From: Desulfobaculum xiamenense
Lineage (GTDB): Bacteria; Desulfobacterota; Desulfovibrionia; Desulfovibrionales; Desulfovibrionaceae
Reading direction: 5' to 3'
Length of the DNA: 64,000 nucleotides
Assembly (NCBI RefSeq): GCF_011927665.1
Contig: NZ_JAATJA010000001.1
Coordinates: 1,097,019 to 1,161,018, forward strand
In this document: one piece after another, positions 1 to 64,000 of the stretch
How positions within the stretch are numbered: the stretch's first letter is position 1
How the letters are laid out: the number at the start of each line of letters is the position of its first letter
Translations under genes and position numbers: made by a program
The notes under the pieces: model-generated
Told to the model about the DNA's origin: nothing
What the model saw: only the letters and a program-made list of their open reading frames with translations
The model's database searches: none

Positions 1-137
1 CCGGAACGCCAATTTCCCGCATTTCCGCATGAATACGGCATACGCAAGGATTGCGAAACAAAATTGAGCACACGCAGACACGGTATTTGTTCGCAACACA
101 CTGAACTGCGGCAGGTGCAGGTCGGAAGGCAGCGGGG

Positions 138-190
138 AAAAGAATGCGCCGCGTCCAGCCCCACACGGAGCATGAACGCGGCGCGTTGCA
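138..190 (-). terminator. Probable terminator of mqnC
   Basis: On the minus strand just past the mqnC stop, the arms at 176-184 and 146-154 form a 9-bp GC-rich stem. A short run of four T follows (A at 138-141 on the plus strand). The loop is long, about 21 nt, so this is a moderate call. Confidence 0.5.
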
Positions 191-211
191 TTCGAAGGAA
201 ATGAAGGTCGG

Positions 212-1240
212 CTATTCGAGGAGCGTATAATCCATGCGGCGACGACAGGGCACGAAACCCGCCGAGGTGACGAGCTTGCGCAGTTTGCCTTCCGGCAGGC
301 GGAAATGCACGCCAGCGGCGGCCACCACGTTCTCCTCGATCATGGTCGATCCGAAATCGTTCGCACCCCAGAACAGGGCCAACTGGCCCACCAACGGACC
401 CTGCGTGACCCACGAGGCCTGCACGTTGTCGATGTTGTCGAGGTACAGGCGCGAGAGGGCCAACGTCTTGAGGTATGCTTCGCTGGACACCTCGGGCCGC
501 GGCAGGCGCGTGTTCTCGGGCTGGAAGGTCCACGGGATAAAGGCCGTGAAGCCGCCGGTCTCGTCCTGAAGGGAACGGATTCGCTCAAGGTGCTCCACGC
601 GCTCGGCAAGGGTCTCGCCCTGTCCGAACATCATGGTGGCGGTGGTCCGCAGGCCCTGCCTGTGGGCCTCGCGCATCACCTCCAGCCACTGGTCCGCCGT
701 GGCCTTGCGCGGAGAGACATCCTGCCGCACGCGGTCCACGAGAATCTCGGCACCGCCGCCGGGGATGGAGTCCAGCCCGGCGGCCACGAGCCGACGGATG
801 ACCTCACCGTGGCCAAGGCCGCTTTCCTGCCCGAGATACCAGATCTCCGAGGGCGAAAAGCCGTGCACGGCCACCTGCGGAAACTCGGCCTTGAGAAAGC
901 GCAGCATGTCCTCGTAGAAGGCCATGTCGAGATCGGGGTGCATGCCGCCCTGAAGCAGTATCTGATAGCCACCGAGTTCGACGGTCTCGCGGACCTTGGC
1001 GGCCAGCTCCTCGCGGGTGAGCACATAACCGCCCTCGTCGCCCGGGGCGCGGAAGAACGCGCAAAATTTGCACCCGGAGATGCAGACGTTGGTATAGTTG
1101 ATATTGCGGTCGACGATGTAGGTCACTCTGCTGTCGGGATGCATCTCCATGCGCCGTTCGTGGGCCATCCTGCCCAGGCTGAAGACGTTTTCCCGTTCGT
1201 ACAGCTCTATGGCCGCCTCCGGAGTCAGGCGTTCCGACAT
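212..1240 (-). CDS. mqnC: Cyclic dehypoxanthinyl futalosine synthase MqnC (radical SAM)
   Basis: 342 aa. MqnC is the radical SAM enzyme that cyclises dehypoxanthine futalosine in the futalosine pathway to menaquinone. The radical SAM cysteines are C53, C57 and C60 (CISGCKFC), followed by a Gly-rich patch (GGYQILLQGG) and the conserved TFQPENT segment. I start at the ATG at 1240 because GGAGGGG lies just upstream; the 34 residues that could precede it are basic and unlike the family. It stands alone here, so the other mqn genes must lie elsewhere. Menaquinone made by this route is usual in Desulfovibrio. MqnE/CofH-type relatives are the main alternative, but length and motifs fit MqnC. Confidence 0.9.
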   Translation of the reverse strand: MSERLTPEAAIELYERENVFSLGRMAHERRMEMHPDSRVTYIVDRNINYTNVCISGCKFCAFFRAPGDEGGYVLTREELAAKVRETVELGGYQILLQGGMHPDLDMAFYEDMLRFLKAEFPQVAVHGFSPSEIWYLGQESGLGHGEVIRRLVAAGLDSIPGGGAEILVDRVRQDVSPRKATADQWLEVMREAHRQGLRTTATMMFGQGETLAERVEHLERIRSLQDETGGFTAFIPWTFQPENTRLPRPEVSSEAYLKTLALSRLYLDNIDNVQASWVTQGPLVGQLALFWGANDFGSTMIEENVVAAAGVHFRLPEGKLRKLVTSAGFVPCRRRMDYTLLE

Positions 1241-1356
1241 GTTGTCCCCCCTCCAGGGTTGCTTGACGATTACTGCGATTTCACGGACAACTAGTGCCCG
1301 GCCGCGCCGACCTTGGCGCATCCGGCATTTTTTCGCAACCATGGAGTTCGCGCCCC

Positions 1357-1767
1357 ATGCTTCTCGACAACGAAATGAAGAACCTGCTCGCCCGAGTCCG
1401 GACCATCGCCGTACTCGGAGCCAAGGACAAGCCCGGCCAGCCTGTGGACATGGTCGGGCGCTACCTCATCGCCGCAGGGTTCACGGTCTTCCCCGTGCAC
1501 CCGAAACGAAACGGCGTATGGGGGTTGCCCACGTTCAGAACGCTGGCCGACATTCCGGAGCCGATAGACCTCGTGGATGTCTTCCGCGCCCCGGAACACT
1601 GTGCGGACCACGCACGCGAATGCGCGGCGCTCGCGCATGCTCCGCTGGCCTTCTGGATGCAGTCCGGCATCACATGCCCGCAGGCCTTCGAAATACTCAA
1701 GGACACGCCGACCGTCGTGGTGCAGGATGCCTGCCTGATGGTCGAGCACAGGAGACTTCTTGGATGA
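1357..1767 (+). CDS. CoA-binding domain protein (YccU-like)
   Basis: 136 aa, a single Rossmann-like CoA-binding domain of the succinyl-CoA-synthetase-alpha / YccU type. Motifs seen are TIAVLGAKDKPGQP near the N terminus, VFPVHPK in the middle and FWMQSGI near the C terminus. It is probably a small cytoplasmic protein that binds CoA; no catalytic residue is evident. The start is the ATG at 1357, preceded by GGAG at 1343-1346. Its stop TGA overlaps the ATG of the next gene (ATGA), which suggests translational coupling. Confidence 0.8.
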   Translation: MLLDNEMKNLLARVRTIAVLGAKDKPGQPVDMVGRYLIAAGFTVFPVHPKRNGVWGLPTFRTLADIPEPIDLVDVFRAPEHCADHARECAALAHAPLAFWMQSGITCPQAFEILKDTPTVVVQDACLMVEHRRLLG

Positions 1768-2213
1768 CAGGGAACGTCAGGGCGTTCGAATGCCGCATGT
1801 GCGGCCACTGCTGCAAGGGTGAAGGCGGTATCGTCATGGCCACCAAAGATCAGAAGCGTCTTGCCGAGCATCTCGGTCTCGACCTGCCCGACTTTCTCGC
1901 CCGCTACACCAGAACCTCCGGCGGCAAGGTGCTCCTCGTCACCGGCGGGGACGAATACTGTATCTTCTTCCGGCAGGGCGTCGGCTGCGGCGTCCATCCC
2001 GGCCGCCCGGACATCTGTCGGGCATGGCCGTTCTTCAAGGGGAATCTCATCGACGAATTGAGCTGGAGGATGGTACAGGAATACTGTCCCGGCATTCGCC
2101 CCGAAGCCGGGCACGAGGAATTCCGCCGTCAGGGACTCGAATACCTCAAGGGCCTCGCCCTTGAGGACGATCCGGATACCGCGCCCGAAGCGCTTCTTCA
2201 TCTTCCCGACTGA
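1764..2213 (+). CDS. YkgJ-family cysteine cluster protein
   Basis: 149 aa. An N-terminal cluster C10-x2-C13-x2-C16-C17 and later cysteines in EYCIFF, GVGCGVH and DICRAWP match the YkgJ/Fe-S-cluster-like family (CxxCxxCC followed by C..Y..RP..CR.WPF). This family is thought to bind zinc or iron-sulfur; its function is not established. The ATG at 1764 overlaps the stop of the CoA-binding protein gene, and GGAG at 1751-1754 serves as RBS. Co-translation with a CoA-binding protein is the only functional hint. Confidence 0.8.
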   Translation: MTGNVRAFECRMCGHCCKGEGGIVMATKDQKRLAEHLGLDLPDFLARYTRTSGGKVLLVTGGDEYCIFFRQGVGCGVHPGRPDICRAWPFFKGNLIDELSWRMVQEYCPGIRPEAGHEEFRRQGLEYLKGLALEDDPDTAPEALLHLPD

Positions 2214-2236
2214 ACCGAAACCACTCCGGGGGCCGC

Positions 2237-3043
2237 GTGAACGTCCGCGAATGCTATTCCTTTCTCCGCCTCAAGCCGGGTGCCGGGTTGCAGGAGGTCA
2301 AGACCGCCTACCGCAAGCGGGCCTTTGAACTCCACCCGGATCTCCACCCCGGCAATCCCGATGCCGCAGCGGAATTCCAGAAGCTCAACGAGGCCTACGT
2401 CATCCTGACCGAGGCGCTCAAGGACGAACGCGGTGCCCCCCGGCAGTCACGCAGGCCCGAGGCCGACGCCAAGGCGAAGACCTCCCGCGAGGAAGGCGCG
2501 CGCCGCTACAAGGCACAGGCCGATCGCAAGCCCGGCCCCACCCCGCCGCCCGGTCCCGAGGCCACCACGACCCGGCGCGAGGCCGAGCCGACCGGCGGCT
2601 TCACCTTCGGCAAGGAGGACGTTCTCCGCAACATCCTAAACGACCCCTTCGCCCGCAAGGTCTTCGAAGACATCTACCGCCAGATCAGGAAAAGCGGCAC
2701 GGCACCGTCGCACACGGCAACCGTGAAAAACCGCAGCCTCAGCCTGCGGCTCGGCTCGGCAGAGCTCAACCTGAACCTCAACGGCGGTCCACTCACGTGG
2801 CTGAAGAACTGGGTCAAGGGCCAGATGGACGACGAACAGACCGTGCATCTGCTGCCCAGCCAGCTTTTGCCCGGCTGCATCGTCCGGCTCCAGATTCGGC
2901 GAGGCTTCTCGTCGCGCCCGATCACAGTCGAGGTGCCGCTACCGCCAGACTTCGTCGCGGGCAGGCCACTACGTCTGCGCGGACTGGGGCGCAAGCTCGG
3001 CCCCCTCAAGGGGGATCTCTACCTGCGATTGGTAGCGCGCTGA
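2237..3043 (+). CDS. J-domain (DnaJ-like) protein with C-terminal substrate-binding-like region
   Basis: 268 aa, GTG start. Residues about 1-65 form a J domain with the HPD tripeptide at 33-35, so it should stimulate an Hsp70 (DnaK) ATPase. A basic, Pro-rich linker (about 65-115) follows. The region from about 195 (TVHLLPSQLLPGCIVRLQI to the end) resembles the beta-sandwich C-terminal domain of DnaJ, ending LGPLKGDLYLRL. There is no Cys-rich zinc-finger domain, so this is not canonical DnaJ but a CbpA-like co-chaperone. It starts 23 bp after the YkgJ gene and is probably in the same operon. Confidence 0.8.
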   Translation: MNVRECYSFLRLKPGAGLQEVKTAYRKRAFELHPDLHPGNPDAAAEFQKLNEAYVILTEALKDERGAPRQSRRPEADAKAKTSREEGARRYKAQADRKPGPTPPPGPEATTTRREAEPTGGFTFGKEDVLRNILNDPFARKVFEDIYRQIRKSGTAPSHTATVKNRSLSLRLGSAELNLNLNGGPLTWLKNWVKGQMDDEQTVHLLPSQLLPGCIVRLQIRRGFSSRPITVEVPLPPDFVAGRPLRLRGLGRKLGPLKGDLYLRLVAR

Positions 3044-3224
3044 CGGTACGCCCGTCAGCGGCCGAAAAAAACGTCCTGTCACTTCAGACGGTTCCAATCT
3101 TATCCACAGGAAAACAAAAAAAGATTTGAAATCGCGCGTTTTCCATGCGAGGGAAGCGGGCACACCCGCCCGCCGCACGCACCGAGCGGGTCTGCGGGCT
3201 GAACAACGCAAAGGAGGGTGAAGA

Positions 3225-3524
3225 ATGGCCGAAACGATCGAGGAAATCACGATCAACTGGGAAGACGAGGACGGCCGACTGGTCGTCAAGGAATTGAAGA
3301 AGGAAGTCCTGACCAAGGGGTCCTGGACAACCATCGTCTTCCTGTATCAGGAAATGGACAAGCGCACCGAGGAATACAAGGCCCCGAAGATTCGCGTGGG
3401 CCGGTACCAGAAGCGCGGCGGCCACTACACGCTGCAGTCCAAGTTCAACATATCCTCTGCAAAGCAGGCGAGCCAGCTGGTGGACATCCTGTCCGGCTGG
3501 CTCCCCGAAATGGATAACGCCTAG
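3225..3524 (+). CDS. Small conserved hypothetical protein
   Basis: 99 aa with a very strong RBS (AAAGGAGGGTG just upstream of the ATG). The protein is charged and soluble, with an acidic N terminus (EEITINWEDEDG), a predicted beta-rich middle (KIRVGRYQKRGGHYTLQS) and an amphipathic C-terminal helix (SAKQASQLVDILSGWLPEM). No signal peptide or membrane segment is visible. I recognise the general look of a small protein kept in Desulfovibrio genomes but cannot assign a function. Only 14 bp separate it from the convergent gene at 3539. Confidence 0.7.
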   Translation: MAETIEEITINWEDEDGRLVVKELKKEVLTKGSWTTIVFLYQEMDKRTEEYKAPKIRVGRYQKRGGHYTLQSKFNISSAKQASQLVDILSGWLPEMDNA

Positions 3525-3538
3525 AAACGCTGGCCCGG

Positions 3539-3739
3539 CTAGTAGTCGGCAGCATTCCGCTGAGGGTTGGGGTGCGCGGTCCAGTATTCGCAGGACCCGC
3601 ACGCCTCGGTGGGACAATCCGCCCTCGCGACGTCGGCGGACGTCGCGGGATGATAGCGGCACAGTCCCTCGACTTCACAGAGGATTTCCTTGCCCTCCGG
3701 AGGCAGCCAGTACAGACAACGGGCACAGAGTTTTCGCAT
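3539..3739 (-). CDS. Small cysteine-rich (zinc-ribbon-like) protein
   Basis: 66 aa. It has cysteines in CARC (residues 5-8), single Cys residues in the middle and CGSC near the C terminus, a pattern expected of a small metal-binding (zinc or Fe-S) protein. The RBS GGGGGA lies about 6 nt before the ATG at 3739. The Cys pairs are in this frame only, which supports it over the longer overlapping frame on the same strand. Function unknown. It is transcribed towards the small gene at 3225-3524. Confidence 0.6.
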   Translation of the reverse strand: MRKLCARCLYWLPPEGKEILCEVEGLCRYHPATSADVARADCPTEACGSCEYWTAHPNPQRNAADY

Positions 3740-3754
3740 TGTTCCCCCACATGC

Positions 3755-3793
3755 CGGACCGTTCGCTTTCGCGGGCGGTCCGGTCTTTTTTGG
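3755..3793 (+). terminator. Hairpin with plus-strand T tract
   Basis: A GGACCG/CGGTCC stem is followed on the plus strand by GGTCTTTTTT, a classical terminator shape. It faces rightwards although both flanking genes are on the minus strand. It could stop plus-strand transcripts that leave 3225-3524 and run antisense through the Cys-rich gene. Confidence 0.5.
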
Positions 3794-3796
3794 CGT

Positions 3797-4249
3797 CTAG
3801 AAGAGCCTGTCCAGAATCAGATGCGAGAGGTAGCCGAGCACGGCGGCCGCGTAGAACGGAACGAGCACCACGGCCGCGGTTCCGAAGAACCACGCGGGCA
3901 GAAGCACTATCGGAAGCGGCACGACGAGCATGGCCCACCACGTGTGCGTCCAGCCGCGGTGGTGTCCCACGGCGGGAAGCATGGCAACGAAACCGAGAAT
4001 CGCCGCCCATCGGTACTTGCCGAACCACATGAGCGTCAGGTCCGCAAGTACGAGGATGGCGTAGAACAGGCGCTGGCCCTTGGAATCGGTATCCACGTCC
4101 GGAAACAGGGACGCAAGGATCGCCACAGCCATGAGCGCCACGCCCATCACGGGCTCCGGCCCCCATGCCGGAAGCCACAGGGCCAGAGACAGCCAGGCAC
4201 CGCCAGCGGTGAGCGTTCCGCCGACAACGTGCCCCTGATACCCCGGCAC
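3797..4249 (-). CDS. YdjM-like membrane-bound metal-dependent hydrolase family protein
   Basis: 150 aa, GTG start. The family (LexA-binding, inner-membrane-bound putative hydrolase, YdjM/DUF457) is marked by H7 in YQGH, the FPDVDTD segment (D51, D53, D55), HHRGWTH (H96, H97, H102) and a late H143/D147 pair. All are present and could bind metal. About four hydrophobic segments make it an integral membrane protein. I chose the GTG at 4249 because family members begin with a short MP-x-Y-x-x-H stretch; frame upstream of it is open but unlike the family. The natural substrate is unknown. Confidence 0.75.
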   Translation of the reverse strand: MPGYQGHVVGGTLTAGGAWLSLALWLPAWGPEPVMGVALMAVAILASLFPDVDTDSKGQRLFYAILVLADLTLMWFGKYRWAAILGFVAMLPAVGHHRGWTHTWWAMLVVPLPIVLLPAWFFGTAAVVLVPFYAAAVLGYLSHLILDRLF

Positions 4250-4474
4250 TAGGCGACTGCCTCTGTGGGCAGCACGCGCCGTGCATGCATGGCTGTTTCG
4301 CGATTCCAGTTCATATCGATATTTTCCCCGCCGCACGCGGCGGTCGGGCGGAACTATGTACCCCTCCGGGCGCGCAAAGACAAGCGCGTCGGCTCCGTTG
4401 CATTTTGGCCTACGCGAGCAACCCACGGATTTCCATATGGATACGGCGATTCACGCCACCTCGCGCCGCAAATG
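4250..4474. other. Intergenic region without a gene
   Basis: This stretch separates the YdjM-like gene start from the suf terminator. I see only the upstream region of the YdjM-like gene and a small CCGCCGC-ACGC-GGCGG hairpin near 4330-4345. No credible coding sequence lies here. Confidence 0.5.
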
Positions 4475-4507
4475 AAAAGACGGCCCGGCCACAGGGGCCG
4501 AGCCGTC
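4475..4507 (-). terminator. Terminator of the suf operon
   Basis: On the minus strand an interrupted GC-rich stem (GACGGC.CGGCC with GGCCG.GCCGTC, arms at about 4496-4507 and 4479-4490) is followed by TTTTC. It lies 28 nt beyond the SufBD stop codon. Confidence 0.8.
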
Positions 4508-4534
4508 CGAAACAGGCGATGAAAGCGCCAGCGC

Positions 4535-5695
4535 CTACATGACGTCGCTGGCGTCGAGATGGTTGATCTGCTCGTCGATGGCGCGCTTGAGCGCGACGGG
4601 GAGGCCTTCCATGTCCACGTTCAGGAAGCCCCGAACGATGGTAGAAGTCGCTTCGTCCTCGTCGAGTCCGCGAGCCTGAAGGTATTCGATCTCTTCCTGC
4701 GCGATCTTGCCCACTGCGGCCTCGTGGGACAACTCCACACCCTCAAGGTGACCATCCAGCTCGGGAATGGCGTGAATGCGGCCATTACCGAGGATGAGGC
4801 CCTTGCATTCGAGGTGACCGCGCGCGGGAACGGCCTTGGCGGAGATGCAGCCAGGGGCGATGATGGTGCCGCCGGTGGTCATGGTCCGCGCGATGATCTC
4901 GCCACGGGTATTCGGGGCGTTCAGGTTCAGCACGCCGCCGGAATTCACGTAGGAGCCCTTGGGCGCCACGATGACGGAGTTGAGACGGGCACGCGCACCC
5001 TCGCCGTCAAGATCGATGACAGGGCTGGACTGGAGGTTGCCCACGGGCTTCATGAGCACGTAGTTGTTCTGGAACTCGCCTCCGGCAAGGATACGGCCGC
5101 TGGTGCGCGGGCGCACCACGACTTCCTCGCCCCAGTTATGGATCATGGTGAAGGTCAGCTTGGCGTTGCGACCGATGTAGAATTCGGAAATGCCGAGGTG
5201 GGCGGCGGCCTCCTCGGGGCTGGACACGGCGCAGCCGGTGATGAGGTGCAGCTCAGAATCGTCCTCGACGATCACGATATTGTGCACGTTCTGGCCCACG
5301 CGCTGGCCCTTGAGGAACAGGCAGGACTGGACCGGCGCGGTGATTTTCGCGCCCTTCTCGGTACGGATGAAGTAGCCGCCGTGAAGGTTCTCGCGAGCGG
5401 AGCGGGTGAATTCGTCCTTGTCAGGGTCCACAAGCTGCCAGAAGTGCTGGGGCAGGCCGTCGTACTTCTTCAGAGCGGCCTTGATGCCCAGAAGCTCCAC
5501 ACCGGGCTGGGTGACGCTACAGTGCACGCCGCTGTGGTTCAGATGCAGGAAGCTGCCGGCACGATTGGTCTCGTCGACATCCACGCCCGCCATGAGCAGC
5601 CGCTCTTTGTCCGCATTGTCCAGTGTCCGCAGATCCTCGATGGCCGTGGATTCGGCACCGGAAAACGAGAACTCGGAAAGGTTGACGTCTTTCAT
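4535..5695 (-). CDS. sufB: SufB/SufD-family Fe-S cluster assembly scaffold
   Basis: 386 aa. The C-terminal two thirds carry the SufBD beta-helix core with its repeated Gly and Asn positions (VNSGGVLNLNAPNTRGEI, GHLECKGLILGNGRIHAIPEL, VELSHEAAVGKI). In the SUF system SufB/SufD form the scaffold on which Fe-S clusters are built with the SufC ATPase. Only one SufBD protein and one SufC are encoded, with no SufS, SufE or SufU nearby. That matches the minimal SmsCB arrangement of many anaerobes and archaea. The gene follows sufC by 25 bp. Confidence 0.9.
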   Translation of the reverse strand: MKDVNLSEFSFSGAESTAIEDLRTLDNADKERLLMAGVDVDETNRAGSFLHLNHSGVHCSVTQPGVELLGIKAALKKYDGLPQHFWQLVDPDKDEFTRSARENLHGGYFIRTEKGAKITAPVQSCLFLKGQRVGQNVHNIVIVEDDSELHLITGCAVSSPEEAAAHLGISEFYIGRNAKLTFTMIHNWGEEVVVRPRTSGRILAGGEFQNNYVLMKPVGNLQSSPVIDLDGEGARARLNSVIVAPKGSYVNSGGVLNLNAPNTRGEIIARTMTTGGTIIAPGCISAKAVPARGHLECKGLILGNGRIHAIPELDGHLEGVELSHEAAVGKIAQEEIEYLQARGLDEDEATSTIVRGFLNVDMEGLPVALKRAIDEQINHLDASDVM

Positions 5696-5720
5696 ATGTC
5701 TCTCCGCAATGGCGTTGTCG

Positions 5721-6491
5721 TTATTTGGTCAGGCAGCGCACGCATTCCTGATAGCCGTACTTGCCCACGTGCTCCAGGATATCCCGGGGGCGGGCTTCGC
5801 AGCACAGGTGGCCGTTGTACATGACCTGACCGCGGTCGGCGTTGATGTAATCGAGAATGTACCCGGTATGGGTGATGATAAGCCCGGAAGTCTTGCGACC
5901 GGACTTGAGTTCCTTCATCGACTTCTCGGGATGGGGCACAACGAATCCGTCGAGGAGCTTGCGCGCGGTCTTGCCGATGAGGACCATGTTCTCGAGGTCC
6001 ACGCCGGATTCCGGCTCGTCGAAGAGCACGAGGTCCGGCGACTGCGCCATGAGCTGAAGCAGCTCGGAGCGCTTGATCTCGCCGCCGGAGAACCCGGCGT
6101 TGATGTCGCGTTCGAGGAAGTTGGTGAAATTGACCCGTTCGGCCAGCTCGTCCACCGGAACGGTGCCGTTCTTACCGTGGAGTGCGCACATCTCGACAAG
6201 GTGCCGCGTCTTGAGGCCGTGAATGGTCGGCGGGCGCTGAAAGGACATGCCGAGGCCAAGGCGTGCGCGCTCGTGAATGGGCGCGTAGGTGATGTCGTGT
6301 CCCTTGAAGAGAATCCTGCCGCCGGTGATCGTGTAGTTTCCAAAACCCATGAGGGTCATGAGCAAGGTCGTCTTGCCGGAGCCGTTGGGGCCGAACAGGA
6401 TGAACGTCTCGCCCTCGGCGATGTGCAGGTTGATGCCCTTGAGCACCTCCTTCTCGCCGATATTCACGTGGAGATCTTCGATTTTCAGCAT
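5721..6491 (-). CDS. sufC: SufC-like ABC-type ATPase
   Basis: 256 aa, close to normal SufC length. The Walker A motif GPNGSGKT spans residues 34-41, the signature is FSGGEIKRSELLQ, and Walker B is LVLFDEPESGVDLEN. It is a soluble ATPase expected to drive cluster assembly on the SufBD protein encoded directly downstream. The ATG at 6491 is preceded by GAAAGGAAC. It opens the two-gene suf operon, about 100 bp after the convergently placed end of the rhomboid gene unit. Confidence 0.92.
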   Translation of the reverse strand: MLKIEDLHVNIGEKEVLKGINLHIAEGETFILFGPNGSGKTTLLMTLMGFGNYTITGGRILFKGHDITYAPIHERARLGLGMSFQRPPTIHGLKTRHLVEMCALHGKNGTVPVDELAERVNFTNFLERDINAGFSGGEIKRSELLQLMAQSPDLVLFDEPESGVDLENMVLIGKTARKLLDGFVVPHPEKSMKELKSGRKTSGLIITHTGYILDYINADRGQVMYNGHLCCEARPRDILEHVGKYGYQECVRCLTK

Positions 6492-6593
6492 ATCGCGGTT
6501 CCTTTCGGTGGTTTCTCGCCACGGCGCACTGGACCGAAGCGCACCAAAGTCATAATCGGAATTTGAGAAAAGTCCACTCCGGAACGCAGTTCG

Positions 6594-7334
6594 TCATCTG
6601 CGACGGAAGGTGGAAACGCTGGTGGGATCGCCCTCGGGGATGCGGCAGAAGTAGCAGCGCCCCTTGCGGCGGAAGAACGGCAGCAGGAGCATCCCGGCCA
6701 GGAACCCGCCTGCGTGGGCCCACCAGGCGATGCCCCCGCCATGCTCGGGGGATATGGCCGAAAAGACTCCCGAGAAGAACTGGCTGAGGAACCACACGCC
6801 CAGATAGGCCAGCGCGGGCACCTCGATGATGAAGGGAATGATGATAATGGGAATGACGGTAATGACCCGCGCATGCGGGTACAGCAGGAAATACGCGCCC
6901 ATCACGCCCGCTATCGCCCCGCTGGCCCCCACCACGGGAACCGGCGATGCGAGGTTGAAGGCCATATGCGCGCCAAGTGCGGCCAGCCCGCTCAACAGAT
7001 AAAACATGAGGAACCGCAGCGGTCCCATCACGTCCTCAATGTTGTCGGCGAATATCCACAGCGTCCACATGTTGACGATGAAATGCATCCAACTGCCATG
7101 CAGGAACATGTAGGACACGAAGGCATACGCGCCGAACGGCGGATAGCCCATGCTCGCGGCGGAGACGGGGTCCGAGAACCGGGCCGGAACGACGCCCAGC
7201 GTGTGAAACAGCAGGGCGACGTCCCGGTCCGGCATGGAGACGGTGATGAGAAAGACGATGGAGTTCGCGACAATGAGTGCCCAGACCGCATACGGCCTGT
7301 GTACCCTCGGGATGTTGTCGCGAATGGGAAACAT
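6594..7334 (-). CDS. Rhomboid-family intramembrane serine protease
   Basis: 246 aa with six or more hydrophobic segments. The catalytic serine is S138 in GASGA and the partner histidine is H207 in WAHAGG; H84 and N88 (HFIVN) fill the oxyanion positions. The motif set is complete, so it should be an active membrane protease. A C-terminal tail has CYFC and a basic end. Members of this family with a cytosolic Cys-containing tail are common in Deltaproteobacteria. It starts 3 bp after the stop of the RluD-CoaE fusion, so the two are probably co-transcribed. Confidence 0.88.
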   Translation of the reverse strand: MFPIRDNIPRVHRPYAVWALIVANSIVFLITVSMPDRDVALLFHTLGVVPARFSDPVSAASMGYPPFGAYAFVSYMFLHGSWMHFIVNMWTLWIFADNIEDVMGPLRFLMFYLLSGLAALGAHMAFNLASPVPVVGASGAIAGVMGAYFLLYPHARVITVIPIIIIPFIIEVPALAYLGVWFLSQFFSGVFSAISPEHGGGIAWWAHAGGFLAGMLLLPFFRRKGRCYFCRIPEGDPTSVSTFRRR

Positions 7335-7337
7335 GGC

Positions 7338-8993
7338 CTACCCGGCTCCCCACAGCGCCGCGATGCGCGCGCGGACCTCGGCCTCGCGCCGGGCGTGCTC
7401 GCCTTCGAGACGGGCGAGGAGCGCATCGGCCTCACGGTCGAGATCGTCAAGGGTTCCGGAATTGTCGACAACTTCGGCGCAGCGGCTCAACTTGTCCGCC
7501 TCGGACCACTGCCACGACTCGATGAGCGCGATGGTGGCATCGTCCCACCCACGCGCCATAAGCCGCCCTCTGCGCACGTCCTCGGGGCAACGCACGCCAA
7601 CGGCGATGTCCGCCTGCTCGTTCTGCACGTCCGCACCGCCCTCGACGAGAAGCGGCACTTCCGCCACGGCGACAGTCGCCCCCGTATGGGCGTCCCAGAA
7701 CGCGTTCAGGCGGTGATCCACCAGCGGATGCACGATACCCTCAAGCTCCTTGCGAAATTCTGCGGACTCGCGCATGGACGCAAGCACCCGCGCCTTGTTC
7801 ACGGGACCGCCGTCCGGGGCGAACTCGGCACCGAAGCGACGCCGGATGAGCACCCAGCCGTCCTCGCCCTCGGCGTACAGCTCGCGGACAACGGCATCGG
7901 CGCTGAACAGCGGCACGCCGCGCCGTTCGAGCATCGCGCTCAGGGCGGACTTGCCGCAGCCGGGCATGCCCACGATGCCGACGCGCAGCGTGGTTCGGGC
8001 CAGATGGAACATGAGGCGACGGAAATCCTCGGGCGGAGCCTGCATGAAATCCAGCCGCTCGCCGGTTTCCGGATGTTCGAAGCCCAGCCGCCACGCGTGC
8101 AGCATCTGCCGGGGCGCTAGGGCCGGGTCGCACCCCGTCTCGCGCAGCCACTGCTTGTGCTGGCGCGCTCCGTAGACCTCGTCGCCCATCAGCGGATGGC
8201 CAATGTGCGCCATGTGCACGCGAATCTGATGCGTGCGGCCCGTGAAGATGCGCACCCGCACGAGGCTTGCGCGGCGGTCCGGGCTGGACCACAGCACTTC
8301 CCACGCGGTGCGCGCCTCGCGCCCGCCCTTCTCGGTCACGGCCATGCGGGTCTTGTGCCGCGGATCGCGGCCGATGGGCGCTTCGATCTCGCCATGGGAC
8401 GCGCGAGACGTCGAGCACGGCACGCCATGCACCACGGCGAGATAGTGCTTCTCCACCCGGCGCTCGGCGAAGTCTTCGGACAAATCGAGGCGGGTGCCCT
8501 CGTCCAGCGCCACCAGAATGAGCCCGGAGGTGTCCTTGTCGATGCGATGGACAATGCCCGGACGCTCCCCTTCCATGTCGAGCATGCCGGGGTAGTGGTG
8601 CACCAGTCGGTGGACCAGCGTGTTCTCCGTCTGAGTCGGCGCGGGATGCACGGTGAGTCCGGCGGGCTTGTTGAGCACCACGAGGCTCTCGTCCTCGTAC
8701 ACGACATCGAGATCGCCCTCCTCGGGCGTCAGGTCGCCACCGGGAAGGTCAACGAGCAGAGAGACGGACTCCCCGCCTTCCAGCACAAGCCGGGGCTTGG
8801 TCGTCACGCATCCGTCCACGGTCGCCTTGCCGGCCTTGATAAGCCCCTGCAATTTGCTGCGGGACAGCCCGCTCTCGCGCAGTTCCCCGGCGAGGAAGAC
8901 ATCCAGCCGTTCTCCGGCCATGCCCTCGGGCACCACCGCATTCCATACGCCACCGCTCGTGGCGGATTCGTCAAATATCGCTTCGTGTGTCAT
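7338..8993 (-). CDS. Bifunctional RluD-type pseudouridine synthase / dephospho-CoA kinase (CoaE) fusion
   Basis: 551 aa. Residues about 20-80 form an S4 RNA-binding domain. Residues about 95-325 are an RluA/RluD pseudouridine synthase with catalytic D152 in HRIDKDTSG and GRTHQIRVHMAHIGHPL, expected to modify 23S rRNA. From about 335 comes a dephospho-CoA kinase domain with P-loop 342-349 (GMPGCGKS), SADAVVREL, IVHPLV and VAEVPLL, the last step of CoA synthesis. The frame is continuous, with no stop between the halves. I start at the ATG at 8993; frame upstream is open but not homologous. The RBS is weak. A frame error joining two genes cannot be excluded without raw reads, but the join is clean. 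Confidence 0.85.
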   Translation of the reverse strand: MTHEAIFDESATSGGVWNAVVPEGMAGERLDVFLAGELRESGLSRSKLQGLIKAGKATVDGCVTTKPRLVLEGGESVSLLVDLPGGDLTPEEGDLDVVYEDESLVVLNKPAGLTVHPAPTQTENTLVHRLVHHYPGMLDMEGERPGIVHRIDKDTSGLILVALDEGTRLDLSEDFAERRVEKHYLAVVHGVPCSTSRASHGEIEAPIGRDPRHKTRMAVTEKGGREARTAWEVLWSSPDRRASLVRVRIFTGRTHQIRVHMAHIGHPLMGDEVYGARQHKQWLRETGCDPALAPRQMLHAWRLGFEHPETGERLDFMQAPPEDFRRLMFHLARTTLRVGIVGMPGCGKSALSAMLERRGVPLFSADAVVRELYAEGEDGWVLIRRRFGAEFAPDGGPVNKARVLASMRESAEFRKELEGIVHPLVDHRLNAFWDAHTGATVAVAEVPLLVEGGADVQNEQADIAVGVRCPEDVRRGRLMARGWDDATIALIESWQWSEADKLSRCAEVVDNSGTLDDLDREADALLARLEGEHARREAEVRARIAALWGAG

Positions 8994-9034
8994 GTTCTGC
9001 TTGTTGAATGTGGAAAAAGGGATGGGGCGGGCGC

Positions 9035-9784
9035 TCACGGCATGTAGGCCTGCGCCACGACGAACATCTCGTCGTAGGACAGCTTTCCGCGCAGTGCCAG
9101 CGCCAGCTCCGCCGCCATGTTCATCTTCAGCCGGGCCTCGCGCACGAGGCCTTCGCACCGCGTGTCCACGCAGGCCTTTATGAAGCTGCGGTCGAATCCG
9201 TCCTCGACCATGGACAGCGCCTCGCGAAACAGCAGGCAGCGCGAAGTCTCCGCGAACGTCCGCATGCTTCCGGCACCCTCGTGCCGCGCCCAGAAGACAT
9301 AGAACATGAGCTTGACGAGCAGCTGGTCGGCTGCCGTGGTGTAGTCGATGGTGACGGTGTATTCGGTTCCGCTTCCGGCGCGAGCCTTCTTGACCATTTC
9401 GAGCGCCATGCGGGAAATCTTCTCCTCCGGCATGAGCTGCGCGGGAAAGTGCGCCGCCATGCGCACAAGGGCCTTGCGCGGATTCTCCCCGGCGGACATG
9501 GACAGCACGGCCTCGCGGATGAGTCCCTGCCGAAGCTGCATACCGCGCACGACCGTTTCGGCCTTGAAACCGGCCACGCGCAGGAACTGATCGTCCGAAA
9601 GCCCAGTGAAGCACGATTCGAGGAGATACCGGATGTAGGGTTCCTCGGTGCGCCCCGCCTCGTCGAGGGCCAGCTTCGGCGCGACCTTGCCGCCCATGAT
9701 CTTCTTGAGCGACAGCCAGTAGGCGGCGATGCCTTCCAGCGGCATTTCCGTAATATCGAGTATCGTTTCGTTTTCCGTGCTCAC
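9035..9784 (-). CDS. Hypothetical protein, 249 aa
   Basis: I do not recognise this protein. It is soluble-looking and mostly helical, with no signal peptide or membrane segment. The middle contains a run of charged helices (EEKISRMALEMVKKARAG) and the C-terminal part is rich in Met, Ala and Leu. It is transcribed 41 bp ahead of the RluD-CoaE fusion and in the same direction, so it may open that operon. The upstream region (9785-10024) is shared with the divergent PilZ gene. Codon use looks like its neighbours, so it is probably a genuine lineage-specific gene. Confidence 0.7.
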   Translation of the reverse strand: MSTENETILDITEMPLEGIAAYWLSLKKIMGGKVAPKLALDEAGRTEEPYIRYLLESCFTGLSDDQFLRVAGFKAETVVRGMQLRQGLIREAVLSMSAGENPRKALVRMAAHFPAQLMPEEKISRMALEMVKKARAGSGTEYTVTIDYTTAADQLLVKLMFYVFWARHEGAGSMRTFAETSRCLLFREALSMVEDGFDRSFIKACVDTRCEGLVREARLKMNMAAELALALRGKLSYDEMFVVAQAYMP

Positions 9785-10024
9785 GCTCGTCTCGCTTGGG
9801 TCATTGTCGGCACCACCTCATGCTCGATATCGAACGGTACCGCATTTCCGTACAAAAAAGAACCTCGGGCACACGGCACCCCGCCGCGCCTCCACGGTGC
9901 GAGCGCGACGGATAGACCACCCTATTTTTCAAAAAAGACATCATCCGCACTTGAATAGATACAAGAAAGGGTGCATTTTCGCGGCGCTGCTCATCGACAA
10001 ACCGAATCGACACGGACGGCGCGC

Positions 10025-10702
10025 ATGACGGAACACGCAACAGCACCCACCACCTGCCAGAAAACGCTTCCCCAGAGCGTCTACAACATCGTCCCCAACA
10101 CGCAGATCATCATGGAACTGCGTGGTGTCCAGAACAGGATCAAGACCCGCTACGTCGGACAGGAGCGCGGCCGCTTCTTCCTGCTGCGCATGCCGCCCCA
10201 ATCCATTCAGGGCAACCTCTACGAGCATCTCTACCCCGGCAACGCCGTGGTCATCCGCTACATCCTCGCCGGAAACATCTGGGGCTTCGCCACCCGGGTA
10301 CAGGGGCACATCGCCCACCCGCATCCCCTGCTCTTCCTCGACTTTCCCAGACAGGTGGAATCCTACAACCTACGCAAGGAAAAACGCGTGGAATGCTCGT
10401 TTCCGGTCACCTGCCTCATCGGCGGAACAGACGCGGACGCCATCATGCTCGATTTGAGCGTCCTCGGCTGTCGGATCACGCTTCCGTGCACAGGTTCCGA
10501 CCCGGAACTCGGAACGCAAATAGGCATCGACTGCTCGGTGTTCCTCGCCAACGGTCCGAAACGCATCGTCGGCACCATTCGACGAATCTCCCGCGTCGGC
10601 GCGAACCTCGAACTCGGCATCGGATTCCACGAACCGGCCCCCGAAGTAACGAATAAGATCCGCTCCTACGTGGACATGGTCTACGGACTTCTCGCCAACT
10701 AA
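10025..10702 (+). CDS. PilZ domain protein (YcgR-like c-di-GMP effector)
   Basis: 225 aa. The N-terminal half is a YcgR-N-like beta-barrel (about residues 25-115). The C-terminal half has the PilZ hallmarks: RKEKRVECSFP (the RxxxR arginines) and DLSVLGCRI (the D/NxSxxG motif). It should bind cyclic di-GMP and is likely to adjust flagellar motility or surface behaviour. I prefer the ATG at 10025; a GTG at 9971 would add 18 residues but sits right against its only RBS-like sequence. It stands alone, divergent from the unknown gene at 9784. Confidence 0.82.
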   Translation: MTEHATAPTTCQKTLPQSVYNIVPNTQIIMELRGVQNRIKTRYVGQERGRFFLLRMPPQSIQGNLYEHLYPGNAVVIRYILAGNIWGFATRVQGHIAHPHPLLFLDFPRQVESYNLRKEKRVECSFPVTCLIGGTDADAIMLDLSVLGCRITLPCTGSDPELGTQIGIDCSVFLANGPKRIVGTIRRISRVGANLELGIGFHEPAPEVTNKIRSYVDMVYGLLAN

Positions 10703-10743
10703 ACCCATTCCCACCGAGGGCGTCACCCGCCCGTCAGGGCATG

Positions 10744-11550
10744 TCAGCCCAATCGACCATCACGCGGCCCCGCATCAGCGAGATCCGCGCGGACCTGCTC
10801 CACCGCGCCGCGCACGGCGGGCGCATCGGGCAGGCCCACGGCCAGCGCGTCCAGATGCCCGCGTTCCACAAACGCCCTACGGCTGGCCGCGAAATTAAGA
10901 TCGTAGACCCAGCTCAGGAGCATCAACCTGAAATCGTTGAAATAGCGCATCTGCGAATAGCTCGCCAACCGGCGCCGTGCCAACTGGTCGAGGACATCGG
11001 GCGTGTAAGCGTCTGGCACATCGGCCAGACCGAGGGTCACCACGGCATTGGCCGGAGCGCCCGGTTCCAGATGGGCCAGCATCACCCGCATGATGTCGAG
11101 CTTGTCGGCATCGCGCACCACGCCGAGCGCCAGCGCAATGTCACGCGGCAGATGCGGCGGCACGAAGCGTCTGTTGTGCAGCGCCACGGCGGCCTGCACC
11201 ACCCGCCGCGCGCGAGCGGGCAACTGTGAAAGCGCGGCACTCTCGCGCAGAGCGCGCAGGCCGAGCAGCCCGTGATTGGCCGACACGGAGTCGTCGAAGG
11301 TCCGCCAGCGCTCGTACTGGGGAAAGCGTCCAAGGTCGTGATACAGGGCGGCCAGATGGACGAGGTCCACAAGACCACCACCGACGTCGCTTCCGAGGCT
11401 ATCGGTGATCATCCGCGCCTCGTCGAGCACGCGCAGGCTGTGCTCGCGCTTGAGGTCCACATTGGCGCGGTCCGCGTCGTCACCATTGTGAAAGCGGTCC
11501 ACATAGGCGGCAAAAAACGCCAGATGCGAGGCCAGCTCTGAACTCGTCAT
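10744..11550 (-). CDS. HD-domain metal-dependent phosphohydrolase
   Basis: 268 aa. The HD motif is H71-D72 in ALYHDLGRF, with upstream H37 in REHSLRV and downstream NHG, ALHN and RDADKLDIMRV, giving the full set of metal ligands. The family hydrolyses phosphate esters of nucleotides and related compounds; the substrate cannot be read from the sequence. The start overlaps the stop of the small membrane protein gene upstream (ATGA), so the two are translationally coupled. It ends convergently to the PilZ gene. Confidence 0.8.
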   Translation of the reverse strand: MTSSELASHLAFFAAYVDRFHNGDDADRANVDLKREHSLRVLDEARMITDSLGSDVGGGLVDLVHLAALYHDLGRFPQYERWRTFDDSVSANHGLLGLRALRESAALSQLPARARRVVQAAVALHNRRFVPPHLPRDIALALGVVRDADKLDIMRVMLAHLEPGAPANAVVTLGLADVPDAYTPDVLDQLARRRLASYSQMRYFNDFRLMLLSWVYDLNFAASRRAFVERGHLDALAVGLPDAPAVRGAVEQVRADLADAGPRDGRLG

Positions 11551-11879
11551 TTCGCGTCAAGCTCTCCGATGCGCCGCAAATACTCGTCCGACGAAATCTC
11601 CCCCTTGCGCAGGGCGCGGCGCAGCGCGGCCTCCTCGGCCTTGCGTCGATTGCGCGCCTCTATGTGTCCAGTGCCAAATTCGGCGGGGCGTAGCCTGCCG
11701 CCAGGACCGTACAAATAGCGCAGAAAGGCGATGATCACGCCAAAGAACACGACCATGGCCACGATGCGCGCGCCGGACTGCATCCAGAGCGTCGCATCTA
11801 GGCCGCCATCGGCCGCCGCGGCAGGCACCGCGGCGAGCATTCCGCAAAAAACGACCGGGGTCGCAGAAAAAAACCGCAT
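11547..11879 (-). CDS. Small membrane protein with C-terminal SHOCT-like helix
   Basis: 110 aa. The N terminus has a signal-like hydrophobic stretch (FSATPVVFCGMLAAVPAAAA) and a second membrane segment (IVAMVVFFGVIIAFLRYLY). The C-terminal part, ALRRALRKGEISSDEYLRRIGEL, matches the short SHOCT motif often found at the ends of membrane or lipoprotein genes. RBS GGAGAGGAAA lies directly before the ATG at 11879. The function is unknown; it is coupled to the HD hydrolase gene. Confidence 0.65.
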   Translation of the reverse strand: MRFFSATPVVFCGMLAAVPAAAADGGLDATLWMQSGARIVAMVVFFGVIIAFLRYLYGPGGRLRPAEFGTGHIEARNRRKAEEAALRRALRKGEISSDEYLRRIGELDAK

Positions 11880-12046
11880 TTTCCTCTCCTGCAAAAAATC
11901 GCGTCGCACGGGGGTTCCCGAACACTCGCAAAGGGAACCTAACCCCTCTTGCCAAGCATCTCAAGCCGTTGGCGAATATTGCATCGCCCGAGAAAATCCA
12001 TTAAGGAACTCATTACGCAGAATACCAACAACATCTGGGGGAACCG

Positions 12047-12478
12047 ATGCGATTCCTGATAGTCGACGACGATTTCGACAGCAGGCGACTCATGCAGAAG
12101 ATTCTCTATCCTTACGGATACTGCGACGTCGCCGTCGATGGTGAAGAGGCCGTGGAGGCATTCAAGCGCTCGCTCAACAACGACGAGCCGTATGACCTCA
12201 TCTGCCTCGACATCATCATGCCCAACATGGACGGTCAGGAAGCCCTTCAGGAAATCCGCGAAATCGAGGTCGAGCGCGGAATTCCCGAGGCGGAGCGCAT
12301 CAAGACCGTCATGATCTCCGCCCTCGACGACACCAAAGAGCTGCACGACGCCTTCTTCCTCGGCGACGCCACGGCCTATCTCGTCAAGCCCATCCGCAAA
12401 CGCACGCTGCTAAGTGAAATCAGGAACCTCGGCCTGCCCATCGCCTACACGGAAGAGGGCAAGCCTGTCGAGGCCTGA
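12047..12478 (+). CDS. Single-domain response regulator (CheY-like)
   Basis: 143 aa, only a receiver domain. The acidic pocket is D7-D9, the phospho-acceptor D55 (LICLDIIMPNMDG), the switch residue S91 and the conserved lysine K114 (YLVKP). There is no output domain, so it must act by protein-protein contact, as CheY or a phosphorelay intermediate does. No histidine kinase is encoded nearby. RBS GGGGGAA lies before the ATG. A clear terminator follows at 12507-12538, so it forms its own transcript. Confidence 0.88.
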   Translation: MRFLIVDDDFDSRRLMQKILYPYGYCDVAVDGEEAVEAFKRSLNNDEPYDLICLDIIMPNMDGQEALQEIREIEVERGIPEAERIKTVMISALDDTKELHDAFFLGDATAYLVKPIRKRTLLSEIRNLGLPIAYTEEGKPVEA

Positions 12479-12506
12479 CAGCGCACAACATTCGCATGAT
12501 GCATCC

Positions 12507-12538
12507 GGGAAACGGTCAACCTTGGCCGTTTCCCTTTT
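12507..12538 (+). terminator. Terminator after the response regulator
   Basis: A perfect 9-bp stem (GGGAAACGG at 12507-12515 with CCGTTTCCC at 12526-12534) with a 10-nt loop is followed by TTTT. Confidence 0.85.
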
Positions 12539-12733
12539 CGCATGCCTCGCGCTGGCCGTTCACGGCCGCCATGATGCAACGCCGCGAAAACTCTCCGCTT
12601 GCCGCAAACGCTCCAAAAGTATATGTCCGCACTGTCCGAGAGTTGCCTTCGCAACCCGGATTCCCACTGAACCCGTCCGACCGGCCCCCACCAGCCGTCG
12701 GGGCCGCGGCCAATACCTCAAGGAGGAGCGACC

Positions 12734-13114
12734 GTGATACCCAAGGATCTGCTCTACGCCAAGACCCATGAATGGGTGCGCATCGAGGGCGACACCGCCA
12801 CCGTTGGCATCACCCACTTCGCGCAGGAACAGCTCGGCGATCTCACCTATGTCGAGCTGCCCGAAGTCGGCACCACGTTCTCCGCAGGCGACGAAATGGG
12901 CTCCGTGGAGTCCGTGAAGGCAGCCAGCGAAATCTACGCTCCCGTCTCCGGCGAAGTCATCGAGATCAACGCCGAGTTGGAGAACGCCCCCGAGATGGTC
13001 AACGAGGCTCCCTACACCTCCGGCTGGATGCTCCGCTTCAGGCTCACTGCGCAGCCGGAAGGCCTGCTCAACGCCGAGGCCTACGAAAAGATCGTCGCCG
13101 CCGAATCGCACTAG
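12734..13114 (+). CDS. gcvH: Glycine cleavage system H protein
   Basis: 126 aa, GTG start with a strong AGGAGGAG RBS. The lipoyl attachment lysine is K62 in [12 protein letters not shown]. The H protein carries the aminomethyl group between the P, T and L proteins of the glycine cleavage complex. It is the first gene of the gcv operon here, 22 bp ahead of gcvPA. The long C-terminal Gly-Trp-Met segment (SGWMLRFRL) is typical. No glycine riboswitch was recognised in the upstream 195 bp, though one could be missed by eye. Confidence 0.95.
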
Positions 13115-13136
13115 ACAAACCCCACAGGAGCACCCC

Positions 13137-14471
13137 ATGCCCTACGTCCCCCATACGGCGGAGGAGACTCGGCAGATGCTCGAAACCGTGGGCGTTTCGT
13201 CCATGGACGAGCTGTTTGCCGACATCGGGCCGGAGCTTCGCCCCCGGAGCTTCAACCTCCCCCACGGGAAAAGCGAAATGGAGGTCATGGCGCAGATCGA
13301 GCGCCTTGCCGCCAAGAACAAGGTCGATGTGGTCAGCTTTCTCGGAGCGGGCTTCTATGACCACCACATCCCCGCCGCGGTCGACACACTGACCAGCCGC
13401 GGGGAGTTCGCCACCGCCTACACCCCCTATCAGCCCGAAGCCTCGCAGGGCACCCTGCAGGCCATCTTCGAATATCAGACAGCCATATCCCGCCTGCTCG
13501 ACATGGAATGCGCCAACGCCTCCGTGTACGACGGCGGTTCCGCCATCTTCGAAGCCATGATGATGGGCGTTCGCGCCACCCGCCGCAAGCGGCTGGTCAT
13601 CAGCGAGGCGCTCTCGCCCATCTACCGCATCATGCTGGCCTCCTACACCACGAACCTCGGGCTTGAGCTGGTCACCGTTCCCCACCGGGACGGCAACACG
13701 GACATCGAAGCCCTCATGGCCGCCGTGGACGACACCACAGCGGCGGTGGTGGTGCAGAACCCGAACTTCTTCGGCCACGCCCACGACTTCACGGCTCTCT
13801 TCGACCATGCTCGCGAGGTGGGCGCGAAGAGCGTCATCTCCGTGTATCCGATCATGCAGACCCTGCTGCGCACGCCGGGCGAAATGGGCGCGGACGTCGC
13901 CGTGGCGGAGGGCCAGAGCCTCGGCATGCCGCTGTCCTTCGGTGGCCCCTACCTCGGCATCATGACCTGCACGTCCAAGATGGTCCGCCAGATGCCCGGA
14001 CGCATCGTGGGCCGCACCGTGGACACGCAGGGCCGCACCGGCTACGTGCTGACCCTGCAGGCCCGCGAGCAGCACATCCGCCGCCAGAAGGCCACGTCCA
14101 ACATCTGCTCGAACCAGTCCCTGTGCGCCCTGCGCGCGCTGGTCTACATGAGCCTGCTCGGCCCGTGCGGCATGAAGCGCGTGGCGCTCTCCTCCATCGA
14201 GAACGCGCACTACGCGGCCAAGCGCCTCACCGCCATTCCGGGCGTCTCGCTCATGAGCGATGCCCCGTTCTGCAACGAATTCGCCATTCGCCTACCCATC
14301 TCCGCCTACGAGGCCGTGGACAGGATGACCGAACGCGGCTTCGTGCCGGGCTTCCCGCTGGGCCGCTACTACGAGGGGCTGGAGAACTGCCTGCTCGTGG
14401 CCTGCACGGAACGCCACACCCGCGAGGATGTGGGCATACTCGCTGAAATGCTGGGAGGGCTCATCCGATGA
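13137..14471 (+). CDS. gcvPA: Glycine dehydrogenase (decarboxylating) subunit 1
   Basis: 444 aa, the N-terminal half of the split P protein. It begins with MPYVPHTAEETRQML and shows the conserved GAGFYDHHIPA and TPYQPEASQGTLQAIFEYQT segments. With GcvPB it forms the PLP-dependent decarboxylase of the glycine cleavage complex. The stop overlaps the start of gcvPB (ATGA), consistent with stoichiometric production. Length is normal for the split form. Confidence 0.95.
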   Translation: MPYVPHTAEETRQMLETVGVSSMDELFADIGPELRPRSFNLPHGKSEMEVMAQIERLAAKNKVDVVSFLGAGFYDHHIPAAVDTLTSRGEFATAYTPYQPEASQGTLQAIFEYQTAISRLLDMECANASVYDGGSAIFEAMMMGVRATRRKRLVISEALSPIYRIMLASYTTNLGLELVTVPHRDGNTDIEALMAAVDDTTAAVVVQNPNFFGHAHDFTALFDHAREVGAKSVISVYPIMQTLLRTPGEMGADVAVAEGQSLGMPLSFGGPYLGIMTCTSKMVRQMPGRIVGRTVDTQGRTGYVLTLQAREQHIRRQKATSNICSNQSLCALRALVYMSLLGPCGMKRVALSSIENAHYAAKRLTAIPGVSLMSDAPFCNEFAIRLPISAYEAVDRMTERGFVPGFPLGRYYEGLENCLLVACTERHTREDVGILAEMLGGLIR

Positions 14472-15913
14472 AGACGCTGTTCGCGAAATCGACTCCCGGA
14501 CGCAGGGGCGTATGCATCGCCGAACCCGCCTGCTGCGAGGCGGACCACCTGCCCGCCGAACTCCTGCGCAGCCACGCCCCGAAGCTGCCCGAACTGGGCG
14601 AACTGGACGTGGTGCGCCACTTCACGCAGCTTTCAAGCCTGAACTACGGCGTCGACGGCAACTTCTATCCCCTCGGCTCCTGCACCATGAAATACAATCC
14701 CAAGTTCATGGAGCAGGCCGCCGCGCTGCCGGGCTTCACCCGTCTGCATCCGCTCATGGCCCAGCTCAAGGGCGCGGGGCACTTCACGCAGGGCGCGCTG
14801 GAAGTCATGTATGAAATGGAGAATCTGCTCTGCGAAATCACCGGCATGGCGGCCTACACCATGCACCCCATGGCCGGAGCGCACGGCGAGCTGACGGGCG
14901 CGATGATCATCGCCGCCTACCACGCCGACAAGGGCAACCGCAAAACCAAGGTCATCGTGCCCGACTCGGCCCACGGCACCAACCCGGCCTCCGCGCACAT
15001 CGCTGGCTTCGAGATCGTCTCCATCGAATCGCGCGACGGCATGGTCGATCCGGCGGCGCTCAAGGAAGCGCTGGACGACGAGGTCGCGGCGGTGATGCTC
15101 ACCTGCCCCAACACGCTCGGCCTATTCGAACGGCACCTGCCCGAAATCGTGGAGATGGTCCACGGCGTTGACGCACTGCTCTACTACGACGGCGCGAACA
15201 TGAACGCCATCATGGGCAAGATGCGCGTGGGCGACGTGGGCTTCGACGTTGTGCACTGGAACCTGCACAAGACCCTCGCCACGCCCCACGGCGGCGGCGG
15301 TCCCGGTTCCGGCCCCGTTGGCGTGTGCGAAAAGCTCAAGCCCTTCCTGCCCGTCTCGCGGGTGAAGAAGCTCGAAGACGGGCGCTTCGTGCTCGACTAC
15401 GACCACCCGAAGTCCATCGGCTACATGGCTCCGTTCTACGGCAACTTCGGCGTGTACCTGAAGGCCTACGCCTACGTGCTGCGCCTCGGCGGCGAGGGGC
15501 TGACCCGCGCCAGCGAAAACGCCGTGCTCGCTGCCAACTACATCCGCAAGCGCCTTGAGGAGCACATCCACGTTCCCTACAACCGCATCTGCATGCACGA
15601 GTTCGTCTCCTCCGCCGTGGGCGAGGACCTGAACGGCGTGCGCGCGCTGGACCTCGGCAAGGCGCTGCTCGACAAGGGCTACCATGCGCCCACGGTGTAC
15701 TTCCCGCTCATCGTGCCGGAATGCCTGATGATCGAACCAACCGAGACCGAATCCAAGGCCACTCTGGACGCCTTCGTGGACGACCTCATCGACATTCTGG
15801 AACTGTCGAAGACCGACCCCGACAACGTAAAGACCGCGCCGCACACCCTGCCGGTGACCCGGCTGGACGAGACGCGCGCCGCGCGCCAGATGGTGCTCAC
15901 CGATGACGTCTAG
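14468..15913 (+). CDS. gcvPB: Glycine dehydrogenase (decarboxylating) subunit 2
   Basis: 481 aa, the C-terminal half of the split P protein. The PLP lysine is K268 in NLHKTLATPHGGGGPG. Other conserved parts are FYPLGSCTMKYNPK and SAHGTNPASAH. It decarboxylates glycine and loads the aminomethyl group on lipoylated GcvH. It overlaps gcvPA by 4 nt and the following lpd gene by 11 nt, so the three are translationally linked. Confidence 0.95.
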   Translation: MKTLFAKSTPGRRGVCIAEPACCEADHLPAELLRSHAPKLPELGELDVVRHFTQLSSLNYGVDGNFYPLGSCTMKYNPKFMEQAAALPGFTRLHPLMAQLKGAGHFTQGALEVMYEMENLLCEITGMAAYTMHPMAGAHGELTGAMIIAAYHADKGNRKTKVIVPDSAHGTNPASAHIAGFEIVSIESRDGMVDPAALKEALDDEVAAVMLTCPNTLGLFERHLPEIVEMVHGVDALLYYDGANMNAIMGKMRVGDVGFDVVHWNLHKTLATPHGGGGPGSGPVGVCEKLKPFLPVSRVKKLEDGRFVLDYDHPKSIGYMAPFYGNFGVYLKAYAYVLRLGGEGLTRASENAVLAANYIRKRLEEHIHVPYNRICMHEFVSSAVGEDLNGVRALDLGKALLDKGYHAPTVYFPLIVPECLMIEPTETESKATLDAFVDDLIDILELSKTDPDNVKTAPHTLPVTRLDETRAARQMVLTDDV

Positions 15914-17282
15914 CCCCAGCGAGCGTTTCGACGTCGTGATCCTCGGCGGCGGGCCCGCCGGGCACGCCTGCGCCGTGGAGGCTTCCGCCTGCGGGCGAAG
16001 CGTTGCGGTCATCGAGGCCTCGGAGCTTGGCGGCACCTGCCTCAACCGAGGGTGCATCCCCACCAAGCTCTTCCTCGGCGCGACGGACTGCGTGCACGAA
16101 CTGGCCGCACAGGCCAAGATGCGCGTCGCCTCGGGCAGCATCGCCATCGACCTGCCCGCGTTACAGGACCGCAAGGCCAAGATGCTCGCCGGAAACCGGC
16201 AGGCCATCGAGAAAGACCTCTCCGCGCGGGGCATCACGCTCCTTCGCGGTCGGGGCACCGTCGTGGCTCCCGGCATGGTGGACGTCGTCACGGCCGAGGG
16301 CACGGTCCGCGTGGAGTACGGCGACCTCGTCGTGGCCACGGGCTCACGCCCCACGGCCTTCCCGGGCATGACGCCCGACGGCGACCGCGTGCTCGACTCC
16401 GACGGCATTCTCGACCTCTCGGACGTGCCGCAGAGCATGGTCATCGTGGGTGGCGGCGTCATCGGTCTCGAACTGGGACGCTTCTTCGCCCGCCTCGGCA
16501 CGTCCATCACCGTGGTCGAGGCACTGGACCGCCTCGCCCCGTGGGAGGACCCCGAAGTCAGCAAGACCATCGCACAGCTCTGCAAGCGCGAGAAATGGAC
16601 CATCCACACCGGAAAACGCGTGGCCTCCCTCGTCAGCGACGGCGGCAGGGCACGCCTCGTCCTCGAATCCGGGGATGAGATACTGGCCGAAGTCGCCCTC
16701 GTGGCCACGGGACGCGGCCCGGTGACCGAAGGCCTCGGGCTGGAGAACGCCGGATGCCGACTTGATCGGCGCGGCTTCGTAACCGTGGACGAACGGCTTC
16801 GCGCCGCCGACCACGTGTGGGCGGTGGGCGACGTCAACGGCAAGGCCATGCTCGCGCATGCCGCATCGCATCAGGGTGCCTACGTGGCCCGCTGCATCTC
16901 CGGCTGCGACACGGGCAACTACACGCCCGGTCCCATGCCGTGGTGCATCTACGGCGCGCCGGAAACCATGCGCGTAGGCGAAATGCCCGCCGAGCTCGAA
17001 GCCCGCGGCCTGCATCCGCGCGTCTCCCGTGCCATGCTCGCCGCCAATCCCATCGCGCAGGCGCACGCCAGCGTGCAGGGATTCGTGAAGATCGCATGGG
17101 TCGATGGCCGCGTGCACGGCGTGACGGCCGTGGGGCACGGCGTCGCGCACCTGATCACGCAGGCGACGATCATGGTTCGCGACGGCTGGACGGCCGAGGA
17201 CGCTCGCCGTATCATCTGGGCGCATCCGACGTTGGACGAGGCCCTGAGGCACGCGCTCACGGCCGACACGACGGACGCATAG
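15903..17282 (+). CDS. lpd: Dihydrolipoyl dehydrogenase (L protein)
   Basis: 459 aa. An N-terminal FAD-binding GGGPAG motif is followed by the redox-active disulfide C46/C51 (GGTCLNRGC). NAD-binding GGGVIGLELGRFF lies mid-protein, and the C-terminal HPTLDE carries the catalytic His-Glu pair. It reoxidises the dihydrolipoyl H protein using NAD. Its position at the end of gcvH-gcvPA-gcvPB points to a dedicated role in glycine cleavage rather than a 2-oxoacid dehydrogenase. It overlaps gcvPB by 11 nt. gcvT is not in this window. Confidence 0.93.
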   Translation: MTSSPSERFDVVILGGGPAGHACAVEASACGRSVAVIEASELGGTCLNRGCIPTKLFLGATDCVHELAAQAKMRVASGSIAIDLPALQDRKAKMLAGNRQAIEKDLSARGITLLRGRGTVVAPGMVDVVTAEGTVRVEYGDLVVATGSRPTAFPGMTPDGDRVLDSDGILDLSDVPQSMVIVGGGVIGLELGRFFARLGTSITVVEALDRLAPWEDPEVSKTIAQLCKREKWTIHTGKRVASLVSDGGRARLVLESGDEILAEVALVATGRGPVTEGLGLENAGCRLDRRGFVTVDERLRAADHVWAVGDVNGKAMLAHAASHQGAYVARCISGCDTGNYTPGPMPWCIYGAPETMRVGEMPAELEARGLHPRVSRAMLAANPIAQAHASVQGFVKIAWVDGRVHGVTAVGHGVAHLITQATIMVRDGWTAEDARRIIWAHPTLDEALRHALTADTTDA

Positions 17283-17313
17283 AGGATATCCCGATACCCC
17301 GCATCATCAACCG

Positions 17314-17348
17314 GGCCGGGCGCCTCATCGAGGAGCCCGGCCCTTCTG
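17314..17348 (+). terminator. Terminator after the gcv operon
   Basis: The perfect 9-bp stem GGGCCGGGC (17314-17322) with GCCCGGCCC (17336-17344) is followed by TTCTG. The T tract is short, so part of the transcription may read into maf. Confidence 0.6.
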
Positions 17349-17368
17349 TCCCGAACGGATCACAGTCA

Positions 17369-18001
17369 ATGAACATCGAACCCATCATCGAACCCGGCCC
17401 CTTCGAAGCCGTCCAGCGCATCATCCTCGCCTCCGGCTCGCCCCGGCGCAGGGAGATGCTCGAATCCCTCGGACTCGAATTCGACATCATCCCCTCCCCG
17501 GCTGGCGAACCCTCCCCGGAACCCGGCGAATCCCCGGACGACTACGCCCAGCGCGCCGCCGTGGCCAAGGCCGAGGCCGTCTTCGAACTCCATCCGGACG
17601 CCGTGGTCATCGGCTCGGACACCGTCGTCACGCTGGACGGCGACATCATGGGCAAGCCCGAAGGCCCCAACGATGCGCTGCTCATGCTCTCCCGGCTGGT
17701 GGGCAACACCCACCGCGTCGTATCCGGCTGCGCCATATTCCATCCCCACGCGGCCCCGGTGGCCTTCTCCGTCTCCACGGACGTGAGCATGGGCCCGCAG
17801 CCCCTCGAAGTGCTCTTTGCCTACGTCGCCACGGGCGAACCCATGGACAAGGCAGGCAGCTACGCCATTCAGGGCCGGGGCGGCTTTCTCGTCCAATCCA
17901 TCTCCGGCTCCTACAACAACGTGGTGGGCATGCCGCTGGCGCGGCTGGTGGATGTACTTCAGGACATCCGCGCCATCAGGCCCCGCCCCATGGACCGCTA
18001 G
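17369..18001 (+). CDS. maf: Maf-family nucleoside triphosphate pyrophosphatase
   Basis: 210 aa. The start of the Maf fold is clear: ILASGSPRRREMLESLG, followed by SDTVVTLDGDIMGKP, a SYAIQGRGG segment and NVVGMPLARL. Maf proteins hydrolyse non-canonical or modified nucleoside triphosphates to monophosphates and have been tied to septum formation. An N-terminal extension of about 16 residues precedes the usual start. The RBS before the ATG at 17369 is weak. It lies just beyond the gcv terminator. Confidence 0.9.
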   Translation: MNIEPIIEPGPFEAVQRIILASGSPRRREMLESLGLEFDIIPSPAGEPSPEPGESPDDYAQRAAVAKAEAVFELHPDAVVIGSDTVVTLDGDIMGKPEGPNDALLMLSRLVGNTHRVVSGCAIFHPHAAPVAFSVSTDVSMGPQPLEVLFAYVATGEPMDKAGSYAIQGRGGFLVQSISGSYNNVVGMPLARLVDVLQDIRAIRPRPMDR

Positions 18002-18111
18002 ATGAAACGGGGCTTCGCGGCGCAGTTCCGCGCGGCCCCTCAACGTCCCCCCGCATGAGTCGCCACCCAGCCCCCCATTGCCACTCCGCCCGAAAATGCT
18101 TACCTGATGGT

Positions 18112-18243
18112 ATGATTCCCAAGACGAACCAAACTCCCGACGCTCCGCGCCAACGCATCTGCAACCCGCGCCACCCCGGTCTCGCCGCTCTCGTCGTTTT
18201 CGCCATCATCGCCGTGCTGTTGCTCCTGATCGTCATGCGCTAG
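18112..18243 (+). CDS. Possible small single-span membrane protein
   Basis: 43 aa: a polar, Pro/Arg-rich N terminus followed by one hydrophobic helix (GLAALVVFAIIAVLLLLIVM) ending in Arg. Such tail-anchored miniproteins are plausible but the RBS is poor and no family is recognised. A terminator follows 26 bp after the stop, which supports a transcript here. Chance is the alternative explanation. Confidence 0.35.
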   Translation: MIPKTNQTPDAPRQRICNPRHPGLAALVVFAIIAVLLLLIVMR

Positions 18244-18263
18244 GGCGTCCCTGCCAGACCACT

Positions 18264-18288
18264 CTCTCGCCCCGGGCGAGGGGCTTTT
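18264..18288 (+). terminator. Terminator between maf/small ORF and pgpA
   Basis: CTCGCC/GGCGAG or the alternative GCCCC/GGGGC stem is followed by TTTT at 18285-18288. Confidence 0.65.
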
Positions 18289-18387
18289 CTGCGCGCCCTT
18301 TCCGAGCAGGGCACGTCTTGCCAACATGCCGTCCGCAGGCGTAGAAATTCTTCGTTCCTTCACCTCAACTTCCCGGATTTCCACCCC

Positions 18388-18888
18388 ATGACACACACCA
18401 GCACTCTCGATCGCGCGGCAACGGCCTTCGCCACCCTCGGTCCCGTCGGACACCTCCCCAAGGCCCCCGGCACGTGGGGCTCCGCAGTGGCCGTCATCGC
18501 CGCGCCGTTCCTGTTCCTGCCGTTCTCTCCGCTCACCCGCTGCATCATCCTCGCCGCGCTGTTCGTCGTAGGCGGTCTCGCCTCTGGACGCGCCGAAACC
18601 GTCATCGGCAGTAAGGACCCCGGCTGCGTCATCATCGACGAAGTTCTTGGCCAGTGGATGGTCTTCGCCCTGTTCCCGATCATGACCACCTGGCAGATTC
18701 TCCTCGGCTTTGCGCTGTTCCGCCTCTTCGACATCACCAAGCCGTGGCCCGTGCACAGCGCGGAGACTTGGCTCCCCGGCGGATTCGGCGTCATGATCGA
18801 CGACCTGCTTGCCGGATGCTATGCGGCGCTGTGCATGTGGGGCGCACGCCATGCCTATCTGGCGTGGATCGCACCCATGATGCACTAG
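18388..18888 (+). CDS. pgpA: Phosphatidylglycerophosphatase A
   Basis: 166 aa integral membrane enzyme. All PgpA signatures are present: LPKAPGTWGS, KDPGCVIIDEVLGQW, FRLFDITKPWP and PGGFGVMIDDLLAG. It removes the phosphate from phosphatidylglycerol phosphate to give phosphatidylglycerol. Four hydrophobic segments fit the family. It lies between two independent transcription units and probably has its own promoter after the terminator at 18264-18288. The RBS is not obvious. Confidence 0.93.
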   Translation: MTHTSTLDRAATAFATLGPVGHLPKAPGTWGSAVAVIAAPFLFLPFSPLTRCIILAALFVVGGLASGRAETVIGSKDPGCVIIDEVLGQWMVFALFPIMTTWQILLGFALFRLFDITKPWPVHSAETWLPGGFGVMIDDLLAGCYAALCMWGARHAYLAWIAPMMH

Positions 18889-18898
18889 TGCTTGCATC

Positions 18899-18916
18899 TG
18901 CCAGTGATTTCTGGCA
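18899..18916. promoter_or_regulatory. Inverted repeat upstream of the chemoreceptor gene
   Basis: TGCCAG-6 nt-CTGGCA is a perfect 6-bp inverted repeat between pgpA and the chemoreceptor. It lacks a T tract, so it is more likely an operator or mRNA structure than a terminator. This is a low-confidence site. Confidence 0.3.
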
Positions 18917-18998
18917 TCGTCCGCCAGTTGGTAATGATTACTAATAATAGGTCTTACACTCCAATCGAGTCCGCGTCCCAAAGCAAGCCGGAGCACGC

Positions 18999-20657
18999 AT
19001 GAGCAGCCAAACCACTTTTCTCACCCTCGGAATCGGCACCGCCGCCTCTGCTGCCACCCTTGGCGCGGCGTCCCTGTTCGCGTCCCTTTCCCCCGCCGTC
19101 GTGGCGACCGGGGCCTTTTCCATCGGCGCGCTGGGCATTGCGACGCTGATCTGCGCCAAGCGCACGGCCTTCGCCGAATGCGAACGCACCGAAACCGCCC
19201 TTGCCGAATTTACAAGCAGAGACGGTTCCATTGCCGAAGCCGCAAACCGCGCGGCCAAGGCGCTCACCGCCGCCCGCGCGGAATCGGAAGAACTCGCAAA
19301 GCGCCTCGAAGCCTGCAAGCGCGAAGCCGAGGCCGCCATCCGCGAATCAGCGGAAGCGTCCCGCGTGGCGGAGCAGACCCGGCAGGAAGGCATGACCCGC
19401 ACCGCCGACAAGCTGGTGACCATGGTCGGCAACACCACCGAGGCCACCGCCCGCATCACCAGTCTCACGGACCGCATCGCCGAGGGCGCGGACATCCAGC
19501 GCGAACGCATGCAGGAAACCGCCACGGCCATGGTCGAGATGTCCTCCGCCGTGACGGACATCTCCCGCAACACGCAGGAAACCGCCTACAACGTCGAAAA
19601 TACCAAGCAACGCGCCGACAAGAGCGCGGAGATCGTCACGCAGGCCCAGCAGGCCATCCTGAGCGTGGACGGCATGACCCGAGGCCTCAAAGCCCTCATG
19701 CACGACCTCGGCGAGCAGGCGCAGGGCATCGGGCAGGTCATCGGCGTCATCAACGACATTGCGGACCAGACCAACCTCCTCGCCCTCAACGCCGCCATCG
19801 AGGCCGCCCGCGCCGGAGACGCCGGGCGCGGCTTCGCCGTGGTCGCCGACGAGGTCCGCAAGCTGGCCGAAAAGACCATGGCCGCCACCAAGGAAGTGGG
19901 CACCTCCATCACCGGCATCCAGAACGCCGCACAGGCCAACGTCGCCCGCATGGACGAGGCCGCAGAACTGGTGAACAGCGCCGCAGAACTGGCCAAGCAG
20001 TCCGGAGCCGCGGTGTCCGAAATCGCCGTTCTCGCCGAGGACAACCACATCCGCGTGCAGGCCATCGCCGCGGCCGCCGAGGAGCAGGCCCAGACCATGG
20101 TCGAAATCAACCGCGCCGTGGACGAGGTGAACGACGTGGCCGCGCGCATCGCGGACGGCATCACGGACGCAGCCCACGCCGCGCACGAGCTTTCCGGCAT
20201 GAACGCCGAACTCCACACCCTCATCGGAGACCTCAAGGCCGTCACCGCCGACACGCTCATCAACTGGACGAGCGACCTCTCCGTGGGCCTCAAGGAAATC
20301 GACGACCAGCACAAGAAGCTGGTCAAGCTCATCAACGAGCTGTACCGCGCCATGAAGCACGGCCACGGGCGCGACGTCATCAAGGGCATCCTCGCCGAAC
20401 TGGTGGACTACACCGTCTACCACTTCGGCACCGAGGAAAAATACTTCGACCGCTTCGGCTACGCGGACACCGCCAGCCACAAGCGCATCCACAAGAAGTT
20501 CACGGACACCGTGGCCGACTTCGCCGCCAAGTACACGTCCGGCACGGCGGACGTCTCCACCGAGATCATGGACTTCCTGCGCGACTGGCTGACCGGCCAC
20601 ATCAAGGGCACGGACAAGAAATACTCGTCCTTCCTGCGCGAGCATGGCGTGCGCTAG
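18999..20657 (+). CDS. Methyl-accepting chemotaxis protein with C-terminal hemerythrin domain (DcrH-like)
   Basis: 552 aa. Two hydrophobic segments (about residues 5-27 and 31-50) form a hairpin with almost no periplasmic loop. A coiled coil leads into the signalling domain, whose tip reads [20 protein letters not shown]. Residues about 420-552 are a bacteriohemerythrin: QH, HFGTEE, SHKRIH and GHIKGTD supply the His, Glu and Asp ligands of a di-iron site. It should sense O2 in the cytoplasm and signal to CheA/CheW. DcrH of Desulfovibrio has the same order but a large periplasmic domain, which is missing here. Confidence 0.92.
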
Positions 20658-20685
20658 GCACACCCCCTCGCTCCACGAAACGTCG

Positions 20686-20717
20686 GCGGCCGCATCCCTC
20701 GGGATGCGGCCGCTTTT
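20686..20717 (+). terminator. Terminator of the chemoreceptor gene
   Basis: A perfect 13-bp stem (20686-20698 with 20701-20713) and TTTT at 20714-20717. Confidence 0.9.
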
Positions 20718-20758
20718 GTGTGATGCCCGAACAACCGGACAGGAGGACACACAAATTC

Positions 20759-20986
20759 TTAATCCTGCGTAGGCAGTTCGCAATTCGTCGCGTCTACGGA
20801 CCCCGGTCCTGCAAGCGGCCGGAAGCACTTCTTCGTCCCCCCGCAAATGGGACACCGCCACGAGTCAGGAAGATCCTCGAAGCGGGTTCCCTTGGGAATC
20901 TTCCCCTTCCGGTCGCCCCGATCCGGATCGTAGATGTACCCGCAATTCACCGTCTGACATCTGTAGATATCCTCGGGATTCGCCAT
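20759..20986 (-). CDS. Rubredoxin with CX4C first motif (Rd-2-like)
   Basis: 75 aa. The iron ligands are C10, C15, C45 and C48, with the usual YIYDP and WRCPICGG surroundings. The first pair is spaced CX4C, not the standard CX2C; the same spacing is described for rubredoxin 2 of Desulfovibrio desulfuricans. A short C-terminal tail follows the domain. It is a soluble electron carrier, likely serving O2 or superoxide detoxification. It lies tail to tail with the hemerythrin chemoreceptor. RBS GGAGGGCGAG precedes the ATG. Confidence 0.92.
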
Positions 20987-21019
20987 CTCGCCCTCCGACT
21001 ATCTTTTCAGTTATCATTA

Positions 21020-21047
21020 CTATTAAGCATCGTGCGTTTTCTGTCAA
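21020..21047 (-). promoter_or_regulatory. Candidate sigma-70 promoter of the rubredoxin gene
   Basis: On the minus strand a perfect -35 TTGACA (21047 to 21042) is followed after 16 nt by TAATAG (21025 to 21020) as a poor -10 match. It lies 34 nt before the rubredoxin start. Confidence 0.4.
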
Positions 21048-21463
21048 CGACACCAGTGGCGCAGACTCAATCCCCCTGCTCTACTCCGAATCATGCCACA
21101 TCGCACCGAATCATGCAGCACCGCTGTACATGACGGCTGAACCGAAACCGACCGCGTCTTCCCCTCACAGCGTTCGCAGGTGCGCCGAATCCCCTGCCTA
21201 ATGGACGACAACACATCCCCACGCACCCACACCAAACAGTCTCCCGCCTCCCCGCTACGCCCTCGCTCCGGTCCGGCCTCGCTCCGTCCGGCCTACGGGT
21301 TACCATATCACGGCCAACCCCACATCCGTGCCCTCAGCCGCGCAACTCGACAAGACCTTCGATCCAAGGCTCCGCGCCGCAAATCCTCCGCCACGCGCGA
21401 TCGCCACTCCCCGCAAGCAGGAGGCACTGCGTTTCGGCGCGCAGCCCACAAGACGAAGGCCAT
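21048..21463. other. Intergenic region without a recognised gene
   Basis: About 415 bp between the rubredoxin upstream region and the pal terminator. It contains two copies of CCGAATCATGC about 24 bp apart (near 21087 and 21108) and a pair of GCTCCG-GTCCGGCC-like repeats near 21275-21295. Open frames here have no recognisable protein character. Confidence 0.5.
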
Positions 21464-21497
21464 AAAAAAAAGCGCCGCCGGATTGCTCCGGCGGCGC
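21464..21497 (-). terminator. Terminator of the tol-pal operon
   Basis: On the minus strand, a 10-bp GC stem (21497-21488 with 21481-21472) is followed by eight T. It lies 24 bp past the pal stop. Confidence 0.93.
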
Positions 21498-21521
21498 TTA
21501 AAAAACTGGGTCTCGTAACCG

Positions 21522-22049
21522 CTACTTGAAAATCTTGAATTCGTCGCGGCGGTTCATCGACCAGGCGGTCTCATTGTGACCGGCGTCAGCGGGGCGCTCC
21601 TCGCCGAAGGACACGACCTTCAGGCTGGAAGACGGCACACCGAGCACGACCAGGAACTCGTAAGCGGCGCGGGCGCGGCGCTCGCCGAGAGCCAGGTTGT
21701 ATTCCTCGGTACCACGCTCGTCACAGTGGCCTTCGACAAGAAGCTTCCAGGTAGGATACTTCTTCAGCAGCTCGGCCTTGGCCTTCAGCACTTCCTTGCT
21801 GTCAGCACGCAGATCGAACTTGTCGAAATCGAAGTAAATCCGATTCTGGGTGATCTCCTTCTCGGCGGCGACCATGGCCTTCTGGTTCGCCTCGGCAAGG
21901 GCCTGCTCGCTAGCATCCAGGGATCCGGCGTTAGCGGACTGATCCGTTGCGGGAGCGGGTTCGGCGCTCATCTGCTTCTTGGCGCAGCCAGTGCCAAGGG
22001 CAAGCACAAGAGCCATCATGACCATAACCACCAGGAGCTTCATTCTCAT
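21522..22049 (-). CDS. pal: Peptidoglycan-associated lipoprotein Pal
   Basis: 175 aa. A lipoprotein signal ends in LALGTGC, with acylated C22. The OmpA-like peptidoglycan-binding domain contains VEGHCDERGTEEYNLALGERRA and ends in NRRDEF. Pal anchors the outer membrane to the cell wall and works with TolB. I start at the ATG at 22049, which follows GAGGAGGAAGC; a second ATG two codons later is also possible. It ends the tolQ-R-A-B-pal operon and has its own strong terminator. Confidence 0.95.
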   Translation of the reverse strand: MRMKLLVVMVMMALVLALGTGCAKKQMSAEPAPATDQSANAGSLDASEQALAEANQKAMVAAEKEITQNRIYFDFDKFDLRADSKEVLKAKAELLKKYPTWKLLVEGHCDERGTEEYNLALGERRARAAYEFLVVLGVPSSSLKVVSFGEERPADAGHNETAWSMNRRDEFKIFK

Positions 22050-22121
22050 TGCTTCCTCCTCAAACAGCTTCATGGACTCTCTCCACTGATAGGAAAAAAA
22101 CCTTGGTTTCAAAATCGACAG

Positions 22122-22142
22122 CGAAGGCGCGGAGCGCCTTCG
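22122..22142 (-). promoter_or_regulatory. Hairpin in the tolB-pal intergenic region
   Basis: A perfect 9-bp stem CGAAGGCGC/GCGCCTTCG with a 3-nt loop lies in the 183-bp gap between tolB and pal. It is followed on the minus strand by CTGTCGATTTT, a poor terminator tail. It could be an attenuator or an mRNA processing or stability element that lets pal be made at a higher level than tolQRAB. Confidence 0.5.
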
Positions 22143-22232
22143 ACTGTGAGAGCTTTACTCCGCCATAATACGAAAAGCAATAGAATAACAACCTGTTTCT
22201 TCAAACTTACGAAAGTGTGAAGAGGAAAAATC

Positions 22233-23552
22233 CTACTGCCGCAGGCGCGAACCGAAAACGGGGTGCGTGGACGGCCCGCCGGTGGGCAGCAGCTTGGGTT
22301 CCGCGCCATGACGGGTGGTCAGATACAGCTGATAGGCACCCGTCCGGTTGGACGCAAAACAGACGAAATAGCCGTCCGGGGAAAAGGCGGGTTCTTCGTC
22401 GCTGCCGGGGCCGAAGCTCAACTGGCGTTCGCGGCCGGTCTCCATGTCGTGCAGGAAGATGCGGTGTCCTTCCGGGGTACGGCGGGAGAAGACCACCAGC
22501 TTGCCGTCCGGGCTGACCGAGGGGCTGGTGTTGTACTTGCCGTCGTAGGTGACGCGGGTCTCCTTGCCGGTGTCCATATCCTTGATAAAGACATGGGGAT
22601 TGCCCTGCCGGTCCGAGGTGAAGACCATGCGCCTGCCGTCCGCCGTGAAGCAGGGCGACACGTCGATGGCCCAGTTCTGCACGAGGGGCCGCGCGATGCG
22701 CGTAAGGTCCGTGGTCAGCTCGAAGATGTCCATGTTGCCGCGCGTCATCGCCACGACCACATGGCCGTCGTTGGTGAAGGCCGTGCCGCCGATGGTGGTG
22801 CCGGGCACCTTGGTTCGGAAGATGCGGTTCTTCACGGAATCCCACACGCCAAGCGTATGAGAGTGGTTGCTGTGGTGGGCAAAGGCGAGATAGCGCCCGT
22901 CCTTCGACCACGAGGGGCTGATGCTTGAGCCCTTGAAGAAGGTGATCTGGCGAAGCTCTCGACCCTGCGGCGTCACGGTCCATATCTGGCGGGAGCCGTC
23001 GCGCCCGGTGCGGGAAAAGGCGATGATGGAGCGGAAGAACTCGTCGTGACCGGTCAGCGCCTCCATGAAGGCCGCGCAGAAGAGGTCCGCCACGCGCGAA
23101 AGGTTGTCGGCCCGCACGCCCGCATAGGCGCGGCCCACCACGAGGCGCGAGGTGAAGGTCTCGTACACGCGGCATTCGAGACGGCTGGAGCCATCACCCG
23201 AGGGCTGCCACCCGGCCGTCATGACCATGTCCACACGGCTCACCTGAAAACGGCGGAAGTCAATGTCGTCACGGGCAACACCGGCCAGCCGGACCCCGCC
23301 AAGCACCTCCGTGCCGGGGACGACGCGGATGAAGGGCAGAAAGTCGAGGTTCTGCTCCACCAACTGCTGGAACTTGGCGGCATCCGAAGGAGCGGGACCT
23401 CCCGCCACCCCAAGCGGTGTGGCGATGGTCAGGTTGACCCGGCTCTGACCGGGACCGTAGATGTCGATGGTCAGCGCCTGCGACGCGAGGGCCTGTGCCG
23501 CCGAAAACGCGTAGACGAGCACGGCGAGCGCGAGAATCCTGAGCGTTCCCAT
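22233..23552 (-). CDS. tolB: Tol-Pal system beta-propeller protein TolB
   Basis: 439 aa with a cleavable signal peptide (about residues 1-24). The N-terminal alpha/beta domain is followed by the WD40-like propeller, with repeated blades such as SPSWSKDGRYLAF, TNDGHVVVAM, SPCFTADGRRMVFTSDR, SPSVSPDGKLVVF and EPAFSPDGYFVCFASNR. TolB is periplasmic and links TolA to Pal. It begins 1 bp after the tolA stop. Confidence 0.95.
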   Translation of the reverse strand: MGTLRILALAVLVYAFSAAQALASQALTIDIYGPGQSRVNLTIATPLGVAGGPAPSDAAKFQQLVEQNLDFLPFIRVVPGTEVLGGVRLAGVARDDIDFRRFQVSRVDMVMTAGWQPSGDGSSRLECRVYETFTSRLVVGRAYAGVRADNLSRVADLFCAAFMEALTGHDEFFRSIIAFSRTGRDGSRQIWTVTPQGRELRQITFFKGSSISPSWSKDGRYLAFAHHSNHSHTLGVWDSVKNRIFRTKVPGTTIGGTAFTNDGHVVVAMTRGNMDIFELTTDLTRIARPLVQNWAIDVSPCFTADGRRMVFTSDRQGNPHVFIKDMDTGKETRVTYDGKYNTSPSVSPDGKLVVFSRRTPEGHRIFLHDMETGRERQLSFGPGSDEEPAFSPDGYFVCFASNRTGAYQLYLTTRHGAEPKLLPTGGPSTHPVFGSRLRQ

Positions 23553-23553
23553 A

Positions 23554-24399
23554 TTACTGCATATCCTGAAGATTGAAGTTGATCCGGAGTTGAGTGAGAT
23601 TTCCGGGCGGCGGCGGCAACTGCCGCGTCTCCTCGACGGCCCTCATGACCGAGGCGTCGTAGTCCGACCGACCGGACGTTCCGAGCAGTTGCATCTCGGT
23701 GATGGAGCCATCCGGCCCCACACGCAGAAACACCGTCGCCGCGAGGGCCGCATCCACGGGAATAGACGGATAGCGCCAGTTCTCCTGAATGAGCGCCTTG
23801 ACCTGCGCGGCGTAGATTTCCTCAAGACCGGCCACGACGCCCTCGGTGGACTCGCCCCCAGCGCCTTCGGTCTCAGCCTTGGCATCCTCCTTCGCGACCT
23901 GTCGTCTCAGATCGGCCAGAGCGTCGGACATGACCTTGCGCTCCTGGCGTTCCTTCCACTTCACATCACGCTGAGCCTGCTTCAGCGCCTCGGCCAGAAG
24001 CTGCTGCTTGGTCTTCTGCGGCTTCTCCTGCGCGGGCTTCTTCTGCGGCTTGGCCGTGGCGTTGGCCTCGGCCTTGGGCTGCGGCTTTTCCTGCGCCTTG
24101 GGCGCTATGGCCTTGGCGAGGGGTTTGGGTTCAGGCATCGGTGCCGCCTCCGGCGCGGGAGCGGGCGCAGGCGCTGGCTTCGCGGCGGGAAGCGGCTTGG
24201 CCGGGGGCGGCGTGGGCGACTTGGGAGCCGCCGGACGCGGCACAGCCACGCCCTTGAGCGGAACGAGCTGCACAAGGTCCACCTGATACACGGGGACATC
24301 GAGCCGGACGTTCATGGGCGTGGGCACGGCAAGAAAGAGACCTGCAACGACAACCGTCGCATGCAGGAGAAAGGACAGAAACCAACTGATCGCGCGCAT
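23554..24399 (-). CDS. tolA: TolA-like cell envelope protein
   Basis: 281 aa. One N-terminal membrane helix (WFLSFLLHATVVVAGLFLAV) is followed by a long Pro/Ala/Lys-rich periplasmic stalk (about 55-170). The C-terminal TonB/TolA domain has WRYPSIPVDAALAATVFLRVGPDGSI and the family hallmark SGRSDYDASVMRAVE. It spans the periplasm to transmit force from TolQR to TolB-Pal. The stalk is low complexity, as expected. It stands at the tolA position of the operon, between tolR and tolB. Confidence 0.9.
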   Translation of the reverse strand: MRAISWFLSFLLHATVVVAGLFLAVPTPMNVRLDVPVYQVDLVQLVPLKGVAVPRPAAPKSPTPPPAKPLPAAKPAPAPAPAPEAAPMPEPKPLAKAIAPKAQEKPQPKAEANATAKPQKKPAQEKPQKTKQQLLAEALKQAQRDVKWKERQERKVMSDALADLRRQVAKEDAKAETEGAGGESTEGVVAGLEEIYAAQVKALIQENWRYPSIPVDAALAATVFLRVGPDGSITEMQLLGTSGRSDYDASVMRAVEETRQLPPPPGNLTQLRINFNLQDMQ

Positions 24400-24417
24400 G
24401 GGAGTGTGGCCCGGAGG

Positions 24418-24852
24418 CTATTTCCTTCCCGGCCGAGTTGCCGGGGTGTCCTCTGGTTCGGCCACGACTCCGAGTCGGTCGATGCCAGCGGTCTTGACCT
24501 CGCCCATGACGCTGACGACCACGCCATACGGCACGGCCTTGTCTGCGCGAAGGTAGAGGAACTTGTTCTCGGCCTTGACCAGCCGCTCCAGATGCCCGCC
24601 CAGTTCACCGGCGGGAACCTTGTACTCGTCGAGATACACCGAGCCGTCCTTCTTGATGGTCAGGACCATGTGGTCCTTGTCCTTGGGCAGGGTGCGCACG
24701 GTCTTGGTCTGCGGCAGATCGACCTCAAGCCCCTGCGTCATGAGCGGCGCGGTGACCATGAAGATGATGAGCAGCACCAGCATCACGTCCACGAAGGGCG
24801 TGACGTTGATCTCGGAGATGAAGCCTTTGCGGTGTGGATTAAAATCCGCCAT
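24418..24852 (-). CDS. tolR: TolR/ExbD-family proton channel subunit
   Basis: 144 aa. One N-terminal membrane helix carries the conserved proton-path aspartate in INVTPFVDVMLVLLIIFMV. The periplasmic domain follows, with LPQTK and [12 protein letters not shown]. With TolQ it uses the proton gradient to energise TolA. It overlaps tolQ by 14 nt. A polar C-terminal tail, EPEDTPATRPGRK, extends past the normal end. Confidence 0.93.
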   Translation of the reverse strand: MADFNPHRKGFISEINVTPFVDVMLVLLIIFMVTAPLMTQGLEVDLPQTKTVRTLPKDKDHMVLTIKKDGSVYLDEYKVPAGELGGHLERLVKAENKFLYLRADKAVPYGVVVSVMGEVKTAGIDRLGVVAEPEDTPATRPGRK

Positions 24853-25576
24853 GGTCCTCGCTCCTCAGGCGCGGCCGGGCCTCGGCGACGCTGTCGCCGG
24901 AGAGCTCGCGCTGGACCGTGTTCAGGAAGGCACCGGCGAAATTCACCAGCTCCGTCTCCACGGTTTGCAGCATGCCGAGGAAGAAGTTGTAGGCGATGGT
25001 GGCCGGAATGGCCACGCCAAGGCCGACAGCCGTGGCGATGAGCGCCTCGGAAATGCCGGGGGCGACGGCGGCAAGCGCTGCGGTCTTCATCTGGCCGATG
25101 GAATGGAAGGAATGCATGATGCCCCAAACCGTTCCGAAAAGGCCGATGAACGGCGCAGAGTTGCCGCAGGTGGCCAGCAGCGAGAGCGAGCGTGACAGCT
25201 CGCCAAGCTGGGAGCTGACGCCCTGGCGCAGCGCGCGGCGCAGGTTGTCGATGACGACATCCAGATTCTTGTAGGTAAGCAGCCCCGTGCTTTCGAGACG
25301 GCGTAGCTCATTCATGGCGCTCACGCCGGAACGGTACACGGGCGAGGACTGATCGCGCCCAAGCGCGCGCATGCCCTCGGCGAGGTTCTCCGCGCCGACG
25401 AACTTCGTGTAGTCCTGCCGGGCGCGATTGCGCGCCTGAGTCAGCACGAATATCTTGAAAAGTATGACGCTCCAACTCGAAATGGACATGGTGAGCAGCA
25501 GTCCGAGCACGCATTTGACGGTCAGCGTGGCATGAGCCAGAAGCGCAAGAACACCAGTCTGTGGCATGACATCCAT
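24839..25576 (-). CDS. tolQ: TolQ/ExbB-family proton channel subunit
   Basis: 245 aa with three membrane helices. The conserved MotA/TolQ/ExbB region reads LATCGNSAPFIGLFGTVWGIM and continues to GISEALIATAVGLGVAIPATIAYNFF. I start at the ATG at 25576 (MDVMPQTG), after GAGGAAAATTCC; frame upstream is open but basic and Cys-rich, unlike TolQ. It heads the tol-pal operon. No ybgC homologue precedes it. Confidence 0.93.
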   Translation of the reverse strand: MDVMPQTGVLALLAHATLTVKCVLGLLLTMSISSWSVILFKIFVLTQARNRARQDYTKFVGAENLAEGMRALGRDQSSPVYRSGVSAMNELRRLESTGLLTYKNLDVVIDNLRRALRQGVSSQLGELSRSLSLLATCGNSAPFIGLFGTVWGIMHSFHSIGQMKTAALAAVAPGISEALIATAVGLGVAIPATIAYNFFLGMLQTVETELVNFAGAFLNTVQRELSGDSVAEARPRLRSEDHGGF

Positions 25577-25711
25577 ATGGAATTTTCCTCGTATCGTGAA
25601 TAAGCGGTATGCCCGCCGGAACGTCCGACGGGACGAACGGCCGGGACCACTGTCCGGCCGGGTCACCCTAGCGCAAAAGAACCATTCTTTGAAGTACAAC
25701 CGGTGGGCATA

Positions 25712-26464
25712 TCAGGAAACGGAGCATTCATAAAGATGGGGAAGGACCACTTCGGCGGGCGCGTCGAAACGGATGTCTGGCAGGCCGGCGTATCCCGTGG
25801 GTCCAAGATTTATTTCGATGACGAATCCGCCGGAATTCTTGATGCGGTAGGGAAGCGTGTTGGCGGGCATGACCTCGCCCGAGGTTCCCACCACGAGGAT
25901 GCACTCCGCAAAACGCACAAGCTCCTCGGTGCGCCGTAGCGCCTGTGGCGGGATGCCCTCTCCGAAAAAAACCACGTCAGGCCGCAAGGTTCCGCCGCAC
26001 TCCCCGCACAGGGGCACGCGCCCCTCGCGGGCCGCACCATACGCGGCGGAAGCATCGCCCTCCCGCGCGCAACGCATGCAACGGCACCGCGCGCCGTTGC
26101 CGTGAAATTCCACAACCTCGCGCGAACCGGCGCGCTGGTGCAGGCTGTCGATGTTCTGGGTCACGACGGCGGATACCAACCCCTCCCGCTCCATGGCCGC
26201 CAGCGCCAGATGTGCGGGATTCGGCAGGGCCGCGGCGAACATGTCATACGCCTCGGCCATGAACCGCCACACTGCGGCGGGATTGGTCCGCAGCGCCTGA
26301 AGGCTCGCCACCTCCGCCGGATCGTGACGGCTCCACAGACCGCCGGGGCTGCGGAAATCTGGAATACCGCTCGCAACGGAAACGCCCGCCCCGGTCAGCG
26401 CCACGGCGGGCGTCCGCTTCAGGATTCGCGCGGCTTCGCGATACGCCCCTTCCAATGCGGACAT
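25712..26464 (-). CDS. cobB: SIR2-family NAD-dependent protein deacylase (CobB-like)
   Basis: 250 aa. Residues in the NAD-binding GAGVSVASGIPDFRS and TQNIDSLHQRAG motifs are intact, as is the catalytic histidine in VEFHGN. A zinc ribbon is formed by CMRC and CGEC. It should remove acyl groups from lysines using NAD. The class marker after GIPDFRS is GLW, as in many class III/U bacterial enzymes. It lies just downstream of a PHP phosphatase gene and may be in the same operon. Confidence 0.9.
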   Translation of the reverse strand: MSALEGAYREAARILKRTPAVALTGAGVSVASGIPDFRSPGGLWSRHDPAEVASLQALRTNPAAVWRFMAEAYDMFAAALPNPAHLALAAMEREGLVSAVVTQNIDSLHQRAGSREVVEFHGNGARCRCMRCAREGDASAAYGAAREGRVPLCGECGGTLRPDVVFFGEGIPPQALRRTEELVRFAECILVVGTSGEVMPANTLPYRIKNSGGFVIEINLGPTGYAGLPDIRFDAPAEVVLPHLYECSVS

Positions 26465-26488
26465 GGAACGCCTCCGCCGCGCACGCCG

Positions 26489-27142
26489 CTAAACGCCCAT
26501 GACCCGCCGCAGGATCGCGCAGGAATTCTCCTCCGCCTCGCGGTATTCGTCGGGCGACAGGCCCGCGCCCAGCGCGACCTTGCGGCGCATCTCCGCGCCG
26601 ACGAGGTCGCCGGGTTCGTGCGCGTCGTTGTTGATGACCAGCCGCGCGCCATACTGCCGGGCCAATGCGGCCACGTGGCCGTTGGTCAGGCTGTGGCCCT
26701 TGCGGGTGGTCAATTCGAGCGCCACGCCGCGCTCGGCGGCAAGGCGCACTTCCTCCGGCGTGATGAGTCCCGGATGCGCGAGGATATCCACCCCGGCCTC
26801 AATGGCCGCGAGGTTCGTCCCCTGCTCCACCGGCTCGGCCACCGTCTCACCGTGGACCACTACGATCCGCGCTCCGCGTTCCCGCGCGCGCACAACCAGT
26901 CCGGAAATGAGTCCCGGCGGCACGTGGGTGATCTCCACGCCGCAAAAAAGATCGAGTCCCGCGTAGGGAGAATACTTCTCCGTGACGCGGCTCACGTTGT
27001 CGATGATAAATTCGAGATTCGAGTCATCCGCGTGGTCGGTCATGGCCAAGGCCCGGTACCCGGCCACACGCGCCCGCCGTGCGAGTTCCGCTGGGATGAG
27101 AACGCCGTCGCTGAAAACCGTGTGCGTATGCAGGTCGATCAT
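26489..27142 (-). CDS. PHP-domain phosphatase (histidinol-phosphatase-like)
   Basis: 217 aa. PHP motifs are HTHTVFSDG at residues 4-12, MTDHADD, GVEITH, VVHGETV, LAHPG and NNDAHEP, giving a complete trinuclear metal site. Proteins of this length hydrolyse phosphate esters; histidinol phosphatase or a tRNA/nucleotide phosphodiesterase role are both possible. There is no his gene adjacent, so the histidinol role is not supported by context. It starts 64 bp beyond the bifunctional nuclease stop. Confidence 0.8.
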   Translation of the reverse strand: MIDLHTHTVFSDGVLIPAELARRARVAGYRALAMTDHADDSNLEFIIDNVSRVTEKYSPYAGLDLFCGVEITHVPPGLISGLVVRARERGARIVVVHGETVAEPVEQGTNLAAIEAGVDILAHPGLITPEEVRLAAERGVALELTTRKGHSLTNGHVAALARQYGARLVINNDAHEPGDLVGAEMRRKVALGAGLSPDEYREAEENSCAILRRVMGV

Positions 27143-27206
27143 GAGTTCGAGATTCCTTGTTCGGATTCGTGCATGCAGTGCGAGTGGGGAATGTCGCCCG
27201 GAACCG

Positions 27207-27701
27207 TCACATCTTGTACTTGTTCTCCTCCTCGGAGAACTGTTCGAGGATGTCGCGCCACTTGTCGGAGTCCTCCGCCGTAAGTACCGGCCCCTCGCCG
27301 GCCTTCATCTCGGAGCTGACCTCATCGAGAATGCTCTGGGCCACAAAAATCGGGCACCCGGCCCTAAGCGCCAGCGCCACCGCGTCCGACGGGCGGCTGT
27401 CGATGCGCCGCTCGTCTCCGCTCATGTTCACAACGATCTCGGCGTAGTAGGTGCCGCCATCAAGGCGCGTCACGTCCACGCGGGACACGACGCCGCCGAG
27501 GCCACTGGTCAGGTTGAGTAGCAGGTCGTGGGTCATGGGACGCGGCAGATGCACCTCGTTGAGGGCCAGCGAGATGGCCATCGCCTCCATGGCGCCGATC
27601 CAGATGGGCAGGGTCTGCCTGTCCTCCATGTCCTTGAGGACGAGCACGGGCACCTGCGCGGTCTCATCGAGCGCCAGACCGAAAACCTTCATTTCTACCA
27701 T
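27207..27701 (-). CDS. Bifunctional nuclease-family (DUF151) protein
   Basis: 164 aa. The family signature is complete: MVEMKVFGLALDE, PIWIGAMEAMAISLAL, RPMTHDLL and RRIDSRPSDAVALALRAGCPIFV. Members have been reported to act on DNA and RNA, but the physiological role in bacteria is unclear. The ATG at 27701 follows GGGGAATCC and overlaps the miaB stop by 7 nt, so it is coupled to miaB. The tail is acidic (EDSDKWRDILEQFSEEEN). Confidence 0.85.
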   Translation of the reverse strand: MVEMKVFGLALDETAQVPVLVLKDMEDRQTLPIWIGAMEAMAISLALNEVHLPRPMTHDLLLNLTSGLGGVVSRVDVTRLDGGTYYAEIVVNMSGDERRIDSRPSDAVALALRAGCPIFVAQSILDEVSSEMKAGEGPVLTAEDSDKWRDILEQFSEEENKYKM

Positions 27702-29065
27702 GGATTCCCCACCGCCTTTCCCCACAGGGAATGTTTCTTGGCCGTTTCGATCCCGACCCGGACGAGCTTGCCCGTCAGGTCGCCCCCCTCGCTCGGCCAG
27801 GGGAAGTTCACCACCCTGCCATGACGGTCGCGCCCCCGCCAGGACACGACATCGTCGGAAGCCTGCACCTTGCTGTGCGACTCCACAAGGACCTCCGCCT
27901 CGCGCCCCACGCATGCGGCGAGCGCATCGGCGGTCAGCCTCTCCTGAAGCGCCTGAAGCTCCATCAGGCGCTCCCCCTTCACCTGTCTGTCGATCTTGAA
28001 GGCCATCTTTTCGGCGCGCGTTCCGGGACGGTCCGAATACATGAACGAGAAGCTGGATTCGAAGCCCACCCGTTCCACGGCCTGAAGCGTCTGCCGGAAA
28101 TCCTCGTCTGTCTCGCCGGGGAATCCGACAATGAGATCAGTGGTCAGCGCAATGTCCGGGCGCACGGCCCGAAGCGCTTCCACCAGCCCCATGTACCGCT
28201 GCATGTCGTACCCGCGGCCCATGGCTCTTAACACACTATCCGAACCTGCCTGCATGGGCAAATGCAGCGAGGGACAAAGTGTCTCAAAACGCCCGAACGC
28301 CGCGATAACCTCGGGAGCGATGTCCTTGGGGTGCGAGGTCGTAAACCGCAGCCGCGACAGACCATCAATGGTCGCCACGCGTTCGAGGAGTTCCGCGAAG
28401 CTCGTGCCGTCCCCCTGCTTGTCCAGCCCGAAACTATTGACGTTCTGACCAAGAAGCGTGATTTCGCGCACGCCGCGCTCGACCAACGCCCGGCATTCGT
28501 TCACCACGTCGTCTGCGCTGCGCGAACGCTGCCGCCCACGCACGTACGGAACGATACAGTAGGCGCAAAAATTGTCGCAGCCCTTCATGATGTTCACGAA
28601 GGCCTGTCCAGCAATGTGCGACACGGGTCCGGCCTCGGGAATGACCACATCCTGCGCCGGATAGCCGTCCTCGAAGTCGAGAAGCGCCATGCGCTTCCCC
28701 TCCTCCTCGGCCAGCCTGTCGATCGTCTCGGGAGCGCGGCCAATCTGGTCCGTGCCGAAAACAAACCGCACATAGGGATAGCGGGCAAGGAAGTCCCTAC
28801 CGATCTGCTGGGCCACGCAGCCGCCCACAACAACGAAGCGCTCGGGATGGGCATCCATGTACGACTTCAGACGTCCAAGCAGGCTGTAGACCTTCTGCTC
28901 CGGCTTCTCGCGCACGCTGCACGTGTTCACCACGTACACCCGCGCGTCCTCCTCCGACACCTCGGTCCACCCGCGAACGGACAACGCGCGGGCAAGCCAC
29001 TCGGAATCGTGGACGTTCATCTGGCAGCCAAAGGTCATCACATGGAATGTCTTCTCGTTGTTCAT
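27695..29065 (-). CDS. miaB: tRNA-2-methylthio-N6-dimethylallyladenosine synthase MiaB
   Basis: 456 aa. The UPF0004 domain supplies cluster cysteines C14, C49 and C83. The radical SAM motif is C163, C167, C170 (CDNFCAYC), and a C-terminal TRAM domain ends the protein. MiaB methylthiolates i6A37 in tRNAs. I start at the ATG at 29065 (MNNEKTFHVMTFGCQMN); 35 more residues are open upstream but unlike the family. It is the first gene of a unit that continues into the bifunctional nuclease. The 231-bp repeats lie directly upstream. Confidence 0.93.
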   Translation of the reverse strand: MNNEKTFHVMTFGCQMNVHDSEWLARALSVRGWTEVSEEDARVYVVNTCSVREKPEQKVYSLLGRLKSYMDAHPERFVVVGGCVAQQIGRDFLARYPYVRFVFGTDQIGRAPETIDRLAEEEGKRMALLDFEDGYPAQDVVIPEAGPVSHIAGQAFVNIMKGCDNFCAYCIVPYVRGRQRSRSADDVVNECRALVERGVREITLLGQNVNSFGLDKQGDGTSFAELLERVATIDGLSRLRFTTSHPKDIAPEVIAAFGRFETLCPSLHLPMQAGSDSVLRAMGRGYDMQRYMGLVEALRAVRPDIALTTDLIVGFPGETDEDFRQTLQAVERVGFESSFSFMYSDRPGTRAEKMAFKIDRQVKGERLMELQALQERLTADALAACVGREAEVLVESHSKVQASDDVVSWRGRDRHGRVVNFPWPSEGGDLTGKLVRVGIETAKKHSLWGKAVGNPW

Positions 29066-29189
29066 ATGCTCATATCCCTCAACGGCGAACAGACCGCCGG
29101 TAGTGGTGCGATGAAACGCGCAACGCGCGCCGAAAGGATGGTGATTAAGAAAAAGCGGGCGCAAAGGCAAATGCGATGAGACGAAGAGT

Positions 29190-29651
29190 GCCGTGGGCCT
29201 GCCGTATTGTTCACGGCCGCATGCAAGACGTAGGCTCCGCCGGCCAAGGGGCCGCTGGCCCCCTGGACCCCCGACATGCGATAACCGTGGGTGCCCATGG
29301 CAAGCCGTGCGGCTTTGAGCAACGAAGCCCTTATTGGGATTCTCAAGGGCCCACGGCCCTTGAGCGGGTCCGGGGCAGAGCCACGGTCGCCGAAGGCCAC
29401 GCCCCGCGCAGCGGTCAGTCGCCGTGGGCCTGCCGTATCGTTCACGGCCGCATGCGGGACGTAGGCTCCGCCAGCCAAGGGGCCGCTGGCCCCCTGGACC
29501 CCCGGCATGCGATAACCGTGGGTGCCCATGGCAAGCCGTGCGGCTTTGAGCGACGAAGCCCTTATTGGGATTCTCAAGGGCCCACGGCCCTTGAGCGGGT
29601 CCGGGGCAGAGCCACGGTCGCCGAAGGCCATGCCCCGCGCAGCGGTCTCCC
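29190..29651. repeat. Two tandem 231-bp direct repeats
   Basis: Unit 1 covers 29190-29420 and unit 2 covers 29421-29651. By eye they differ at about 10 of 231 positions. The first 7 bp of a third copy (GCCGTGG) follow at 29652-29658. Each unit contains strong hairpins (CAAGGGCC-cac-GGCCCTTG and GGGGCC-gct-GGCCCC). Because 231 is divisible by 3, long open frames run through on both strands, but these have no protein-like character. The repeat fills the 618-bp gap between miaB and the APS-kinase-like gene. Confidence 0.93.
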
Positions 29652-29683
29652 GCCGTGGTGAGGCGTAGCGACGAGCGCCGGGA

Positions 29684-30286
29684 CTAGGCTTCGCCGAGGC
29701 GGCGCAGCCAGTCGCGCAGGAATTCCATGGTGCGGCTACGGGTTTCCTGCTTGGGGATATCGTCGTTGCAGATGAGGAATTCGGCGCGGGGATTTTCCTC
29801 GAAGGGCACGTCCACGCCGATGACCTGCCCGAGTCCGGGGAACTCCTGCCCGGTCTGCTGGCGTTCGAGGGCCTTGCGATACAGCCCGGCCATGACAAGC
29901 CCCTGCTCGCGGCGGCTTTCGCGGCTGATGGCGTTCTCCAGCGTGCACTTCACGTGCACCTCGGCGAAGCGCGGAATGAGCGATCGCGCATAGTCGCGCA
30001 TGGACACGCGATAGGCGGAGCCGTCCATGACCACATTGTGCCCCTGCCGGGTGAGGGCTGCGGCTTCCTCGGCAAACATGCGGTAGGCGGCCTCGCGTTC
30101 CTCGTCTGTGTATTGCGGATCGGGGAAATAGGCCTTGCGCCGGGCATCCATCTGCAACCAGACCACGTCGTGCCCGTCGGATTGCAGGTCCTCGGCCACG
30201 CCGCGCGCGAGGTTCGACTTGCCGGACCCCGGCAGCCCCACAACCCAGATGGCCCAACCCTGCGTGCCGGATTCAACCTCGCTCAT
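29684..30286 (-). CDS. Adenylylsulfate-kinase-like P-loop kinase
   Basis: 200 aa. P-loop at residues 17-24 (GLPGSGKS). The following QMDARRKAYFPDPQYTDEE segment and GLYRKAL further on align with the APS kinase fold, where DGDNVRxGL and GLYKKAR stand. The substrate-binding DGDN is replaced by DARR, so APS itself may not be the substrate. A role in sulfate assimilation is doubtful since sulfate reducers obtain APS otherwise. The start is 4 bp after the stop of the phosphotransferase gene, in what looks like a three-kinase cluster. Confidence 0.75.
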   Translation of the reverse strand: MSEVESGTQGWAIWVVGLPGSGKSNLARGVAEDLQSDGHDVVWLQMDARRKAYFPDPQYTDEEREAAYRMFAEEAAALTRQGHNVVMDGSAYRVSMRDYARSLIPRFAEVHVKCTLENAISRESRREQGLVMAGLYRKALERQQTGQEFPGLGQVIGVDVPFEENPRAEFLICNDDIPKQETRSRTMEFLRDWLRRLGEA

Positions 30287-30290
30287 GCCG

Positions 30291-31376
30291 TCACTCCATG
30301 TAGCGGTTGATGTTCTCCCAATCAAAACGCTCGTCCTCCAGCACGTTCTCGATGAACCGGAACAGGCCGCGCCGCACCTCCACGGGATGATCGGGATACC
30401 ACTCGGGCGAGGCCACGACCAGCGCGCGGAACACGTAGAACGGCGCGATGACGTCGAGCATCTCCGTATCGCCGGTGTCGGCGAGGTAGGTTTCCCACAG
30501 GGCGCGGTAAAGCTTCAGGAACGGCCCATCCAGCCGCGCCACGTCGTAGAGTCCAAAGAGGACGTAGTTGAGAGTCATGGTCGCCACGTCGTCGGCGGGG
30601 TCGCCCCATTCGCCGCGGCTGCGGTCAAGCACGCCGAAGTCCGGGGGATTGCCGTCGCGCACGAGCACGTTCCACGGGTGGAAATCGCCATGCACCTCGG
30701 CGAGGCGATGGGTGTAGCGCCGTAGCTTCCAGCGCCAATCCACCAGACGCTTCTCCATGGCAATGAAGCGCTCAGGCGGGAATTCGGAGTACGGGTAGGG
30801 ATAGCCGTCCACAATGCCGAAAATGCACTCGCAGTCGCCCACGAGGTTCCGGATGCGGCGGATGTAAAGATCGGGATCGTCGAGACGGCGGGAGTGGACG
30901 CGGGCCAGCCAGTGGCCGAACTCGCGGGCCAGCGCCTCGTCCTGCGGGCGGAAATCGCCCCCACGGATGCGATAGAGATCGAGGAAATAGTCGCGCCCCT
31001 CGATCTTCTCGTTGAGAATGAAGAATTCGCGAGGATTGCGGACGGGAGTCATCTGGCCGTCGCCATCCAGATAGCCGAGGCCGAGCGGCCGCACATGGCG
31101 CTCCATACGCCCACCGGCGTCGTACTGGAACATGAGCACCCGCGCCCTATCCCAGTAGCCCTGATGCCCGTAGCGGTCGCCCCGCATGAGGGACAGGACG
31201 GCCTGCCCGGGTGCGCCGCCCTTGGTCCAGTTGATCAGGAGCGGCTTGCCGTAGCCGAAGTCCTTCATGCCCTGCTCGTCGAGGGATCCGATCTCGCCCA
31301 CGCCGGTCAGCGTGACGTCGGGACCGAGCACCTCGCGCAGGTAGCGTTCCACGGATTCGAGTGTAGGCCGGATCAT
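30291..31376 (-). CDS. Aminoglycoside-phosphotransferase-fold (APH) kinase
   Basis: 361 aa. The catalytic loop is HGDFHPWN (H229, D231, N236) and the metal-binding aspartate is D251 in VLDRSRGEWGDPADD, as in APH/choline-kinase enzymes. An N-terminal lobe with many Tyr, Arg and Asp residues (RGDRYGHQGYWDRARVLM) is present. Proteins like this phosphorylate small hydroxyl compounds; antibiotic resistance is not implied. It is immediately upstream of the APS-kinase-like gene and 78 bp downstream of the PfkB kinase stop. Confidence 0.8.
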   Translation of the reverse strand: MIRPTLESVERYLREVLGPDVTLTGVGEIGSLDEQGMKDFGYGKPLLINWTKGGAPGQAVLSLMRGDRYGHQGYWDRARVLMFQYDAGGRMERHVRPLGLGYLDGDGQMTPVRNPREFFILNEKIEGRDYFLDLYRIRGGDFRPQDEALAREFGHWLARVHSRRLDDPDLYIRRIRNLVGDCECIFGIVDGYPYPYSEFPPERFIAMEKRLVDWRWKLRRYTHRLAEVHGDFHPWNVLVRDGNPPDFGVLDRSRGEWGDPADDVATMTLNYVLFGLYDVARLDGPFLKLYRALWETYLADTGDTEMLDVIAPFYVFRALVVASPEWYPDHPVEVRRGLFRFIENVLEDERFDWENINRYME

Positions 31377-31454
31377 GACATTCCCCCGGTTTCTGCGGGC
31401 CGTCGATGACGGCCCGCTGTTGCGGCGGAGCTGGCGGCCTGACCCGCGGGCGGG

Positions 31455-32393
31455 TTACGCCGTCGGCCCGAAATTCTTCCTATAGTGCTCCCAGAACTCA
31501 TCTTCTGTAAAGACATGTTCCTGCGTGCCCGTCTGGGCCACGCACCACGTGGCGCAGCATGCGCCGATCTTCGCGGCCTCCGGCAGCTCCCGGCCCATGG
31601 CCAGGCCCTTGAGCAGACCGGAACGGAAGGCGTCGCCCGCACCGGTGGGATCAGCCACGCGGGTCACGCTGGCGGCGGGAATCTCCGTAACGCGGTTCTG
31701 TTCGCGGATGATGCTGCCCTTGTCGCCGAGGGTGGTGATGATGCTGCCGGTGCGGGTCAGCAACTGTTCGAGGGACAGGTCCGTGGCGCGAAGAATCATT
31801 TCCAGCTCGTAGTCGTTGGAGATGAGCGCCCACGAGCCAGTGATGGCCTCAAGGAGCTTCTCGCCGGGCAGGGCGGTGATGTTCTGGCCGGGATCGAAGA
31901 TGTAGCGCATGCCCATCTCACGGAAGCGGCGCGGCAGGGCGATGGTGTCCTCGTGGTTGCCGGGGGCGACGATGGCGATGTCCTGCGCGGGGTCTGCGTC
32001 TGCGAAATCGTAACCGCAGGGATAGCCCATCGCGCCGGGATTGAAGCAGGTGATCTGGTTGTCCGCAAGGTCGGTGGTGATGTGGCAACTGGCGGTCAAG
32101 GCCTCATCCACGAGACGCACACCGTCAAGGCGCAAGCCATAGCCCGCGAAGCGCTCGCCGTAGCGTCCGAAGTCGCGATGGCCAGCGGTGGAGACGATCA
32201 CCGGCTTCTCGCCGAGCAGGGACAGGCTGTAGGCGATGTTGCCTGCCGTGCCGCCGAAGCGCTCTTCAAGACCGTTGCCAACGAAACAGACGTTCAGGAT
32301 GTGTATCTTGTCGGGCAGAATGTGGTCCGAAAACCTGCCGGGGAAGGTCATGATGCGATCGAAGGCGAGCGAGCCGAAAACGTAGATTTGCAT
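31455..32393 (-). CDS. PfkB-family carbohydrate/nucleoside kinase
   Basis: 312 aa. The N-terminal GSLAFDRI and GGTAGNIAYSLSLLG sections bind the sugar or nucleoside, and DPTGAGDAF near residue 250 (catalytic D254) is the ATP/anion-hole motif. The pattern resembles adenosine kinase-type PfkB members, but the substrate cannot be fixed by reading. It is the first of three kinase genes transcribed leftward. The next gene upstream, cutA, is 30 bp away. Confidence 0.85.
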   Translation of the reverse strand: MQIYVFGSLAFDRIMTFPGRFSDHILPDKIHILNVCFVGNGLEERFGGTAGNIAYSLSLLGEKPVIVSTAGHRDFGRYGERFAGYGLRLDGVRLVDEALTASCHITTDLADNQITCFNPGAMGYPCGYDFADADPAQDIAIVAPGNHEDTIALPRRFREMGMRYIFDPGQNITALPGEKLLEAITGSWALISNDYELEMILRATDLSLEQLLTRTGSIITTLGDKGSIIREQNRVTEIPAASVTRVADPTGAGDAFRSGLLKGLAMGRELPEAAKIGACCATWCVAQTGTQEHVFTEDEFWEHYRKNFGPTA

Positions 32394-32423
32394 GAATGTC
32401 TCCAGTTGAGTGTGCGGAACCTA

Positions 32424-32744
32424 TCAGCCGGGTCTGGCGTTGTCGCGCAGCCAGTCCAGAAAGTCGGGGTCGCCGTCAACGACGGGTAGCGCCACGATGC
32501 ACGGCGTCTCGTAGGAATGCACCTCGCGCACCGCCTGCGCCAGTTCCGCGAAACGCCCGCGGACCGTCTTGGCGATGAACGCGGTTTCGCTGTCCGACTG
32601 CACGGCCCCGTCCCACCAGTACAGGGAACGGATACCCTGTCCGATGTTCACGCAGGCGGCCAGCCGTCGTGAAACGAGCATTCGACCGATGCGTTCGGCT
32701 TCCTCCGCGTTCGAAGCAGTGATGTAGACAAGAATCGCGTCCAT
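32424..32744 (-). CDS. cutA: CutA-family divalent-cation tolerance protein
   Basis: 106 aa. Typical CutA1 residues: ITASNAEEAERIGRMLVSRRLAACVNI, SLYWWDGAVQSDSE, KTVRGRF and HSYETPCIVALPV. The family forms very stable trimers and has been associated with copper tolerance, though its exact activity is unsettled. RBS AGGGGG lies 7 nt before the ATG at 32744. It is 10 bp after the small cytochrome gene, so the two may share a transcript. Confidence 0.92.
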   Translation of the reverse strand: MDAILVYITASNAEEAERIGRMLVSRRLAACVNIGQGIRSLYWWDGAVQSDSETAFIAKTVRGRFAELAQAVREVHSYETPCIVALPVVDGDPDFLDWLRDNARPG

Positions 32745-32754
32745 GTAAAACCCC

Positions 32755-33042
32755 CTATTTGCAGATCTCGCCGGAACCGGATTCCAACCCGTGGAGGTGG
32801 CGCGCAAGGGCGGGGATGTCCGCCGCGTCGATCTTCGCCCCCTTGGAATACATACGGGTGACGGTCTTTTCCCAACCCGCAAGACTCTTCTCGCCAAGGT
32901 TGCGGCAGATGCGCCGGAAATCGTGGCACTCGACGCATGCCCGACGAAGCGTGCCGCCGGGGTCCGCGTCCTGCGCCAGAGCCTTCACGGGGGCGCACAG
33001 GACGACAACGACCACGAACACTGCAACGCTATTGCGAAACAT
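32755..33042 (-). CDS. Small periplasmic monoheme c-type cytochrome
   Basis: 95 aa. A signal peptide (FVVVVVLCAPVKALA, cleavage near residue 23) is followed by one heme site CVECH (C36, C39, H40). The segment GWEKTVTRMYSKGAKI with M64 as possible distal ligand and the final LARHLHGL are typical of small class-I-like domains. It should accept and pass electrons in the periplasm; its partner is unknown. Its haem would be attached by the ccm system at 51-56 kb. Confidence 0.85.
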   Translation of the reverse strand: MFRNSVAVFVVVVVLCAPVKALAQDADPGGTLRRACVECHDFRRICRNLGEKSLAGWEKTVTRMYSKGAKIDAADIPALARHLHGLESGSGEICK

Positions 33043-33283
33043 GGCTTACTCCTTTTGTCATCATTTTCCATACGCGGCGACAACAGTCCATCATAGTACA
33101 TTTCCACCACAAAGAGAACGGGCTTGCGCATGTCATGCACGACGCATGCGCCAATGCACGACATCGGTGCTACGCGAACCGTACGCTTGACCGACATTGT
33201 CTTTTCGTGTAGGGACGACAAGATTTTGCACCGAGCAATTTTCCCCTCATCCCAAAACCCCATAAGAGAGCCAAGGAGACACC

Positions 33284-33910
33284 ATGGCAGTTCATGTTGT
33301 GGACCACCCGCTGGTCCGGCATAAGCTGGGTCTGCTGCGACAGGCCAACCTGAGCACGAAGGACTTTCGCGCCCTTTCCAACGAAGTTGCCCGCCTTCTG
33401 ACCTACGAGGCAACCAAGGACCTGCTGACCGAAAAGGTCACCATCAACGGATGGGCTGGTCCCGTCGAAGTCGACAACATCATGGGCAAGACGCTCACCG
33501 TTGTGCCCATTCTGCGCGCAGGCATCGGAATGCTCGATGGTGTCCTCGACATGATCCCCGGAGCGAAGGTCAGCGTCGTCGGCCTGTTCCGCAACGAGGA
33601 AACGCTGGAGCCCGTGCAGTACTACGTGAAGCTCGCCAACAAGATCGAAGAGCGCATGGCCCTCATCCTCGATCCCATGCTCGCCACCGGCGGCACCCTG
33701 CTCGCCACCGTCGATCTGCTGAAGGAAGCGGGCTGCAAGAACATCCGTGGCATCTTCCTCGTCGCCGCCCCCGAGGGTCTGCGCAAGCTGGAAGAGCGTC
33801 ACCCCGACGTCGAGGTCTACACCGCGAGCGTCGATACGTGCCTGAACGACGACGGCTACATCCTGCCCGGACTGGGCGACGCCGGAGACAAGATCTTCGG
33901 CACGAAGTAG
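33284..33910 (+). CDS. upp: Uracil phosphoribosyltransferase
   Basis: 208 aa. Upp makes UMP from uracil and PRPP. Motifs seen are [12 protein letters not shown] at the start, [33 protein letters not shown] (PRPP loop) and [19 protein letters not shown] at the end. Its length equals the family norm. RBS AAGGAGA precedes the ATG. It is followed after 50 bp by uraA, giving a uracil-salvage unit. Confidence 0.97.
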
Positions 33911-33960
33911 CCTTTCGTACACATCCAATCACGCCAAACGCATAGAGGAAGGAGACGTTC

Positions 33961-35196
33961 ATGGCCGAAACGGATTACAGGTTCCGGTTGAGGGACAGCC
34001 TTATCGGCGCGCAGATGCTCTTCGTGGCATTCGGTGCGCTCGTGCTGGTCCCCCTGCTGACCGGTTTGGACCCCAACGTGGCGCTGTTCACCGCTGGTGC
34101 CGGCACCCTGCTTTTCCAGGTGGTCACCAAGCGCAAGGTACCCATTTTCCTTGCCTCCTCCTTTGCCTTCATCGCGCCCATCATCTACGGCGTGCAGACC
34201 TGGGGCATTCCCGCCACCATGAGCGGACTGGCCGCGGCTGGCCTGTTCTACGTGCTGCTCTCGGCCCTCATCAAACTTCGGGGCACCGAGATTCTGCACC
34301 GCGTCCTGCCGCCCATCGTGACCGGACCGGTCATCATGGTCATCGGCCTGCTGCTGGCCCGCACCGCCGTGTTCATGGCCGTTGGCAAGAGCGGCGACGG
34401 CTCCATCGACCTGTTCCCGCGCGACACCGCACTGATCATTTCCATGATCTCCCTCGCGGTGACCATCGGCGTGTCGCTGCTCGGACGGGGTGTGCTCAAG
34501 CTCATCCCCATCCTGTGCGGCATCACCGTGGGCTACACCCTGAGTCTGTGCTACGGCATCGTGGACTTCACCCGTGTGCACGAGGCGGCATGGCTCGCCA
34601 TGCCCAACTTCGTGTTCCCCGAGTTCAACTGGGAAGCCATTCTGTTCATCGTGCCCGTGGCCATCGCGCCCGCCATCGAACACTTCGGCGACGTGCTTGC
34701 CATCAGCTCCGTGACCGGCAAGGACTACCTGAAGGACCCCGGCGTGCATCGGACCATGCTCGGTGACGGTCTGGCCACTTCGCTGGCCTCCTTCCTCGGC
34801 GGCCCGCCGAACACCACCTACTCCGAGGTCACCGGTGCGGTGGCGCTGACCCGCGCCTTCAACCCCGCCATCATGACCTGGGCGGCCATCACGGCCATCG
34901 TGCTCGCCTTCGTGGGCAAGCTCGGTGCGCTGCTGCTCTCCATCCCCACTCCGGTGATGGGCGGCATCATGGTCCTCTTGTTCGGCGCCATCTCCGTGGT
35001 GGGCATGAACACGCTGGTTCGCGCCCGCGAGGATCTCATGGAGCCTCGCAACATGGCCATCGTCGCGGTCATCCTCGTCTTCGGCATCGGCGGCATGAGC
35101 TTCGGCATCGCCAAGATCACCCTCACCGGCATCGGCCTGTCCGGCGTGATCGGCGTGGTCCTGAACCTCATCCTGCCGAAGACCGCAAAGCACTAG
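33961..35196 (+). CDS. uraA: Uracil/xanthine permease family transporter (UraA-like, NCS2)
   Basis: 411 aa with about 12-14 membrane helices. The segment [15 protein letters not shown] near the start and [39 protein letters not shown] (read as several pieces) contain the substrate-site Glu and the NTTYSE motif of the NCS2 family. It imports uracil for the Upp enzyme encoded just upstream. RBS GGAAGGAGACG precedes the ATG. Confidence 0.95.
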
Positions 35197-35209
35197 GCAG
35201 GAGATTCCA

Positions 35210-36223
35210 ATGCAGTTCTACAAGGGCAGGAAGGTTCTGGTCACCGGCGGTTGCGGCTTCATCGGCTCCAACCTCGTGATCAGGCTCGTGGAGGCGGGGG
35301 CGGATGTCACCGTCGTCGACTCCATGTACGACGAGTACGGGGGAAACCTGTACAACATCGCTCCGGTCAAGGACGACATCCGGCTGAACATCTCGGACGT
35401 GCGTGACAGTGTGGCCATGCAGTACCTCATCCGCGGGCAGGAGTTCATCTTCAACCTCGCGGGGCAGGTCAGCCACATCGACTCCATGCACGATCCGTTC
35501 ACCGATCTGGAGATCAACGCAAAGGCCCAGCTCGGCGTGCTCGAAGCCTGTCGCCACTTCAACCGCGAGGCGCGGCTGGTGCTTACCAGCACCCGCCAGA
35601 TATACGGCAAGCCGCACTACATGCCCGTGGACGAAAAGCACCCTCTGGACCCCGTGGACGTCAACGGCATCAACTGCATCGCCGGGGAATGGTACCACCT
35701 GCTCTACCACAAGGTGTACGGCATTCCGGCCGCAGTCCTGCGCCTGACCAACACCTACGGCCCGCGCCAGCTGCTCAAGCACAACCGGCAGGGCTTCCTG
35801 GGCTGGTTCATCCGCCTCGTCGCCGAGGACAAGGAAATCCAGCTCTACGGTGATGGTTCCCAGCGCCGCGACCTGAACTACGTGGACGACGTGGTGGAGG
35901 CCATCCTCCTCGCCGGCAAGGACGACCGCGCCCTCGGGCAGGTCTACAACCTCGCCGGAGACGAGCCCGTAAGCCTTCGCGACATCTGCGAGCGGATGAT
36001 CGCCACTGCGGGCAAGGGCCGCTTCAAGCTGGTGCCGTGGCCCGAGGAAAAAAAGAAGATCGACATCGGCGACTTCTACGGCGACTGCTCGAAGATCACC
36101 GCGGAACTCGGCTGGCGGCCCACGACGAACCTCGACGAGGGCCTTCGGCGCACCTTCGCCTACTTCGAGAACTGCCTCGACGAATACACGCGCGACAGTT
36201 CGACCTTCGTCTGCAAGCCCTAG
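35210..36223 (+). CDS. NAD-dependent epimerase/dehydratase-fold protein lacking the Tyr-Lys pair
   Basis: 337 aa extended SDR. NAD-binding GGCGFIG is at residues 13-19 and the second-sheet D37 is present. The Ser/Thr position is kept in LTSTRQIYG. The YxxxK site, which in this family lies 14 residues before the Y-G of VYG, reads NGINC (N152, C156), so both catalytic Tyr and Lys are replaced. Downstream LRLTNTYGPRQ and RRDLNYVDDVVEA are normal. It starts 13 bp after uraA. Similar proteins with NxxxK are known to me, which would make C156 the odd residue. Product unknown. Confidence 0.8.
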   Translation: MQFYKGRKVLVTGGCGFIGSNLVIRLVEAGADVTVVDSMYDEYGGNLYNIAPVKDDIRLNISDVRDSVAMQYLIRGQEFIFNLAGQVSHIDSMHDPFTDLEINAKAQLGVLEACRHFNREARLVLTSTRQIYGKPHYMPVDEKHPLDPVDVNGINCIAGEWYHLLYHKVYGIPAAVLRLTNTYGPRQLLKHNRQGFLGWFIRLVAEDKEIQLYGDGSQRRDLNYVDDVVEAILLAGKDDRALGQVYNLAGDEPVSLRDICERMIATAGKGRFKLVPWPEEKKKIDIGDFYGDCSKITAELGWRPTTNLDEGLRRTFAYFENCLDEYTRDSSTFVCKP

Positions 36224-36248
36224 GGCTTCGCAGCAGATTCGCTTCCAT

Positions 36249-36291
36249 CGGGGCGGGCATTCCCACACGGGATTGCCCGCCCCGTTTCTTT
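36249..36291 (+). terminator. Terminator after upp-uraA-SDR
   Basis: An 11-bp perfect stem CGGGGCGGGCA/TGCCCGCCCCG (36249-36259 and 36274-36284) is followed by TTTCTTTC. Confidence 0.9.
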
Positions 36292-36479
36292 CATCCTCAT
36301 CACGAGGCTGCGTCGTGCCGGGGCATCAGGCCGCACCAACCAGTCACCCGCCGTCCCGAAAGGCCCTCCTCCCCCGCAAAGCGCCCACCAAAGGCGTCCG
36401 AAGCACCCGGGCGGCTTGACATCCCCCGCCCGCGCAGTCACTCTACCCTCCCCCCGCGCTTGGGGCAGAAGGGATACAC

Positions 36480-38306
36480 ATGCGACACAACCTCATCGAC
36501 GAACTTTCCCGCCGCGTCGTGCTGGCGGACGGCGCCATGGGCTCCCGCATCTTCGAGAAGGGCGTCCCTGCCGAGGCCTGCTACGACGAGCTGAACCTCA
36601 CCCGTCCGGACCTCGTGGCCGAAATCCATGCCGAGTACATCACCGCCGGTGCCGAACTCATCGAGACCAACACCTTCGGAGCCAACGCGCTGAAGCTGGA
36701 GCGCTTCGGCCTCGCCGCGCAAACCCGCCTCATCAATCGGCGCGGCGCGGAAATCGCCCGCCGCTGCGCAAGGGACATTGCGTGGGTCGGCGGCTCCATG
36801 GGGCCGCTCGGCCGCCTCGACGAACTCCCCGACGCCAGCCGCATCGCCGCCATCTATGCCGAACAGGCTGAAGCCCTCGCCGAGGGCGGTGTGGACGTGC
36901 TGTTCCTCGAAACGTTCTCCCGCCTCGAAATGCTCCTGCCCGCCGTCACCGCCGTGAAGCAGACCACGAACCTGCCCGTGGTGGCGCAGATGGTCTTCAC
37001 CGGACAGGGCGGATCATTCACCGGCGTCAGCCCCAGCGAATGCCTTCAGGCGCTCGCGGATGCGGGCGCGGACGTGGTGGGCATCAACTGCGGCGCGGGA
37101 CCGCTCGGCGTGCTGGAGGCCCTGCGCAAGGCAGGCTCGCCCGGTCGGCCGCTGTCGGTCTTCCCCAATTCCGGCTACCCCGAGCGCTCCGGCGACCGGC
37201 TGCTTTACGGCAGCGCCCCAGACTATTTTGCCGATGCCGTAATGCGCTGCGTGAAGCTTGGCGCGCGCCTCGTGGGCGGCTGCTGCGGTACCACGCCCCA
37301 GCACATCGCAGCCCTGCGCAGACGGCTGGACCTGCACACGGGCAGCACGGCGCACACGGAGACCATCCAGAACATCACCGGCGGCGACGGCTCGACTCCC
37401 GAACTGCCGCCCACCCGCTTTTCGCTGAACCTCGGCCAGCGGAAGATGGTCCTCGTGGAGCTCGACCCGCCCAAGCACCTCGATGCGACACAGGCCCTCG
37501 ATGCCGCGGACGCGCTGGCCGACGCGGGCGTGGACGCCATCACCATCGCCGAGAATCCGCTGGCCGTGCCCCGCCTGTCCAACACCGCGCTAGCGGGCAT
37601 GATCCGCCGCAGGACTGGGGCGGAAGTCATCGTCCACCTCACGGGACGCGACCGAAACCTCATCGGCATGCAGTCCACACTCATGGGCCTTGCCGTGGAG
37701 GGCTTGCAAAACGTGCTGGCCGTCACCGGCGACCCGCCGCCCTCCGGCACCGACGACGTCATCAAGGGCGTGTTCGACCTGCGCTCCTTCGATCTCATCA
37801 GCCTGCTTAGGCGCTTCAACGAAGGCGTCAACCACCATGGCGACTCCATGCGCCTGCGCACGAACTTTTGCACCGGCGCGGCCTTCAATCCCAACACGAA
37901 GAACCACGCCCTTCAGGTCCGCCGCATGGAGCGCAAGATCGAATGCGGAGCGCGCTATTTCCTGACGCAGCCCGTGTACACGCGCGAGGCCATCGACGAG
38001 GTGCTGGATCTGACGGCCCATATCGACGTACCCATCTTCATCGGCATTATGCCGCTGGTCAGTTCGCGCAATGCGGAATTCCTGCACAACGAGTTCCCCG
38101 GCATCTCCATCCCGGACGACACCCGCCGCCGCATGCGCGAAGCCGGGGACCGCGGGGTGGAGGTCGGCACGCAGATCGCGTGGGAACTGCTGGAATACGC
38201 GTGGCCACACTTCGCGGGCGTCTACATCATGCCGCCGTTCAACCGCTACGGCATCGCCCTCGACCTCATGCAGCGCCTGCGCGCAGGCGGCCTGCTCGAA
38301 TCCTGA
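36480..38306 (+). CDS. Bifunctional homocysteine S-methyltransferase / methylenetetrahydrofolate reductase
   Basis: 608 aa. Residues 1 to about 290 are a homocysteine-binding TIM barrel with zinc cysteines C204 (INCGAGP) and C268/C269 (GGCCGTTP). From about 315 on is a MetF-type MTHFR domain (LVELDPPKHLD, ITIAENPLAVPRLSN, FLTQPVYTREA, FIGIMPLVS). The two activities would supply and use methyl-THF for methionine synthesis, as described for YitJ-type proteins. It has its own terminator. No cobalamin domain is present. Confidence 0.92.
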   Translation: MRHNLIDELSRRVVLADGAMGSRIFEKGVPAEACYDELNLTRPDLVAEIHAEYITAGAELIETNTFGANALKLERFGLAAQTRLINRRGAEIARRCARDIAWVGGSMGPLGRLDELPDASRIAAIYAEQAEALAEGGVDVLFLETFSRLEMLLPAVTAVKQTTNLPVVAQMVFTGQGGSFTGVSPSECLQALADAGADVVGINCGAGPLGVLEALRKAGSPGRPLSVFPNSGYPERSGDRLLYGSAPDYFADAVMRCVKLGARLVGGCCGTTPQHIAALRRRLDLHTGSTAHTETIQNITGGDGSTPELPPTRFSLNLGQRKMVLVELDPPKHLDATQALDAADALADAGVDAITIAENPLAVPRLSNTALAGMIRRRTGAEVIVHLTGRDRNLIGMQSTLMGLAVEGLQNVLAVTGDPPPSGTDDVIKGVFDLRSFDLISLLRRFNEGVNHHGDSMRLRTNFCTGAAFNPNTKNHALQVRRMERKIECGARYFLTQPVYTREAIDEVLDLTAHIDVPIFIGIMPLVSSRNAEFLHNEFPGISIPDDTRRRMREAGDRGVEVGTQIAWELLEYAWPHFAGVYIMPPFNRYGIALDLMQRLRAGGLLES

Positions 38307-38320
38307 TCCCGAAACGCAAA

Positions 38321-38360
38321 GACGGGGACCGCTCCCACCGGAACGGTCCCCGTCTTCTTT
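38321..38360 (+). terminator. Terminator of the methyltransferase/MTHFR fusion gene
   Basis: Stem GACGGGGACCG (38321-38331) with CGGTCCCCGTC (38344-38354) followed by TTCTTT. The other strand also has a T-rich flank (TTTGCGTTTC), so it may serve the gene at 38397 as well. Confidence 0.9.
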
Positions 38361-38396
38361 CAAACATCTTCGAGCGCGGCAATGCGCAGGCGGAGG

Positions 38397-38900
38397 CTAC
38401 TTCTTGCCGCCTCCCTTTCCACCGCCGTTTCCGCCACCGTTTCCACCACCATTGCCGCCCTTCCCGGCACCCTTGCCGGTTCCGACGCCATTGGAGCCGC
38501 CCATGCCGGTGGCACCCTGCGCGCTCTTGGCCTTACCGATGGTCTCGCTTGTGGCGGCAGAACGGGCCGCCTTTTCCTGCTGCTTCATATCCTGATGCAT
38601 GTTCTGGAGATTTTCCATGTTCTCCTGATGCAGGGTCCGACGCTCCTCATTGGTCAGATCGTCGCGCATCTCGCGCTCCTGCGTCTTCATCTGCTCGTGC
38701 GTCTGCTGCATGGTGCGCATATTTTCCATATGCTGCTCCTGGCGCATGGAGCGCTCGCGAGTCTGATCCTGCAGTTGATCCTGCGCCTGATCCTGAATCT
38801 GATCCTGCACGGGCGTCGCGGCATCCTGCGCATTGGCTGAGCCGCCCCACAGGGGCAAGGCCAGCATTCCACACATCAAAACTGCCACAAAAATTCTCAT
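38397..38900 (-). CDS. Secreted low-complexity Gln/Met/His- and Gly-rich protein
   Basis: 167 aa. A signal peptide (about 1-24, ending SANA) precedes a Gln/Asp repeat (QDQIQDQAQDQLQDQ). A helical Met/His/Glu stretch follows (about 50-115: QEQHMENMRTMQQTHEQMK and NMENLQNMHQDMKQQ). The tail is a Gly/Asn/Lys run (GGNGGG repeats ending GGKK). No conserved domain is recognised. The Met and His spacing suggests a periplasmic metal-binding protein, possibly copper. The start follows AAGGAG. It is next to a HMA-domain metal chaperone gene on the same strand. Confidence 0.72.
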   Translation of the reverse strand: MRIFVAVLMCGMLALPLWGGSANAQDAATPVQDQIQDQAQDQLQDQTRERSMRQEQHMENMRTMQQTHEQMKTQEREMRDDLTNEERRTLHQENMENLQNMHQDMKQQEKAARSAATSETIGKAKSAQGATGMGGSNGVGTGKGAGKGGNGGGNGGGNGGGKGGGKK

Positions 38901-39002
38901 GATTCGCTCCTTCGCCATTGGCGTGGATGGTTGTCTCTCTCCCAACCGGGACACATCATAAACGATTGCGCGTGCACCTTTCAAGCACTCATGCACTCCA
39001 CG

Positions 39003-39036
39003 AAAAAGCCCCCCTGCCGATTTCTCGGAGGGGGGC
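39003..39036 (-). terminator. Terminator of the hisB-hisA-HMA operon
   Basis: On the minus strand, stem GCCCCCCT/AGGGGGGC (39036-39029 and 39015-39008) is followed by TTTTT. It lies 25 bp past the HMA gene stop, separating it from the gene at 38397. Confidence 0.85.
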
Positions 39037-39060
39037 CGAATGTTTCACGGATGCGGACGT

Positions 39061-39270
39061 CTATGCCGTTTCGCCCGGCTCGAAGCCGATGGCGGCAATG
39101 GCCTTCCTCACGGCGTCCATGTCCACGGGAGAGGCCTCCTCGAAGGTGGCGCGGCCATCGTCGAGGCTGACCTTCAAATCCTTCACGCCGGGAACGGCGG
39201 ACAGCGCCTTGGTGACCGAGGCCACGCAGTGCTGGCAACTCATTCCCTTCACTTCAATGCTTCGTGCCAT
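39061..39270 (-). CDS. Heavy-metal-associated (HMA) domain protein, CopZ-like
   Basis: 69 aa, one HMA domain. The metal-binding motif is GMSCQHC (C12, C15). The fold is a ferredoxin-like beta-alpha-beta-beta-alpha-beta, with GRATFEEASPVDMDAVRKAI as second half. It probably carries Cu(I) to a P-type ATPase or other target. RBS GGAGAG precedes the ATG at 39270. It is 86 bp downstream of hisA and is followed by a strong terminator. Confidence 0.88.
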   Translation of the reverse strand: MARSIEVKGMSCQHCVASVTKALSAVPGVKDLKVSLDDGRATFEEASPVDMDAVRKAIAAIGFEPGETA

Positions 39271-39356
39271 GATTCGACTCTCCGTTATCCGGGCGCGGAC
39301 ACCGCACCCTTCGCATGTCGGAATGTTTGCCGGAAAGCCCGGCACATCGCCCGGAG

Positions 39357-40088
39357 TTACGCCTGCGCGTCGATCCAGCGATTGGCCTCTTCGAGGTCGA
39401 GGGTGCCGTCGTACACGGCCTTGCCGGTGATGGCGCCCTGCAGCCCCTTGCCGCACAGCGGATGCAGGTTGCGAATGTCCGCCATGGTGGCCACGCCGCC
39501 CGCCGCAATGACGGGAAGGCTGGTGGCCTCGCACAGACGCTCCAGCGCAGCGACATTCACGCCGGACTGCATGCCGTCGCGGCTGATGTCGGTATAGATG
39601 ATGAAGCTCGCGCCCTGCGCCTCCAGCCGGGGGATGACGTCGAACACGGTCTGCCCGGAATCCTCAACCCAACCCTTGGTCTTGAGGCGTCCGTCCACCG
39701 CGTCGAGAGACACGCCGATATGGCCGGGAAAGGTGGCGCACAGCTCGCCGAACAGGTCCTGATTCTCAAGGGCCATGGTCCCAATGATGAGCCGCGTGAC
39801 GCCCGCATCGATGTAGGAGCGGGTGGTCTCGATATCACGAATGCCACCGCCCAACTGCACAGGAATACTCAAGGCCGAGCAGATGTCGCGGATAAGGTCG
39901 CGGTTGGCGGGGTGACCGTCGAAGGCTCCATCGAGGTCGATGACGTGCAGATAGCGCGCTCCACGGCTCTGCCAATGGCGGGCGGCATCAACGGGATCGT
40001 CATTGAACACGGTGACCTGATCGGCCAGCCCCTGCTTCAGTCGGACGCACTTGCCGTCCTTGATGTCCACGGCGGGAAAAACGATCAC
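39357..40088 (-). CDS. hisA: Phosphoribosylformimino-5-aminoimidazole carboxamide ribotide isomerase
   Basis: 243 aa. HisA is the TIM-barrel isomerase of histidine synthesis. Catalytic D7 sits in FPAVDIKDG and the second Asp in [17 protein letters not shown] and IAAGGV bind the phosphates. It starts with GTG at 40088, preceded by AAGGAG, which overlaps the TGA of the lipoprotein gene upstream (GTGA). Only hisB and hisA of the pathway are in this window. Confidence 0.95.
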
Positions 40089-40732
40089 AATCCGAACTCC
40101 TTCACGCCCCGTGCCAGCCCCTCGCGGGCGAGCTCCGTGGCCGTAATCCACTTGCCTTTGCGTTTCACGAACTTGTCGGCGTCGAGAATGTTCTCGGTCA
40201 GCGACAACTGGGCCTCGTCGAAGTGGTAGCGCGCGGCGAGGCCCTCGGCCTTCACGTCCACGAGATACAGGTCGAGGATGACGGCGGCCGGACGGCGCAC
40301 GGCGATCTCGCTGCCGTCGCGCTCACCCCAGAGCATGAGCTGCGGAACGAGCAGATAATCCACCCCGAGGCAACGCCCCACCTCAAGCCACGACTCCAGC
40401 GCGGTCCTGCGCTTGCCGTCGTTGGCGGAAAGCTGAATCTGCATGCACTGCCGCACCTCGGCAGGCCGCTGATACTGCGCGGCCAAGCCTTTGCCCAACT
40501 CCTCGGCCAGCACGGCGTCGAGTCCGCCAAGCACCACGGGCTTCACGGCCACGGCCTCTTCGGGGATGAACCCGGCCAAAAGCTCCGAATCCATGAGCGG
40601 CTGCGTGAAGGGTGCCACGGCCAGCGAGCCGTGCGGGCCTTCCACAGGAGCCTTTGCCGCGCGGCAGCCCGCACCGAGAAAGGCCAGACAGGCCATTGCC
40701 AGAGCCAGACGCACAAAAATGGAACGTCTCAT
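40085..40732 (-). CDS. Predicted lipoprotein encoded between hisB and hisA
   Basis: 215 aa. The signal sequence [16 protein letters not shown] ends in a lipobox (LGAGC, C23). The mature part starts with [15 protein letters not shown], has a middle segment ([21 protein letters not shown]) and ends in a basic helix. The pattern of early VAPF, later VDYLLVPQL and ILDLYLVDV is like lipoproteins of the CsgG/LpoB-type alpha/beta fold, but this is a guess. The ATG overlaps the hisB stop (ATGA) and the TGA overlaps the hisA start, so it is firmly in the his operon. Confidence 0.75.
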
Positions 40733-41319
40733 CAATCGAGCCTCCCCTTGGTGCTGAGCACCCCGTCGCGCCCGTGCGAGGCGGCCTGACGAAACGCCAG
40801 ACCGAAGCCCTTGCATGCGGATTCGAGCAGATGATGCCCGTTGCGGCCATACAGGAAATTCACGTGCAGGTTGAGTCCGGCCCGGAAGGCCACGGACTTG
40901 AAGAATTCGCGCCAGAGGTCCTTTTCCTCGCCCGCCACGATGGCCGGGACGGGCTCATCGGCATAGACAAGGTAGGCGCGGCCGGAAATGTCGATATCCA
41001 CGGTGGTCAGAGCCTCGTCCATGGGCACGCGGGCGTTGCCCACGCGGGCGATGCCCTTCTTGTCGCCAAGGGCATGGGTAAGGGCCTCGCCGAGGCACAA
41101 GCCGACGTCCTCGATGCTATGGTGCGCGTCAACATGCGTATCACCCTTGCAGCGCACGTGCAGGTCCCAGCCCGCCCAGTGCGCGATGAGGGTCAGCATG
41201 TGGTCCGCAAAGCCGTATCCGGTTTCGATGGAGATGCTGCCGGAACCGTCAAGGTCCAGTTCGAGGGTGATGTCGGTCTCGCCGGTGGTGCGTGCGATGC
41301 GCGCGGTGCGGCCTTCCAT
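40732..41319 (-). CDS. hisB: Imidazoleglycerol-phosphate dehydratase
   Basis: 195 aa, the single-function bacterial form. The two His-rich metal-binding motifs [12 protein letters not shown] and [15 protein letters not shown] are intact. It converts imidazoleglycerol phosphate to imidazole acetol phosphate. The ATG at 41319 follows ACGGAGCTG. It is the first gene of hisB-lipoprotein-hisA-HMA. Confidence 0.95.
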
Positions 41320-41520
41320 GTTCAGCTCCGTTTCCGTTGTCGTTCGAGATGGTTGCGCAGTGCGAACTGCATCCTCAAGCATGCCTGTTTTCCGGTTCGA
41401 GGTCAAAGGATGAGACCACGCTCCGCCCGCATCGCCTCCGCATCGGCCGTGGCCGACGGGGCATCGGAACCATGGGGCAATCGACGGCTCGTCCACTGCG
41501 CAAGACGGAGAATGGAGCAT

Positions 41521-41555
41521 AAAAAAAGGCGTCCGCGCTATGCGGACGCCTTTTT
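41521..41555. terminator. Bidirectional terminator between tatC and hisB
   Basis: The 9-bp stem GGCGTCCGC/GCGGACGCC (41528-41536 and 41542-41550) is flanked by seven A on one side and five T on the other. On the minus strand it terminates the tat genes 14 bp after the tatC stop. Confidence 0.92.
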
Positions 41556-41568
41556 GAAGTCGGATCGA

Positions 41569-42468
41569 TCAGTCGGCCTTCTTCTGCTTTCGGGGTTCGG
41601 CCTTGCCGAACAACCACGCGACGATGATGCCAAGCTCGTAGAGCAGGATCAGCGGTCCCGCCATGAAGCACTGCGACACCACGTCCGGCGGGGTCAGCAG
41701 TGCGCCAACGACGAACGCCACCAGCACGAAGTACTTGCGTTGCTTCTTGAGCCACACGGAGCTGACCATTCCCAGCCGCGCGAGGAAGAATATGAACAGC
41801 GGCAGCTCGAAGGCGATGCCGAAGGCCATAAGCAGCTTCAGCGTGAATGACAGGTATTCCTTGAGGCTCGGCATGGGCCGGATGAGTTCCGTCTGGAAGC
41901 CCATAAAGAACTTGAAGGCGATGGGGAAGACAACGAAATATCCGAAGCACGCTCCGGACACGAAGAACAGCGCGGAGAAGAACGCGATGGGAATGCCCCA
42001 GCGCCGCTCCTCCTTGTACAGCCCAGGCGCGATGAATGCCCAGATCTGATAGAAGATGTACGGACTCGTCAGGAAAAGGCCCGCGAAGGCGGAAAGCTTA
42101 ATGTAGGTGAAAAAGCCTTCGGGCAGGCCGGTGAAGATGAGCGTGGAGCCTTCGGGGAGAATGGGCTTGAGCGGCATCATGAGGAAGTCGAACATCTGCT
42201 CGGCAAAGCCGTAGCAGGCGAACAGGCCCACAATGATGGCGATGACACACTTGGTCAGCCGTCCGCGCAACTCCTCGAGATGATCGAGAAGCCCCATTTC
42301 CTCAAGCTCGTCCTCGGGGGCGTCCTTGGGAGCATCCTTTTCGGGTTCGGATTCGGGCTCGGGATTCGCGTCCCGTTCCTCTTCGTTCGCGGAGGCGGCC
42401 ACCTCGGCAACGCCCCCGTCGAGAACCTCTTCTTCCAGTTCCTCGGGTCTGCGATCGTTCTGGCTCAT
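41569..42468 (-). CDS. tatC: Sec-independent protein translocase TatC
   Basis: 299 aa with six membrane helices. The conserved region starts HLEELRGRL (about residue 62) and includes SPYIFYQIWAFIAPGLYKEERR. TatC is the receptor for twin-arginine signal peptides. About 55 acidic residues precede the first conserved motif, including EPESEPEKDAPKDAPEDE, which makes it longer than the usual 240-260 aa. The gene follows tatB by 15 bp and is followed by a terminator. Confidence 0.94.
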   Translation of the reverse strand: MSQNDRRPEELEEEVLDGGVAEVAASANEEERDANPEPESEPEKDAPKDAPEDELEEMGLLDHLEELRGRLTKCVIAIIVGLFACYGFAEQMFDFLMMPLKPILPEGSTLIFTGLPEGFFTYIKLSAFAGLFLTSPYIFYQIWAFIAPGLYKEERRWGIPIAFFSALFFVSGACFGYFVVFPIAFKFFMGFQTELIRPMPSLKEYLSFTLKLLMAFGIAFELPLFIFFLARLGMVSSVWLKKQRKYFVLVAFVVGALLTPPDVVSQCFMAGPLILLYELGIIVAWLFGKAEPRKQKKAD

Positions 42469-42483
42469 GTGATGGAATCCCGC

Positions 42484-42792
42484 CTAGGCGTTCTTGGAGT
42501 CTGCGGGCGCGTCGGCGGGCTTGGCCGCGGCGGCCTGCGTGGAGGCTGCGGTTTCGGTGCGGGGGGAGGCGTCCTCGGGCTTGAGTTCGGCCTTCGCTCG
42601 GTCCTGACGTTCCTGACGCTCCACGCGATCGACTTCGGCGTCGATGGTGCGCTTCACATCGCTGGAGACACGCTTGAATTCGCCCATGGCCTTGCCGAGG
42701 CTGCGGGCCATCTGCGGGAGCTTCTTGGGGCCGATGACAAGCAGAGCTATGCCCAGTATCAGAAGAAGTTCGGTGCTGCCGATTCCAAACAT
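42484..42792 (-). CDS. tatB: TatA/TatB-family twin-arginine translocase subunit
   Basis: 102 aa. One N-terminal helix (TELLLILGIALLVIGPKKLPQMARSLGK) with the hinge GPKKLP is followed by an amphipathic helix and an acidic/Ala-rich tail. TatB rather than TatA is suggested by position ahead of tatC and by the longer helix, but the two cannot be separated firmly by eye. With TatC it exports folded, cofactor-loaded proteins such as hydrogenases. Confidence 0.88.
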   Translation of the reverse strand: MFGIGSTELLLILGIALLVIGPKKLPQMARSLGKAMGEFKRVSSDVKRTIDAEVDRVERQERQDRAKAELKPEDASPRTETAASTQAAAAKPADAPADSKNA

Positions 42793-42870
42793 GATCCGAC
42801 CTTGGTTTGAGAGTTGAAGGCGGCGACGCCATGAATGCGCCGCCGCCCCGTCATGCCGCCAAAGCGGTTG

Positions 42871-44424
42871 CTATTCCCATTCGATGGTTCCCGGAGGCTT
42901 CGAGGAAATATCGAAGACCACCCGGTTCACGCCCTTGACCTCATTGATGATGCGGTTGGACATGCGTGCCAGCAGTTCGGAAGGCAGGCGGGTCCAGTCC
43001 GCGGTCATGGCGTCGATGGAGTCGACCACGCGCAGAGCGATCACGTGTTCGTACGTCCGACCATCTCCCATAACCCCGACTGTCTTCAAGGGCAAGAGGA
43101 CGGCAAAACCCTGCCACACTTTGCGATACCAGTCCGCAGCGTGGAGTTCGTTCTGCACGATCTTGTCGGCCTTGCGCAGGATGTCGAGGCGCTCCGCGGT
43201 AATCTCGCCGATGACGCGGATTGCCAGACCGGGGCCGGGGAAGGGATGGCGCCAGATGATGGAATCGGGCAGGCCGAGTTCCATGGCCACGCGGCGCACT
43301 TCGTCCTTGAACAGTTCGCGCAGCGGTTCCACCAGCGAAAGGTTCATCTTCTCGGGCAGGCCACCCACGTTGTGGTGGCTCTTGATGACCACGCTGGGGC
43401 CGCCCTTGAACGAGATGGACTCGATGACGTCGGGGTACAGGGTACCCTGCGCCAGATACTTCACGTTCTTGATCTTGGCGGCCTCGCGGTCGAAGACCTC
43501 GATGAAGGTGTGGCCGATGATCTTGCGCTTCTTCTCGGGATCGTCGACGCCCTTGAGCTTGTCGAGGAATTCGTCCTGGGCCTGCACCCACACGAGATTG
43601 AGGTCGAAGTGCTCGCGCAGGTAGCCGATGACTTCCTCGCCCTCGTTCAAGCGCAGCAGACCGTTGTCCACGAAGATGCAGGTGAGGCGCTTGCCGATGG
43701 CCTTGTGCAGCAGCAGGGCGACCACTGTGGAGTCGATGCCGCCGGAAAGACCGCAGACCACCTGCTCGTCCTCGCCGATGGACTCGCGCATTTCGAGCAC
43801 CGTGGACTCCACAAAGGAGCTCATGGTCCAGGAGGGCTTGAGTCCGGCGACCTTGAACAGGAAGTTGGACAGGATAAGGCTGCCGTCGTCGGTGTGTGCC
43901 ACTTCAGGGTGGAACTGGAGGCAGTAGATGCGGCGCTCGGGATCGGCCATGGCCGCCACGGGCACGCTGGGGGTGCAGGCAACGACGCTGAAGCCCTCGG
44001 GAATCTCCTCGACGTGGTCGCCGTGAGACATCCACACCACGTGATTGGCCTTGCCTTCGAGACCATCCCACAGCGCGCACTGGCCGGTCAGGTCGAGGTC
44101 GGCGCGGCCGTACTCGCGGTCCTCGCTGGCGGTCACTCGGCCGCCGAGGTTGTGGGCAAGCAGCTGCATTCCGTAGCAGATACCCAGCACCGGCAGGCCC
44201 CAATCAAGGATCTCCCGGTACAGGCCGGGCGCGTCCTCGGCCGTCACGCTGGCCGGACCGCCGGACAGAATGATGGCCTGGGGCTCGCGGGCCTTGATTT
44301 CTTCAGGGGTCGCCTCGCACGTCAGGATCTCGGAATACACGCCAGCCTCGCGCACACGACGCGCGATGAGCTGGGTATACTGGGACCCGTAGTCGAGGAT
44401 GACGACTGAATCCGCATGTTTCAT
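42871..44424 (-). CDS. guaA: GMP synthase (glutamine-hydrolysing)
   Basis: 517 aa. The N-terminal class I glutamine amidotransferase has nucleophile C83 ([11 protein letters not shown]) and SGGPASV. The ATP-pyrophosphatase domain has [19 protein letters not shown], and the C-terminal dimerisation domain ends in KPPGTIEWE, as usual. It converts XMP to GMP. It starts 28 bp after the guaB stop, so the two are an operon for GMP synthesis. Confidence 0.97.
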
Positions 44425-44452
44425 TGTAAAATCCGCCCTTTCGTTTGACGGG

Positions 44453-46735
<2,283 letters not shown>

Positions 46736-46749
<14 letters not shown>

Positions 46750-47527
46750 GTGCGGCCCCCCGTCCAAGATAGGCCTCCACCACGCGTGGGTCGGCACGTA
46801 TGGCCTCCGGCTCGCCCTCGGCCAGCTTGAGGCCGTGATCCAGCACCACCAACCGCTCGCAGATGGTCATGACGAGCTTCATATCGTGCTCGATGAGCAC
46901 CACGGTGACGCCGACCCCGAGGATGCGATGGATGAGGTCCACCAGCATACGCGTTTCCTGCGGATTCATACCCGCGGCTGGCTCGTCGAGCAGAATGAGC
47001 TTCGGCTCCGTGGCCAGCGCCCGCGCGATCTCCAACCGCCGCTGGTCGCCGTAGGCCAGGCTAGCGGCATCGTCCAGCGCCTTGCCCGCAAGCCCCACGA
47101 AATCAAGCCAGTGCATGGAGCGCTCCACGATGCCGCGCTCCTCCGCGCGCTGGGCGCGCGTACGCAGCACTGCGCCGAAAAACGTACTGTGCGACCGACA
47201 GTGGCACCCGATGCGCACATTGTCCAGCACCGTCAACTCGCTGAACAGCCGGATGTTCTGGAAGGTCCGCACCACGCCAAGCGTGGTCACGCGCTCCGGC
47301 TTGAATCCGTTCATACGCACCGTCCGCCCGCCATCGCGCAGGGTTATTTCGCCCCGCGTGGGCTTGTACACTCCGGCGATGCAGTTGAACATGGTCGTCT
47401 TGCCCGCGCCGTTGGGACCGATGAGTCCGAGAATCTCTCCGGGCATGACGTCGAAGTCCACATCCGAGAGGGCCAGCAACCCGCCGAAGCGCTTGCTCAC
47501 GCCCGTGACGCTAAGAAGCGGTTCCAC
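46736..47527 (-). CDS. livG: Branched-chain amino acid ABC transporter ATP-binding protein LivG
   Basis: 263 aa. Walker A GPNGAGKT, the LivG-typical VVRTFQNIRLFSELTVLDNV, signature LAYGDQRRLEIARAL and Walker B LILLDEPAAGMNP. I prefer the GTG at 47527, six nt after GGGGAGG; a GTG at 47533 sits on top of that RBS. The gene overlaps livM by 17 nt upstream and livF by 14 nt downstream. Confidence 0.94.
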
Positions 47528-48569
47528 CGCCACCCTCCCCTGTCGCGCCGTGCGCGGCCATGCGGCGTTGAACGTCCGCCAGCGCCGGATTCGATCGCCC
47601 GCTGGTGGCGATGGCCGGGAAGAATCCGCCAGGCTTGAAGCGCATGATGAGCACCATGATCAGGCCATAGGCCAGAAAACGCACCTCCGGCGGCATGCCG
47701 AGCACGGGCAGCACCTCGCGTAGCACCTCGCCAAGCGCGGTCAGCACCGCCGCGCCGACCAGCGCGCCGTACACGTTGCCGAGCCCGCCGAGGACGATCA
47801 TGCACAGCACGAGGAACGACTCCCAGAACTTGAACATGTCCGGCGAGAGAAACAGCGTCCAGCGGGCGAAGAAGGCCCCACCCAGCGCGCCTATCGACGC
47901 CGAAATGGCGAAGGCGATGACCTTGTAGTTGAGGATGTTCACCCCGCAGCTCGCGGCGGCCAGCGAGTCCGCGCGGATGGCGAACCACGCCCGCCCGAGT
48001 CGTGAATCCTCCAGCCTGCGCACCACGAACCATACACCACCGACCATGAGTGCGGCCAGATGGAAATACGGCTTCTCACCGAGAAATTCCCAGAACCAAT
48101 CCTCATTGAGCCACGTGAGGTCGATGCTCACAGGGTCGATGCCCGGCAGCCCCAGCGGTCCCCGCGTGAGCCATATCTCGTTGGTGAGGAACAGCACCAC
48201 CAATTCGCTGAAGCCGAAGGTCACGATGGCGAAGTAGTCGCCCGTGAGGCGAAGCGTCGGCGCGCCAAGCAAAACGCCCCACAGCGCGCCATTGAGCGCA
48301 GCCAGCGGCACGATGAACCAGAACGGCACGCCGTAGTGAATGGTGAGGAGTCCCGACGTGTAGGCCCCGATGCCGTAGAACCCCACGAAGCCGAGGTCCA
48401 GCAATCCGCAGAAGCCCGGCACGATGTTCAGCCCCATGGCGAGCACCATGTACACCATCATGAGAATCATGACGTGCAACACGTACTCGCTGGCGAAGGG
48501 CATGAACGGATAGGCCATGAGCGCGGCCAGCGCCACGAACAGCGCACGTGTGGAGAGTTTCGCCTTCAT
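47511..48569 (-). CDS. livM: Branched-chain amino acid ABC transporter permease LivM
   Basis: 352 aa with about 8-10 membrane helices. Conserved stretches are MGLNIVPGFCGLLDLGFVGFYGIGAY, LRLTGDYFAIVTFGFSEL and GGLGNVYGALVGAAVLTALGEVLRE. The ATG at 48569 has TAGGAGGGCGC just upstream. The C-terminal tail is basic and Gly-rich. It forms the channel with LivH. It begins 8 bp after the livH stop. Confidence 0.93.
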   Translation of the reverse strand: MKAKLSTRALFVALAALMAYPFMPFASEYVLHVMILMMVYMVLAMGLNIVPGFCGLLDLGFVGFYGIGAYTSGLLTIHYGVPFWFIVPLAALNGALWGVLLGAPTLRLTGDYFAIVTFGFSELVVLFLTNEIWLTRGPLGLPGIDPVSIDLTWLNEDWFWEFLGEKPYFHLAALMVGGVWFVVRRLEDSRLGRAWFAIRADSLAAASCGVNILNYKVIAFAISASIGALGGAFFARWTLFLSPDMFKFWESFLVLCMIVLGGLGNVYGALVGAAVLTALGEVLREVLPVLGMPPEVRFLAYGLIMVLIMRFKPGGFFPAIATSGRSNPALADVQRRMAAHGATGEGGGGTAS

Positions 48570-48577
48570 GCGCCCTC

Positions 48578-49474
48578 CTACGCCTTGTCGATCACGGCCC
48601 GGCCCAACAGGCCGGACGGACGGAACAGGATGACCGCGATGAGCACTGCATAGGCCACGCCGTCGCGATACAGCGACGACACATAGCCCGCACCGAGTGC
48701 TTCGGCCACGCCAAGCACCACCCCGCCGAGCATGGCCCCCGGCACGGAGCCTATGCCGCCCAGCACCGCCGCCGCGAAGGCCTTCACGCCCGCCACGTAG
48801 CCCATGGTGGGCGAAAGCGTGTTGTAGTAGACGGACACCAGCACCCCAGCCACAGCGCCCATGGCCGAACCAAGGGCGAAGGTGAACGAGATGACGAAAT
48901 TGACGTTGATGCCCATAAGCGCGGCGGCCGTCTTGTTCTGGGCCAGCGCACGCATGGCCGTGCCGATGCGGGTGCGGGTGATGGTCAGGTACAGCCCGCC
49001 CATCATGCCGATGGTCACGGCGAAGATGAACACCTGCAACCACGTGAGGTGCACCCCCGCCACATCGACAGCCGTCAGCTTGAGGTAGGCGGGCACAGCC
49101 TCCTGAGCGAAGGGCTTGGGGCGGCTGCCCCAGATGACCATGGCCAGATTCTGGAGAAAGATGGACATGCCGATGGCCGTGATGAGCGCGGCGAGCCTCG
49201 GGGCCTTGCGCAGCGGACGATAGGCAACGATGTCGAGCAGGATGCCAAACGCCGCACAGCACAGCATGGCCAGCGCGATGGCCGGGTAGAACGGAATGCC
49301 GAGCGCGCTGATGAACGTGACGCACAAAAACGCGCCAAGCATGTAGATTTCGCCGTGGGCGAAGTTGATGAGTTCGATGACGCCGTAGACCATGGTGTAG
49401 CCCACGGCGATGAGGGCATAGATGACCCCGAGGGTCAGGCCGTTGACGAGCTGGGCAAGGAATTGTTCGAGCAA
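48578..49474 (-). CDS. livH: Branched-chain amino acid ABC transporter permease LivH
   Basis: 298 aa, TTG start at 49474 with CGGAG five nt ahead. It begins LEQFLAQLVNGLTLGVIYALIAVGYTMVYGVIELINFAHGE, read here as several pieces of the classic LivH start, and later shows GINVNFVISFTFALGSAMGAVAG. It is a multi-span inner-membrane permease. An upstream ATG in the same frame (49579) would add 35 basic residues and is unlikely. The gap to livK is 118 bp. Confidence 0.92.
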   Translation of the reverse strand: MLEQFLAQLVNGLTLGVIYALIAVGYTMVYGVIELINFAHGEIYMLGAFLCVTFISALGIPFYPAIALAMLCCAAFGILLDIVAYRPLRKAPRLAALITAIGMSIFLQNLAMVIWGSRPKPFAQEAVPAYLKLTAVDVAGVHLTWLQVFIFAVTIGMMGGLYLTITRTRIGTAMRALAQNKTAAALMGINVNFVISFTFALGSAMGAVAGVLVSVYYNTLSPTMGYVAGVKAFAAAVLGGIGSVPGAMLGGVVLGVAEALGAGYVSSLYRDGVAYAVLIAVILFRPSGLLGRAVIDKA

Positions 49475-49592
49475 GACGGCTCCGGGTGTTGGAGGGCGCT
49501 GCCCGCGCCAGCGAAAACGGCAGGCAGCGGCACGAATGGGGACCGGCCGGACGCGCCGCCCGGTCCCCTTCCGATTCATGCGGGAATCATGA

Positions 49593-50744
49593 TCACTTCA
49601 ACTGCTCGGCGGGAACGAACTTCCCGCCCTTCACCATCTTCACGAAGGCGGGCTTCTGCGCGTCGCCATTGGCGTCGAAGTAGGTCAGCCCGGACACGCC
49701 CGCGTAGCCCTTCTCGGGGGTATCCATGGATGCCATGTACTCGCGGATCTTCGCGCGATCCGGCCCGGCCTGCTCGATGGCTCGCAGCAGGATGCCCGCG
49801 GCGTCGTAGGCGTTGGCGCTCATGTAATCGACCTCGCGGCCGAAGCGCTCGCGATACTTCGTCATGAACTCCTGCGCTGCCGGTCCGGCCTCGGAAGCAA
49901 GGAAAGGAACCGTCAGGTACGTGCCTTCGGCGGCGTCCTTGGCCAGCTTCAGGTAGTCCTCATTATCGAAGCCGTCCGCGCCGAACTTGAGCACGTCGAG
50001 CCCGACCTTGCGAGCCTGATCGGCAATGAGCGCGCCCTCGTTGTAGTAGCCGGAAATGAACAGGCCATCGGGACCGGCGGCCTTGAGCTTCGTCAACTGC
50101 GGAGTGAAGTCCGGGGTGCCCTTCACGTAGGCTTCCTCGCCCACGATCTCCACCCCAAGTTCCTTGGCCTTCTTCTCGAAGGCGTCCTTCAGGCCGATGC
50201 CGTAGTCGTTGTTCTCGTAGAACACGGCGATGCGCTTGAGTCCAAGCTTCTCCACGGCGTAGCGGGCAAGGAACATGCCCTGGAAATCATCGCGATACAC
50301 GTCCCGGAAGGCCCAGACGAGGCCCTTACGGTCGCGATTCTGGTCACTGATGGTAACGCTGGTGGCCGTGGGAGAGATGACGGGAATGCCGTGGCGCACG
50401 TAGGTAGGCAGCGCGGCAAGATGCGCGGAGGAGCACAGGTGCCCCACCACACCGACGATGGTGTCGTCACGCGCGATGCTGGCCGAAACGGTTGCGGCTT
50501 CCTTGGGGTCGCACAGTTCGTCCATGTAGACGACCTCGATCATCGACCCGTTGATGCCGCCCTTGGCGTTCACTTCCTCGACCATCATGCTCACTCCGGC
50601 CTTGACGTTGTCGCCATAGGGGGCGAGCGCGCCGGTGAACGGCGACGCACAGCCGATCCTGATGACATCGGCGAATGCGTGGCTCCCCGAAAAGGCAAGT
50701 GCGGCAACAGCAATACAGGCAACCAACCATCCTTTACGCTTCAT
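49593..50744 (-). CDS. livK: Branched-chain amino acid ABC transporter substrate-binding protein LivK
   Basis: 383 aa periplasmic protein. The signal peptide (about 1-25, ending SHAFA) is followed by the LivJ/LivK fold: IGCASPFTGALAPYGDN, SSAHLAALPTYVRHGIPVISPTATS, FYENNDYGIGLKDAFEKKA and YDAAGILLRAIEQAG. RBS GGAGGATG precedes the ATG at 50744. It is the promoter-proximal gene of livK-H-M-G-F. The exact amino acid bound is not evident. Confidence 0.94.
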   Translation of the reverse strand: MKRKGWLVACIAVAALAFSGSHAFADVIRIGCASPFTGALAPYGDNVKAGVSMMVEEVNAKGGINGSMIEVVYMDELCDPKEAATVSASIARDDTIVGVVGHLCSSAHLAALPTYVRHGIPVISPTATSVTISDQNRDRKGLVWAFRDVYRDDFQGMFLARYAVEKLGLKRIAVFYENNDYGIGLKDAFEKKAKELGVEIVGEEAYVKGTPDFTPQLTKLKAAGPDGLFISGYYNEGALIADQARKVGLDVLKFGADGFDNEDYLKLAKDAAEGTYLTVPFLASEAGPAAQEFMTKYRERFGREVDYMSANAYDAAGILLRAIEQAGPDRAKIREYMASMDTPEKGYAGVSGLTYFDANGDAQKPAFVKMVKGGKFVPAEQLK

Positions 50745-51009
50745 GACACATCCTCCAGTGGAGCTTGGAAATGGTTTCACCCCGTTCACCACACGCGCAC
50801 ATCGCCTCCTTCCTTCATTCGCATGGCCGTGCGCATACACTTCTCCGGCGAATACTTCACCTTATGGTCTGTTGCCACATGCCGGTGCAACTGTCAAACA
50901 GCATCACATTCGTTCATTCGCTCACAAATGCTGCGAATCATCCTCCACCACTGACCACATACAACACCATTCATGACAGTTCACACCCCGCACCGCCGAC
51001 CGCGCAACG
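50745..51009. other. livK upstream region, no gene seen
   Basis: About 265 bp between the livK start and the terminator of the TPR gene. The minus strand has one perfect TTGACA (50897 to 50892) but no acceptable -10 at the right distance. No coding sequence is credible here. Confidence 0.45.
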
Positions 51010-51039
51010 AAAAAGGGAGAACCCGACGGGTTCTCCCTT
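51010..51039 (-). terminator. Terminator of the ccm operon
   Basis: On the minus strand the stem AAGGGAGAACCC/GGGTTCTCCCTT with a 3-nt loop runs into a T tract (51014 to 51010). It is 39 bp beyond the stop of the TPR gene, the last gene of the ccm cluster. Confidence 0.92.
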
Positions 51040-51077
51040 GATGCTGAAACAATGATTCGAGAGCTACGAGTTCGCGG

Positions 51078-51710
51078 CTACTTCGCGTCCAGACGCTCCA
51101 TTTCGCTTCTGGCCTCGATGCGCGTCTGCTCCGGAGCGTCCTCGGCCTCGGCGACGATCTTCAGATGCTCCTTGGCCTTGGCCGTATCGTTCATGAAGTG
51201 GCCATAAAGCACGCCGAGGTTGTAGTGCGACATGTAGTCGTGCGGCTCCACGGCGATGACCATCTCGAACTTCTCGGCGGCCTCAGGGTACTTCTGGAGA
51301 TTGAACTCCACGATGCCGTACATGCGCAGCACCTGCAGGTTCGACGGCTCCACTGCCAGAGCGCGATCGAAGAGCGCCTTGGCGCGGTCCCACGCACGCA
51401 TGCGCATGAACTGCTCGCCCAGCGTGTGCAGCACGTGCACATCGTTGGGGTTCTTCTCCAGTTCGGCCATGAGGGAACGGATCATCACCATGGGCGACTC
51501 TTCGCCGCCTTCCTCGTGGTCCGCCGCGGTGTGCTGCCTCTGCCCGGCCTGCACGGTCATGGACGGATGCGACATCCTGTAGATGAAGGACGCCGCGACC
51601 ATGGTCACGATGCCAACGGCCATGACCATCAGCAGAATCTGCCGCGCGCCGGGCCCGCCGACGCCCTGCGCCTGCTGCCCTGCCGCCTTCTTTGCCGATT
51701 TAGACGTCAT
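51078..51710 (-). CDS. TPR-repeat protein of the ccm cluster (CcmI/CycH-like position)
   Basis: 210 aa. One membrane helix at about residues 24-44 is followed by at least three TPR motifs (about 85-190: VHVLHTLGEQFMRMRAWDRAKALFDRALAVEP, given here as one repeat in two parts, and SHYNLGVLYGHFM). It likely anchors in the inner membrane with the TPR part in the periplasm. Its place after ccmD suggests a role like CcmI in apocytochrome handling, but no CcmH-type Cys motif is present. It overlaps ccmD by 11 nt. Confidence 0.78.
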   Translation of the reverse strand: MTSKSAKKAAGQQAQGVGGPGARQILLMVMAVGIVTMVAASFIYRMSHPSMTVQAGQRQHTAADHEEGGEESPMVMIRSLMAELEKNPNDVHVLHTLGEQFMRMRAWDRAKALFDRALAVEPSNLQVLRMYGIVEFNLQKYPEAAEKFEMVIAVEPHDYMSHYNLGVLYGHFMNDTAKAKEHLKIVAEAEDAPEQTRIEARSEMERLDAK

Positions 51711-51840
51711 CGCGAAGCTGCTCCATCTGCGCGAGGCGCAATTCGAAACGGCGCTGGCGTGCGCCGATGAACATCATGTATCCGCCCACGCCGAGCCAGA
51801 CGGCCACGTTGGCGACAAGAAGATATGCGGTGTAATCCAT
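51700..51840 (-). CDS. ccmD: Heme exporter protein D (CcmD)
   Basis: 46 aa: MDYTAYLLVANVAVWLGVGG begins the protein, with one membrane helix and then a basic/helical tail (ARQRRFELRLAQMEQL). This is the size and shape of CcmD, which helps release heme-loaded CcmE from CcmABC. RBS AGGGAG lies 7 nt before the ATG at 51840. It follows ccmC by 45 bp and overlaps the TPR gene. It is short enough to be missed in automatic annotation. Confidence 0.85.
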   Translation of the reverse strand: MDYTAYLLVANVAVWLGVGGYMMFIGARQRRFELRLAQMEQLRDDV

Positions 51841-51885
51841 GACGTACTCCCTGCCCCCGTTTCGCCGGAGGCCGCGCGTCTGTCG

Positions 51886-52581
51886 TTAGTGCAAACCGCC
51901 CTTGGCGAGGGCGTCGAGTTTTTCTCCCATCGCGAGCTGGCGTGCGCGAAGCGCGGTGACGCACAGCCACAGAAGCCCGAAGGCCGCGAGGGACACGAAA
52001 AGCGTGGTCAGCATCTCCGGCTCCAGACCGCCCCCCTCGCGGGCGAAGACGGCCGGATGGATGCTGCGCCACATGCGCGCCGAGTAGAACACCAACGGGA
52101 CGTCGAGGAAGGCGACAACGCCCACCACGGCGCACACCGTGGCACGGCGCTCAGCCCCGATGCCGCTCGCGCGCAGCACGAGATAGGCGCAGTACACGAA
52201 CCACATGATGAGCGTAGTGGTCAGGCGGGGGTCCCACGTCCACCACACGCCCCACGAGGCGCGGCCCCAGATGGAGCCGGTGACGAGGGCCAACCCGGAA
52301 AACAGCACGCCCACCTCGGCGGCGGCACCACCCAGATGATCATAGCCGGGCGTACGCCGCAGCAGGAAGCCGAGGCCCGCCACGAAGACCACAAAAAAGC
52401 TGACCAGCGCCCACCATGCGAGGCCAAGATGGAAATAGAAAATCTTCTGCACCGGGCCGAGGGTCTCCTCGACGGGCGCATAGATCCAGATGAACCACTG
52501 GCTGACGCACAGCGCCAGCGCCGCGGCGACGGCGGCGAAAGGAAGCCAGTTCACACGGGTATTCACGAAATTGCTCTCCAT
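51886..52581 (-). CDS. ccmC: Heme exporter/transporter CcmC
   Basis: 231 aa with six membrane helices. The tryptophan-rich WWD domain reads WGRASWGVWWTWDPRLT. Flanking histidines appear in FYFHLGLAWW and MWRSIHPAV. CcmC presents heme to CcmE. The ATG at 52581 is my choice; an in-frame GTG at 52614 would add 11 residues. Neither has a good RBS. Confidence 0.9.
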   Translation of the reverse strand: MESNFVNTRVNWLPFAAVAAALALCVSQWFIWIYAPVEETLGPVQKIFYFHLGLAWWALVSFFVVFVAGLGFLLRRTPGYDHLGGAAAEVGVLFSGLALVTGSIWGRASWGVWWTWDPRLTTTLIMWFVYCAYLVLRASGIGAERRATVCAVVGVVAFLDVPLVFYSARMWRSIHPAVFAREGGGLEPEMLTTLFVSLAAFGLLWLCVTALRARQLAMGEKLDALAKGGLH

Positions 52582-52654
52582 TCGAACAGGTATCGGTTCC
52601 TGCGGACCGGGCACGCTTTGCGCCGTGACACGCAGGCCCTGCCACGCAAACGCC

Positions 52655-53332
52655 CTACTCCTCCATCCCGTACACGTGGGGGAAGAGGAACAGCGCGGCG
52701 CCGGTGAACAGCGCGTCGAATCCGGCGGCCAGCCCCAGCCAGCCGGTCAGCCCGCCCGTGGGCGCAGCCGAAAAATACGCTCCGCCAATGGTCACCCCGG
52801 CCAACAACAGCGGGATGAGCAGCGGAAAGAGAATGAGCGTCAGAAGCGACTCCCGGGCCGCCTGCCCCTGCGCCAACGCGCCGAGTAGCGCCCCGAGCAC
52901 CACCACGCCCCAGTCCACGGCGAAAAGCGTCGCAAGCGGCATGGCGAATCCGGCATGCAGATCCTGCCCCAGAAAGACCACCGCCGCAGGCAGAAACACC
53001 AGCTGCGAGGCCAGAAGGAGCAGGAACCCGGCCACGGCCTTGCCAAGCCACACGGCGTGCACGGAGATGGGCGACAGCAGAAGCGCCATGCGCGCGCCGT
53101 TGACCTCTTCAAGCCCATAGAGAGTGTTGAAGATGAGCACCTGCGAGAAGCACGACGCCAGCCAGAAAATACCGGCAGCGGCCTGCGCGGGCACGAGTTC
53201 CCCGGGCGGGCGCGAGGTGCTGAAGACGAAGATGAGCAGAAGCCCAAGCAGCACCGGCTGGGCCAGCCCCACGCCGCCCGCGAGCACCAGCCGCAGATCC
53301 TTGCGGGCGATGGTCATGGACTGCGCGATCAT
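52655..53332 (-). CDS. ccmB: Heme exporter CcmB
   Basis: 225 aa, six membrane helices. It begins with the typical ARKDLRLVLAGG and contains ASCFSQVLIFNTLYGLEEVNGARMALLLSP in the family's conserved position. CcmB is the permease partner of CcmA. It overlaps ccmA by 4 nt (ATGA). The C-terminal hydrophobic end is followed by VYGMEE. Confidence 0.92.
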   Translation of the reverse strand: MIAQSMTIARKDLRLVLAGGVGLAQPVLLGLLLIFVFSTSRPPGELVPAQAAAGIFWLASCFSQVLIFNTLYGLEEVNGARMALLLSPISVHAVWLGKAVAGFLLLLASQLVFLPAAVVFLGQDLHAGFAMPLATLFAVDWGVVVLGALLGALAQGQAARESLLTLILFPLLIPLLLAGVTIGGAYFSAAPTGGLTGWLGLAAGFDALFTGAALFLFPHVYGMEE

Positions 53333-53994
53333 GCCGCACCCCCCGCAGCCACGGCCCCGGTGGGGACGTAGTCCTCGGCATCGCCGAAATAGCCGACGCA
53401 GTGCCGCTCGATGGCGAGCACGGTGTCCGCGCGGTGCAGGTCGCCCGCGACGTCGTGGCTAACCCAGACGATGGTGGCTCCGCGCCCGCGCGCGGCGGCG
53501 ATCTCGCGGTGCATGATCTCCTGCGAGCGCACATCGAGTCCGGTACCCGGCTCGTCGAGGAACAGAAGCTCCGGCTCGATCATGAACACCCGCGCCAGCG
53601 ACAGGCGCTGCGCCATGCCGCGCGAAAAGGAACCAGCCTCCTCGTGGGCCGCAGCCTTGAGCCCCACCCGGTCTAGAGCAGCCATAAGGCGAGTCTCCCC
53701 GCCATCCAGCCCGTACAGCCGCGCCCAGAAGGCGAGGTTCTCCACGGCCGAAAGGCGGGGATAGATGAAGGTCTGATGACCGATGTAGGCGATGCGCTCC
53801 TGCGGGGCGTCGCACTGCACGCTCCCCGCCGAAGGGCGGGACAGCCCGGACATGATCTTGAGTAGCGTGGACTTGCCCGCGCCGTTCTCGCCAACGAGAA
53901 GCAGCACGCGCCCACGCGCAAGCTCCAGACTCACGTTGCGGAATACGAGCTTGGAGCCATAGAACTTGGCGACATTGGAAAGACGAAGCATCAT
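53329..53994 (-). CDS. ccmA: Heme exporter ATP-binding protein CcmA
   Basis: 221 aa ABC ATPase. Walker A GENGAGKST, a CcmA-like YIGHQTFIYPRLSAVENL, signature FSRGMAQRLSLARV and Walker B LLFLDEPGTGLD. With CcmB and CcmC it drives release of holo-CcmE. The first-sheet region is standard. The start follows the ccmF stop by 10 bp. Confidence 0.93.
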   Translation of the reverse strand: MMLRLSNVAKFYGSKLVFRNVSLELARGRVLLLVGENGAGKSTLLKIMSGLSRPSAGSVQCDAPQERIAYIGHQTFIYPRLSAVENLAFWARLYGLDGGETRLMAALDRVGLKAAAHEEAGSFSRGMAQRLSLARVFMIEPELLFLDEPGTGLDVRSQEIMHREIAAARGRGATIVWVSHDVAGDLHRADTVLAIERHCVGYFGDAEDYVPTGAVAAGGAA

Positions 53995-54004
53995 GCCGGT
54001 TCCC

Positions 54005-55882
54005 TTACGCTTTTCTTCTCACGAAGGCCAGCAGGGGGAACAGCGTCATGAGCGTGCCGCCAATCCATATCCAGTTCACCAGCGGATTGATGCTCAGCTT
54101 GAGCGAAGCCTGCCCCTCGCGGGTGGACCCCACCAGCGTGGCGTATATCTCGTCACCAAGGCCGGGAATGACCGAAACCTCGGCGAACACGTTGTCGTTA
54201 TTGCGGTAGGCGCGGCGCTGCGGCGTCAGCTCGCCCACGGGCTTGCCGTCGCGCGTCACGGCGAGGCGCACCTCGTAGCAGGCCATGGCCGGAGTGGTGA
54301 TTTCGCGGTTGTCCAGATAGCGCACGTCGTACGCGCCGATGCGCATGGACTGTCCGGGATTCAACACGGCCTCGGCCTCGACCTTGTACGGGCCGGAGAA
54401 GGCCACGCCAAGGGTCATAAGCAAAAGGCCCACGTGCACGCCATAGGCAGCCCACATGGAACCGTTGCCCACCATGCCCTTCTGGGTCGCAAACAGACCC
54501 ACGATACCCGCAATGCCCACCACGGCGGACACGGCACCCACCAGCGCCACGGGATGCTTCACTCCGAAGAACCAGAGGAAGGCCGCCGCAGGCACGAGGC
54601 ACGCGCACACGGCGATGAACATCCGCTTGTCGCGCAGGCCGCCCTTCCAGCCGAGCCACGGACAGAACACGAGAAACACGGCGATGAGCGCAAACAGCGG
54701 CAGGCACACGCGGTTGTAGAAGGCGGGTTCGAGTCCAACGGGCTTGGCGCTCCACATGCTGGAGATCACCGGCCACATGGTGCCGAGGAAGACCACCAGC
54801 GCCAGCGCGAGGAACAGCCATGCGGCCATGAACAGCAGCCCCGGGCGAGAGGTCAATTCATCCAGCGGCCGGGCATCTGCCGCGCGGTTGGAAAAGGTCA
54901 CCACCAGCGCCACGAACAGGCCAGCGAGCATGAAGAACATGAGCGGCGCGCCAAGCTCGCTGCGCCCGAAGGCATGCAGGGAGTCGATGACGCCGCTTCG
55001 CACCACGTAGGTGGCGAAGATGCACAGCAGGAAGGTCAGCGCGATGAAGAACACGTTGATCCGGTGCAGGGAGTTCCTGCGCGACTGGATGATGGCCGTG
55101 TGCACGAAGGCCGTGGCGGACAGCCACGGAATGAGCGAGGAGTTCTCCACCGGGTCCCACGCCCAGTAGCCGCCCCAGCCAAGCTCCATGTACGACCACC
55201 ACGCGCCGAGGATGATGCCCGCAGTCAGGAACATCCACGCGAAAAGCACCCAGCGGCGACCGCAGGGCAGCCACTCCTCACGTTCGCCATTAAGCCACGA
55301 GGCCAGCGCCAGACAGCACGGCACGGTGAACGCGGCGTAGCCGATGAACAGGAGCGGCGGATGGAAGATCATGCCGGGGTTCTGGAGCAGCGGATTGAGA
55401 CCGTTGCCCTGCGCCGGGGCGGGGGACAGTTCGAGGAACGGATTGGACGGCCCAGTCAGGATGTACAGGAAGAAGGCCTGCACGCCCGAATGGAACAGCC
55501 AGAACCACACGCGGGTCTCGGGCGAAAGCCGCCGGTAGTGGTCGGTGGATGCGTAAAACACGCCGCAGGCGGCAATGGAGAGCGCCCAGAACAGGAAGGA
55601 ACCGGCCTGCCCCGCCCAGAACGCTGTGAGCGTGTAGAACATGGGGAGGAAGGTGTCCGTGTACTGGGCCACGTACTGGAAGGAAAAGTCACGCGCCACC
55701 AGCGCGCGGGTCAGCACCGCCGAGGCCGCCACAATCAGCGCGAAGACGGCCAGTTGGCCGCGTTCGGACCACGCGGAGGCGGTCCGCCGCCCGGTCCACG
55801 CCATATACAGCGACAGTCCGGCAAGCGCGATGGAGACGGTGAAGGCGGCGAGCAGGCAGAAATGGGCAAACAGATGCATCAA
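54005..55882 (-). CDS. ccmF: Cytochrome c heme lyase subunit CcmF
   Basis: 625 aa with at least 13 membrane helices. The WWD domain reads GAWWSYMELGWGGYWAWDPVENSSL, and GLNPLLQNPGMIFHPPLLFIGY precedes it. CcmF joins heme from CcmE to the apocytochrome thiols. The two periplasmic heme-b histidines are likely present in FHPP and elsewhere. With no CcmH in view, it may work alone, as proposed for the variant System I of Desulfovibrio. Confidence 0.93.
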   Translation of the reverse strand: MMHLFAHFCLLAAFTVSIALAGLSLYMAWTGRRTASAWSERGQLAVFALIVAASAVLTRALVARDFSFQYVAQYTDTFLPMFYTLTAFWAGQAGSFLFWALSIAACGVFYASTDHYRRLSPETRVWFWLFHSGVQAFFLYILTGPSNPFLELSPAPAQGNGLNPLLQNPGMIFHPPLLFIGYAAFTVPCCLALASWLNGEREEWLPCGRRWVLFAWMFLTAGIILGAWWSYMELGWGGYWAWDPVENSSLIPWLSATAFVHTAIIQSRRNSLHRINVFFIALTFLLCIFATYVVRSGVIDSLHAFGRSELGAPLMFFMLAGLFVALVVTFSNRAADARPLDELTSRPGLLFMAAWLFLALALVVFLGTMWPVISSMWSAKPVGLEPAFYNRVCLPLFALIAVFLVFCPWLGWKGGLRDKRMFIAVCACLVPAAAFLWFFGVKHPVALVGAVSAVVGIAGIVGLFATQKGMVGNGSMWAAYGVHVGLLLMTLGVAFSGPYKVEAEAVLNPGQSMRIGAYDVRYLDNREITTPAMACYEVRLAVTRDGKPVGELTPQRRAYRNNDNVFAEVSVIPGLGDEIYATLVGSTREGQASLKLSINPLVNWIWIGGTLMTLFPLLAFVRRKA

Positions 55883-55950
55883 TCACCTCGTGGGGGAAGG
55901 CCCGGACCTGCCGGACTCGTATGCTGCGAAGGAAACGGTCAGCCGGACGA

Positions 55951-56382
55951 TCAGCCCTGCGCTGCCCGTTCCTCGTCACGCTGCTTCTGATACTTGGAGG
56001 GACACTTGGTCATGAGGGTGCGCGCGCCGAACACGCCGCTGGCAGGCTCCAGCCCGCCCTCGACGATGACCTCGACGCCGGGCTTGAAGGTGTCCGGCAC
56101 CACGCCCGTATAGCGCACGGGGATGAAGCGCTCGCCACCGTTCTTGTCCAGCAGGTGGAAGCTCACGCCCATCTGGCCGGGGCCGCCCTCAATCCCTGAA
56201 TCGGCGACGGTGCCGAACAGGCGGATGTTGGACAGCTCGTCGGCGGGCATGGCCAGCGCCTCGGAGACGTTGAGGAAATAGACGCTATTCTGGGACAGGC
56301 CCGAGAACAGAAGGTAGCCGAGTCCGCCAAGCAGCAGGAGCAGGGCCACGATGTAGACGTTCTTGTTCGATTTTTTCGCCAT
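55951..56382 (-). CDS. ccmE: Heme chaperone CcmE, CxxxY variant
   Basis: 143 aa. One N-terminal membrane helix (VYIVALLLLLGGLGYLLFSG) precedes the beta-barrel. The heme-attachment site near the C terminus reads KCPSKYQ: C127 and Y131. Standard CcmE has HxxxY; the CxxxY form is known from Desulfovibrio and some archaea. Heme is expected to bind covalently through the Cys. The ATG at 56382 lies 10 bp after the CNNM/CBS gene stop. Confidence 0.93.
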   Translation of the reverse strand: MAKKSNKNVYIVALLLLLGGLGYLLFSGLSQNSVYFLNVSEALAMPADELSNIRLFGTVADSGIEGGPGQMGVSFHLLDKNGGERFIPVRYTGVVPDTFKPGVEVIVEGGLEPASGVFGARTLMTKCPSKYQKQRDEERAAQG

Positions 56383-56392
56383 GTGCGTTCCA

Positions 56393-57436
56393 TCAGGCTT
56401 TTTTGCCCGCCTGCGCCAATTCGGCGCGACGCTGGCGGGCGAGTTCACGCATGTCCGCGACCTCGTCGGTCTCGTCCACGATCTCCTTGCCGAGAATCTC
56501 CTCAAGCACATCCTCCAGCGTCACCACGCCGGAGAGTCCGCCGTACTCGTCAAGCACCACGAACAGATGCATGCGGGCTTCGAGAAATTTGATAAGCAGT
56601 CTGTCGAGGGTCAGAGTGTCGAGCACGAAGTGCACGGGTTTCATGAGATCCGACAGGCGCTTGTCCTCCAAATCCTCCGCCGCCGCCTCCAGCACGTCGC
56701 GCCGGTAGACGATGCCCACGATGTCCTCCGGCTCGTCGCCCTCAAACACGGGCACGCGGCTGTGCGTCCAGCAGTGCTTATCCTCGCGGGCCACTTCCAC
56801 GGTCATGGACGCGGGTAGCGAGGACACCACCGTGCGCGGCGTCATGATGGAGCGCACCACCCGCACGTCGAGCTGAAGGATGTTGCGGATGGACTCCTCC
56901 TCGTAGGGCTTGAGCACACCGGCCCGGCGCGACAGCGCCGCCAGCGCGGTGATGTCCTCTTCCGTCGCGGTCGGCCCCTTGGCCTTGCGCTGGAGAAGCC
57001 GCGACACGAAGCCCAAGAGCCAGATCACCGGCCCGAGCGCCCACACGAGGAACTGCACCGGCTTGGCCAGAAATGGCGCAAGGGTGCGGGTATACATCAC
57101 GCCCACGGTCTTGGGCAGTATCTCGGAAAAGATGAGAATGACCACCGTGAAGGCGACCGTGAAATACGCAAGGTTCTCCTGCCCGAACACCTTGGCGGCG
57201 GCAGCGCCGGCGATGGCCGCGCCAGCCGTGTTGGCCACGGTGTTGAGGGTCAGGATGGCCGCGATGGGCTTCTCGATGTTCGACCGAAGATTGAAAAGAA
57301 GGCGACCGACCTTGCGCCCGGACTTGCGAAGCTGCTCGATGCGGCTCCACGGAACGGAATACAGCGCGGCCTCGCTTACCGAGCAGAACATCGAAATGCC
57401 AACGGCAAGACCGACGGAAAGGATGAGCTCAAGCAC
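56393..57436 (-). CDS. CNNM/CorC-type membrane protein with paired CBS domains (hemolysin family)
   Basis: 347 aa. The N-terminal DUF21/CNNM domain has three to four membrane helices (CSVSEAALYSVPWSRI, FSEILPKTVGV). Two CBS domains follow (about residues 195-330; MTPRTVV, RVPVFEGDEPEDIVGIVY, FVVLDEYGGLSGVVTLEDVLEEI). Family members have been linked to magnesium or cobalt export. No C-terminal CorC domain is present, so it is the short form. I use the GTG at 57436 (GGAG six nt ahead); a TTG at 57457 has no RBS. It is the first gene before ccmE. Confidence 0.85.
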   Translation of the reverse strand: MLELILSVGLAVGISMFCSVSEAALYSVPWSRIEQLRKSGRKVGRLLFNLRSNIEKPIAAILTLNTVANTAGAAIAGAAAAKVFGQENLAYFTVAFTVVILIFSEILPKTVGVMYTRTLAPFLAKPVQFLVWALGPVIWLLGFVSRLLQRKAKGPTATEEDITALAALSRRAGVLKPYEEESIRNILQLDVRVVRSIMTPRTVVSSLPASMTVEVAREDKHCWTHSRVPVFEGDEPEDIVGIVYRRDVLEAAAEDLEDKRLSDLMKPVHFVLDTLTLDRLLIKFLEARMHLFVVLDEYGGLSGVVTLEDVLEEILGKEIVDETDEVADMRELARQRRAELAQAGKKA

Positions 57437-57648
57437 GGCGAGCTCCGAGGGGGCCAAGCGGCCAGACTACGACACTATTTATGAATTGGTGGGGTTTCAC
57501 ATGTACCTCTGTTGAACTGGCTCTCTACCAGAGCGGGGCCGCCGCGCGCAAGTGACAATAGCTGCACATTGCGCCGCCCTTGACGGCTCGCCGCTCTTGC
57601 CGCACAAAGAACCCGAACGGCGACCAGCCATTACCCAAGACACACCGC

Positions 57649-58266
57649 ATGCAAATCATCGAAAACGTCATCCTCGATCGCGACGGAACCATCATCGTGG
57701 ACAAGCACTATCTCCACGACCCCGCGCAGATCGAATTCATCCCCGGCGCAACGGACGGGCTTGCCCGCCTGCACGCCGCAGGTATTCGGCTGTTCGTGGC
57801 CACCAACCAGTCCGGCATCGGACGGGGCTACTTCACTCAGGCCGACTATCTCGCCGTGGAACGCCGCATGAACGGCCTTCTGGCCTCGGCTGGTGCACCC
57901 ATCACCGGCACGGCCTTCTGCCCTCACGCCCCGGACACCGCGTGCGACTGCCGCAAGCCGGACATCGGCATGTGGAAGGCCCTCGCCGCCACCCACGCCC
58001 TGAACCCGCAACGCACCGTCATGATCGGCGACAAGGCCGCCGACGTGCGCTTCGGCATCGACGCGGGCCTTGCTGCGTCCATTTTGGTGCTGACGGGAAA
58101 GGGAGCCGGACAGCTCGAAAAATACGGACTCTCGCAGCCGGAAGGGCCATGGAGCGAAACGGCTCCACTGCGGCCGGGCCTGCCCCACTACGTGGCGCGG
58201 GACCTTGGCGCGGCCTGCGACTGCATTCTTCATTATAACGCATCATCCGGCACACGCACCACATGA
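57649..58266 (+). CDS. gmhB: D-glycero-beta-D-manno-heptose 1,7-bisphosphate 7-phosphatase
   Basis: 205 aa HAD phosphatase. Catalytic D10 and D12 sit in LDRDGT, and the zinc loop ligands are C91, H93, C99 and C101 (CPHAPDTACDCRKP). VMIGDKAADV gives the last metal-binding Asp. It makes ADP-heptose precursor for LPS core. ATG start at 57649. Its stop overlaps the start of the next gene (ATGA), so it is coupled to a heptosyltransferase. Confidence 0.92.
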   Translation: MQIIENVILDRDGTIIVDKHYLHDPAQIEFIPGATDGLARLHAAGIRLFVATNQSGIGRGYFTQADYLAVERRMNGLLASAGAPITGTAFCPHAPDTACDCRKPDIGMWKALAATHALNPQRTVMIGDKAADVRFGIDAGLAASILVLTGKGAGQLEKYGLSQPEGPWSETAPLRPGLPHYVARDLGAACDCILHYNASSGTRTT

Positions 58267-59303
58267 CCAAAATAGGAATCTGGAACACCGCATTTCTGGG
58301 CGACGCCGTACTCACGCTGCCGCTCATCCACTCGCTGGCCCGGGCCTACCCCGAGGCCGAGCTGCATTTCTTCGTGCGCAAGGGACTGGAGAGCCTCTTC
58401 GCCGCCCAGCCCGAGCTGGCCTCGGTGCGCGGCTTCGCCAAGCGAGGAGCGCAGAGCGGCTTCGGCGGCGCGTACGGCCTTGGCCGCGCCCTCGCCAACG
58501 AACGCTTCGACCTGTGGATAAGCGCCCACACCAGCCTGCGCAGCGGACTCATCGCTCGCTGGACCAGCGCGGCCCGGCGCATCGGCTATTCGCGCCCGTG
58601 GTTCAATAACTGGCTCTACACCCACACCGTGGACCGCGCCTTCGACCGCTTCGACGAGATCGAACGCCTGCTTCGGCTCCTCGAACCGCTGGACGCGCAG
58701 CCCATCGCACAGCCGCACCTCGTCCTGCCGGAAGACTCCCACACCCGCGCCGACGCATTCTTCGCGACGCTTGGCGACGACGCACCCATCCTCGGCGTGC
58801 ATCCCGGCTCCACATGGCCCACCAAGCAGTGGCCCGTCGAATATTTCGCCCGGACGGTGAAGCTCGCGGCGGAAAACGGCGCTCGCGTCATCGTATTCGC
58901 CGGGCCGTCGGAAGCACCTCTTGCCGCGCAGGTCATTGCGCAGGCGGACCTCGGCCCGCTAGCCGAACGGGTCACGAACCTCGCGGGCGCGCTCTCCCTG
59001 CCGGACCTCGCGGCCCACATCGGGCGCGTGGGCTGCTACTTAAGCGGCGACTCCGGCCCCATGCATCTGGCATGGGTGCAGGACACCCCGCTGGTCGCCG
59101 TCTTCGGCCCCACAGTGCGCAGGCTCGGCTTCTTCCCGCGCGGCCCGCATTCCACGGTGCTCGAAGCGGACCTACCCTGCCGCCCCTGCTCGCTACACGG
59201 TCCGCGCGAGTGCCCGCAGGGGCACCACCGCTGCATGCGCGACATCACGCCCGAAACTGCATGGGCCGCCATCGCACCCAAGCTGGAGGCCCACCGTGGC
59301 TAA
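58263..59303 (+). CDS. GT9-family heptosyltransferase (WaaF/WaaC-like), first copy
   Basis: 346 aa, GT-B fold. WNTAFLGDAVLTLPL at the start, HPGSTWPTKQWPVEYF in the middle and SGDSGPMHLAWVQDTPLVAVFGPT near the C terminus fit glycosyltransferase family 9 (ADP-heptose donors). The C-terminal tail has a four-cysteine pattern, CRPC...C...C (LPCRPCSLHGPRECPQGHHRC). It should add heptose to the lipid A-Kdo core. It overlaps gmhB by 4 nt and the second GT9 gene by 8 nt. Confidence 0.9.
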   Translation: MTKIGIWNTAFLGDAVLTLPLIHSLARAYPEAELHFFVRKGLESLFAAQPELASVRGFAKRGAQSGFGGAYGLGRALANERFDLWISAHTSLRSGLIARWTSAARRIGYSRPWFNNWLYTHTVDRAFDRFDEIERLLRLLEPLDAQPIAQPHLVLPEDSHTRADAFFATLGDDAPILGVHPGSTWPTKQWPVEYFARTVKLAAENGARVIVFAGPSEAPLAAQVIAQADLGPLAERVTNLAGALSLPDLAAHIGRVGCYLSGDSGPMHLAWVQDTPLVAVFGPTVRRLGFFPRGPHSTVLEADLPCRPCSLHGPRECPQGHHRCMRDITPETAWAAIAPKLEAHRG

Positions 59304-60306
59304 AGCGCTACCCGACAACTGGCTCGTCATCAGACTTTCCGCGCTGGGCGACGTGGTCCTGACCACCGGCGTCCTCGCGCATCTGCACGAGACACGCGGC
59401 TGGCGCTTCCACGTACTCACGCGAAAGGCCTTCGCCCCCGCCCTCACCGGACACCCCGCCGTGGACAAAATCATCATGCCCGACGAGGAAAGCCTGCACG
59501 GTCCGGGCTGGATTCGCGCAACGCGCACGCTGGCCTCGCAATATTCGGGATGGGGGCTTCTGGACCTGCACGGCACGCTTCGGTCCATGATGCTCGCCGC
59601 CCGCTGGAACGGCCCGGTGCGCCGCTATCCGAAATTTTCGCTGAGTCGCCGCCTGTTCGGCCGCACCCGCTTGGCCATGTTCGGCGATCGCCTCGCGGCC
59701 CTCAACGTGCCACAGCGCTACGCACTCGCCGTGGACGACACCGCGCCCGCTCGCATGGACGTCCGCCCGCGCATCCACCTCTCACACGACGAACGCACCT
59801 TCGCGGACGACATTTTCATCCGCCACGGCCTAAATGCCCCCGTGGCGGCGCTGCACCCCTACGCCACCCACGCGGGCAAACAGTGGCCTAAAGCGCACTG
59901 GCTACGGCTGACGCAGCTCCTGCGCGAGGCTGGCTGGCGCTGTATCGTGCTAGGCCGCGACCCGCAGCCGCTCTTCGGGGATGACGCGCCTGAAGGCGTC
60001 ATCGACTTCACGGGCAAAACCACCATCCGCCAGACATGCGCACTCCTCGCCCGCGCGGACGTCCTCGTCACCGGCGATTCCGGCCCCATGCACCTCGGCA
60101 CCGCCGTGGACACGCGAACCGTGGCGCTCTTCGGCCCCACCACGGAGCACTGGGGCTTCTTCCCCAGCGGCGAGCACGACATCGTGCTCCAGACGGACCT
60201 GCCCTGCCGCCCCTGCTCGCTGCACGGTGGCAAGGGATGCCGCCTCGACACACGCTGCATGCGCGACATCAGCCCCGAGACCGTGGCTCAAGCCGTCATC
60301 GGCTGA
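59296..60306 (+). CDS. GT9-family heptosyltransferase (WaaF/WaaC-like), second copy
   Basis: 336 aa, GTG start inside the end of the first GT9 gene. It has RLSALGDVVLTTGVL, HPYATHAGKQWPKAHW and GDSGPMHLGTAVDTRTVALFGPT. The C-terminal cysteine tail (LPCRPCSLHGGKGCRLDTRC) repeats that of its neighbour. It is a diverged paralogue that probably adds the next heptose. The operon ends at a strong terminator. Confidence 0.9.
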   Translation: MAKALPDNWLVIRLSALGDVVLTTGVLAHLHETRGWRFHVLTRKAFAPALTGHPAVDKIIMPDEESLHGPGWIRATRTLASQYSGWGLLDLHGTLRSMMLAARWNGPVRRYPKFSLSRRLFGRTRLAMFGDRLAALNVPQRYALAVDDTAPARMDVRPRIHLSHDERTFADDIFIRHGLNAPVAALHPYATHAGKQWPKAHWLRLTQLLREAGWRCIVLGRDPQPLFGDDAPEGVIDFTGKTTIRQTCALLARADVLVTGDSGPMHLGTAVDTRTVALFGPTTEHWGFFPSGEHDIVLQTDLPCRPCSLHGGKGCRLDTRCMRDISPETVAQAVIG

Positions 60307-60334
60307 CCCACCCGTCGCCCATCGCATCGCACGC

Positions 60335-60374
60335 AAAAACGGCCGCCTCGTCCATGGGCGGCCGTCGCTTTTTT
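60335..60374. terminator. Bidirectional terminator between the GT9 operon and the TPR-like gene
   Basis: The 9-bp stem ACGGCCGCC/GGCGGCCGT (60339-60347 and 60357-60365) is followed by CGCTTTTTT on the plus strand and by GTTTTT on the minus strand. Confidence 0.9.
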
Positions 60375-60395
60375 CAAAAGAGGGAAAGGAGCTGT

Positions 60396-61229
60396 TCAGC
60401 CGCCAAAAATGCGCTTGCCGGTAACGTCCATGATCTCCTTGGCTCTGTCGAGGGACGTGTCGGCGTCGTAGGCCTGCTTGGCGTGGTTGTAGGCCTCGTC
60501 GTACTTACGCCATTCGAGATACATCTCGGCCATATGCAGAAGCGTCTTCGGATGCGTGCCGAAGGTACGGATGGCGAACTTGTACATCTTTTCCATCTTC
60601 GGATACTCGCGAGCGTTCTTATAGGCCTGCACGGCAAAAGCGAGGGCCTTGCTGTCGCGCGGATCATGATCGAGGGCCTGTTCGAGCACCTCGCCCGCCT
60701 CGAAGAACAACCCGGCCTTAAGCATGCGTGCGCCCACGTCGCGCAGAATTCCATCCTCACCGCCGAATTCCTCCACCACATGGCGCAGGATGCTCTTGCC
60801 CTTCGGGAAGTCCTTGGCGTCAAGCGCCTCCTGCGCGCGGGCCAGCAAGTCCTCCTTGCGGGCAAGGCGCTCGGCCTCGGCGTTTTCCTCGGCGGCCTTC
60901 TGCGCCCCTTCAAGGCCTTCCAGCGTATGTTCGATGAAATCCAGCACCTCCCGCTCACCCCCGCGCTTGAACGCCACGTAGGGCGTGGTGTGCACATTCC
61001 TCGCCGCCATAAACGACTTCACGTCCGGATGCCGATTGAAGTCCTTGAGGAATTCCTGCAAATGCACCTCAACTTCGAAACGCGCGCGGCCGAATATCTT
61101 TCCCGTCAGCATCTGACGAAGCGCATCCTCCGCATGATGGAGCGCCTTGGCGACTTCCCCCTTAAGCAACGCGGACTTGGCCCGCGCGAAGTCCTCCCGT
61201 ACCCGCTTGTCCGGCGTATCGAACATCAT
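60396..61229 (-). CDS. TPR-like protein, function unknown
   Basis: 277 aa. Helical throughout. A central Glu/Ala/Arg coil (about 110-140: KAAEENAEAERLARKEDLL) is followed by several TPR-like helical pairs (about 150-265, for example FFEAGEVLEQALDHDPRDSKALAF and MEKMYKFAIRTFGTHPKTL). There is no signal peptide, so it is probably cytoplasmic. It shares no operon with nadD, as a terminator lies between. It is a good candidate for a lineage-specific scaffold protein. Confidence 0.72.
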   Translation of the reverse strand: MMFDTPDKRVREDFARAKSALLKGEVAKALHHAEDALRQMLTGKIFGRARFEVEVHLQEFLKDFNRHPDVKSFMAARNVHTTPYVAFKRGGEREVLDFIEHTLEGLEGAQKAAEENAEAERLARKEDLLARAQEALDAKDFPKGKSILRHVVEEFGGEDGILRDVGARMLKAGLFFEAGEVLEQALDHDPRDSKALAFAVQAYKNAREYPKMEKMYKFAIRTFGTHPKTLLHMAEMYLEWRKYDEAYNHAKQAYDADTSLDRAKEIMDVTGKRIFGG

Positions 61230-61386
61230 TCCCCTCCCCGCCGTGGTCTTCCGGAATGGCGAAACATGTCATGCACCATTCTTCTGCATTGCACATCCTG
61301 ACGAAACATTCAAGGTTCAGGCCGTGATGCATGGAAATCCCATTGCAGCACCATCCCCGCGTTCCCGACCGCTCCCGCCATGAAAG

Positions 61387-61417
61387 CAAAAGGCCTGCGA
61401 CACACGTCGCAGGCCTT
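61387..61417 (-). terminator. Terminator of proA-nadD
   Basis: On the minus strand the 12-bp stem AAGGCCTGCGAC/GTCGCAGGCCTT (61417-61406 and 61401-61390) is followed by a short TTTGC. It lies 36 bp beyond the nadD stop. Confidence 0.85.
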
Positions 61418-61453
61418 CGAGATCGTAAGGTATTTTCATTCAGACGAATCGGA

Positions 61454-62113
61454 TCAGCTGGCCACCCACTGTCGCGCCACGCGCTCGCGCTCGGCATCGA
61501 GACACCGCTCCACACCCCCGGGCACGAGGCCACGAAGCCGCCGCCCCGCGCACCAGCGCTCGCGCACGAAAGACGAACTGACGTCGATGCGTGGCACACA
61601 GACGAAATCCAGCCGCGTGCCGCCGCCGAAGCGCCACGCGCCTTCGCCCTCACACACGGCGTCCGGCCACGTTTCGGCCACGAAGGCCGTCACACGGTCG
61701 AGGTCTTCGTCGATACGGTTGGCCACGGCGAGATTAACCATCTCCGGAATGCGCATGCCCCGGTTCCAATGCGGCAGGGCATGCAGATCGCACGCGCCCA
61801 TGATGAACCAGAACTCGTCGCCCGGCCGGGTTTCGCGCAAGAGGGTCAGCGTATCCACCGTGTAGGACGGGCCGCTGCGCTCGGCCTCGACGCGGTTCAC
61901 GCGCAATCCGGCAACGCCGTCCACGGCGGCATCGACCATGGCCGCGCGCAGTTCGAAATCCAGCATGTCCGGACCGGCCTTGTGCGGCGGCACGGCGGCG
62001 GGAATAAGCTCCACCCAGTCGAGCGCGAGCTGTTCAAGCGTCTCGACGGCCAGACGGACGTGACCATTGTGCACGGGGTTGAAACAGCCCCCGAGAAGTC
62101 CGATGCGTGCCAC
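61454..62113 (-). CDS. nadD: Nicotinate-nucleotide adenylyltransferase
   Basis: 219 aa, GTG start. The nucleotidyltransferase motif GGCFNPVHNGH is at residues 8-18, and the second signature, IDVSSSFVRERWCAGRRLRGLVP, near the end has the SSxxVR form. It joins nicotinate mononucleotide to ATP on the way to NAD. Its start codon overlaps the proA stop by 1 nt, so it is coupled to proA. Confidence 0.94.
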   Translation of the reverse strand: MARIGLLGGCFNPVHNGHVRLAVETLEQLALDWVELIPAAVPPHKAGPDMLDFELRAAMVDAAVDGVAGLRVNRVEAERSGPSYTVDTLTLLRETRPGDEFWFIMGACDLHALPHWNRGMRIPEMVNLAVANRIDEDLDRVTAFVAETWPDAVCEGEGAWRFGGGTRLDFVCVPRIDVSSSFVRERWCAGRRLRGLVPGGVERCLDAERERVARQWVAS

Positions 62114-63372
62114 TAGCCGCGCACCTGTCCTTCGCCGAAGACCACGAACTTCGAGCTGGTGAGTTCGGTGACCCCCATGGGACCGTAGGCGTGCAGCTTG
62201 GACGTGCTAATGCCGATTTCCGCGCCAAGGCCAAGCTCGCCGCCGTCGTTGAAGCGCGAGGAAGCGTTGATGGCCACCATGGACGCGTCGGCCTCGCGCA
62301 GGAAGCGCATGGCGCGGTCGTGATCCTGCGTGACGATGATCTCGGTATGATTGGACCCGTGCGCGGCGATGTGATCGAGGGCCTCGGTCTCGGAATCCAC
62401 GACCTTCACGGCCAGGACAAGCGCATGGAACTCCATACCCCAGTCCTCGGCGCAAGCGGGAACGGCCGCACTGCCAAGCAGCGGCAGCGAGCGTTCGCAG
62501 GCGCGAAGCTCCACGCCGTCACGCCCGAGGCGCTCGGCAACCATGGGCAGGAAACGCTCGGCCACGGCGGAATGCACCAGCAGGCACTCCAACGCGTTAC
62601 ACACGCCGGGGCGCTGCACCTTGCCATTGTGGACGATCTCCACGGCGCGGTCGAGGTCCGCCGCGCGGTCGATGTAGGCATGACACACGCCCTTGTAGTG
62701 CTTGAGCACGGGCATGGTCGCGTCGGCGACGACGGCGCGGATGAGGTTCTCACCGCCACGGGGAATGATGACGTCGATGAATTCGTCGAGCTTGCACAGG
62801 GCGGGCACGGCGGCGCGGTCGGTGGTGGGCACCACCTGCACGGCGTCCTCGGGTAGCCCGGCCTCGGCGAGGACGCGATGGATGAGAGACGCGAGGAAGC
62901 GATTGGAGTGGAAGGCTTCCCTACCGCCGCGCAGGATGACGGCATTGCCCGCCTTAAGACACAAAATGGCCGAATCCACCGTAACGTTGGGGCGCGACTC
63001 GTAGATCATGGCGATAACGCCGAGAGGGATGCGCATCCGCCCCACCAGCAGACCGTTGGGGCGCTTCCACATGGTGGAAATCTCGCCCACGGGGTCGCTC
63101 TGGGCGGCCACCACGCGGCAGGCCTCTGCCATGGCGTCGACCACGGCGGGCGTCAGGCGCAGGCGATCCAGCCGCGCGCTATCCATTCCGGCTTCGGTGG
63201 CGGCGGCGATATCCAGAGCGTTGGCTTCGGCGATGGCGTCGCCCTCGGCCTCCAGAAGCTGCGCCAGCCTGTTCAGCACATCGACCTTCACCGTCGCGGA
63301 GGCAACCGCCATCCGCCGGGATGCGGCGCGGGCCTTGCGCCCCATGTCCCGCATCATTTCCTGAATATTCAT
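62113..63372 (-). CDS. proA: Gamma-glutamyl phosphate reductase
   Basis: 419 aa. Catalytic Cys lies in QRPGVCNALECLLVH. Other parts are YESRPNVTVDSAILCLKAGNAVILRGG and GPMGVTELTSSKFVV near the end. It reduces gamma-glutamyl phosphate for proline synthesis. I start at the ATG at 63372, just 4 nt after AGGAGG; an adjacent upstream ATG is too close to that RBS. nadD follows directly. proB is not here. Confidence 0.95.
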   Translation of the reverse strand: MNIQEMMRDMGRKARAASRRMAVASATVKVDVLNRLAQLLEAEGDAIAEANALDIAAATEAGMDSARLDRLRLTPAVVDAMAEACRVVAAQSDPVGEISTMWKRPNGLLVGRMRIPLGVIAMIYESRPNVTVDSAILCLKAGNAVILRGGREAFHSNRFLASLIHRVLAEAGLPEDAVQVVPTTDRAAVPALCKLDEFIDVIIPRGGENLIRAVVADATMPVLKHYKGVCHAYIDRAADLDRAVEIVHNGKVQRPGVCNALECLLVHSAVAERFLPMVAERLGRDGVELRACERSLPLLGSAAVPACAEDWGMEFHALVLAVKVVDSETEALDHIAAHGSNHTEIIVTQDHDRAMRFLREADASMVAINASSRFNDGGELGLGAEIGISTSKLHAYGPMGVTELTSSKFVVFGEGQVRG

Positions 63373-63530
63373 CATTCCTCCTCGCACGGCGATCCGACAC
63401 GCCCTGCATCGCGTTGCACGCGCCCGGCCCGCGCGAAAGGACGAATTGCATTCGGAATACCGGGAAAAGTCCTTGAAATCCTACGAAAAACGATTACAAC
63501 AGAAATGGAAAAAATCCTACAAGAGTTCTT

Positions 63531-63559
63531 TTGACATTTCTGTAAAGCAGCGATAAAAA
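63531..63559 (+). promoter_or_regulatory. Sigma-70-type promoter of the gene at 63643
   Basis: Perfect -35 TTGACA (63531-63536), a 17-nt spacer and -10 TAAAAA (63554-63559, 4 of 6 matches). A small hairpin CCCGC-att-GCGGG and a TTTTTT run follow within about 35 nt of the expected start point. Confidence 0.6.
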
Positions 63560-63642
63560 TACTGACCCCGCATTGCGGGCTGCCTTTTTTGTGCCAAATC
63601 CCGCCAGCAAGTCAATATGCACCTTATGGAGGACAGACCGAG

Positions 63643-64000
63643 ATGACCGACACCGCTTCCGCTCCGAATCAGGGAGCCCCCGTGGAAGAACTTCTGGAAA
63701 ACGTACCGTCGAAGCTGCACCCCGTGCTGCAGGCCATCGTCGACAACATTCGTTTCATTCTGGCAGGCATCGCGCTGCTTGTCATCGCCGTAGGCGCCAG
63801 CGCCGTGTACAAGCACGTCCAGGCCTCCGCCGTGGAAAAAGCCCGCACCGAGATTGGTGAAGCCCTCGCCAAGGCTCCGGCCGAACGTGTCGCGGCGCTC
63901 GACGCGCTTGCAGCCTCCGCCCCCGAGGAACTTCGCGCCGCCATTGCCCTTGAGCTGGCTGGCGCCCTGTCCGAGGCTGGCGACCATGACCGCGCCGCCG
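63643..64000 (+). CDS. Membrane-anchored TPR-like protein (YfgM-like), cut by the window edge
   Basis: Partial; 119 codons are visible and the frame is open at the right edge. A polar N terminus is followed by one membrane helix (FILAGIALLVIAVGASAVY, about residues 38-56). Then comes a helical Ala-rich region (EKARTEIGEALAKAPAERVA, ELRAAIALELAGALSEAGDHDRAA) that looks like the first TPR. This order resembles YfgM/ancillary SecYEG translocon proteins. GGAGG lies about 10 nt before the ATG. Only the left part can be judged. Confidence 0.7.
   Translation, partial: MTDTASAPNQGAPVEELLENVPSKLHPVLQAIVDNIRFILAGIALLVIAVGASAVYKHVQASAVEKARTEIGEALAKAPAERVAALDALAASAPEELRAAIALELAGALSEAGDHDRAA

Follow-up and report, generated by a model that had tools for sequence, protein, structure and literature searches.

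A single reading frame in the 64,000-nucleotide stretch of Desulfobaculum xiamenense DNA analysed here (the window; contig NZ_JAATJA010000001.1, positions 1,097,019 to 1,161,018) joins an rRNA-modifying enzyme to an enzyme of CoA synthesis. The locus therefore raises the question of whether such a fused protein truly exists, how it arose and whether the two activities depend on each other. The features concerned are, in window coordinates:

7338..8993, minus strand: fused gene of 551 aa, RluD-type 23S rRNA pseudouridine synthase plus dephospho-CoA kinase (conserved frame in relatives, domain matches)
8001..8924, minus strand: RluD half, residues 24-331, S4-like N-terminus and RluA catalytic domain (TIGR00005, PDB 2ist as top fold match, D152)
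7989..8000, minus strand: join, residues 332-335, where the C-terminal helix of the RluD half (322-331) leads nearly directly into the first CoaE strand (336-342) (AlphaFold2 model, join alignment)
7434..7988, minus strand: CoaE half, residues 336-520, with P-loop 342-349, D366, H422, P447-L448, E451, Q495, K501 and N511 (PF01121, TIGR00152, residues kept in 49-51 of 51 fused proteins, fold match to PDB 4i1u)

The sequence-only reading had described one uninterrupted frame with S4 and RluA/RluD domains followed by CoaE. The single 551-aa frame is indeed present, read from 8993 to 7338 on the minus strand; the plus strand has an internal stop across the same interval. PF00849 (residues 104-263, 113.8 bits) and PF01121 (residues 338-516, 91 bits, cut-off 27) exceed their Pfam cut-offs, as do the NCBIfam models TIGR00005 for the RluA subfamily (residues 24-328, 260.3 bits, curated cut-off 192.7) and TIGR00152 (residues 338-520, 79.7 bits, cut-off 65.55). 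The synthase and kinase assignments thus hold, but the S4 domain was not reported by the Pfam S4 model in the fused protein at E<=0.001 and is placed through alignments to TIGR00005 and E. coli RluD that span almost their whole length. Because the score with the RluD equivalog PRK11180 (218.6 bits) lies below its cut-off of 351 bits, the N-terminal half is classified here as RluD-type rather than as proven RluD.

RluA/RluD synthases share the motif HR(L/I)DxxTSG, which bears the catalytic aspartate, and RluD acts on uridines of helix 69 in 23S rRNA. Both signatures picked out from the letters, HRIDKDTSG with D152 and the P-loop GMPGCGKS at residues 342-349, are in place. D152, which we take to be the catalytic aspartate of the RluD half, is matched by Asp in 51 of 51 aligned fused proteins, the alignment covering 51 of the fused loci at hand. 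The P-loop fits GxxGxGKS, and the CoaE half carries the D, H, P-L, E, Q, K and N conserved in stand-alone relatives: G342, G347, K348, P447, L448 and N511 are kept in all 51 fused CoaE halves, D366, H422, E451 and Q495 in 50, and K501 in 49. Judged by these kept residues, both halves look active. Two features count against an active kinase half. The position of the first Asp in the DxD of the five solved CoaE proteins compared is S364 in the window's protein and Ser or Cys in most fused relatives. PF01121 scores are about 87-130 bits for the fused CoaE halves listed and lower for unlisted ones; most stand-alone CoaE of the phylum score 130-211 bits and a minority 97-125. The AlphaFold2 model of the fused protein has a mean pLDDT of 91.4 and a pTM of 0.80. 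In a Foldseek comparison with the PDB, E. coli RluD (2ist) ranks first and solved dephospho-CoA kinases (4i1u and others) appear lower down; among the 50 chains listed, none is described as holding both enzymes.

A profile search finds PF01121 only once in the window's genome, which answers the earlier suggestion to look for a stand-alone coaE elsewhere: no second match was found. Together with the presence of coaD and the absence of the archaeal-type kinase (PF04019) from this genome, this suggests that the fused CoaE half is probably the cell's dephospho-CoA kinase, and its status as the sole PF01121 copy argues that it would be the part that phosphorylates dephospho-CoA. PF00849 is present in four other genes of the genome, two of which (L083 and L084) have long branches far from the fused clade in the RluD tree. 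Directly upstream of the fusion, after a 41-nt gap, lies a 249-aa ORF without a Pfam match (9035-9784, minus strand); a rhomboid protease gene lies directly downstream.

The RluD-CoaE fusion is real and conserved throughout the Desulfovibrio order of sulfate-reducing bacteria. Pooled searches for the same architecture found a spanning or fused-length frame in 227 of 234 genomes of the order, the other seven being cut by contig ends, frame-broken or without a CoaE match. In a whole-protein search of 80 of these genomes, mostly ones outside the PF01121 listing plus exceptions, 73 have one stop-free frame across the join. The frame is broken in G093 and G051 and cut at contig ends in G315 and G008, and no CoaE match was found in G079, G133 and G333; none of the 80 has intact rluD and coaE genes side by side. 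A PF01121 search of the order matched 334 of 348 genomes, and frames of at least 440 aa are present in 146 of the 150 listed among these, genomes known only from this listing being judged by frame length alone. Three of the four others (G050, G058 and G037, but not G051) have the fused frame according to the whole-protein search. Named relatives with the fusion include uncultured Desulfovibrio and Pseudodesulfovibrio bins and Salidesulfovibrio brasiliensis (L005). An assembly or sequencing artefact that deleted a stop between two genes is refuted, for although single frame breaks occur in some assemblies (G093, G051 and L005, in the last within the N-terminal part and not at the join), the same unbroken join recurs in dozens of independent genomes, single-contig ones among them, and relatives that all keep two genes, the other outcome that would have spoken against the fusion, are excluded as well. 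In G093, a two-contig genome, the break lies at a G run within the CoaE half (L165, G093:C1:31000-36000) and stems from either a sequencing error or a real mutation.

The join itself is short. Its length is identical in 48 of 51 aligned fused proteins, with one extra residue in L090 and L091 and an insertion just before the join in L166; the latter (genome G178) spans about 46 residues and leaves the frame open. It had been stated that neither a stop nor a ribosome-binding site marks this place, and this is borne out: the window's fused gene has no stop codon at the join, and start codons with an upstream Shine-Dalgarno 5-mer show no enrichment there (4 of 51 fused genes; control windows, 4.8%). 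An internal start with its own ribosome-binding site was rejected on this ground. A broader version of the idea, that an internal start near residues 325-336 yields a separate CoaE besides or instead of the fusion, draws on the overlapping gene pairs of outgroups, in which coaE begins at this very place, on a Met just ahead of the first CoaE strand in several relatives and on in-frame start codons that are somewhat commoner near the join (47/51 fused genes) than in control windows (76%). Nevertheless, the positions of these starts are scattered among fused genes and the Shine-Dalgarno-preceded ones are not enriched over the control, making a hidden two-gene unit very unlikely. It would also account for one published observation. 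Published fitness data from D. alaskensis G20 (PMC5193443) give Dde_1447, labelled ‘dephospho-CoA kinase’, a score of -4.71 when growth is limited by phosphate; in stationary cultures replete with phosphate, the scores are -0.14 and -0.25. Transposon mutants of this gene are therefore viable, which would be odd if Dde_1447 were the fused sole CoaE.

Considering the evidence for its origin, we favour a bifunctional protein whose two activities are independent, with a single origin, in the order's ancestor or earlier, when an adjoining rluD-coaE pair merged; we assign this reading a probability of roughly 0.8. In the CoaE-domain tree, which omits L102 (no P-loop pattern match) and the decayed L185, the 49 fused rows group together in a single clade (SH-aLRT 99), to which none of the 44 rows not fused to RluD belongs. 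Likewise, the RluD tree, built without L102 and with a selection of 40 non-fused rows, places its 50 fused rows in a single clade (SH-aLRT 96). Both trees are quick searches without bootstrap, and a single fused clade in each suggests that the fusion likely happened once. Moreover, in a phylum sample of 395 genomes, 17 of them from the window's own family, every unbroken match over both halves among the matches listed belongs to that family. Among the same listed matches, no outgroup has an unbroken RluD-CoaE frame, and in outgroup genomes G513 and G433 the match covers both halves with a stop between them.

The gene arrangement in outgroups points to how the merger may have come about. CoaE was found in 75 of 80 outgroup genomes searched, a set picked from genomes with a listed RluD and thus biased to RluDs close to the query. 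By coordinate comparison, 20 of the 75 have rluD and coaE side by side (within about 230 nt, on one strand), and seven more have them 0.8 to 1.6 kb apart; in the other 48, no coaE match lies within 1.6 kb of the rluD listed. Many of the outgroup genomes are drafts that split the two genes between contigs, so that a neighbourhood may be missed. The statement that the two enzymes have no known link was consequently too strong. We read closely 21 pairs, the 20 neighbours and L051: in 16 of them a possible coaE start comes 1 to 29 nt before the rluD stop ends, and 10 of these 16 lack any later start ahead of the P-loop. In L139, L154 and L155 the two genes are in a common frame with a single stop between. 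Adjoining genes with mostly overlapping ends imply that a fusion would be a small step from the pair. The ancestral state would have been a neighbouring, probably overlapping and probably translationally coupled rluD-coaE pair, which lost its stop or shifted frame once to give the merged gene; the direction of change, gene pair first and fusion later, is what the outgroup arrangements suggest. In a wider scan with 80 loci listed, which bears on whether other phyla have the fusion, L002-L006 are fused and L051 has two neighbouring genes, and no CoaE was found near the other 74 within flanks of up to 3 kb. In G390, a 452-aa HNH-endonuclease ORF (L163:2158-3513) separates rluD from coaE; the two genes are about adjoining in its close relative G595 (L150), and the ORF is possibly a mobile insertion.

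The fusion combines two familiar enzymes in a new way; the literature search found no description of it, and protein-domain databases, which stood outside that search, probably list the architecture. E. coli RluD (PDB 2ist/1qyu) shares the S4 plus RluA catalytic architecture and the HRLDxxTSG aspartate and is the best fold match, but the fused protein has a C-terminal kinase and falls under the PRK11180 cut-off. Solved CoaE proteins (PDB 4i1u, 1uf9, 2if2) have the P-loop, the conserved D, H, E, Q, K and N and the fold in common with the fused CoaE half, which differs in being joined at its N-terminus, in having mostly Ser or Cys for the first Asp of DxD and in forming its own clade. Dephospho-CoA kinase is also part of a longer protein in mycobacterial CoaE, with its extra C-terminal domain (PDB 6n39, PRK03333), and in the animal bifunctional CoA synthase (PDB 2f6r); the partner domains there are unrelated to RNA modification, that of CoA synthase being the preceding CoA enzyme. 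Within the same phylum, several other families have proteins in which DUF169 (PF02596) precedes CoaE, both domains being over cut-off in 6 of 6 scanned (L202, L203, L204, L206, L207, L208). CoaE is N-terminally fused in these as in the RluD fusion, with an unrelated partner, and a protein whose upstream part is DUF169-like by eye (L178) falls outside the RluD-fused clade in the CoaE tree. Fusing of CoaE is therefore not specific to RNA modification; no paper with both CoaE and DUF169 was found in the literature search. On the synthase side, TrcP of Vibrio cholerae also joins an RluA-family enzyme to another enzyme, which is described as a cytidine deaminase acting on the same RNA (PMC9553926). 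The shared RNA target gives TrcP an evident joint purpose, unlike RluD-CoaE.

In two genera, g55 and g58, the CoaE half has decayed. D366 is lost in all four genomes (G050, G056, G057, G058), and H422, E451, Q495 and K501 are lost in the three with sequence that far, the alignment of the decayed stretches limiting trust in these positions; D152 of the RluD half is kept. Where the end of the decayed half was read, in three genomes, it remains joined to RluD and has nearly its full length. For three pairs within g58, dN/dS is 0.53-0.70 in the CoaE half versus 0.16-0.27 in the RluD half (ratio 2.0 to 4.3), two of these comparisons covering only 64 CoaE codons and some pairs approaching saturation of silent changes. 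The same ratio ranges from 0.8 to 1.8 across seven control pairs with an intact fusion, of which one is saturated at silent sites. Furthermore, the G050 and G058 assemblies contain a separate coaE (L087 and L088), which groups with stand-alone CoaE of other families in the CoaE tree. The PF01121 search of the order gave no match in G056 and G057, whose CoaE halves are decayed. The G056 contig with the matching downstream genes starts just past the place of the G058 coaE, so that the site lies beyond the contig end, and G055, with an intact fusion, has no coaE at the matching place.

Two related organisms are mixed in the G058 bin, and contamination was considered as the source of its separate coaE. 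Contig C263 matches G057 at 97% identity, and the coaE contig C122 matches both at 87%; contig C136, with the decayed fusion, is 86-88% identical to G057. As C136 and C122 are alike in their divergence from G057, the decayed fusion goes with the coaE contig and not with the G057-like part, and contamination was rejected. For G050, the coaE contig shares dispersed repeats with many contigs of its bin, of which C9, C14, C60 and C145 also match the G058 coaE contig (L190); this supports, but does not prove, that the gene belongs to G050. Two further dispersed repeats beside the G050 gene (L191:1866-2340) match many contigs of the bin at 76-98% identity. L190 also carries, at 9065-9226, a dispersed element of about 150 bp. 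Its long ends are complementary (folding z -5.8 and -8.6), genomes of family f6 contain many matches to it (82-96% identity), and it scores below the gathering threshold of every Rfam family; it looks like a short inverted-repeat (MITE-like) element.

With RluD intact, CoaE decayed and a separate coaE in two of these genomes, CoaE seems able to leave the fusion, and RluD to do without a working CoaE half. One could suppose instead that the CoaE half acquired an additional role that needs no catalysis, in 50S maturation or in the working of RluD, such as RNA or CoA/ATP sensing; this is quite unlikely, but if true it would explain why a decayed CoaE half was kept on RluD in g55 and g58 once CoA synthesis had passed to a separate coaE.

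The sequence-only reading had also raised coordinated supply of ribosomes and CoA, for which we found no positive evidence. Such coupling, with CoA/ATP binding in the CoaE half tuning rRNA modification or ribosome binding tuning CoA output, would fit a short join of constant length, a predicted domain arrangement that is fairly confident (pTM 0.80), the persistence of the fusion across the order and the near-full-size CoaE remnants of g55 and g58. However, decay of CoaE alone in these genera argues against obligatory coupling. Elsewhere in the phylum, moreover, coaE is fused to DUF169 or separate from rluD, at more than 1.6 kb from the listed gene or elsewhere in the 48 outgroup genomes noted above, and the listed outgroup matches hold no unbroken RluD-CoaE frame, G513 and G433 having a stop between the halves. 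Coupling is thus unlikely. For the bifunctional protein with two independent activities, both the catalytic activities and the independent working of the halves are deduced from sequence. The N-terminal half would act as the cell's RluD-type 23S rRNA pseudouridine synthase and the C-terminal half would make CoA from dephospho-CoA and ATP, and the lasting benefit may be just the equal, coupled production of two housekeeping enzymes.

Collectively, the locus offers a clean case of a fusion from an adjoining gene pair that became fixed across a bacterial order and includes a probably essential enzyme, and the decay of one half in a sublineage provides a natural test of whether the fusion matters. 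For Desulfovibrio-type bacteria, transposon or knock-down data on ‘dephospho-CoA kinase’ or ‘RluD’ may reflect both functions together.
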